Of a stretch of DNA of 33,227 nt, positions 1 through 33,227 are shown one piece after another. The DNA is taken from contig WHUC01000008.1 in NCBI GenBank assembly GCA_009377435.1, positions 1-33,227 of the forward strand. The letters are read 5' to 3'. Within the stretch, counting starts at the first letter, position 1; each line of letters starts with the position of its first letter. Under the pieces are notes generated by a model. The model was given only the letters and a program-made list of their open reading frames with translations, did not search any database and was not told where the DNA came from. Both the position numbers and the translations under genes were made by a program. The DNA comes from Acidimicrobiia bacterium. GTDB lineage: Bacteria > Actinomycetota > Acidimicrobiia > Spongiisociales > ZC4RG35.

Positions 1-108
1 TGTGGTGTGGTCCTCGCCGCTCGGGCACCGACGACGGTGTGGGAGCATCCCGGCGACTACATCGCCGCCTGCCGTGAGGAAGGGCTGGTCTTCGCCCAGC
101 GCCATTAG
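1..108 (+). CDS. 3' end of an unidentified protein (5'-truncated)
   Basis: Frame 1 is open from the window edge to a TAG at 106-108, giving 35 residues that end in VWEHPGDYIAACREEGLVFAQRH. Third codon positions are mostly G or C, as in the surrounding genes, and the peptide is mixed in composition, with none of the Arg/Ser/Pro excess of shadow frames here. It would converge on the DUF3566 gene with a 34-nt gap. No domain is recognisable in so short a piece, so I assign no function. It could still be a chance open frame. Confidence 0.4.
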   Translation, partial: CGVVLAARAPTTVWEHPGDYIAACREEGLVFAQRH

Positions 109-142
109 GAAGGGAGCTGCGGTCGCATTCCACGCCAGACCA

Positions 143-637
143 CTAGGGCCTGACCGGTTCGGTTTCCTCGGTGGGCTCGTCGGCGTAGACGTCTTCGGAG
201 GTGCCGTAGAAGACCGGCTCTATCTCGTCGGAGGTCTCCGGTTGTGCTTGTTCGTAGGACTCGGGTGGGCTGAGGCTCTCTTCGAGGACGACGACCTCGA
301 GACCACCGACGACATCGGAGGTCAGGTTGTAGATGACCGCCAGGAGCACGGCGAAACCCGTTGTGACGGCCCACCACACCAGGGCGCCGAAGACCACGAA
401 TCGGGTGAACTGCTCGGTGTTGGCAAATGGGTTGTCCCCCGCCTCGAGCAGGGTCACCTGCACCAGTAGCTCCGTGATGGCATCGGGGATCCCGGCACGC
501 TCGATGATCGACCAGCCGATGATCACCCCGAGGACGATGGCGATTGCGGCCACTGCAAACACCACCGCACCCGTCTTGAGAACGGTCCACGGGTCGATCT
601 TGCGGATGATTCTGCGAACTCGGCGAACTGTTGCCAT
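143..637 (-). CDS. DUF3566-family membrane protein
   Basis: This 164-residue protein has the actinobacterial DUF3566 layout: a basic N-terminus (MATVRRVRRIIRKIDPW), a first membrane helix at about residues 21-45, a second at about 80-105, and an acidic cytoplasmic or exposed tail rich in Glu and Pro. The family is found immediately downstream of gyrA in actinobacteria, which is where this one lies (65 nt after gyrA, same strand). Its biochemical role is not established. I chose the ATG at 635-637 because it begins the family-like basic segment and has AGGAG just upstream, although the spacing of 2 nt is short. An in-frame ATG at 688 would add 17 residues that do not look family-like. Confidence 0.75.
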   Translation of the reverse strand: MATVRRVRRIIRKIDPWTVLKTGAVVFAVAAIAIVLGVIIGWSIIERAGIPDAITELLVQVTLLEAGDNPFANTEQFTRFVVFGALVWWAVTTGFAVLLAVIYNLTSDVVGGLEVVVLEESLSPPESYEQAQPETSDEIEPVFYGTSEDVYADEPTEETEPVRP

Positions 638-701
638 TGCTGCTCCTGATTGTAAACGCCGGTGCGCCGAACCCCACGGATACGACAACCGGTCGGGCCG
701 G

Positions 702-3146
702 TCAGCCCCCGTTCTCGCCCACGACGATGGTGAACGCCGAGAGATGGCCGCCCTTCTTCAGGTCGATCACCTTCACTCCCGTCGAGTCCCGCTTCTGCCT
801 GCTGATCGACTTGACGGCCGTGCGGATACCGATACCCGACGACGAGATGAGGAACACGTCGTCCTCGGGCAATACGGCGCGGGCCCCCACCAGCGTTCCC
901 CGCACCTTGGTGAGCTTGAACGCCTTCACCCCGACCCCGCCTCGTTTCTGACGGGGGAATTCGTCGGTGGAGGTGCGTTTCCCGTAGCCGCCGGTGGTGA
1001 GCAGGAGAACCTCGTCACCGTCGACGTCGGAGGAGGCGGCGACCACCTCGTCGTCGCCACGGAGTCGGATGCCGCGCACACCCTGTGTCGCCCTACCCAT
1101 CGCCCGGAGACCGGACTCGGCGAAACGGATCCCCATCCCGTTCTTGGTGAACACCAGGATGTCGTTGGCGCCCGTTGTCGTCCTCGCCGACACCAGTTCG
1201 TCGTCGTCGGTGAGGTTGATCGCCACCAGGGTCTGATTACGGGAGTCATACTCGGCGAACTCGGTCTTCTTGGCCTGCCCGTTCTTGGTGACCATCACCA
1301 GATACCGGGCGGTCTCATAGTCGCGGGTGTCGATGATCGACTCGATCGTCTCGTCGGGTGCGAGGGGTAGCACCGCCTGGGCGAGGACACCCCGTGAGGT
1401 CCGTGCCTGACGGGGAATCTGGTGGGCCTTTATCCGGTGGACCAGACCCTTGTTGGTGAAGAACAACAGATAGGCGTGCGCCGTGGTGTGAACCAGATGG
1501 GTGACGGCGTCGTCCTCTGAGACCTCGGCGGCTCTGATCCCACGCCCACCCCGGCCCTGGATCCGGTAGGTGGAGGCCGGCACCGACTTGAGGTACCCGC
1601 CCTGGCTCGACGTGACGATCAGCTCGTCATCGGCGATCAGGTCCTCCAGGGAGAGCTCACCCTCGTCGGGGACGAGCCGGGTGCGCCGCGGCTCGCCGAA
1701 CTGCTCCCGAATCTGGTTGAAGTCCTCGGCAATGATCGCCCGGCGACGCGCCGGATCGGCCAAGATCGCCTTGAGCTCGGCGATGAGCTGGCGCAACTCG
1801 GCGAGTTCGGCGCGGAGCTTGTCGACCTCGAGGGCGGTCAGCTTCCTCAGCTGCATGTCGAGGATGGCATTGGCCTGGATCTCGGTGAGGTCGAAGGTCT
1901 CCATGAGCCCGGAACGGGCCGAAGGTGTGTCGGCCGAGGACCTGATCAGCGCGATCACCTCGTCGATGTTGTCGACGGCGATGATCAGACCCTCAAGGAT
2001 GTGGGCCTTCTCCTCGGCGCGATCGAGACGGAACTTCGTCCTCCGCTCGATCACCTCCATCTGATGGTCGAGGTAGTACCCGATGATGTCGGCGATCCCC
2101 AGGGTGCGGGGAACCCCGTCGACGAGGGAAACCATGTTGTAGGCGAACGAGTCCTGCAATGGTGTCATCTTGTAGAGCTGGTTGAGGACGACCTGGGGGA
2201 TGGCGTTCTGTTTGAGCTCGATGACGAGACGGGTGCCGACCCGATCGGACGACTCGTTGCGGATCTCGGCGATCCCGGTTACCCGCTTGCCGTCGACGAG
2301 CACTTTGATCTTGGCCACGACCCGCTCGATCGACACCTGGTAGGGCAGCTCCGTCACCACGATGGCGGTACGGCCCTGGCGGACCTCCTGGACGTCGCAT
2401 GCGGCCCGCACCCGCACCGACCCGCGGCCCGAGGTGAGGGCGTCACGCACACCGGCACGACCGACGAGGAAGCCACCGGTGGGGAAATCGGGTCCCTGGA
2501 TGAACTGCATCAGCTCGTCGGAGGTGGCATCGGGATTCTCCAGAACATGGAGACAGGCATCGACGACCTCACCGAGATTGTGGGGTGGGATATTGGTGGC
2601 CATCCCCACGGCTATACCCTGTGACCCGTTGACCAACAGGTTGGGATAGCGCGCCGGGAGAACGGTGGGCTGAGTCAGCTCACCGGAGTAGTTATCGGTC
2701 ATGTCGACCGTGTTCTCGTTTATGTCCTCGAGAAGATGGGTCGACAGCCTGGTGAGACGACATTCGGTATAGCGGGCGGCGCCCGGGGGGTCGTCGGGGG
2801 TCCCGAAGTTGCCCTGCGGATCGATCAGGAGGTGCCTCATGGAGAAGTCCTGACCCATCCGCACGAGGGCGTCGTAGATGGCCTGGTCACCGTGGGGGTG
2901 GTAATTGCCCATCACGTCGCCGACCACCTTGGAGCACTTACGGTGCGCCGAGGACGGGCCGATGTTGTTCTCGAACATCGAGTAGATGATGAGCCGTTGC
3001 ACCGGTTTGAGACCGTCACGCACGTCGGGGAGGGCGCGGCTGACGATTACCGACATGGCGTAGTCGATGAAGCTCTGCTCCATCTCCTCGGTTATCTCGA
3101 TGTCGGGCAGATCGAATTGTTCGATGGGGGGTAGTTGGTCTGTCAT
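702..3146 (-). CDS. gyrA: DNA gyrase subunit A
   Basis: GyrA is the DNA-cleaving and rejoining subunit of the A2B2 gyrase that introduces negative supercoils. The 814-residue length fits the family. The winged-helix region carries the catalytic tyrosine in AARYTE (Tyr126). The quinolone region reads HPHGDQAIYD (residues 83-92), so the position equivalent to E. coli Ser83 is Gln88, while the acidic residue of helix IV (Asp92) is kept. The C-terminal beta-pinwheel contains a GyrA box QGRGGRG at about residue 528, which identifies gyrase rather than topoisomerase IV. The ATG directly follows the gyrB TAG with no intervening base and has no clear Shine-Dalgarno site, so translation is probably coupled to gyrB. 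Confidence 0.97.
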   Translation of the reverse strand: MTDQLPPIEQFDLPDIEITEEMEQSFIDYAMSVIVSRALPDVRDGLKPVQRLIIYSMFENNIGPSSAHRKCSKVVGDVMGNYHPHGDQAIYDALVRMGQDFSMRHLLIDPQGNFGTPDDPPGAARYTECRLTRLSTHLLEDINENTVDMTDNYSGELTQPTVLPARYPNLLVNGSQGIAVGMATNIPPHNLGEVVDACLHVLENPDATSDELMQFIQGPDFPTGGFLVGRAGVRDALTSGRGSVRVRAACDVQEVRQGRTAIVVTELPYQVSIERVVAKIKVLVDGKRVTGIAEIRNESSDRVGTRLVIELKQNAIPQVVLNQLYKMTPLQDSFAYNMVSLVDGVPRTLGIADIIGYYLDHQMEVIERRTKFRLDRAEEKAHILEGLIIAVDNIDEVIALIRSSADTPSARSGLMETFDLTEIQANAILDMQLRKLTALEVDKLRAELAELRQLIAELKAILADPARRRAIIAEDFNQIREQFGEPRRTRLVPDEGELSLEDLIADDELIVTSSQGGYLKSVPASTYRIQGRGGRGIRAAEVSEDDAVTHLVHTTAHAYLLFFTNKGLVHRIKAHQIPRQARTSRGVLAQAVLPLAPDETIESIIDTRDYETARYLVMVTKNGQAKKTEFAEYDSRNQTLVAINLTDDDELVSARTTTGANDILVFTKNGMGIRFAESGLRAMGRATQGVRGIRLRGDDEVVAASSDVDGDEVLLLTTGGYGKRTSTDEFPRQKRGGVGVKAFKLTKVRGTLVGARAVLPEDDVFLISSSGIGIRTAVKSISRQKRDSTGVKVIDLKKGGHLSAFTIVVGENGG

Positions 3147-5180
<2,034 letters not shown>

Positions 5181-5332
5181 TCACATGTCCACCCAGAGAA
5201 TGTCATGGGGGCGTGACAAAAACCTGTCCGTCGGCGGGAACGGTGTCCGAGACGGGATGGTCCGCTCCGTCCGACGGGCACCCCGGGAAACGTACAAACC
5301 GGGATCGACCCACCCAATCTCACACATGTGTC

Positions 5333-5361
5333 ATTCTACCGGCTTGGGAGCCGAATCCCAA
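5333..5361 (-). promoter_or_regulatory. candidate gyrB promoter
   Basis: On the minus strand TTGGGA (-35, complement of 5356-5361) is followed after 17 bp by TAGAAT (-10, complement of 5333-5338). The spacing is ideal and the hexamers match the sigma-70 consensus at 4/6 and 5/6. The predicted start near 5325 falls in the palindrome ACACATGTGT. Confidence 0.5.
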
Positions 5362-5363
5362 GC
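5342..5363. repeat. inverted repeat GCTTGGGA/TCCCAAGC
   Basis: The arms at 5342-5349 and 5356-5363 are perfectly complementary over 8 bp around a 6-nt loop. The right arm contains the -35 of the candidate gyrB promoter, so it may be an operator. It could instead be a terminator hairpin for the methyltransferase, but no T-run follows on the minus strand. Confidence 0.5.
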
Positions 5364-5450
5364 TTTCACGGCCTTCCGCGCCCACTCCAATTTGGGGTGG
5401 ATTCGGGATCACCCCGGGAGTCTCTGTAGATGCCGGAACACCGGTCTCTA

Positions 5451-6818
5451 TTAGGGAAAACCGGCCAACACGCCAACCGTTTCCGCTCCGAGTATTTGCA
5501 CAACGGCGGTCACCGGTCCACCTTTGCCGGTGACCCCATCGATGATCTTCTCGGCGGGGTTTCCCGGTCTTGGAAGGTCGCTGGTGAGGACTACGACCGG
5601 CAACAGGGGATCGACCGCATGGATAGCCGCCGCCGCGCCCACCACGCGGAGCAAGGTGTCGATCCCGGACAGCCCGGGTCGGGTCAACGCATACGATCCG
5701 GCGACGAGAAACCCGACCGGATCGCCACTGGGGGATACCCCCATCAGATCGAGCGTCACCCCACCCCGATGACGCACCTGTTCTGTGACATCGGTGAAGC
5801 CGGCGGCCTCGAGCGTGAGCCGAGAGTGGTCGCGCATCGAGAGGCCCTTCGTCACCGCCTCGACGAGAGCCGACTCATCCGGTTCGGGGGCCCCAACGGG
5901 GACGGTGGCCCCGAGACGCCGTCGGGCCGCCTCAAGATATCCGGCGTCTGTGTCATAACCGATGTAACGCCGGTCGGTCATCTTGGCGGCGACGGCCGTG
6001 GTGCCCGAGCCGATGAAGGGGTCGACTACCACGTCACCGACGAAGGTGAACAACTCGATGAGTCTCCTCGGCAGCTCGACGGGAAAAGGGGCGGGGTGGC
6101 CGACGGCCGACGCCGACTCCGAGGCGATCGCCCAGACGTCGGTCGTGGCCTCGAGGAACTCGTCGCGCCATATCGAAACCTCGTTCGGCAGACCCCGCTC
6201 GCTTCGGGTGCTCCGGGGTATCGCCCGGTCGAACCGGCCCTTCGACGCGATCACGATCCGTTCGGTGAGGTCACGTAGCACCGGGTTCACCGGTGACTGG
6301 AACGACCCCCACGCCGTGGATCCGGATGCGCCACGCGCCTTTTGCCATATCACCTCACCCCTCGGGAGAAGACCCAGTCTCTCGAAAATCCCGAGGACGT
6401 CACCGGAGAGGGACCGATATGGTTTGCGACCGAGGTTGGCGACGTTCACCGCCATCCTTCCCCCGGGCTCAAGCACCCGGACACACTCGGCGAAAACCTC
6501 CTCGAGCATCGCCAGGAACGCGGCGTAGGAGTCGGGACTACGGCCGTCGGCGACATCGGCCTCGTATTCCTTGCCGACGAAGTACGGGGGCGAGGTGACC
6601 ACCAGGGCCGCAGTGGCATCGGGTATGGCCTCCATATGCCGGGAATCCCCCAGAACCAACGAGTCCAGAGCCCGCTCTAGGTTGGCCCGATCGCCGAGCT
6701 GGTCCGAATGGTCGATCACGGGTGGGTCGAAGCGTCGATAGAACGCCGTCGAATCGTGGTTCTCCCGTTTGGAAACCCCGAAGGCCGACGTGGATGTCCC
6801 TGCTCTCGCCTCCGTCAC
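5451..6818 (-). CDS. orphan beta-class DNA methyltransferase with extra C-terminal domain
   Basis: This 455-residue protein is an S-adenosylmethionine-dependent DNA amino-methyltransferase. The catalytic motif IV is TSPPY (75-79) and the AdoMet motif DPFIGSGTT (266-274) comes after it, the beta-class order; HPAPFPVELP before motif I is typical. SPPY is common in N4-cytosine enzymes, but N6-adenine specificity cannot be excluded. Residues 305-455 form an additional domain not needed for catalysis. No separate endonuclease gene lies beside it, so it looks like an orphan. It is inserted between dciA and gyrB, genes usually adjacent in actinobacteria, 16 nt after dciA. The GTG start (6816-6818) has TACAGT exactly 7 nt upstream, fitting a leaderless transcript. 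An in-frame GTG at about residue 34 is an alternative start. Confidence 0.85.
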   Translation of the reverse strand: MTEARAGTSTSAFGVSKRENHDSTAFYRRFDPPVIDHSDQLGDRANLERALDSLVLGDSRHMEAIPDATAALVVTSPPYFVGKEYEADVADGRSPDSYAAFLAMLEEVFAECVRVLEPGGRMAVNVANLGRKPYRSLSGDVLGIFERLGLLPRGEVIWQKARGASGSTAWGSFQSPVNPVLRDLTERIVIASKGRFDRAIPRSTRSERGLPNEVSIWRDEFLEATTDVWAIASESASAVGHPAPFPVELPRRLIELFTFVGDVVVDPFIGSGTTAVAAKMTDRRYIGYDTDAGYLEAARRRLGATVPVGAPEPDESALVEAVTKGLSMRDHSRLTLEAAGFTDVTEQVRHRGGVTLDLMGVSPSGDPVGFLVAGSYALTRPGLSGIDTLLRVVGAAAAIHAVDPLLPVVVLTSDLPRPGNPAEKIIDGVTGKGGPVTAVVQILGAETVGVLAGFP

Positions 6819-6825
6819 CCCCAGG

Positions 6826-6831
6826 ACTGTA
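6826..6831 (-). promoter_or_regulatory. -10 element for the methyltransferase gene
   Basis: TACAGT on the minus strand lies 7 nt before the GTG start, the same arrangement seen at several other genes here. No good -35 is visible. It would let the methyltransferase be transcribed separately from dciA. Confidence 0.35.
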
Positions 6832-6834
6832 GCT

Positions 6835-7152
6835 CTAGGAGACTGGTGTGGAGCGTCTTCGCCCGGGGGGGCGCAACTCCACCGACGAGATCACATCCGA
6901 CCCGTATGTGGCGGAGAGGCGCTCGGTCAGACCGTCGACGCCATACCGGAGTAGTCCCAGACTGGCGTTGTCGACCGCCTCGACATGGAGCACACCCGAC
7001 CGGAGAAAGATCGGTGTGGTCTTCTCGTCCCACGGTCTCCCCGCCACCTCGGGCCACTCGTCACGGATGCGGTCCATGGTCTCGGGTTCGGGTAACCCGA
7101 GGCGGGACAACAGCTCTCTGAGGGCCTGGTCCAAACCCACCGGCTCCTTCAT
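6835..7152 (-). CDS. dciA: DciA/DUF721 helicase-loader family protein
   Basis: This 105-residue protein belongs to the DUF721 (DciA) family, which recruits the replicative helicase DnaB in bacteria that lack DnaC or DnaI. The pattern W-x-EVAG (residues 28-33), followed by a strand-rich segment (FLRSGVLHVEAVDNASLGLLRYGVDGL), is characteristic of the KH-like DUF721 fold. The ATG at 7150-7152 overlaps the recF stop by 4 nt (ATGA), so the two are translationally coupled. In actinobacteria this gene normally lies between recF and gyrB, as here apart from the inserted methyltransferase. It is shorter than the mycobacterial homologue and lacks a long disordered N-terminus. Confidence 0.8.
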   Translation of the reverse strand: MKEPVGLDQALRELLSRLGLPEPETMDRIRDEWPEVAGRPWDEKTTPIFLRSGVLHVEAVDNASLGLLRYGVDGLTERLSATYGSDVISSVELRPPGRRRSTPVS

Positions 7153-8258
7153 GTCACCGACCCGTCATGCGATCTCCACTCCCGGCCGGTGACGGGCACG
7201 TCTTCGGGGCGAGCCGACGAGATAAAGGTCTGCGTATCGGGGAGCAGTTCGGCGAGGGCGTGTGCGCGGTCACGATCCAGCTCGGAGAACACGTCATCGA
7301 GCAGCAGCACCGGGGGGACACCCACGAATTCGGTGATCACCCGCTGTGTGGCGAGACGGATGGCAAGGGCATAGGTCCGTTGCTCGCCCTGACTCCCATG
7401 GACACGGGAATCGTGGCCGTCGAGGAGTAACACCGGGTCGTCTCGGTGCGGTCCCACAAGTGTCAACCGACGCTCCATGTCCCGATGACGGGTGCCCAAG
7501 AGGGCATCGGCGAGAGCCTTCTCGTAGACGCCTGCTGGGATGGTCGGGTCGGTCTTGTCGACCCACTCTGCCCGATACTCGATGTCGACGTGGATATCCG
7601 AGGTCGATATGTCGCGGTAGGCCCGTTCCATCTCGGGCTGGAGGAGCTCCATGGCCCGGACCCGTCTCGACAGGACCCGACCCGCCGACTGGGCGAGGCG
7701 GGCGTCCCAGACACCGAGGGTGACCTCATCACGCTCTCGTTGTTTGAGGAAGGCGTTACGCTGACGCAGGGCCTTGGCGAACTCGCTCTGGTCGAGAGCG
7801 CTCACGGGCCACAATTGGACCGCCACCTCGTCGAGTAGGTCCCTTCGCCGGCCCGGCCCCCTCTTGATGAGATCGACGTCCTCGGGAAGAAAGGTGACGG
7901 TGCGGATGACCTCGCCCAGATCCGAGGCCCGGCGCAGTCTGTGACGGTCGACCTGGACCCTACGGGACCGATTGCGGAAGATCTCGATCTCCACGAGGTG
8001 CCCGTTGTCCCCCCACCCCAAACCGGCACGGATTACCCCGGAGTCGGCCTCGTAGGAGATCAACCCGTCGTCGGGCACTCCCCGGAACGAGCGGAGAGAG
8101 GGGAGATATCCGATCGCCTCCATGAGATTGGTCTTGCCGGCGCCGTTGGGGCCGACGAGGAGGTTGACCGTGGGATCGGGATGCCATTCCAGAGCGCGAT
8201 ACGACCTGATGTCGGCGAGTGTGACCCAGCGGATCACCACCGAACTGGTGCTCCCCAC
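7149..8258 (-). CDS. recF: DNA replication and repair protein RecF
   Basis: RecF is an SMC-like ATPase that acts with RecO and RecR to load RecA at gaps. The 369 residues contain Walker A GPNGAGKT (36-43), the ABC signature in SQGEQR, and Walker B VLLLDDVFSELD near the C-terminus. The gene lies 12 nt downstream of dnaN and overlaps dciA by 4 nt. The start is uncertain: the GTG at 8256-8258 gives MGSTSSVVIRW, while a GTG at 8238-8240 has GGGGAG about 10 nt upstream and begins closer to the usual first strand. The difference is six residues. Confidence 0.95.
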   Translation of the reverse strand: MGSTSSVVIRWVTLADIRSYRALEWHPDPTVNLLVGPNGAGKTNLMEAIGYLPSLRSFRGVPDDGLISYEADSGVIRAGLGWGDNGHLVEIEIFRNRSRRVQVDRHRLRRASDLGEVIRTVTFLPEDVDLIKRGPGRRRDLLDEVAVQLWPVSALDQSEFAKALRQRNAFLKQRERDEVTLGVWDARLAQSAGRVLSRRVRAMELLQPEMERAYRDISTSDIHVDIEYRAEWVDKTDPTIPAGVYEKALADALLGTRHRDMERRLTLVGPHRDDPVLLLDGHDSRVHGSQGEQRTYALAIRLATQRVITEFVGVPPVLLLDDVFSELDRDRAHALAELLPDTQTFISSARPEDVPVTGREWRSHDGSVT

Positions 8259-8270
8259 CGTGAGTACGGT

Positions 8271-9350
8271 TCAGACACGGACCGGCATGAGGAGATAGAG
8301 ATACGAATCGTCTTCGGGGTCGTCGATAACCGCTGGTTTCACGCCGTCGACGAGACGTAGCCGGATCTTGTCGGTGGGTATCGCCCCCACCCCGTCGGCG
8401 AGGTACCTCGGGTTGAAGGCGACCGTGATGGGCTCCTCACCGGTGTAGTCGCCGTCGAGGTGTTCGGTCTCACCACCGACGTCCTGGCGGCTGACGGTGA
8501 CATCGACACCGTTCTCGGAGACCTCGAGCCGCACCGGGATGTGGTCCTCGGCGACGAGGAAGACGCGATTGAGGGCGTCGAGCACCTCCTCCCGATCAAG
8601 TATCACCTGGGCGGGGAAGCTGTCGGGCAGCAATGAGGCGTAGGAGGGGAACTTCCCCTCGATAAGACGGAGGCGAAGGATGCCCCTCTCCGAGGAGAAC
8701 ACGACTTCGCGGTCGAGCACCGCGGTGGTCACCTGGGCGGCACCTATCGTCCTCGCCAGCTCACGAAGGCCCCGCGCCGGGACCAGACCCGACCCCTCCA
8801 ATCCGATCCCGAAGAGGTCACGCACGGCAAGCCGGTAGGCGTCGGTGCTAACCAGTCGCAGACCCTCGTCGGAGGTCTCGAAGAGGACCGCGGTCAGGAT
8901 GGGACGAGCGGCATCGTTCGACGCCGCGATCACCACCTGGGCGATCGAGTCGGCGAGTTGCACGCCGTCGACGGCCACACCATCGCCCTCGTCGCTGGAG
9001 ATCGACGGGAAATCGGACGTCTCCAGTGCTCGGAGACGAAACTCCGGGCCCCGACCCGAGATTATGACCTCGTTCCCGCCGGCGTCGATGGTGATGTTTC
9101 CCGCCGGCATACGTCGCACGGCGTCGGTGAGGAGTCTTCCCGGGATCACCGCTCGTCCGCCGTCCATCACCTCTACCTCGATACTGGTTTGCACCGTGAT
9201 CTCGAGGTCGGTCCCGGTGACATGGAGCTTGTTCCCATTCGTCTCACAGAGAAGACCCTGGAGCACGGGAATCGCCGACCGGCTTCCCACCGCCCGAAAT
9301 GCGCGCCCCAGGGCGTCTGCAAGATCATCTCTCTCTGCTCGAATTCTCAC
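8271..9350 (-). CDS. dnaN: DNA polymerase III sliding clamp (beta subunit)
   Basis: DnaN forms the ring-shaped dimer that tethers DNA polymerase III. The 359 residues show the three repeated clamp domains, with conserved stretches SRSAIPVLQG near the N-terminus, LVSTDAYRLAVRD in the middle and EGKFPSYASLLP, and the family-typical C-terminus YLYLLMPVRV that forms the partner-binding pocket. The start is GTG at 9348-9350; the ribosome-binding site is weak (AAAGG about 11 nt upstream). It lies between the candidate origin and recF, as in most bacteria. Confidence 0.96.
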   Translation of the reverse strand: MRIRAERDDLADALGRAFRAVGSRSAIPVLQGLLCETNGNKLHVTGTDLEITVQTSIEVEVMDGGRAVIPGRLLTDAVRRMPAGNITIDAGGNEVIISGRGPEFRLRALETSDFPSISSDEGDGVAVDGVQLADSIAQVVIAASNDAARPILTAVLFETSDEGLRLVSTDAYRLAVRDLFGIGLEGSGLVPARGLRELARTIGAAQVTTAVLDREVVFSSERGILRLRLIEGKFPSYASLLPDSFPAQVILDREEVLDALNRVFLVAEDHIPVRLEVSENGVDVTVSRQDVGGETEHLDGDYTGEEPITVAFNPRYLADGVGAIPTDKIRLRLVDGVKPAVIDDPEDDSYLYLLMPVRV

Positions 9351-9581
9351 GGGGTGCGATGCCTTTCTTCGGTCATTTCAGTTAATTGAAACAGGTATTA
9401 GATGTAGTAGGGGCTGTGGATTGTGGATTGTGCCACGAGAGTCGCTTCGAGCGGGACTTTTGAGCCTTGTGGCCTGTGGAGGATATCGGGTGGTTTTCCA
9501 CGATGATTGTGACGTCGGTCTCGCGCTGTGGGTAAAGGGACCCCGTGTCCACAACTCTTCCCCATGATGTTCCCACCGGGA
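9351..9581. other. candidate oriC: dnaN-dnaA intergenic with DnaA boxes
   Basis: This 231-bp gap holds at least six DnaA-box-like 9-mers: two overlapping CAATCCACA (complement, 9415-9423 and 9422-9430), TCCTCCACA (complement, 9475-9483), TTTTCCACG (9494-9502), TTACCCACA (complement, 9527-9535; one mismatch to TTATCCACA) and GTGTCCACA (9545-9553; one mismatch to the actinobacterial TTGTCCACA). A visibly AT-rich stretch, unusual here, occupies about 9362-9408 and could be the unwinding element. Actinobacterial origins lie between dnaA and dnaN, which supports the call. The boxes are degenerate, so this is a prediction. Confidence 0.6.
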
Positions 9582-10961
9582 TCAAGAACCACGGAGGTTC
9601 TTGGTGAGCTCGGAAACCCGGTCATAGACGCCGCGGTCGGTCTGCATGACCCGTTTGACCTTGTCGATGGAGTGGATGACCGTGGTGTGGTCCCGCCCCC
9701 CAAAATGGGCGCCGATCTTGGGCAGGGAGAGATCGGTGTGCTCCCGACACAGGTACATCGCCACCTGGCGCGCCAGCACCAGCGGTTGACGGCGGGAGGG
9801 CCCGGTGATGTCACCAAGGGAGAATCCGTAGGCGGTCGCCGTTGCCGTGATGATGTCCTCGGCGTACACCATCTTGGGCTCGTTGGCCGCGCTCAGGTCA
9901 CGGAGTACCTCGCGGGCCATCTCGAGCTCGATGGGTGAGTCGGTCAGTGCCGCCCAGGCCGTTACCCGGGTGAGAGCGCCCTCGAGTTCGCGGATGTTGT
10001 CCGAGACGAGGGTGGCGATGTGCTCGAGGACCTCTATTGGAACCGGTTTTGGCGAGGCCTCGGCGTTGCGTCGCAGGATGGCGAGTCGCGTCTCGACGTC
10101 GGGCGGTTGGATGTCGGTGAGAAGACCCCATTCGAATCGACTGCGGAGCCGGTCCCCGAGACTGGCGAGGTTGCGGGGATGACGGTCCGAGGAGATGACC
10201 ATCTGCTTGCCGCTCTCGTAGAGGGTGTTGAACGTATGGAAGAATTCCTCAAGGATCTGTTCCTTTCCCTCGAGGAACTGGATGTCGTCGAGGAGCAGGA
10301 CGTCAACGGATCGGTAATTGTGTTTGAAATCGTCGAGGCGTTTCCGTCTGATGCCGTCGATGAACTCGTTGAGGAAGTTCTCGGAGGTGACGTATCGGAT
10401 CCGCGCTCCCCGGTAGAGCTCGGTGGTGTGATGACCCACCGCATTGAGGAGATGGGTCTTTCCGAGCCCGGCCGCTCCATAGATGAAGAGGGGGTTGTAA
10501 TGGGTTCCGGGCTGTTCGGCCACGGCCATGGAGGCGGCCCAGGCGAACCGATTGGACTGGCCGACCACGAAGGTCTCGAACCGGTAGCGATTGATGAGAC
10601 TGGGGTTCTCCGAGGGGTTGATGATCGGAGGTGTGATGGCCTCCGAGACGCCGGTGTCAGCCTCCGCGGCGTCACCCATTGCTGGTTCGGTCTGCTCTGT
10701 GTCGGGGGAGGACACCCGGAAGTGGAGGGCGGTCTTACTGCCAAAGGTGTCGGTGAAGGCCGATTGGATGGCACCGTTGTGTTTGTCCTGAACCCACCGG
10801 AGGTGGAACTCGGTGGGTGCTGTGAGCGTGGGCACGTCCGCCGACCGATCCGGTGTCAGCGCACTGAGCCAGGTCGCCCAATTGGCCTCCGAGACCGAAT
10901 CGTGGAGCGCCGTCCTGAAACGATCCCACTCTTCTTCCTCGGCGTGGTGGGGGTAGGCCAC
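9582..10961 (-). CDS. dnaA: chromosomal replication initiator DnaA
   Basis: DnaA is the AAA+ initiator that binds DnaA boxes and melts oriC. The 459 residues show domain I (about 8-75), a linker, the AAA+ domain with Walker A GAAGLGKT (162-169) and Walker B LLLDDIQFL, and the domain IV helix-turn-helix ending in the DnaA signature GGRDHTTVIHS. I chose the GTG at 10959-10961 because GAGGAG precedes it by 5 nt and the protein then begins directly with domain I. The longer open frame to 11147 would add a Cys- and Arg-rich extension unlike DnaA. DnaA-box-like sites lie 20-50 nt upstream of the start, suggesting autoregulation. Confidence 0.96.
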   Translation of the reverse strand: MAYPHHAEEEEWDRFRTALHDSVSEANWATWLSALTPDRSADVPTLTAPTEFHLRWVQDKHNGAIQSAFTDTFGSKTALHFRVSSPDTEQTEPAMGDAAEADTGVSEAITPPIINPSENPSLINRYRFETFVVGQSNRFAWAASMAVAEQPGTHYNPLFIYGAAGLGKTHLLNAVGHHTTELYRGARIRYVTSENFLNEFIDGIRRKRLDDFKHNYRSVDVLLLDDIQFLEGKEQILEEFFHTFNTLYESGKQMVISSDRHPRNLASLGDRLRSRFEWGLLTDIQPPDVETRLAILRRNAEASPKPVPIEVLEHIATLVSDNIRELEGALTRVTAWAALTDSPIELEMAREVLRDLSAANEPKMVYAEDIITATATAYGFSLGDITGPSRRQPLVLARQVAMYLCREHTDLSLPKIGAHFGGRDHTTVIHSIDKVKRVMQTDRGVYDRVSELTKNLRGS

Positions 10962-11107
10962 CTCAACTCCTCTCTCCGTCGATATCCACAACTCTCTCCA
11001 CAGTTGTGGAAAGCGCGCGCGAGCAGAAACACGACAGCACACATGAACACCCACCCCAGGTGCTCGGGGAAGTCTTGCTCCGGCAATTTTCTGCTCGGTG
11101 AACATGC

Positions 11108-11137
11108 AGTATCGAATATCGAAACCCGACTCGTCAA
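11108..11137 (-). promoter_or_regulatory. candidate dnaA promoter
   Basis: On the minus strand TTGACG (complement of 11132-11137) is followed after 18 bp by GATACT (complement of 11108-11113). It would give a leader of about 140 nt whose distal part carries the DnaA-box-like sites at 10982-11013, consistent with DnaA autoregulation. The -10 is only a fair match. Confidence 0.35.
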
Positions 11138-11336
11138 GAGCGCGCAAAACGCCCCCATGTAAGATCTTGGGTGGACGATCGCCCGATGTTATCCCTGCTC
11201 ACGGTGGTCCTCGGGAGTGGTGGCCGAACGTATGTACGCTACCGTTATGCGGCCTTTCGCTCAAGAGCGGTTTTCGCGAGTGTGGGTTTTTCTTCGCGCT
11301 CTGATTTCGGGGAGCGCCATCCCGGCCCGCCTGCCT

Positions 11337-11366
11337 TTGACAAGTCGACCGCTTGGGCCATAGTCT
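11337..11366 (+). promoter_or_regulatory. candidate rpmH-rnpA promoter
   Basis: A perfect TTGACA (11337-11342) is followed after 18 bp by TAGTCT (11361-11366). It would start transcription near 11373, about 70 nt before rpmH, and probably drives the rpmH-rnpA-yidD-yidC-jag series. Confidence 0.5.
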
Positions 11367-11444
11367 TTCTGTAATCCCGCCGTGCGGACCAGTCGTCCGC
11401 GCTCGCCGGTTCGAGTCATTTCTCGCTAGAGGTGCTATTCCACC

Positions 11445-11579
11445 ATGAAGAGGACATATCAACCCAAGGTGCGCCGTCGCAATCGTCGTCATGGATTCCG
11501 ACATCGGATGCAGACCAGAGCCGGGCGTAACGTCCTTAAGGCCCGACGTCGTAAGGGACGGAAGCGTCTCGCTGCCTGA
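11445..11579 (+). CDS. rpmH: 50S ribosomal protein L34
   Basis: The 44-residue product [21 protein letters not shown]... ending KGRKRLAA is an unmistakable L34, a small basic protein of the large ribosomal subunit. It is in its conserved place upstream of rnpA and divergent from dnaA. AGAGG lies about 11 nt before the ATG. Its last part overlaps the open frame of rnpA. Confidence 0.95.
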
Positions 11580-11907
11580 GAGACATCGTCTCCGTCACCG
11601 GACAGATTTCGAGCTCACGCTCGCCGAGGGTAGTCGGCGACGAGGAGCGGGCTTCGACGTCATTTCACGATCGAATCCCGAATCTCCCGGTCGGGTCGGA
11701 TTCATCGTGAGCCGACGGGTGGGCAATGCCGTCATCCGCAATCGGATCCGCCGTCGTCTCAGACACGCCATCAACTCAGAGCATATGAAACCCGGTATCG
11801 ACTACGTCATCATCGCCAGGAATCGTGTAGCCGAACAGGAGTTCGGTGGGTTGGCGCGCGCCCTGGGGAGGATCCTCGATATCGAGCCGACCGCGGGGCA
11901 ATCATGA
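11491..11907 (+). CDS. rnpA: ribonuclease P protein component
   Basis: RnpA is the protein subunit of RNase P, which matures tRNA 5' ends. The core [17 protein letters not shown], the signature [27 protein letters not shown] and the C-terminal IIARN are diagnostic. The start is unclear. The only standard start codon in frame before the conserved LPxRxRL is the ATG at 11491, which overlaps rpmH by 89 nt and adds about 28 residues. The alternative is a CTG at 11572-11574, overlapping the rpmH stop by 8 nt and giving a normal-length protein. Family members usually begin just before LP, and the codon there is TCG. The gene ends in an ATGA overlap with yidD. Confidence 0.9.
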
Positions 11908-12155
11908 CCCGTCTCGTCGTGGCGGTAATCGTGTTCTATCGGAGATTCCTCAGCCCCCAGATGGCGGCCAACTGCCGATTCCAACCGACCTGCTCGGCGT
12001 ATGCGGTGGTCGCTCTGGAGAGACATGGTCTGCTGAGAGGTGGCTCTATGGCCCTGCGTCGGGTCACCAGATGCCATCCCCTCCGACCCGGGGGTCTTGA
12101 TCCGGTACCGACCGTTGTCGGCAACGGCATTCCCAAGGAGACCATAAATGGGTGA
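11904..12155 (+). CDS. yidD: membrane insertion efficiency factor YidD
   Basis: This 83-residue protein carries the YidD signature: an N-terminal amphipathic segment (VIVFYRRFLSPQM), CRFQPTCSAYA with its paired cysteines, and TRCHPLRPGG. It is a peripheral membrane protein thought to assist YidC-dependent insertion. The ATG overlaps the rnpA stop by 4 nt (ATGA), and its own stop overlaps the yidC start by 8 nt, so rnpA, yidD and yidC are tightly coupled. Confidence 0.93.
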   Translation: MTRLVVAVIVFYRRFLSPQMAANCRFQPTCSAYAVVALERHGLLRGGSMALRRVTRCHPLRPGGLDPVPTVVGNGIPKETING

Positions 12156-13035
12156 AATTTGGAATGGTTTTCTCTCCCTTCTGGGGACCGTCCTCGCCTT
12201 TTTCTACGACAACGTGTTCGCGTCCTACGGGATCGCCATCATCCTGCTGACGATCCTGATCAATGTGATCCTGTTCCCGCTCGCCCTGAAGCAGACCCGA
12301 TCCACCCGGGCGTTCCAGACCCTCCAACCGGAGATGCAGAAGATGCGGGCCGAGCACAAGGACAATCCCGAGAAACTACAGCAGGAGATGGTCCGCCTCC
12401 AGCAGGAGCACGGGGTCTCCGCCGGCGGGTGTTTCCTACCCCTTATCGTCCAGATGCCGGTGCTCTTCGCTCTCTTCCGCGTGTTGCGGAGCCCACTCCT
12501 GTACATCCCCAGTACCTCCAACCTCTTCGAGACCGTAAACAACGGCGCCGAGAACTTCCTTGGCATGGATCTGGAAATGACACCCTGGGAGGCCCTCAAC
12601 AACGTCGGCATCGTCACCGCCCTCCCGTACCTGCTCTTGATGGCATTGATGATCGCCGCCCAGTATGTTCAGCAATGGCACTCGACCGCGGGACAGAGCA
12701 CCGAGGGTCAACCGGCCACCGCCCAGATGGTGGGGAAGATCATGCCCGTCTTCTTCGGGGTGATCTCGATCAACTTCCCCGCCGGTCTCAATGTCTACTG
12801 GGCGACGGCGAGTCTCTTCCGACTGGGCCAGCAAGCGATGATCTTCCGTATCGACGGGAGACCGGACCCGTTGGCAGTCGCGGCCAAGGCGGTGGTCGAG
12901 GGGGATGACTCCGCCCCGACGGAAGGAGAGTCCGCCGCGGACGGGGAGGAGAGCGGTGTCACCAAAGAGGTGGACACCAAACCGAATCGACCCCAACAGG
13001 GTTCCAAAAAGCGCAACAAGCGCAAGAGGAGGTAG
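12148..13035 (+). CDS. yidC: YidC/Oxa1-family membrane protein insertase
   Basis: YidC inserts and folds inner-membrane proteins alone or with SecYEG. The 295 residues match the short actinobacterial form: membrane segments at about 8-20, 26-47, 96-118, 154-173 and 196-224, a cytoplasmic hairpin rich in Gln, Met and Glu (60-90), and the conserved positive residue in the second segment (LKQTRST, Arg51). The conserved NFPAGLNVYW starts the last segment. The tail from about 245 is acidic then very basic (KKRNKRKRR), as expected for ribosome contact. AAGGAG lies 8 nt before the ATG. Confidence 0.94.
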   Translation: MGEIWNGFLSLLGTVLAFFYDNVFASYGIAIILLTILINVILFPLALKQTRSTRAFQTLQPEMQKMRAEHKDNPEKLQQEMVRLQQEHGVSAGGCFLPLIVQMPVLFALFRVLRSPLLYIPSTSNLFETVNNGAENFLGMDLEMTPWEALNNVGIVTALPYLLLMALMIAAQYVQQWHSTAGQSTEGQPATAQMVGKIMPVFFGVISINFPAGLNVYWATASLFRLGQQAMIFRIDGRPDPLAVAAKAVVEGDDSAPTEGESAADGEESGVTKEVDTKPNRPQQGSKKRNKRKRR

Positions 13036-13040
13036 TAGGC

Positions 13041-13952
13041 GTGGCATTCGTCGAGGTACGTGCCCGAAGTGTCGAGGAAGCCATTCAGGCCGGCCTTTCC
13101 GAGCTGTCCATCAGCGAGGAGCAGGCCGAGGTCAGCATCATCCAGGAGCCCCAAAAGGGCTTCCTCGGAATCGGTGGTCGAGACGCAGTGGTCAAGGTTT
13201 CAGTCAAGGAGCAGCCAAGGCAGAGCCGATCGCGGCGACGTCGTCGTAACAAAGGAAAGGGCGGTGGCGGCGACAGTCGGTCCGGCGATGATGGCCGGGG
13301 CGGTGAGTCCCGGAAGAAGGACACCTCCCGCAGCGGGGGCCGGTCGGGGGAGAGAGATTCGAGCCGGCGCAAGCAGGATTCGGGGCGAGGTCGCGATCGG
13401 GGCCCACAGCAAAAGAGGGGCACAGGTGTCGAGAAGAGGGACAGGAAGAAGATGCAGGACGATCGACCAGAGTTGAGCACAGAGGATCAGGCCCCCATCG
13501 TCAAGGAGTTCCTCGAGGGACTCCTCGGTGTGATGAATCTGGAGGGGACTGTCAATACCCATGTCGAGGACGACGTCATCGTCGCCTCGGTCGAGGGCGA
13601 CCAGACCCAGGCGCTTGTTGGTCAGCGGGGTGGGGGTATCAACGCCATCCACGAGGTGACCAAGACCGTCCTACTGCGACACAGCGCCAATGTGGGTCGT
13701 CTCAGACTCGATATCGGCGGTTATCAGGAAAGACGACGGGAAGCACTCTCGATTTACGCCAATCAACTGATTGACCAGGTGCTGGAAGAGGGTGGCGAGA
13801 TCATCCTCGAACCGATGAGTGCCGCCGATCGCAAGGTCGTCCACGACGCCGCCGGCGAGCGCGATGGCGTCCGTTCCTACTCCGAGGGTGAGACCCCCCG
13901 CCGCTTTGTCGTCCTCGCCAACGAGAAAGGCGACACCTCCGAAGAGGAGTAG
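13041..13952 (+). CDS. jag: Jag/KhpB RNA-binding protein
   Basis: The 303-residue protein has the Jag-N domain (about 1-52, including KGFLGIGGRDAVVKV), a KH domain with the GxxG loop GQRG (194-197), and an R3H domain (about 215-280) with the R-xxx-H motif in DRKVVHDAAGERDGV. KhpB binds RNA, usually as a partner of KhpA, and affects cell division and envelope genes in other bacteria. A long linker (about 57-142) is almost entirely Arg, Gly, Ser, Lys and Asp. The GTG start at 13041 has AGGAGG 8 nt upstream, lying inside the end of yidC. Confidence 0.92.
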   Translation: MAFVEVRARSVEEAIQAGLSELSISEEQAEVSIIQEPQKGFLGIGGRDAVVKVSVKEQPRQSRSRRRRRNKGKGGGGDSRSGDDGRGGESRKKDTSRSGGRSGERDSSRRKQDSGRGRDRGPQQKRGTGVEKRDRKKMQDDRPELSTEDQAPIVKEFLEGLLGVMNLEGTVNTHVEDDVIVASVEGDQTQALVGQRGGGINAIHEVTKTVLLRHSANVGRLRLDIGGYQERRREALSIYANQLIDQVLEEGGEIILEPMSAADRKVVHDAAGERDGVRSYSEGETPRRFVVLANEKGDTSEEE

Positions 13953-13967
13953 GACGGACGGAACCCG

Positions 13968-13981
13968 GTTTCACGTGAAAC
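13968..13981. other. parS site 1 (ParB-binding)
   Basis: GTTTCACGTGAAAC is a perfect 14-bp palindrome identical to the core of the bacterial parS consensus TGTTTCACGTGAAACA. It lies just after jag and 1.6 kb before parB. Confidence 0.93.
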
Positions 13982-14028
13982 GGTCCCCCCACGGTAGTCC
14001 GTTCTGCCCCCTGCGAGGCGAGATGGCC

Positions 14029-14083
14029 GAGGTGCCCCCTACCTGCTTCGCAGGAACCTTCCCCCCACTGCGTGGGGGGACAA
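14029..14083. repeat. two-hairpin dispersed repeat, copy 1
   Basis: This 55-bp element contains CCTGC-TTC-GCAGG (14042-14054) and TCCCCCCAC-TGC-GTGGGGGGA (14060-14080). A second copy lies in the opposite orientation at 29451-29506. The stems are identical between copies; differences fall in the loops plus one extra C. It sits between parS site 1 and rsmG. Confidence 0.85.
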
Positions 14084-14091
14084 GAGCGAGG

Positions 14092-14097
14092 TAACGT
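14092..14097 (+). promoter_or_regulatory. -10 element for rsmG
   Basis: TAACGT ends 7 nt before the rsmG GTG, fitting a leaderless transcript. The AGGAG at 14099-14103 is only 1 nt from the start, too close to act as a normal ribosome-binding site. Confidence 0.35.
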
Positions 14098-14104
14098 CAG
14101 GAGC

Positions 14105-14686
14105 GTGACCATCCATCCCGTCCTGGAGGCAACCCGTTGGCTCGGTCTCGATGATCCGGAAACCGCGTTGTTCGACCGATTCGCCATCTGGCTGGTTGAG
14201 GAGGCGATCCCCGCCGGTGGTCTCGGACCGAATGAGGCGAATCGTGTCTGGGAACGGCATATCGTTGACGGTGTTTTGTTCGCCGCCGGTTGGGATAAGG
14301 ACCAACCACCCGAAAGCATCGTCGATCTGGGGAGTGGTGTCGGTCTACCGGCGGTGCCTCTGGCGCTGTTGTGGCCACAAACCCAAGTCATCGCCATCGA
14401 GCGCTCGGGGAGACGAGCCGATCTCCTCAAACGCGCTGTCCGTATTGTTGGGATGGACAACATCGAGGTGCGACAGACCGAGATCGCACGGGCGCCACGG
14501 GCGCCGATGGTCACCATGCGGGCCGTGCTTGCCCCGTCCGACTGGGAGAGTGTCCGCCATCTCGCCACACCAGGTGGTGTGGTGTTAGTCGGAGGGTCGC
14601 CCGACGAGCCCGCCGGACCCGACGACATCGTGGTGCCGGCGACCGTCGACGGCAGTCGCCGCTCGTTCCGGATAATGCGGGCCTAG
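14105..14686 (+). CDS. rsmG: 16S rRNA (guanine527-N7)-methyltransferase RsmG
   Basis: RsmG (GidB) methylates G527 of 16S rRNA; loss gives low-level streptomycin resistance in other bacteria. The 193-residue protein has the family N-terminus with NEANRVWERHIVDGV and the AdoMet-binding VDLGSGVGLPAVPLALLWPQTQVIAIE, followed by RADLLKRAV. It is somewhat divergent from the better-known proteins, with SGVG in place of SGGG. Its position between jag and parA is conserved. The GTG at 14105 is chosen because the family homology begins shortly after it and a -10-like element lies 7 nt upstream. Both parS sites flank the gene. Confidence 0.88.
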   Translation: MTIHPVLEATRWLGLDDPETALFDRFAIWLVEEAIPAGGLGPNEANRVWERHIVDGVLFAAGWDKDQPPESIVDLGSGVGLPAVPLALLWPQTQVIAIERSGRRADLLKRAVRIVGMDNIEVRQTEIARAPRAPMVTMRAVLAPSDWESVRHLATPGGVVLVGGSPDEPAGPDDIVVPATVDGSRRSFRIMRA

Positions 14687-14704
14687 GAGCCTCCGAGAAG
14701 ATGA

Positions 14705-14722
14705 CGGTTTCACGTGAAACCG
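14705..14722. other. parS site 2 (ParB-binding)
   Basis: The core GTTTCACGTGAAAC at 14707-14720 extends to an 18-bp perfect palindrome, CGGTTTCACGTGAAACCG. It lies between rsmG and parA, about 20 bp upstream of the predicted parA -35, so bound ParB could affect parAB transcription. Confidence 0.94.
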
Positions 14723-14741
14723 AGGTGATGGGCCCAAATCC

Positions 14742-14770
14742 TTGCGCCCGACATCGTTTACGACCACAAT
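14742..14770 (+). promoter_or_regulatory. candidate parA promoter (leaderless)
   Basis: TTGCGC (14742-14747) is followed after 17 bp by CACAAT (14765-14770). The -10 ends 7 nt before the GTG at 14778, so the mRNA would start at or next to the start codon. The hexamers are only moderate matches. Confidence 0.4.
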
Positions 14771-14777
14771 CCCCGTG

Positions 14778-15554
14778 GTGAACGATCCCGTGATAGTCAG
14801 CATAACCAACCAGAAGGGTGGCGTTGGCAAATCGACGACGGCCATCAGTCTGGCCGCCACCCTCGTCACGGGTGGATTACAGATCCTTGTGGTCGATCTC
14901 GACCCGCAGGGAAACGCCACCTCGGGACTCGGGGTGGATCGCTCCCATCTCAACGGCTCCATGTACGATGTGCTGCTCGGTGATACCGAGGTGGATGCCG
15001 CCATGGTGGAGACGTCCACCCCCGGTTTGTGGGTGCTGCCAGCCACCATTGATCTCGCCGGTGCCGAGATAGAGTTGGTGTCGAGGATGAGTCGTGAATT
15101 ACGACTCAAGAACGAATTGCAACGGTGCGAGCGCCGGTTCGATGCCATCTTCATCGACAGCCCCCCCTCTCTCGGGTTGCTCACCATCAATGGCATGGCA
15201 GCCGCCGATGAGATCCTTGTTCCCATCCAGGCCGAGTACTACGCCCTGGAGGGGCTAAGCCAACTCATGTCCAATATCGACCGGGTCAAGGCCCATCTCA
15301 ATATGGGTCTCACCCTCGAGGGTGTCATCTTGACCATGTATGACAACAGGACACGACTCGCCAAGGATGTCGGGGATCAGGTCAGGGCGTACTTCGGGGA
15401 CCGGACGTACCGGACCATCGTTCCCCGATCGGTGCGACTTTCGGAGGCGCCCTCCTACGGGGAGCCGATAGAGGCCTACGACCCGATGAGCCGGGGGGCG
15501 ATCGCATACCGAGAGTTGGGGAGAGAGTGGCGTAGACGTCACGGATTCGACTGA
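14778..15554 (+). CDS. parA: chromosome partitioning ATPase ParA (Soj)
   Basis: ParA is a deviant-Walker ATPase that binds the nucleoid and drives origin segregation with ParB-parS. The 258 residues begin at once with the fold: MNDPVIVSITNQKGGVGKST contains the deviant Walker A (KGGVGKST), followed by VVDLDPQGNATSGLG (Walker A') and FIDSPPSLGLLTING (Walker B). I chose the second of two consecutive GTG codons (14775 and 14778) because no Shine-Dalgarno sequence is present and the putative -10 lies 7 nt before it. parB starts 12 nt after the stop. Confidence 0.94.
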   Translation: MNDPVIVSITNQKGGVGKSTTAISLAATLVTGGLQILVVDLDPQGNATSGLGVDRSHLNGSMYDVLLGDTEVDAAMVETSTPGLWVLPATIDLAGAEIELVSRMSRELRLKNELQRCERRFDAIFIDSPPSLGLLTINGMAAADEILVPIQAEYYALEGLSQLMSNIDRVKAHLNMGLTLEGVILTMYDNRTRLAKDVGDQVRAYFGDRTYRTIVPRSVRLSEAPSYGEPIEAYDPMSRGAIAYRELGREWRRRHGFD

Positions 15555-15566
15555 AGGCAGGACGAT

Positions 15567-16460
15567 ATGGCTGAAGCAAGACGTGGTTTGGGCAGGGGCT
15601 TGGACTCACTCATCCCCGGTCGCCCCTCACCCGATCCAGATCTTGGGAGTGCCGACGGTGGCGCCGCTGTCCGCGGATTCGACCGCGTGCCCCTCGGGGA
15701 GGTCCACCCCAATCCCGACCAACCAAGACGATTCTTCGACGAAGAGGCCCTCTCCGAGTTGGCCGCGTCCATCACGGAGGTCGGTGTTCTCCAGCCAATA
15801 GTCGTTCGGCAACGTCCCGCCGGCGGCTATGAGCTCATCGCCGGGGAGCGTCGACTCCGCGCCGCCGGTCGAGCCGGCTTGACTGAGATCCCGGTGATGA
15901 TACGTGATGAGGACGACCCCGAGGGATCGACCCTTGTCGGTGCCCTCATCGAGAACATCCAAAGGGAGGATCTGTCACCGCTGGAGGAGGCCGCCGGTTT
16001 TCAGGCCCTGCTCGATGAGCACAAGATGACCCATGAGGAGGTGGCCACCGCGGTCGGCAAAAGCCGCTCCGCCATCACCAACACCATTCGTCTTCTCCAA
16101 CTCCCCGCCGTGGTGCAACGGATGGTGGAACGGGGTGATCTCAGTGCCGGGCATGGCAGAACCCTCCTCGCCATCGAGGATCAGGCATATCTCGAGCATG
16201 TTGCCGGACGAGCGGTGGCGGAGGATTGGTCGGTTCGCCACCTGGAAGAAGCTGTCAAGGCGAGACAGCCCGATAAGAAGACAAAACGGAGGAGATCCTC
16301 ACCGGTTCGACCCGTCGAGATCGTCGAGCTCGAGTCGCGACTCCGGGACCAACTGGATACCAGGGTCAAGATCGACTACGGCAACAAGAAGGGCACCGTA
16401 CAGATCGGTTTCGGTTCTCTCGAGGAACTGGAGAACCTCTACCTCCGGTTCTTCAGTTGA
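15567..16460 (+). CDS. parB: chromosome partitioning protein ParB (Spo0J)
   Basis: ParB is the CTP-dependent clamp that loads at parS and spreads. The 297 residues show the CTP-binding boxes (DQPRRFF, ELIAGERRLRAA, ENIQREDLSPLEEA), the helix-turn-helix with VGKSRSAITNTIRLL, and a C-terminal dimerisation domain ending LENLYLRFF. The start MAEARRGLGRGLDSLIP carries the conserved RGLGRGLxxLI motif that contacts ParA. It has an AGGA box 6 nt from the ATG and forms an operon with parA. Confidence 0.95.
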   Translation: MAEARRGLGRGLDSLIPGRPSPDPDLGSADGGAAVRGFDRVPLGEVHPNPDQPRRFFDEEALSELAASITEVGVLQPIVVRQRPAGGYELIAGERRLRAAGRAGLTEIPVMIRDEDDPEGSTLVGALIENIQREDLSPLEEAAGFQALLDEHKMTHEEVATAVGKSRSAITNTIRLLQLPAVVQRMVERGDLSAGHGRTLLAIEDQAYLEHVAGRAVAEDWSVRHLEEAVKARQPDKKTKRRRSSPVRPVEIVELESRLRDQLDTRVKIDYGNKKGTVQIGFGSLEELENLYLRFFS

Positions 16461-16464
16461 ATGT

Positions 16465-16487
16465 GTGCGAGAGACGCCGGCTCGCAC
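16465..16487 (+). terminator. candidate parB terminator hairpin
   Basis: GTGCGAG (16465-16471) pairs with CTCGCAC (16481-16487) around a 9-nt loop, starting 4 nt after the parB stop, followed by GTTTG. The T-tract is poor, so it may be a weak or factor-assisted terminator. Confidence 0.4.
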
Positions 16488-16566
16488 GTTTGCCCTGATC
16501 GCGTCAGCATATCGTCGCCACGATGGGCCGCGGTGTCCCCACGGTAGGCCACTGCGCGTCTTTAGG

Positions 16567-16580
16567 CGAACATACGTTCG
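16567..16580. promoter_or_regulatory. LexA (SOS) box-like dyad
   Basis: CGAAC-ATAC-GTTCG is a perfect match to the Gram-positive/actinobacterial LexA consensus CGAAC-N4-GTTCG. It lies 8 bp from the trxA stop, between the convergent ends of parB and trxA, where no promoter is expected. It could also act as a short hairpin downstream of trxA. Confidence 0.4.
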
Positions 16581-16588
16581 GTCGAGCC

Positions 16589-16915
16589 CTACCCAATAAA
16601 CTCCGCTAGTTCCTGTTCGATGGCCGCCTTGGGACGGGCCCCGACGATCCTCTTGACGGGGGCGCCGTTCTGGAACACGATCATGGTGGGGATGCTCATG
16701 ACATCGAAACTGCCGGGCGTGCGGGGGTTCTCGTCGATGTTGAGCTTTCCGATGGTGATCTTGTCGCCATGCTCCCCGGCGATCTCCTCGAGGATGGGGG
16801 CGACCATCTTGCACGGCGTGCACCACTCCGCCCAGAAGTCGACGAGAACGGGTTTGGCCGAACCGACGTTATCGGTGAAATCGGCGTCGGTCAGGGTGAT
16901 GATGTTGTCTGTCAT
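16589..16915 (-). CDS. trxA: thioredoxin
   Basis: Thioredoxin is a small cytosolic disulphide reductase recharged by TrxB. The 108 residues cover one thioredoxin fold with active site AEWCTPCKM (Cys32 and Cys35) and the cis-proline region SIPTMIVFQNG. The usual active site is WCGPC; here Thr replaces Gly. The ATG at 16913-16915 is preceded by AGGAG at about 7 nt. It lies 45 nt downstream of trxB on the same strand, as in other actinobacterial origin regions. Confidence 0.94.
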   Translation of the reverse strand: MTDNIITLTDADFTDNVGSAKPVLVDFWAEWCTPCKMVAPILEEIAGEHGDKITIGKLNIDENPRTPGSFDVMSIPTMIVFQNGAPVKRIVGARPKAAIEQELAEFIG

Positions 16916-16960
16916 TTGAGAAACTCCTGTGGTTCGTGTCCAGCACAACCCTGCGCCGGT

Positions 16961-17896
16961 CTAATTGATTCCAGGCAATTCCGCCAGATATCGCTCCGCA
17001 TCCATGGCGGCACGACAACCAGTGCCCGCTGCGGTCACAGCCTGTCGGTAGATGTGATCGGCGACATCCCCCGCCGCGAAGACGCCTTCGACGGTGGTAT
17101 GTGTCGAGTTCGCATCCGGGAGCACGATGTAGCCGGTGCCGGTTAGATCGAGTTGACCATCGAACAGGTCGGTGTTGGGCCGATGGCCGATGGCGACGAA
17201 TACGCCGTCGGTGGCCAATTCGGAGGTCTCACCGGTCACGGTGTCCTCGAGGATGACGCCCTCCACATTGGTCTCACCTCTAATCTCGGTCACCACACTG
17301 TTCCATCTGACCTCGATCTTGGGATTCTCCAAGGCGCGATTGGCCATGATGGTCGAGGCACGGAACTCGTCGCGTCGATGCACAATGGTCACCTTGGAGG
17401 CGAATCTGGTGAGGAAGGTGGCCTCTTCCATGGCTGTGTCCCCACCACCGACGACCACCAGCTCCCGGTCCCTGAAAAAGAACCCGTCGCAGGTGGCGCA
17501 CGCCGACACACCCCGGCCCATGAGTTGCTGCTCTCCTGGTATCCCCAGCCATTTGGCACTGGCGCCCGTGGCGATGATCACGGAATGGGCGAGATACTCG
17601 TCGCCACCCAATTCAAGACGGAATGGTCTCGGTGTGAAATCGACGGCATCGACATCGACGGTGTGGATTTCGGTGCCGAATCTCTCCGATTGTTTCCGGA
17701 AGAGCTCCATCAGCTCCGGGCCCTGTACCCCATCGGGAAAACCCGGGTAGTTCTCGACATCGGTTGTGATCATGAGCTGACCACCGGCGGCGGCCCCTTC
17801 GAACATGATCGGGTCAAGCCCGGCCCGCGATGTGTACAGGGCAGCCGTGTGCCCGGCGGGACCACTCCCGATGATTGCGACCTGTCTCGGTTCCAT
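16961..17896 (-). CDS. trxB: thioredoxin reductase (NADPH)
   Basis: TrxB is a homodimeric FAD enzyme that reduces thioredoxin with NADPH. The 311 residues contain the FAD motif [11 protein letters not shown] (10-20), the redox-active CATC (133-136), the NADPH site [10 protein letters not shown] and the C-terminal FAD motif GVFAAGDV. The ATG at 17894-17896 is preceded by GAAGGG at about 7 nt. The much longer frame upstream (to 18256) is Arg/Pro-rich shadow of the neighbouring gene. It is co-directional with trxA downstream and a small membrane-protein gene upstream (11-nt gap). Confidence 0.95.
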
Positions 17897-17907
17897 TGCT
17901 TGCCCTT

Positions 17908-18174
17908 CTATGTTCTCTTCGACCAGAACAACGCCCCGACGACCAAAAACAATCCAGCCAATACCGCATAGGCGCCTGCCGGCGTCAGCAGGATCCTGAG
18001 AGAACCGAAGATCGCCGACACGAGAAAACCGAGCGCTGTCAGGGCGAGGGCGGCGAGGACTATCCCCAATCCGACCACATAGATCGTCCGGGCGGCGCGA
18101 TCCACGGTGAGGCTGCGGATCCGGCCTGCCACCTGCTCGAGGAGTTCGGCGAAGCGCGCCGCGAGATCTTCCAT
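17908..18174 (-). CDS. small two-helix membrane protein of unknown function
   Basis: This 88-residue protein has a charged, probably amphipathic N-terminal helix ([19 protein letters not shown]) and two membrane segments (about 31-54 and 62-83), ending in WSKRT. The layout resembles small holin-superfamily or phage-holin-like membrane proteins, but I cannot assign a family with confidence. It ends 11 nt before trxB and lies downstream of the anti-sigma gene on the same strand, so it probably belongs to the sigma-anti-sigma-trxB-trxA transcription unit. Confidence 0.7.
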
Positions 18175-18256
18175 GGCGGTTGAGGTTAGTGGCGTGCTCC
18201 GGATGTTTGGTGAGCAACCGACCGGTGGTCGCGACCGTACTTACGGTGGGGACCAC

Positions 18257-19165
18257 TTATTCGGGGAGCTCGACCTCGGTGCAGGTGTCGGCGTCGAACA
18301 CGATCGCCTCGGTCTCCCTATCGCCACGACGCGACACCACGGTGAGTCTGCTGTCACCCGAGGTGATGGAGTCGACGGTGAGGATCTCGTCGATCCCGAG
18401 CTCGGTGATACAGACCGCCTCGGCCTCCTCCACGGTGAGGGAGTCGGCGCCGCGGGCCGCCGCGGTGCGGCGAAGGTGTTCCACCAGGGCGGCGATCTCG
18501 GCGGATCCGAGGGGGCCGGCGGCGGCGGCCGCCACATCCGGTGACCGGCCCTCGTCGCCTTCGCCGGCGGCGGCGGTGGTGTCGGTGGCCGGCCCGCCGG
18601 CCGCCGTCGTTGCCGCCGGGATGTCCTCGACCACCGTCTCCTCCGTAATCTCGGCGGTCGTGGTGGCCGAGACGTCGTCGTCCTCGCTCGACGCCGTCTC
18701 ATCGGCGAGGGCTGCGGCGGGGACGGTCCCCGAGGTGTCTTCGGTGTCCTCCATGGCGAGGCTGTCGGTATCACCACCCATGTCGAGTCCTCCCCCTCCG
18801 AGCGCATATCCGAGGGCCACCGTCATGGCCATGACGGCGGCGAATCCGATGACCTTGGGATACCACGGCCGCCTTGGCGTAAGGGGGGCGACACCACGGT
18901 CGGGGGGTCTCGTCTCCGGTTCCATCCTGGTTACGGGCGCCTCCTCGAGCGACGTCCAGGTGTTGACGCGGAGTTTGGACCGCTCGTCGTCGGTGAGCTG
19001 TGGGACCGGCCCTTCTGTTAGATAGCGGATCGCCTCCCGTTGCAGACGGAACTCCTGGGCGCACTCCTTGCAATCGGAGACCATACGACGCGCCTCCGGC
19101 CCCCGGGGGTCGGAGGCGGCGAGTTCGGCGAGACGCTCGAGATCGTGGTGGTCGTGACTGCTCAT
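18257..19165 (-). CDS. membrane-anchored anti-sigma factor (RsmA-like)
   Basis: The 302-residue protein has a short cytoplasmic domain with DHHDLERLAEL and a CKEC pair (32-35), one membrane helix (about 104-124), and a long exposed region rich in Ala, Thr, Glu and Asp ending in a small folded segment (about 225-302). This is the layout of a zinc-associated anti-sigma factor. The standard His-xxx-Cys-xx-Cys is incomplete: Met stands where the His should be, although an N-terminal HDHHD could supply ligands. The ATG overlaps the sigma stop by 4 nt (ATGA), which strongly supports partnership. In mycobacteria the matching pair is SigM-RsmA upstream of trxB. Confidence 0.82.
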   Translation of the reverse strand: MSSHDHHDLERLAELAASDPRGPEARRMVSDCKECAQEFRLQREAIRYLTEGPVPQLTDDERSKLRVNTWTSLEEAPVTRMEPETRPPDRGVAPLTPRRPWYPKVIGFAAVMAMTVALGYALGGGGLDMGGDTDSLAMEDTEDTSGTVPAAALADETASSEDDDVSATTTAEITEETVVEDIPAATTAAGGPATDTTAAAGEGDEGRSPDVAAAAAGPLGSAEIAALVEHLRRTAAARGADSLTVEEAEAVCITELGIDEILTVDSITSGDSRLTVVSRRGDRETEAIVFDADTCTEVELPE

Positions 19166-19728
19166 GTACCTCTAGGACGGTCGGAGGGCTCCCGAAGGTT
19201 CCCTAGATCTTCTGCCAGTTGTTTGCGGCCCCGGTGGAGACGGGACTTGACGGTCCCCTCCGCTACCTCGAGCACATCGGCCGCCTCGGCCACCGACGCA
19301 CCCTGTAAGTCGCACAGGATGATCGCGGCCCGGTACTCGTCGGGAATTCTGGCGAGGGCGTCCTCTATCACCGGCCGTAGCTCGACAGCGGCGTAGGGGT
19401 CGGTGGCGGCGGAATCCTCGGGCTCTGGCACCGACTCCAGCGGGGTGGTGGGCCTGCGCTTCTTCGCCCGGAGCCGATCGAGACAGGTGTTGACCGCGAT
19501 GCGATACATCCATGTCGACACCTTGGCGTCGCCCCGGAACTGATGGGCTTTCCTGAAGACGGTGAGAAAGGTGTCCTGGGCGGCGTCGAGTGCCGCCTCC
19601 CGACTCCGCATCATACGGAGACACACCGCGAATATCCGCTCCTCGTGACGGCGCATCAGCATGTCGAAGGCGCGTCGATCACCCTCGGTCACCCGACGGA
19701 TGAGATCGGTGTCTTCGCCCCCATCCAT
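19162..19728 (-). CDS. ECF-family RNA polymerase sigma factor (SigM-like)
   Basis: This 188-residue protein has sigma region 2 (about 10-80; AFDMLMRRHEERIFAVCLRM and DAAQDTFLTVFRKAHQF), a short linker, and region 4 (about 122-175; IPDEYRAAIILCDLQG and AEGTVKSRLHRGRKQLAEDL). There are no regions 1 or 3, so it is an extracytoplasmic-function sigma factor. It is co-translated with its presumed anti-sigma factor and lies upstream of trxB-trxA, the position of sigM in mycobacteria; orthology is inferred from synteny. Upstream, GAAAAC and CGATAG with a 15-bp spacer might be an autoregulated ECF promoter, but the match is weak. Confidence 0.9.
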   Translation of the reverse strand: MDGGEDTDLIRRVTEGDRRAFDMLMRRHEERIFAVCLRMMRSREAALDAAQDTFLTVFRKAHQFRGDAKVSTWMYRIAVNTCLDRLRAKKRRPTTPLESVPEPEDSAATDPYAAVELRPVIEDALARIPDEYRAAIILCDLQGASVAEAADVLEVAEGTVKSRLHRGRKQLAEDLGNLREPSDRPRGT

Positions 19729-19901
19729 GGGTCAGGGGACTATCGAGATGTGGGAGATAGTTTTCACACCGACCGCGGAGTCTACCGACTACCAGTGGTC
19801 TGTCGCCGAAATAGCTACGCGGTCTCGCCGGCCCTAGACGCCGCTTGCTGCGTCCTCGTCCTCGAAGCACCGCCCCGGGTGCGCCTTCGTTCTGCGTCCT
19901 T

Positions 19902-19919
19902 GCCATCGGCGCCGATGGC
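19902..19919. repeat. perfect 18-bp palindrome
   Basis: GCCATCGGCGCCGATGGC is its own reverse complement. It lies 17 nt after the stop of the pseudokinase gene on the minus strand and 170 nt before the sigma gene. It may be a hairpin ending the pseudokinase transcript (no T-run follows) or an operator for the sigma operon. Confidence 0.5.
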
Positions 19920-19936
19920 TCGGCGACACCGCAGCA

Positions 19937-21244
19937 TCAATTCAGCGACAGACCACTGGGGATGATCTCACGGAACTCGGTGACAAAGCCGTCGTCGGTG
20001 TCGGCCAGGTCGGTCATCCAGATCAACCAGTGTCCATCCGAGCGGGCCGGCACGGTGAGATCGAGACCCGACGGCCCTATCGAGCCCGATGCGATCCGCT
20101 CCCAGTCATCTGGCTCGGCCCCCACCGAATCCGACCAGAAGACCACCAGTTCGGTGCCCTCCGACGGGGACGACATGTCCAAAGCGGTCACCGTGCCCGT
20201 CACCGATATCACCACGCCCACCCCCTCCTTGAGTCGAGGAAGGGGATCACGGTACAGCTCGGTCCGCCACGACGTGCCCACGTCGCCGTCGGCTGCCATC
20301 TCCACGTCCTCGTCCCTCTCCTCGTGATCACCGAAGGGGTCGAGGGTGGCGACGTCGGTGACGAGGGGGAAATCGCCGGGGGGAGTCGTGGTGGTGGGAA
20401 CGGAGACGGTTATGGCGGCCGGTGCCGCCGGTGGCTGGACGACGGGAGGGATGAGGGGTGTGCCCTCGGGTACGAAGAGACGCGCTACTCCGAGGAGGAC
20501 CAGGGCGAGGACCACGAGACCGCCCGCCACGAAGAGCAATCTCCGTGACCACCCGGGTGATTCGGGTTCGGGTTGCCGGGGCCGGGGGGCCTCCCTCAAG
20601 GCAATCGCAAACCGTTCCGCACCCATCCTGCCGTTTCGGCCCGATGCCAGGATCCGGTCGATCATCGGCGAGAGACCGTCGATGGCCTCCGACGGAGGGC
20701 TCCCGATCGGGTTGGGATTGCCCAACAGACCCTGTTCCAGGGTGGAGGCAAGGGCGCTGACGTCACCCTCGGGTCGCGTTGTGACCGGTTTGCGGCCGAA
20801 GGCCCCCAACTTGGCCGGTTTGCCCACGGTGTAGGCGATGGCGCCCGGGTCGATGGCGCCGTGGACCACATCCACCCTGTGGAGTGTCGACAGGGCATCG
20901 GCCAGTCCGGGGGCGTTCTCGTGGAACGCGGCCACATCGATCGGTCTCCCGCCGGCGAGTCGTGACGCCAGGGTCGCTCCCCCCGTCCATTCCGACACCG
21001 AGTAGGCACCGCCGGTCACCTCCTCGACCCCATAGACGACGGCGATATGGGGGTGGTTGACCTTGGAGGCCTCGAGGACGGCGTCGACGAAGGCTCTTCT
21101 CCGCTGTGGGGTGGTGTCGGGTCCGAGAGAACGGATGAGAACGGGACGATCGAGTGGTTCGTCGGTGGCTAGCCACTCCTCCACATCACCATCGCGTCCG
21201 AGACGTACCTCGAGACGGTATCTGGCGGCTATCGGTGGGGGCAT
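19937..21244 (-). CDS. membrane-anchored pseudokinase (MviN C-terminal-like)
   Basis: The 435 residues contain a protein-kinase-like domain (about 8-215), a membrane helix (about 234-256), a Pro/Thr-rich stretch, and an extracellular beta-rich domain (about 295-430) with DGDVGTSWRTELY. The kinase core is dead: the ATP-binding lysine is Arg38 (PVLIRSL), the HRD loop is HGAID (128-132) and DFG is AFG (148-150). This order matches the C-terminal half of mycobacterial MviN (Rv3910), where a MurJ lipid II flippase is fused to a pseudokinase that binds FhaA. Here the flippase is missing and the protein starts at its own ATG with AGGA 7 nt upstream. The gene lies upstream of the sigM-like gene, again matching Rv3910. 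A peptidoglycan role is inference. Confidence 0.85.
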   Translation of the reverse strand: MPPPIAARYRLEVRLGRDGDVEEWLATDEPLDRPVLIRSLGPDTTPQRRRAFVDAVLEASKVNHPHIAVVYGVEEVTGGAYSVSEWTGGATLASRLAGGRPIDVAAFHENAPGLADALSTLHRVDVVHGAIDPGAIAYTVGKPAKLGAFGRKPVTTRPEGDVSALASTLEQGLLGNPNPIGSPPSEAIDGLSPMIDRILASGRNGRMGAERFAIALREAPRPRQPEPESPGWSRRLLFVAGGLVVLALVLLGVARLFVPEGTPLIPPVVQPPAAPAAITVSVPTTTTPPGDFPLVTDVATLDPFGDHEERDEDVEMAADGDVGTSWRTELYRDPLPRLKEGVGVVISVTGTVTALDMSSPSEGTELVVFWSDSVGAEPDDWERIASGSIGPSGLDLTVPARSDGHWLIWMTDLADTDDGFVTEFREIIPSGLSLN

Positions 21245-21304
21245 CTGATCTTCCTGGGAACCTCCTAAACAGGTGCAGGTCGTAACTCTGACCGCCCAAC
21301 GGCA

Positions 21305-22042
21305 TTAGGCGACCGGCGCCTGGTTCCGGGGTCGGTCCCGGCGATACACGCCGAGTATCGTGGAATGGGTGGTGAAGCCGTGCTCACGGTACAGGGCTAT
21401 GACGCCATCGGCGTCGGGACGGACGTTGAGGACCATGCGCTGACAAGCGTTCTCGAGAGCCCATGCCTTCGCCGACGCGATCAGAATCGAGCCGACCCCC
21501 CTTCCCTGCCAGTTGGGATGCGTGGCGACCCGCTGTAGATACCCGATGGCGTATCGGTCGGCGCCGACGATGGCGAAACCGGTGAGCTGTTCCCCGTCGG
21601 TGGTGACGAAGATCTCGGACCGCGGCGTGGCCCCGAGGGCGTCCCTGAGACCGAGCCTGCCCACCCTCCAAGGCTTCTCGAACGCCGAGTTGTCGATCTC
21701 GGCGAGCCGCTCGAGACCGCCGGTATGGGTACTCGCCGCCCCATGGACATCGGGGGAATGCGCCAGGTCGCAACTCATGACCATCAATTCGAGATCGGGC
21801 ACGAAACCCCGGGATTCCCAGCGCGGCCACTCCTCCACAGGGACGGCCGGTGACCTGACCGTGGGAACCCACTCGAGTGTGGCCGTCACGCACGCCTCGA
21901 CGAACGAGTCGGTGGCGAAACCCACCCGTATGGCGGCGACATCGGCGTCGTCATCCCAGGGCCGCACGTGGCTCCGCATCACCAGACGTCGGAAGACGAC
22001 CTCGCCCGGCCATTCACCTGCGCGTCGCAATCCGGTCATCAC
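21305..22042 (-). CDS. GNAT-family N-acetyltransferase
   Basis: The protein (about 245 residues) ends in a clear GNAT domain: the acetyl-CoA loop is HPNWQGRGVGSILI, followed by ALENACQRMVLNVRPDADGVIALYREHGF. The N-terminal half (about 20-120) may be a second, degenerate GNAT fold, as in two-domain enzymes. The substrate is unknown; the C-terminal half resembles RimI-type protein acetyltransferases. Candidate starts are GTG at 22040-22042, the adjacent ATG at 22037-22039 and ATG at 21977-21979. I favour the GTG because TACTGT lies 7 nt before it. It is divergent from an HDAC-family gene and co-directional with the pseudokinase. Confidence 0.8.
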   Translation of the reverse strand: MMTGLRRAGEWPGEVVFRRLVMRSHVRPWDDDADVAAIRVGFATDSFVEACVTATLEWVPTVRSPAVPVEEWPRWESRGFVPDLELMVMSCDLAHSPDVHGAASTHTGGLERLAEIDNSAFEKPWRVGRLGLRDALGATPRSEIFVTTDGEQLTGFAIVGADRYAIGYLQRVATHPNWQGRGVGSILIASAKAWALENACQRMVLNVRPDADGVIALYREHGFTTHSTILGVYRRDRPRNQAPVA

Positions 22043-22048
22043 ATATGG

Positions 22049-22055
22049 GACAGTA
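22049..22055. promoter_or_regulatory. overlapping divergent -10 elements
   Basis: On the minus strand TACTGT (complement of 22050-22055) is 7 nt before the GNAT GTG; on the plus strand GACAGT (22049-22054) is 6 nt before the deacetylase GTG. The two hexamers share five base pairs, so both genes may use one symmetric promoter core. Confidence 0.35.
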
Positions 22056-22060
22056 CGGGT

Positions 22061-23062
22061 GTGGATCTGGTCTACGTGACACATCCGGCGTTCGCCCTGC
22101 ACGACACGGGCGACTGGCATCCGGAACGCCCGGCGCGTCTCCGGGCTGTCGAGGCGGGGGTACACAACTCCGGGTTGAATGTGATCGAGATCGAGGCCGG
22201 CCCCGTCGACCGACGGCTCCTCGAGTCCGTTCACCGCCCGGGCTATGTCGCCGCCATCGAGAGGTTCATCGCCGGCGGTGGTGGGGAGCTCGATCCCGAC
22301 ACCGTGGTCGGTGGGGAGTCGTGGATGGCCGCCATCCATGCGGCCGGTGCGGGCATCGATGCGGTGGAGGCGCTCTCCCCGGGGAGAACCGCCTTTGTCG
22401 CGACCCGACCCCCCGGTCATCACGCTCTACCCGACCGGGCGATGGGGTTTTGCGTGTTCAACAACATTGCCATCACGGCCCGGTATCTGATCGACTCCGG
22501 TCAGCGGGTGGCCATCGTGGACTGGGACGTGCACCATGGCAATGGAACCGAGACGATCTTCGCCGATGAGCCCGACGCTCTCTACATGAGCATCCACCAG
22601 CATCCCTTCTATCCCTTCGAGGGGTCGCTGGAGAATCTTGGTTTCGGGGAAGCCGCCGGAATGACCCTCAACCTCCCCGTTCCCGCCCACACGGCAGGCG
22701 ATCTGTACGCCGCTGCCTTCACCGACCTCTTCCTTCCCGTCCTCTCCGCCTTCAAGCCGGATTGGATCCTGGTCTCGGGCGGTTTCGACGCCCACAGTGG
22801 CGATCCGCTGGCCGAGCTCAGGCTCGAGTCAGCCGATTACGGGTGGTTCGCCTCGAAACTGGTCGCGGTGGTCCCCCCGCACCGACTCGCCATCTTTCTC
22901 GAGGGTGGTTACCACCTGCCGGCCCTCGCCGACTCGGTCGAGATGAGTCTGCGGGGTGGTGCCGGTGATGAGTTCGCAATTCCGCAGGGTTCCTCCCCCG
23001 AGGTCGCCTGGTCCAACCTGCGCAGGCTTATCGATATAGCCCGCAAGCACTGGGACATCTGA
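22061..23062 (+). CDS. histone-deacetylase-family deacetylase (AcuC-like)
   Basis: The 333 residues fit the arginase-fold zinc deacetylase family (AcuC, acetylpolyamine amidohydrolases, class II HDACs). The catalytic His pair is in RPPGHHALP (120-121), the zinc ligands are Asp156 and His158 in DWDVHHGNGTE and the Asp of SGGFDAHSGDPLAEL, and a glycine-rich EGGYHLPAL follows. All catalytic residues are present, so it should be active on acetyl-lysine, acetylpolyamine or a similar amide. The GTG at 22061 starts directly with family-like MDLVYVTHPAFALHDTGDWHPERPARL. Its divergent neighbour is an acetyltransferase. Confidence 0.88.
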   Translation: MDLVYVTHPAFALHDTGDWHPERPARLRAVEAGVHNSGLNVIEIEAGPVDRRLLESVHRPGYVAAIERFIAGGGGELDPDTVVGGESWMAAIHAAGAGIDAVEALSPGRTAFVATRPPGHHALPDRAMGFCVFNNIAITARYLIDSGQRVAIVDWDVHHGNGTETIFADEPDALYMSIHQHPFYPFEGSLENLGFGEAAGMTLNLPVPAHTAGDLYAAAFTDLFLPVLSAFKPDWILVSGGFDAHSGDPLAELRLESADYGWFASKLVAVVPPHRLAIFLEGGYHLPALADSVEMSLRGGAGDEFAIPQGSSPEVAWSNLRRLIDIARKHWDI

Positions 23063-23088
23063 GCGGCCGGCTGTAACGCGGGCCGCTC
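23061..23088 (+). terminator. candidate terminator hairpin after the deacetylase
   Basis: GAGCGGCC (23061-23068) pairs with GGCCGCTC (23081-23088) over 8 bp around a 12-nt loop, beginning inside the deacetylase stop codon. No T-run follows. It separates this gene from the pcnA promoter. Confidence 0.4.
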
Positions 23089-23095
23089 CGCCATC

Positions 23096-23101
23096 TACCA
23101 T
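23096..23101 (+). promoter_or_regulatory. -10 element for the CCA-adding enzyme gene
   Basis: TACCAT ends 8 nt before the GTG start at 23110. No Shine-Dalgarno sequence precedes the start, consistent with leaderless translation. Confidence 0.35.
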
Positions 23102-23109
23102 CCTGGCCT

Positions 23110-24486
23110 GTGATTCCGGACCGATTCCGCTGGATACTCGACCCAGCCCTCCCCCCGATCCAGCTCGCCGAGCTGTTCAGCGAAGCCCGCCACAGTCTCT
23201 GTCTGGTCGGTGGGTCGGTGCGCGACGCCTTTCTCGGGCGACAGAGTCCCGATTTCGATTTCACCACCGACGCCCGTCCCGGGGAGATCCGAGGGTTGGT
23301 GGCGGGGTGGGCCGACGCCGTGTTCGAGGTCGGCGCCGCCTTCGGAACCATCGGCGCCAGGAAAGGGGATCACGACATCGAGATCACCACTTTTCGCCAG
23401 GAGATCTATCGCGACGATAGCCGCAAGCCGGAGGTCACCTTCTCGGACGATATCGAGACCGATCTCTCCCGGCGCGACTTCACTGTCAACGCCATGGCAT
23501 TCGAGCTCCCCTCCCTCGCTCTGGTCGATCCCTACGGCGGCTCGGCCGATCTGGTGGCGGGCATCCTGAGGACACCGCTTGCTCCGGAGATCTCCTTTGG
23601 TGACGACCCCCTACGGATGATGCGGATGTATCGGTTCCAGGCGCAGTTCGGCTTCACACCCGATGCCGCCGTCGAGACCGCCGCGTCCGAGATGGCCGGT
23701 CGACTCGACATCGTCTCGGCGGAGAGGATCCGCGACGAGCTCAACAAGTTGATCGTTGCACCCCATGTCGACCTGGGATTGGAGGGCCTTGTGAGATCGG
23801 GTCTGGCCGACCACTTCATTCCCGAGCTCCCCGCCCTGGCCATGGAGCAGGACCCGGTTCATCGTCACAAGGACGTGCTTGCCCACACCATCGCCGTGGT
23901 GGCGACCGCCAGCCCCGATCTGACACTCCGGCTCGCCGCCCTGATGCACGACATCGGGAAACCCGCCACGCGGAACATCAATTCCGACGGGGTTGCCTTC
24001 CACCACCACGAGGTCGTTGGCGCCAGGATGACACGGACCAGAATGGCTGCCCTCCAGTACCCGAAACGGCTCATCTCCGATGTCAGCCGGTTGGTGTTCC
24101 TCCATCTCCGACCCCACACCCTCGAGATGGGTTGGACCGACTCGGCGGTGCGACGCTACGTACGTGACGCCGGCCCCCTCCTCGAACGTCTCAACGAGCT
24201 GGTCCGTTGCGACGTGACCACGGCGAACCGACGACGTGCGCAGGTCATCCAGCGTCGTATCGACGAGTTGGAGGCGCGGATCGATCATCTCGCCGAGCAG
24301 GAGGAGCTCGCCGCCATCCGACCTCCTATTGACGGGCACGATGTGATGCGGATCCTCGACATACCCCCCGGTCCCCGTGTCGGGGAGGTGATGGACATGT
24401 TGCTGGAGAAACGTCTCGACGATGGGCCGTACCCGGTCGACGAGGCGGAGCTTCTCGTCCGCGAATGGGGTGAGACCCACCCCTGA
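23110..24486 (+). CDS. pcnA: CCA tRNA nucleotidyltransferase with HD domain
   Basis: This class II nucleotidyltransferase adds or repairs the tRNA 3' CCA end. The 458 residues show LVGGSVRDAFLGRQSPDFDFTTDA (catalytic GGSVRD and DxD), the RRDFTVNAMAF motif, the neck region GDDPLRMMRMYRFQAQFGF, and an HD phosphohydrolase domain (HRHKDVLAHT and RLAALMHDIGKP, about 255-385). In mycobacteria the homologue (called pcnA) also lies near the origin beside the MviN/SigM genes, so this extends the syntenic block. The alternative name is cca. The start is GTG. Confidence 0.93.
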   Translation: MIPDRFRWILDPALPPIQLAELFSEARHSLCLVGGSVRDAFLGRQSPDFDFTTDARPGEIRGLVAGWADAVFEVGAAFGTIGARKGDHDIEITTFRQEIYRDDSRKPEVTFSDDIETDLSRRDFTVNAMAFELPSLALVDPYGGSADLVAGILRTPLAPEISFGDDPLRMMRMYRFQAQFGFTPDAAVETAASEMAGRLDIVSAERIRDELNKLIVAPHVDLGLEGLVRSGLADHFIPELPALAMEQDPVHRHKDVLAHTIAVVATASPDLTLRLAALMHDIGKPATRNINSDGVAFHHHEVVGARMTRTRMAALQYPKRLISDVSRLVFLHLRPHTLEMGWTDSAVRRYVRDAGPLLERLNELVRCDVTTANRRRAQVIQRRIDELEARIDHLAEQEELAAIRPPIDGHDVMRILDIPPGPRVGEVMDMLLEKRLDDGPYPVDEAELLVREWGETHP

Positions 24487-24495
24487 TCCGGGGCT

Positions 24496-24515
24496 ATGCG
24501 CATATGCGTATAATG
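24496..24515 (+). promoter_or_regulatory. ArgR operator overlapping the argC -10
   Basis: The 20-bp sequence ATGCGCATATGCGTATAATG holds an imperfect dyad (ATGCGCAT/ATGCGTAT) and a perfect TATAAT (24509-24514). The TATAAT ends exactly 6 nt before the argC ATG. An identical 20-mer precedes argR. Repressor bound here would cover the -10. Confidence 0.8.
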
Positions 24516-24520
24516 TGGTG

Positions 24521-25540
24521 ATGTTCAACGCAGCCGTGCTCGGTGCCTCCGGTTACGCCGGTGGCGAGATGGTGCGGATCCTCGATCGTCATCCCGGGAT
24601 CGCCGTCAGCCATCTCGGCGCCCACAGTCGCGCCGGGGAGACACTGAGTGCCGTGCAGCCCCACCTCACCGACGGTGGACGAACACTCGGGGACAATGAT
24701 CCCGATCACATCCCCGACGACGTCGATGTCGCCTTTCTCGCCCTGCCGCACGGATCGTCCACCGAAACCGGTATCGCCCTGCGGGATCGGGGGATAACGG
24801 TGGTCGACCTCGGATCAGACTTCCGTCTCGACAGCAACGAGCGGTACCGACAGGCCTACGGGTCGGACCACCCCCGACCCGATCACCTCCCGGAGTGGAG
24901 ATACGGCCTCCCCGAGCTCTTCGATGTGACCGAATCCCGTCAGGTGGCCGCCCCCGGCTGCTATCCGACGGCGGTGCTCCTCGCCATCGCCCCCCTCGCC
25001 GCCGCCGGACTGGTCGATCCGTCGGCCATTGTCGCCGACTGTCTCTCCGGGGTGTCGGGGGCGGGACGCGCCCTCCGTGAGGATCTGGCGTATGGGGCTG
25101 TGGACGAGGGGGTGCGGGCATATGCGGTGACCACCCACCGGCATCGTCCCGAGATCGAGATGGCACTCGAGGCCTACGGGATCGACCATCCCCGTGTCGT
25201 CTTCACCCCCCACCTCGTCCCCATGCTCCGCGGCGAGTTGGCGACGGTCACCGCCCCCACCGAGACGGATGTCTCCACCGCCCGGGATGCCCTCGAGGAG
25301 GTGTACTCGGACAAGGTCTTCGTGTCCGTCATCGATGGACCACCCCAGACCCGTTGGGTCGTCGGTTCCAATCGCACCCTCATCGCGGTGTGGGTGGACG
25401 AGTGGACCGGTCGTCTCATAGTCCAGTCGGCCATCGACAACCTCGTCAAGGGGGCGGCCGGACAGGCGGTGCAGTGCGCCAACCTCATGCTGGGCCTCGA
25501 CGAGACCGCCGGTCTCTCCCTCGACGGGTGGATGCCCTAG
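24521..25540 (+). CDS. argC: N-acetyl-gamma-glutamyl-phosphate reductase
   Basis: ArgC reduces N-acetylglutamyl phosphate to the semialdehyde with NADPH, the third step to ornithine. The 339 residues show the Rossmann GASGYAGGEMVRIL (8-21), LGSDFRLD, the catalytic cysteine in VAAPGCYPTAVLL, and HRHRPEIE with the conserved histidine. The ATG at 24521 has no ribosome-binding site and lies 6 nt after a perfect -10, so translation is probably leaderless; the longer frame upstream overlaps pcnA and the promoter. It is the first gene of the arg cluster, and the next gene is argB rather than argJ. Confidence 0.95.
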   Translation: MFNAAVLGASGYAGGEMVRILDRHPGIAVSHLGAHSRAGETLSAVQPHLTDGGRTLGDNDPDHIPDDVDVAFLALPHGSSTETGIALRDRGITVVDLGSDFRLDSNERYRQAYGSDHPRPDHLPEWRYGLPELFDVTESRQVAAPGCYPTAVLLAIAPLAAAGLVDPSAIVADCLSGVSGAGRALREDLAYGAVDEGVRAYAVTTHRHRPEIEMALEAYGIDHPRVVFTPHLVPMLRGELATVTAPTETDVSTARDALEEVYSDKVFVSVIDGPPQTRWVVGSNRTLIAVWVDEWTGRLIVQSAIDNLVKGAAGQAVQCANLMLGLDETAGLSLDGWMP

Positions 25541-25570
25541 TGGTCTCCCACACCCCAGCACGGTCCGTTC

Positions 25571-25591
25571 TGGCGCGCTATTCGTGCGCCA
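25571..25591 (+). repeat. hairpin in the argC-argB gap
   Basis: TGGCGCGC (25571-25578) pairs with GTGCGCCA (25584-25591), 8 bp including one G-T pair, around the loop TATTC. It lies in the 91-nt argC-argB gap where argJ is expected in many actinobacteria. No T-run follows, so it is more likely an mRNA processing or stability element than a terminator. Confidence 0.45.
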
Positions 25592-25631
25592 TGGAGCCGG
25601 AATCGGGCGCGAGAACGGTGGTGATCCGCCC

Positions 25632-26534
25632 ATGAATGTCGGCCACGGGCAACCCGATCCCATCAAGACCCGGATCGCCAACTCCATGGGCAAGGCGAGG
25701 ATCCTCATGGAGGCGTTGCCCTACATCCGCGAGTTCCGCGGACGTGTCGTGGTGATCAAGTACGGTGGATCGACGATGGTCGATCCCCGGTTCAGGGAGA
25801 GCTTCGCCGGCGACATCACCTTGTTGTCGACGGTGGGTATCCACCCCGTGATCGTCCACGGTGGCGGGCCACAGATTTCAGCGGCGCTGGAGGCCGAGGG
25901 GATCGTGACGTCATGGGTCGATGGGTTGCGGGTCACCGATGAGCGCGTGATCGAATTGGTGCAAAGGGTCCTGATCGGCGAGGTCAACGTGGATATCGTC
26001 CGCATGCTCGGTGGACAGGGTGCCCGCGCCATCGGGATTTCGGGGATCGACGCCGGGTTGTTCACCGCCCGCCCCCTGGACAGTCGTCTCGGTTACGTCG
26101 GGGAGATAACCGATGTGCACGGCGACCTCATCAGGAGACTTCTCGCCGAAGGGTTGGTGCCGGTGGTGGCCCCGCTTGCCCGGGGTGGGGACGGTGGGGT
26201 GTACAACTGCAACGCCGATACTGCCGCTGCGGCTCTCGCCAAGGCGATATCCGCCCAGAAGCTGGTCTATCTGACCGATGTCGACGGGGTCTACCGCGAT
26301 CCGGAGGACCGATCCTCGCTGATCTCGAGGATGGACCTCGCCGATCTCCGTGAGTTGGTGCCGTCCATCGGCGGGGGCATGCGGCCCAAGCTGCAATCGG
26401 TGATAGACGCCCTCGAGGGTGGGGTGAGACATGCCCACATCCTCGATGGACGGATCCAACACTCCATCCTCCTCGAGATCTTCACCCCGGAGGGCATCGG
26501 GACGATGTTCGAGAGCGAGACGGCGACCTCATGA
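25632..26534 (+). CDS. argB: acetylglutamate kinase
   Basis: ArgB phosphorylates N-acetylglutamate. The 300 residues show VVIKYGGSTM (usually KYGGNAM), VHGGGPQI, VNVDIVRMLGGQGARAIGISG, NCNADTAAAALA and LTDVDGVY, all typical of the amino-acid kinase family. An N-terminal helix of about 25 residues ahead of KARILMEALPYI is the feature of arginine-inhibited hexameric enzymes, so feedback by arginine is likely. The ATG at 25632 is chosen over an upstream in-frame start because family homology begins just after it. It ends in an ATGA overlap with argD. Confidence 0.95.
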   Translation: MNVGHGQPDPIKTRIANSMGKARILMEALPYIREFRGRVVVIKYGGSTMVDPRFRESFAGDITLLSTVGIHPVIVHGGGPQISAALEAEGIVTSWVDGLRVTDERVIELVQRVLIGEVNVDIVRMLGGQGARAIGISGIDAGLFTARPLDSRLGYVGEITDVHGDLIRRLLAEGLVPVVAPLARGGDGGVYNCNADTAAAALAKAISAQKLVYLTDVDGVYRDPEDRSSLISRMDLADLRELVPSIGGGMRPKLQSVIDALEGGVRHAHILDGRIQHSILLEIFTPEGIGTMFESETATS

Positions 26535-27697
26535 ATGTCATCGAGCGCGAGTCGCATGCTGTGATGCAGACCTACGGGAGGACCCCCGTCGAGTTCGTCT
26601 CCGGGGAGGGTTCCTGGCTCACCGACTCCGAGGGTAAACGCTACCTCGACTGTCTTACCGGTCTCGCCGTCGTCTCGGTTGGTCATGCCAATCCCGCCGT
26701 GGCCAGTGCGGTCGCCGACCAGATGGCCACGCTGGTCCACGTCTCCAATTTCTTCTACACCGAACCGATGGTGGAGCTCGCCGAGCGACTGAACCGTCTC
26801 TCCGGTCTCGACCGGGTGTTCTTCGCCAATTGTGGGGCCACCGCCAACGAGGCCGCCATCAAGTTGGCTCGACGCTGGGGTCAGAGACGACGGGGCACCG
26901 AGTGTCATGAGGTGCTCTCCCTGCTCGATTCCTTCCACGGCCGAACCCTGGCGACCCTGGCCGCCACCGGACAGGAGACCAAACAGGCCGTGTTCCGGCC
27001 GCTTCCCCCCGGGTTCTCCCAGGTGCCCCGGGGTGACATCGAGGCCCTCGAGGCCCGGGTCGGTCCCGGCACCGCCGCGGTGATGATCGAGACCACCCAG
27101 GGTGAGGGCGGGGTGGTACCCCTCGACACGGCATATCTCGCCGAGGTGCGCCGTCTATGTGACGAACGGGAGGTGCTGTTGATCGTGGACGATGTCCAGA
27201 CCGGTGTGGGTAGGACGGGGTCGTGGTTCTCATGGCAGCAACTCGGGTTCGAGCCCGATATCGCCACCACCGCCAAGGCCTTGGCCAACGGGCTTCCTCT
27301 CGGGGTGGCGATGGCCCGGGAGGATGTGGCCACCGCCTTCGAGAAGGGCGACCACGCCACCACCTTCGGTGGGGGGCCGGTGGTATGTCGGGCCGCCCTC
27401 GCCGTTCTCGACGAGATCGAGGGTCGTGATCTGCTCACCAACACGACGGAGCGCTCACAGCAGTTCCGGGATGAACTCACCAGCCTCGATGGCGTGACCG
27501 AGGTCAGGGGCCGGGGGCTGCTACTCGCAGCCGTGCTCGAAACTGATCGGGCATCCGAGGTGGCGGCGCGCTGTCTCGACGAGGGCCTCGTGGTGAACGC
27601 GGTCCAACCCGACGCCATCCGGTTCGCCCCACCCCTCACCATCAGCCCCGACGAGGTGACCACCGCCGTCTCCCGCTTGGGGGCGGCGTTGCGCTGA
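26531..27697 (+). CDS. argD: acetylornithine aminotransferase
   Basis: ArgD is a PLP-dependent class III aminotransferase converting N-acetylglutamate semialdehyde to N-acetylornithine. The 388 residues show FFANCGATANEAAIKLAR (phosphate binding), SFHGRT, IETTQGEGGV, VDDVQTGVGRTG and the PLP lysine in TTAKALANGLPLG. Two motifs differ slightly from the common forms EPIQGEGG and DEVQTG, without loss of key residues. The ATG overlaps the argB stop by 4 nt. Confidence 0.94.
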   Translation: MNVIERESHAVMQTYGRTPVEFVSGEGSWLTDSEGKRYLDCLTGLAVVSVGHANPAVASAVADQMATLVHVSNFFYTEPMVELAERLNRLSGLDRVFFANCGATANEAAIKLARRWGQRRRGTECHEVLSLLDSFHGRTLATLAATGQETKQAVFRPLPPGFSQVPRGDIEALEARVGPGTAAVMIETTQGEGGVVPLDTAYLAEVRRLCDEREVLLIVDDVQTGVGRTGSWFSWQQLGFEPDIATTAKALANGLPLGVAMAREDVATAFEKGDHATTFGGGPVVCRAALAVLDEIEGRDLLTNTTERSQQFRDELTSLDGVTEVRGRGLLLAAVLETDRASEVAARCLDEGLVVNAVQPDAIRFAPPLTISPDEVTTAVSRLGAALR

Positions 27698-27754
27698 TCG
27701 CACGGCAGTTCCGGTTTTCTTGGCCGCGGAACGCGTCAAAACGGATCTGGTTCC

Positions 27755-27774
27755 ATGCGCATATGCGTATAATG
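27755..27774 (+). promoter_or_regulatory. ArgR operator overlapping the argR -10
   Basis: This is the same 20-mer as upstream of argC, with TATAAT at 27768-27773 ending exactly 6 nt before the argR ATG (27780). The segments at the -35 positions, ATCTGG here and ATCCGG at argC, are also alike though not consensus. Autoregulation by ArgR is the simplest reading. Confidence 0.8.
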
Positions 27775-27779
27775 ATGCG

Positions 27780-28217
27780 ATGCCTGCAACCGCCGACCGG
27801 AGACGCGCCATCCGGGCCCTCATCGAGGAACGACCCATAACCAGCCAGTCGGAGCTGGTCGAGCTGCTCGACGGTGTAGGGTTCGGTGTCACCCAGGCCA
27901 CGGTGAGTCGCGATCTCTATGCGCTCGGCGCTGGCAAGGACGGTGACCGGTACGTGTTGGGGGAAGCACCGGACCCCGACGCCGTCACCCGTCATCTCCA
28001 CAGGACGGTGGCCGATTGGGCCCGGGCGATAATCCCGTCGGGCAATCTGATCGTCATCCACACCCCACCCGGTGCCGGCCAGGTGGTGGCAGCCGCCGTC
28101 GACGACGCCGAAATAGATGGCGTCGTCGGCTCCGTGGCCGGTGACGACACCGTCCTGGTGGTGGTCGCCGAGGGGCTGGCGGCTTCCGAGGTCATCGACA
28201 GATTGAGAACGGAGTGA
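27780..28217 (+). CDS. argR: arginine repressor ArgR
   Basis: ArgR is the hexameric arginine-dependent repressor of arginine genes. The 145 residues have an N-terminal winged helix ([31 protein letters not shown], with the DNA-reading SRD) and a C-terminal core (about 75-145) with [35 protein letters not shown]; the paired aspartates match the arginine-binding site. It has its own leaderless promoter inside the cluster, and argG follows 1 nt after its stop. Confidence 0.95.
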
Positions 28218-28218
28218 G

Positions 28219-29421
28219 ATGAAGGTCGTGCTCGCCTACTCGGGTGGATTGGACACCTCGGTCATCCTCGCCTGGATCCGGGAAACCTACGACGCCGAGG
28301 TCGTGGCATACACCGCCGACGTCGGGCAGGGCGATGAGGTCGAGGAGGCCAGGGAGAAGGCGCTGGCGTCGGGTGCCGTCGACGCCGTGGTCGAGGATCT
28401 CCGCTCCGAGTTCGTCGAGAACGCGGTGTTCCCGGCCATCCGGGCGTCGGCCATATACGAGGGGTACTACCTGCTGGGGACCTCCCTGGCCCGCCCCATC
28501 ATCACCAAGGGGATGATGAGGGTGGCCCGCGAGCACGGTGCCGACGCCATCGCCCACGGCGCCACCGGCAAGGGCAACGATCAGGTCCGCTTCGAGCTGT
28601 CGGCGTTCGCCATCGACCCCGAGATCAAGGTGATCGCCCCCTGGCGGGAATGGGATCTGCGAGGCCGGGCCGATTGCGTCGCCTATGCCGAGGCCCGGGG
28701 GATCCCGGTCCCGGTGACGCCGGAGAAGCCCTACTCGATGGACGCCAACCTTCTCCACATCTCCTACGAGGGGGGTGTGCTCGAGGACCCCTGGGTCGCC
28801 CCCAGCCCCGGGATGTTCAAGATGACGGTCGACCCCGAGGACGCTCCCGACGAGCCCGAGCACGTTGTCATCACCTTCGAGGAGGGCAACCCCGTCGCCA
28901 TCAACGGGGAGCCCTTCGCCCCCCGTCATCTCCTGGAAGGGGCCAATGAGATGGCGGGACGTCACGGTGTCGGCCGCATCGATATCGTGGAGAACCGGTT
29001 TGTCGGGATGAAATCTCGTGGCGTGTATGAGACCCCGGGCGGCACCCTCCTCTATCACGCCCACCGCGCCGTCGAGTCGATCACACTCGACCGTGAGGTG
29101 GTCCATCTGCGCGACGAGATGGTGCCCCGTTACGCCGAGATCGTATACAACGGGTTCTGGTTCTCCCCGGAGCGTCAGGCCTTGCAGTCGTTCATGGACT
29201 CCATCCAGAAGCGGGTCAACGGTGAAGCCCGGCTCAAGCTGTACAAGGGGGGTGTCTCCATCGTGGGCCGCCGTTCCGAGAAGCACGGTCTGTACGATCA
29301 GGCGACAGCGACCTTCGAGGAGGACGATGTCTACGACCAGGCCGACGCCGCCGGGTTCATCCGGCTCAACGCCCTCCGTCTTCGAAGGCTTGCCGAAGAG
29401 CTGATCGCCGAAGGTGAATAG
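28219..29421 (+). CDS. argG: argininosuccinate synthase
   Basis: ArgG joins citrulline and aspartate with ATP. The 400 residues begin with the PP-loop AYSGGLDTS (6-14) and contain [39 protein letters not shown], and [22 protein letters not shown], all hallmarks. GGAG lies about 6 nt before the ATG, inside the end of argR, so argR and argG are probably co-transcribed. Its substrate citrulline needs argF, which is not in this window. Confidence 0.97.
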
Positions 29422-29450
29422 TTGCATCCGCTAGACCCACCCGAGTTTGG

Positions 29451-29506
29451 TTGTCCCCCCACGGAGTGGGGGGAAGGTTCCTGCGGAGCAGGTAGGGGGG
29501 CACCTC
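29451..29506. repeat. two-hairpin dispersed repeat, copy 2
   Basis: This is the inverted copy of 14029-14083. Hairpins are TCCCCCCAC-GGA-GTGGGGGGA (29454-29474) and CCTGC-GGA-GCAGG (29480-29492). It occupies most of the 104-nt argG-argH gap and may act as a terminator, attenuator or mRNA end protector. Confidence 0.85.
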
Positions 29507-29525
29507 CGCGAGGCGTGAGGTACTC

Positions 29526-30884
29526 GTGACCCTGTGGGGCGGCCGGTTCTCCGAGGACCCCGACGACATCCTATGGCGATACACCGTCGATCACAGTGAT
29601 CGTCGTCTCCTCCTCGACGACATCACCGGATCGATGGCCCATGTCACCATGTTGGGTCACACCGGGATCGTCCCCGGCGACGAGGCCGAGACCCTGCGGG
29701 CCGGTCTGGAGAAGATCCGTGACGACGCCCTCTCGGGGAGGTTCCGCTTCAGCGACGGCGACGAGGACGTGCATGCCGCGGTGGAGCGCCACCTGATCGA
29801 GTTGGTCGGTGAGGTCGGTGCCAAACTCCACACCGGTCGCTCCCGCAACGACCAGGTCGCCCTTGATCTCCGTCTCCACATGCGCCGGATGGCGGCGGAC
29901 AGGATCGACCAGATCGCCGGCTACATCGAGACCCTGGCCGACATCGCCGGCGACCATGCCACCACCCCGGTGGCTTCCTACACCCATCTCCAACAGGCCC
30001 AGGTGGTGCCACTCGGTCATCATGTCCTCGCCTACGCCTGGATGGCGATGCGCGACCGTGATCGCTTCATCGACCTGCGACGCCGTCTCTCCGAATCTCC
30101 CTTGGGGGCCAACGCCTCGGGGGGTTCCTCGCTGCCTCTCGACCCGGTGGCGGTGGCCGAGGAGTTGGGGATGGATGCCACGTTCCACAATTCCCTCGAT
30201 GCGGTCGCCTCACGTGACCTCGTCTCCGAGTATGTCTTCTGTGCCGCCTCGACCATGGTGTCCCTCTCCCGTCTCGCCGAGGAGATGACCATGTGGGCGA
30301 GCACCGAGTTCGGGTGGGTGACCTACGCCGACCGCCACACCACGGGGTCATCGGCGCTTCCCCAGAAGAAGAACCCGGACATGGCCGAGCTGGCCCGGGG
30401 TCGCACCGCCGATGCCATCGGGGCCGTGACGACCATCCTCGTCATGCAGAAGGCGCTCCCACTCTCCTACAACCGGGATCTCCAGGGTGACAAGGAACAG
30501 GTCTTTCGGGTCGACGACCTCCTGTCCTCGACCCTCACCGCCCTGTCGGCGATGCTGCGGGGTGCCGAGTTCCACCCCCCGGTCCCCTCGTCGTGGACCA
30601 CCACACTCGACCTCGCCGAGACACTGGTGCGGCGGGGGGTTCCCTTCCGTCACGCCCACGAGGCGGTCGGTGGTCTCGTCGGCCGACTGGTCGCCGCCGG
30701 TCGCGACCTCGCCGACATCACACCCGCCGAACTACTCGACGCCCATGAACGGTTCGAGCGGGACGACGTCGATTTGGTCGACCCGACCACATCGATGGAT
30801 CGTCGCGCCAGCCCCGGTGGCGGCAGCCCAGAAAGTGTGCGGGAGCAGGTGCGTCTCCTCGGGGAACGGCTGGCCCGGGAGTAG
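29526..30884 (+). CDS. argH: argininosuccinate lyase
   Basis: ArgH splits argininosuccinate into arginine and fumarate. The 452 residues start with LWGGRFSEDPDDILWRYTVD, contain KLHTGRSRNDQVALDLR, and carry the superfamily signature GSSALPQKKNPD (usually GSSxMPQKKNPD) that holds the catalytic serine loop. The GTG start has GAGG about 5 nt upstream. It is separated from argG by the two-hairpin repeat, so its expression could differ from that of argG. Confidence 0.96.
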   Translation: MTLWGGRFSEDPDDILWRYTVDHSDRRLLLDDITGSMAHVTMLGHTGIVPGDEAETLRAGLEKIRDDALSGRFRFSDGDEDVHAAVERHLIELVGEVGAKLHTGRSRNDQVALDLRLHMRRMAADRIDQIAGYIETLADIAGDHATTPVASYTHLQQAQVVPLGHHVLAYAWMAMRDRDRFIDLRRRLSESPLGANASGGSSLPLDPVAVAEELGMDATFHNSLDAVASRDLVSEYVFCAASTMVSLSRLAEEMTMWASTEFGWVTYADRHTTGSSALPQKKNPDMAELARGRTADAIGAVTTILVMQKALPLSYNRDLQGDKEQVFRVDDLLSSTLTALSAMLRGAEFHPPVPSSWTTTLDLAETLVRRGVPFRHAHEAVGGLVGRLVAAGRDLADITPAELLDAHERFERDDVDLVDPTTSMDRRASPGGGSPESVREQVRLLGERLARE

Positions 30885-30918
30885 TGGTCGAAGCCCCTGG
30901 TTCGGCCCCCGTCGCATC

Positions 30919-30924
30919 TACGCT
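30919..30924 (+). promoter_or_regulatory. -10 element for the EEP-family gene
   Basis: TACGCT ends 7 nt before the GTG at 30932, and no Shine-Dalgarno sequence is present, again pointing to leaderless translation. Confidence 0.35.
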
Positions 30925-30931
30925 GTAGCCA

Positions 30932-31831
30932 GTGATCCTGATCGCTGTCATCTCGGCGGCGGTGGCCGTCGTCAGCGTGCTCGCCTTCTTCGGTGACCGC
31001 TGGTGGACGCTCGACCTGGTTGCCAGCTTCCGCCCTCAACTCACCTTGGGGGTGATGGTCGGGGCCGCGATCCTACTCATGGGGAGATGGTGGCGCACCG
31101 GTCTGGTGGTGGGATCGGTGGCGGTGTTGAACCTGGTTGTTGTGGTGCCGGTGTTCCTCGGAGAAGACGTCGAGGCGGAAGCCGACCTGCGGGTCGTCAG
31201 CTTCAATCTGCTCGCCGACAACGAGGAATTCGCCCGGGTCATCGAGTTCATCGAGAAGAGCGACGCCGACGTGGTCGTGCTCCATGAGGCGAGCCGACCC
31301 TGGGAGGTGGCGCTCGACTCGGCAGACATCGGCTATCAGGTCACCCGATCTCGGACCGAGGATCTCATCTTCGGGACCCTGGTACTCACCCGTGATCCGG
31401 CCGAGGTCATCTCCTACGGGTTCTCGGTCGACGAGCCCCGAGCCATCGAGATCTCCCTGGGCCCGGTGACCGTGCTCGCCGTCCACCCCCTGGCACCGAG
31501 CACCGAAGAGCGCATGGCCATACGCAACGGGCAGTTCGGTTGGTACAGCGACTGGGTGACGGCCCGATCGGGCGATGTGATCGTTGTCGGCGATTTCAAC
31601 GCCACACCCTGGTCATCTCCGTTCCGTCGGCTGATCGCGGACACCGGGTTGCACAACTCCCAGAGGGGTTACGGTTTGGAACTCACATACCCGACGCGCT
31701 CCATCGTCCCGGCCCAGGTCTCGATCGACCATCTCCTCCATTCCGACGGATTCACCGTGGTGAACCGCGAGTTGGGTCCGTCGATGGGAAGCGACCACGT
31801 CCCCCTGATCGTCGATCTGGCGAGGACCTGA
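30932..31831 (+). CDS. membrane-anchored endonuclease/exonuclease/phosphatase-family protein
   Basis: The 299 residues begin with three membrane segments (about 2-20, 36-50 and 57-75) followed by an extracytoplasmic domain of the DNase I-like EEP fold. Its catalytic landmarks are all visible: Asn in VVSFNLLADN, Glu in VVVLHEASRPW, His in LAVHPLAP, Asp and Asn in VVGDFNATPWSS, and the terminal SMGSDHVPLIVDL. The substrate could be nucleic acid, a phospholipid or another phosphodiester; membrane-anchored actinobacterial members are poorly characterised. The GTG start lies 7 nt after a -10-like element. Confidence 0.85.
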   Translation: MILIAVISAAVAVVSVLAFFGDRWWTLDLVASFRPQLTLGVMVGAAILLMGRWWRTGLVVGSVAVLNLVVVVPVFLGEDVEAEADLRVVSFNLLADNEEFARVIEFIEKSDADVVVLHEASRPWEVALDSADIGYQVTRSRTEDLIFGTLVLTRDPAEVISYGFSVDEPRAIEISLGPVTVLAVHPLAPSTEERMAIRNGQFGWYSDWVTARSGDVIVVGDFNATPWSSPFRRLIADTGLHNSQRGYGLELTYPTRSIVPAQVSIDHLLHSDGFTVVNRELGPSMGSDHVPLIVDLART

Positions 31832-31857
31832 CGGCCAGAGGGACCCGCCGTTGGGCC

Positions 31858-31863
31858 TAGCCT
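31858..31863 (+). promoter_or_regulatory. -10 element for the aminopeptidase gene
   Basis: TAGCCT ends 6 nt before the ATG at 31870, the same geometry as at argC and argR. No ribosome-binding site is visible. Confidence 0.35.
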
Positions 31864-31869
31864 GTTGGG

Positions 31870-33227
31870 ATGCACTCCACCAATCGCGAACGGCTTCTCG
31901 AGGTGGTGGGGGAGAACGCCGTCGTCATCGTTCCCGCTGCCACCGAGACCATCCGCAACGACGATGTCGGGTTCAGATTCCGCCAGGATTCCACGTTCCG
32001 CTGGTTGACCGGTTTCAACGAGCCCGACGCGGTGGCGGTGCTCGCCCCCGGTCACCCCGATGGCACCTATCAGCTCTTCGTCAATCCCCGTGATCCCGAG
32101 GCGGAGGCCTGGACGGGATATCGCAGCGGAACCGAAGGAGTGTTGGAGACCTACGGCGCCGATGGCGCCCATGAGGTCGCTGAGTTCTCCTCGAAGCTGA
32201 AGATGCTGCTCAAGGGGCGCGATCGAATCTGGTATTCATTTGGTGGCCGTCTCGACAAAACGATCATCGACACCTTGGCAAGCTATCGCCGTCTCCACGA
32301 AAGGTGGGGCATCCCCATGGTGGAGGTGGCCGATATTTCCGGACCCATCGGCGAGCTTCGGGTCAGAAAGAGCCCGGACGAGATGGAGCTCATGACCCGC
32401 GCCGCCGAGCTCTCGGCACAGGCACATCGCCGGGCTATGGAGGTGGCCGCACCAGGACGCCACGAGTTCGAGATTCAGGCCGAGATGGAGCGATCGTGGT
32501 TCGCCGAGGGGGCCACCGACAACGGCTACCCGCCCATCGTCGCCTCGGGTCCGAACGCCTGCATCCTCCACTACGTCGAGAACCGTCGCAGGATGGAGGA
32601 CGGTGACCTGGTCCTCATCGATGCCGCCTGCGAGGTCGAGGGGTACGGCGCCGACATCACCCGCACCTTCCCCGTCAGTGGGAGTTTCACCGCACCGCAG
32701 CGGGCGGTGTACGACGTGGTTCTCGCGGCGGAGAGGGCCGGTACCGAGAAGGCCGTCCCGGGCAACAGCTTCGACGACGTCAACGAGGCGGCCATCGGGG
32801 TCGTGACCACCGGGCTGGTGGAGCTTGGTCTCATACCCGGATCCGTCGACCGCGCCCTCGCCATGCACCACTACCGGACCTTCCTCTTCCACGGGATCGG
32901 TCACTGGCTCGGTCTCGACGTCCACGATCGGGGCCGTTACCGCATCGACGGCACCCACCGCCCCTTCGAGGAGGGGATGGTGTTCACCGTCGAGCCGGGC
33001 ATCTACGTGGCCGAGGACAAGAACGAGATCACCCTGGAGATGCGGGAGTACGACCTCGAGGCCGAGATGTTGGATCGCATGCTTGGGATCGAGCCGGAGA
33101 AGCCCGACGACGTGGAAGAGATGACCCATACCGTCCCCGCCGAGTTCCTCGGCATCGGGTTGCGTATCGAGGACGACATCGCCATCACCGCCGACGGCCA
33201 CGTCAACCTGAGTGAGGGTGTGCCCGC
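31870..33227 (+). CDS. pepP: Xaa-Pro aminopeptidase (aminopeptidase P), 3'-truncated
   Basis: This M24B metallopeptidase removes N-terminal residues that precede proline. An N-terminal AMP_N domain (FRFRQDSTFRWLTGFNEPDAVAVL) leads into the pita-bread catalytic domain with all five metal ligands visible: Asp in VLIDAACE, Asp in GADITRTFP, His in FHGIGHWLGLDVHD, Glu in FTVEPGIY and Glu in GLRIEDDIAIT. The window ends after 452 codons without a stop, probably only a few tens of residues short of the C-terminus. The ATG has a -10-like hexamer 6 nt upstream. Confidence 0.93.
   Translation, partial: MHSTNRERLLEVVGENAVVIVPAATETIRNDDVGFRFRQDSTFRWLTGFNEPDAVAVLAPGHPDGTYQLFVNPRDPEAEAWTGYRSGTEGVLETYGADGAHEVAEFSSKLKMLLKGRDRIWYSFGGRLDKTIIDTLASYRRLHERWGIPMVEVADISGPIGELRVRKSPDEMELMTRAAELSAQAHRRAMEVAAPGRHEFEIQAEMERSWFAEGATDNGYPPIVASGPNACILHYVENRRRMEDGDLVLIDAACEVEGYGADITRTFPVSGSFTAPQRAVYDVVLAAERAGTEKAVPGNSFDDVNEAAIGVVTTGLVELGLIPGSVDRALAMHHYRTFLFHGIGHWLGLDVHDRGRYRIDGTHRPFEEGMVFTVEPGIYVAEDKNEITLEMREYDLEAEMLDRMLGIEPEKPDDVEEMTHTVPAEFLGIGLRIEDDIAITADGHVNLSEGVP

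Follow-up and report, generated by a model that had tools for sequence, protein, structure and literature searches.

A compact putative ArgR operator embedded in predicted leaderless promoters of argC and argR in an Acidimicrobiia genome

The ARG boxes of Escherichia coli are of the TGAAT-N4-ATTCA type. ArgR operators are composed of two 18-bp boxes placed 2-3 bp apart in E. coli, and of two 18-nt ARG boxes with 2 bp between them in Streptomyces (PMC3293853). The gltBDF genes are also under ArgR control in E. coli (PMC1784095; PMC3293853). Leaderless bacterial genes of the TA-led class, which are common in Actinobacteria, carry a TANNNT element whose first T lies about 12 bp upstream of the start codon (PMC3160421). 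Here, two identical sites before argC and argR of an Acidimicrobiia bacterium were analysed and compared with these systems. The two copies are most likely ArgR operators fused to leaderless sigma-70-type promoters for argCBD and argRGH, a reading drawn from the DNA sequence and its conservation. By descent, the compact site seems to derive from a two-box ARG operator that was shortened by loss of its outer half-sites.

Twin sites in the arginine gene cluster

The window, i.e. the whole stretch of 33,227 nt that was analysed, carries the genes argC-argB-argD-argR-argG-argH in this order as assigned by Pfam. The features are as follows:

24496..24511, + strand: compact putative ArgR operator 1, before argC (ATGCGCAT / ATGCGTAT, two ATNCGNAT units; exact copy of 27755-27770; conserved before argC of relatives)
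24509..24514, + strand: -10 element TATAAT of argC, from the sequence; overlaps the operator by TAT
24521..25540, + strand: argC, predicted leaderless (Pfam Semialdhyde_dh/dhC; N-terminus aligns with homologues)
25632..26534, + strand: argB, start codon provisional (Pfam AA_kinase)
26531..27697, + strand: argD (Pfam Aminotran_3)
27755..27770, + strand: compact putative ArgR operator 2, before argR (same 16-mer as operator 1; conserved)
27768..27773, + strand: -10 element TATAAT of argR; overlaps the operator by TAT
27780..28217, + strand: argR, predicted leaderless and autoregulated, short-wing ArgR (Pfam Arg_repressor and Arg_repressor_C; wing length)
28219..29421, + strand: argG, 1 nt past argR, probably on the argR transcript (Pfam Arginosuc_synth)
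29526..30884, + strand: argH, probably also on the argR transcript (Pfam Lyase_1, ASL_C2)

The first-pass annotation had described an identical 20-mer before argC and argR, in which an imperfect 16-bp dyad runs into TATAAT at a fixed distance of 6 nt from the ATG, and all of this was borne out by the sequence check. Exact copies of ATGCGCATATGCGTATAATG are located at 24496-24515 and 27755-27774; TATAAT occupies bases 14-19, and the 6-nt gap is exact at both genes, with the ATG of argC at 24521 and that of argR at 27780. The dyad in bases 1-16 contains a single mismatched pair (ATGCGCAT and ATGCGTAT), and its last three bases are at the same time the first three of TATAAT. As had also been noted, one copy precedes the regulator gene itself, the product of which is an ArgR by Pfam. 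No further copy of ATGCGCATATGCGTATAATG was found in the window even when up to three mismatches were allowed, and shuffled windows contained none either. The pattern TATAATN{4,8}ATG matches the window only twice, before argC and before argR, against 0.06 expected matches. A -35 consensus was not evident by eye. Since argG starts 1 nt after argR, argCBD and argRGH are most likely the units under control of the two sites.

The genome (2.25 Mb, 88% complete) was scanned for further sites, and only one other 16-mer with up to two mismatches was obtained. This is a triple-unit copy, ATGCGCAT ATGCGCAT ATGCGTAT, on contig C4 before a reading frame of 1462 aa, which from its sequence we take to be gltB, the large subunit of glutamate synthase. 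The gltB site is kept in the genomes G000, G001 and G009 and in one of another family (G096). A single match with three mismatches (contig C14) lies inside a reading frame, looks like chance and was discarded. At L007:6255-6278, three tandem ATNCGNAT units are located between gltB and a divergent gene resembling a nucleotide-binding protein, and at L155 and L043 the site likewise lies between this divergent pair. Weaker related dyads (ATGCGCAGATGCGAAT, ATGCGCATATCCGAAT) were observed at L049, L053 and L159 upstream of similar proteins of about 185 aa, which look DsrE-like.

Sites before argF or argJ had been hoped for as well, and none was found near either OTCase/ATCase gene (best score 3.1). 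The argJ gene was not detected in this genome, including the window gap 25540-25632, or in the other genome of the genus, the two assemblies being 88-93% complete; each of the six other family genomes tested has it. Its apparent absence from the genus leaves the acetyl step of arginine synthesis unaccounted for.

When arginine is plentiful, the ArgR-arginine complex would bind the dyad, cover the -10 element and block RNA polymerase. Repression would then reach arginine synthesis, argR itself and, via the gltB copy, glutamate synthase. When arginine is scarce, transcription would begin at the AUG and ribosomes would initiate without a Shine-Dalgarno (SD) site.

Conservation and leaderless layout in relatives

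Whether the 20-mer recurs before arg genes of related genomes had been named as one point on which the reading would stand or fall. The outcome was in its favour: conserved copies precede argC, argR and gltB, in the family and beyond. Pattern matches in 99 relatives cluster before argR and argC, and the reversed pattern yields almost none. Moreover, de novo expectation-maximisation on the upstream regions of the relatives' argR genes, begun from random positions, recovered the dyad with a log-likelihood of 300 versus 56-66 for shuffles, and 78 of the 116 regions upstream of argC or argR outscored the best shuffled sequence when a matrix built from such regions was applied. These site counts are not independent because the genomes are related. 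In some relatives that encode ArgR, no site could be recognised before argR; several of these have argR close behind argD, perhaps as part of the argC operon.

The fused 18-mer TRCGCATATGCGTATAAT was additionally searched for by exact matching in one genome per species for 84,980 species. It occurred in 26 records. In 11 of these it immediately precedes argC or argR, and in 7 of the 11 the ATG lies exactly 6 nt past TATAAT (2 of the 7 come from relatives already counted). Several of the records are Nanopelagicales-type Actinomycetota. It had been suggested that the operator may be lineage-specific; strict lineage specificity is rejected because the fused 18-mer is also present before argC in Nanopelagicales-type MAGs and before argR in a Gemmatimonadetes MAG. 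One record (L136), titled Bifidobacterium breve and with a genome of about 1.0 Mb, has an argC that closely resembles a Nanopelagicales argC (L131) and is probably mislabelled.

The spacing of promoter and gene points to leaderless transcription. The first T of TATAAT lies exactly 12 bp upstream of the ATG at both argC and argR, as in TA-led genes, and no SD site is found; with the ATG 6 nt past TATAAT, position +1 should fall at or beside the A of the ATG. Among 77 boxed sites of relatives, a -10 element is present at the box end in 72, the gene's own start follows the -10 by 5-10 nt in 50, and the start of a mini-ORF does so in 13 more. Offsets 5-10 of the 72 sites hold 60 ATGs (10 per offset) versus about one per offset elsewhere; 12 ATGs beyond this peak sit at offset 1, and an SD-like run near the start, even a short one, is seen in only 10. 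The ATG peak after the fused -10 thus supports the leaderless reading of the first-pass annotation. Genome-wide, TANNNT-N6-ATG occurs 199 times versus 132 for the reversed pattern, which fits leaderless use, the reversed pattern being a weak control.

In loci from two families (L055-L059, L072, L084, L039-L041 and L096), argC does not start at +1, and an ATG 7-8 nt past the fused -10 opens a mini-ORF of 4-9 codons. Examples are MQETEFK* and MGFS*, and in most the stop codon overlaps the start of argC (ATGA/GTGA). The mini-ORF looks leaderless and translationally coupled to argC.

Compact dyad, two-box operators and the repressor

In sister families and the wider phylum the operator consists of two ARG boxes, approximately TTGCAT-N4-ATGCA-N6-YGTAT-N4-ATGCR, and the -10 falls within the left half of box 2; this two-box form is also present in large Streptomyces-like genomes among the loci of the phylum. 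When aligned on the -10, the 16-mer of the window corresponds to the inner half-sites ATGCG (positions 1-5) and CGTAT (positions 12-16), with CATATG now as the spacer. The inner half-sites are 11 bp apart, and their dyad axis has the same position with respect to the -10 as in the sister families. A palindrome that overlaps the promoter before arginine genes is thus present, as in canonical ARG operators, whereas two YGNAT-N4-ATNCR boxes with centres about 20 bp apart are not: the outer half-sites in the 27 sites of the window's family score 1.19 and 1.30 of 4, which is about chance (1.2), versus 3.0-4.0 of 4 for the left outer half-site in families 2-6. At the right outer position, ATGCG is present at the argR copy (27775-27779) and absent at the argC copy. 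The dyad had been called GC-richer in its core than the E. coli ARG box. Its letters do differ, the half-sites being ATGCG/CGTAT and not TGAAT, but it is not simply a GC-rich ARG box and looks like the inner half of a two-box operator.

All 27 sites of the window's family closely match ATNCGNATATNCGNAT, and they vary mainly at positions 3, 6, 11 and 14. Under the half-site rule YGNAT, which was derived from the sister families after the fact, these are the free positions of the half-sites, and the site is therefore read as two ATNCGNAT units, each composed of ATNCR and YGNAT sharing CG. Contact of ArgR with all four overlapping half-sites is a speculation.

The window's ArgR (27780-28217) contains both ArgR/AhrC domains above cut-off (PF01316, 53.8 bits; PF02863, 74.6 bits), and its best relative in the PDB is 3ere (E 2.5e-19), which we take to be the ArgR of Mycobacterium tuberculosis. 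The distance from the recognition helix to the second wing strand is 9-10 residues in 18 ArgR proteins of the family (one of them being counted as 6 by the crude rule used) versus 12-15 in all others. The wing is thus 3-5 residues shorter than in the sister families, and a short wing is found in this family only. On the tree wing length changes four times, at forks that are weakly supported, which leaves room for a single origin of the short wing or for several. A requirement of the short wing for the compact site was considered and rejected: Nanopelagicales-type genomes combine the compact site with a wing of normal length, so that the short wing goes along with the site in the family but is not needed for it. 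Three genomes of the window's family (G012, G017 and G027) encode an ArgR of another clade, and the compact site is absent from them. The corresponding loci (L009, L015 and L023) carry an ArgR that groups with that of another family or with a second copy, perhaps as a result of transfer or of misplaced contigs.

We tentatively propose, as a reading that could well be wrong, that this Acidimicrobiia family swapped the four-half-site ARG operator for a compact 16-bp dyad of two ATNCGNAT units with overlapping half-sites, read by a short-wing ArgR at a single promoter-embedded site; this half-site geometry is not known to have been described for ArgR proteins. The 16-mer could instead be one ordinary ARG box in a 5-4-5 arrangement (TGCGC-ATAT-GCGTA) with altered half-site letters; in that case, too, the promoter would be leaderless and the operator one for ArgR. 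The spacing fits, the actinobacterial half-site TGCAT also begins with TGC, and single-box operators have been published for Streptomyces (PMC5839063). However, measured from the -10, the dyad is centred on the axis that separates the two boxes in the sister families, the variable columns coincide with the free position of YGNAT/ATNCR half-sites, and TGCGC misfits the half-site consensus of those families, so that a single box appears rather unlikely.

Further from the preferred reading, ordinary leaders would make TATAAT incidental and place the origin of transcription further upstream. The predicted leaderless start is deduced from sequence, the gap of only 34 nt between the upstream gene and argC makes read-through possible, and in a few relatives the start codon lies 20-60 nt past the site. 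This explanation is nevertheless improbable given the ATG peak 6-10 nt past the -10 and the scarcity of SD-like runs in the 72 sites; where argC starts later, the ATG of a mini-ORF is often at +1. Binding of the dyad by a regulator other than ArgR, e.g. a nitrogen or glutamate regulator that also controls gltB, would account for gltB among the targets and for letters unlike those of the E. coli ARG box. We consider it very improbable: the site precedes argR itself, it grades via the sister families into classic TGCAT-N4-ATGCA boxes in the same place, and it is lacking in the family genomes with an ArgR of another clade.

Comparison with known ArgR systems

If confirmed, ATNCGNATATNCGNATANT followed by an ATG 6-10 nt on would serve as a rule for finding arginine regulons and true gene starts in uncultured Actinobacteria, and the site would offer a test case from nature for the way in which half-site spacing is read by ArgR. 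A textbook repressor site would here be shrunk into a leaderless promoter, with operator, -10 element and start codon within less than 30 bp. The operators of argR, argCBH and gltBDF in E. coli likewise overlap the promoter, autoregulate argR and control glutamate synthase, but the ArgR-controlled mRNAs of E. coli are leadered, whereas argC and argR of the window are predicted to be leaderless. The two-box operator of Streptomyces (argC of S. clavuligerus and S. coelicolor) is likewise a palindromic ArgR target before argC in actinobacteria, and at Streptomyces-like loci, too, the -10 is located in box 2, in its left half. Those loci have a leader with an SD-like site, whereas the sites of the window lack the outer half-sites and leave no space for a leader. 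With the TA-led genes of other bacteria, the two genes share the spacing of about 12 bp from TANNNT, with the difference that here the -10 is physically shared with a putative repressor operator. The compact ArgR site is thus best described, as far as sequence comparison can tell, as a probable cut-down version of a familiar bacterial regulatory site, in a fused layout that extends beyond this lineage.
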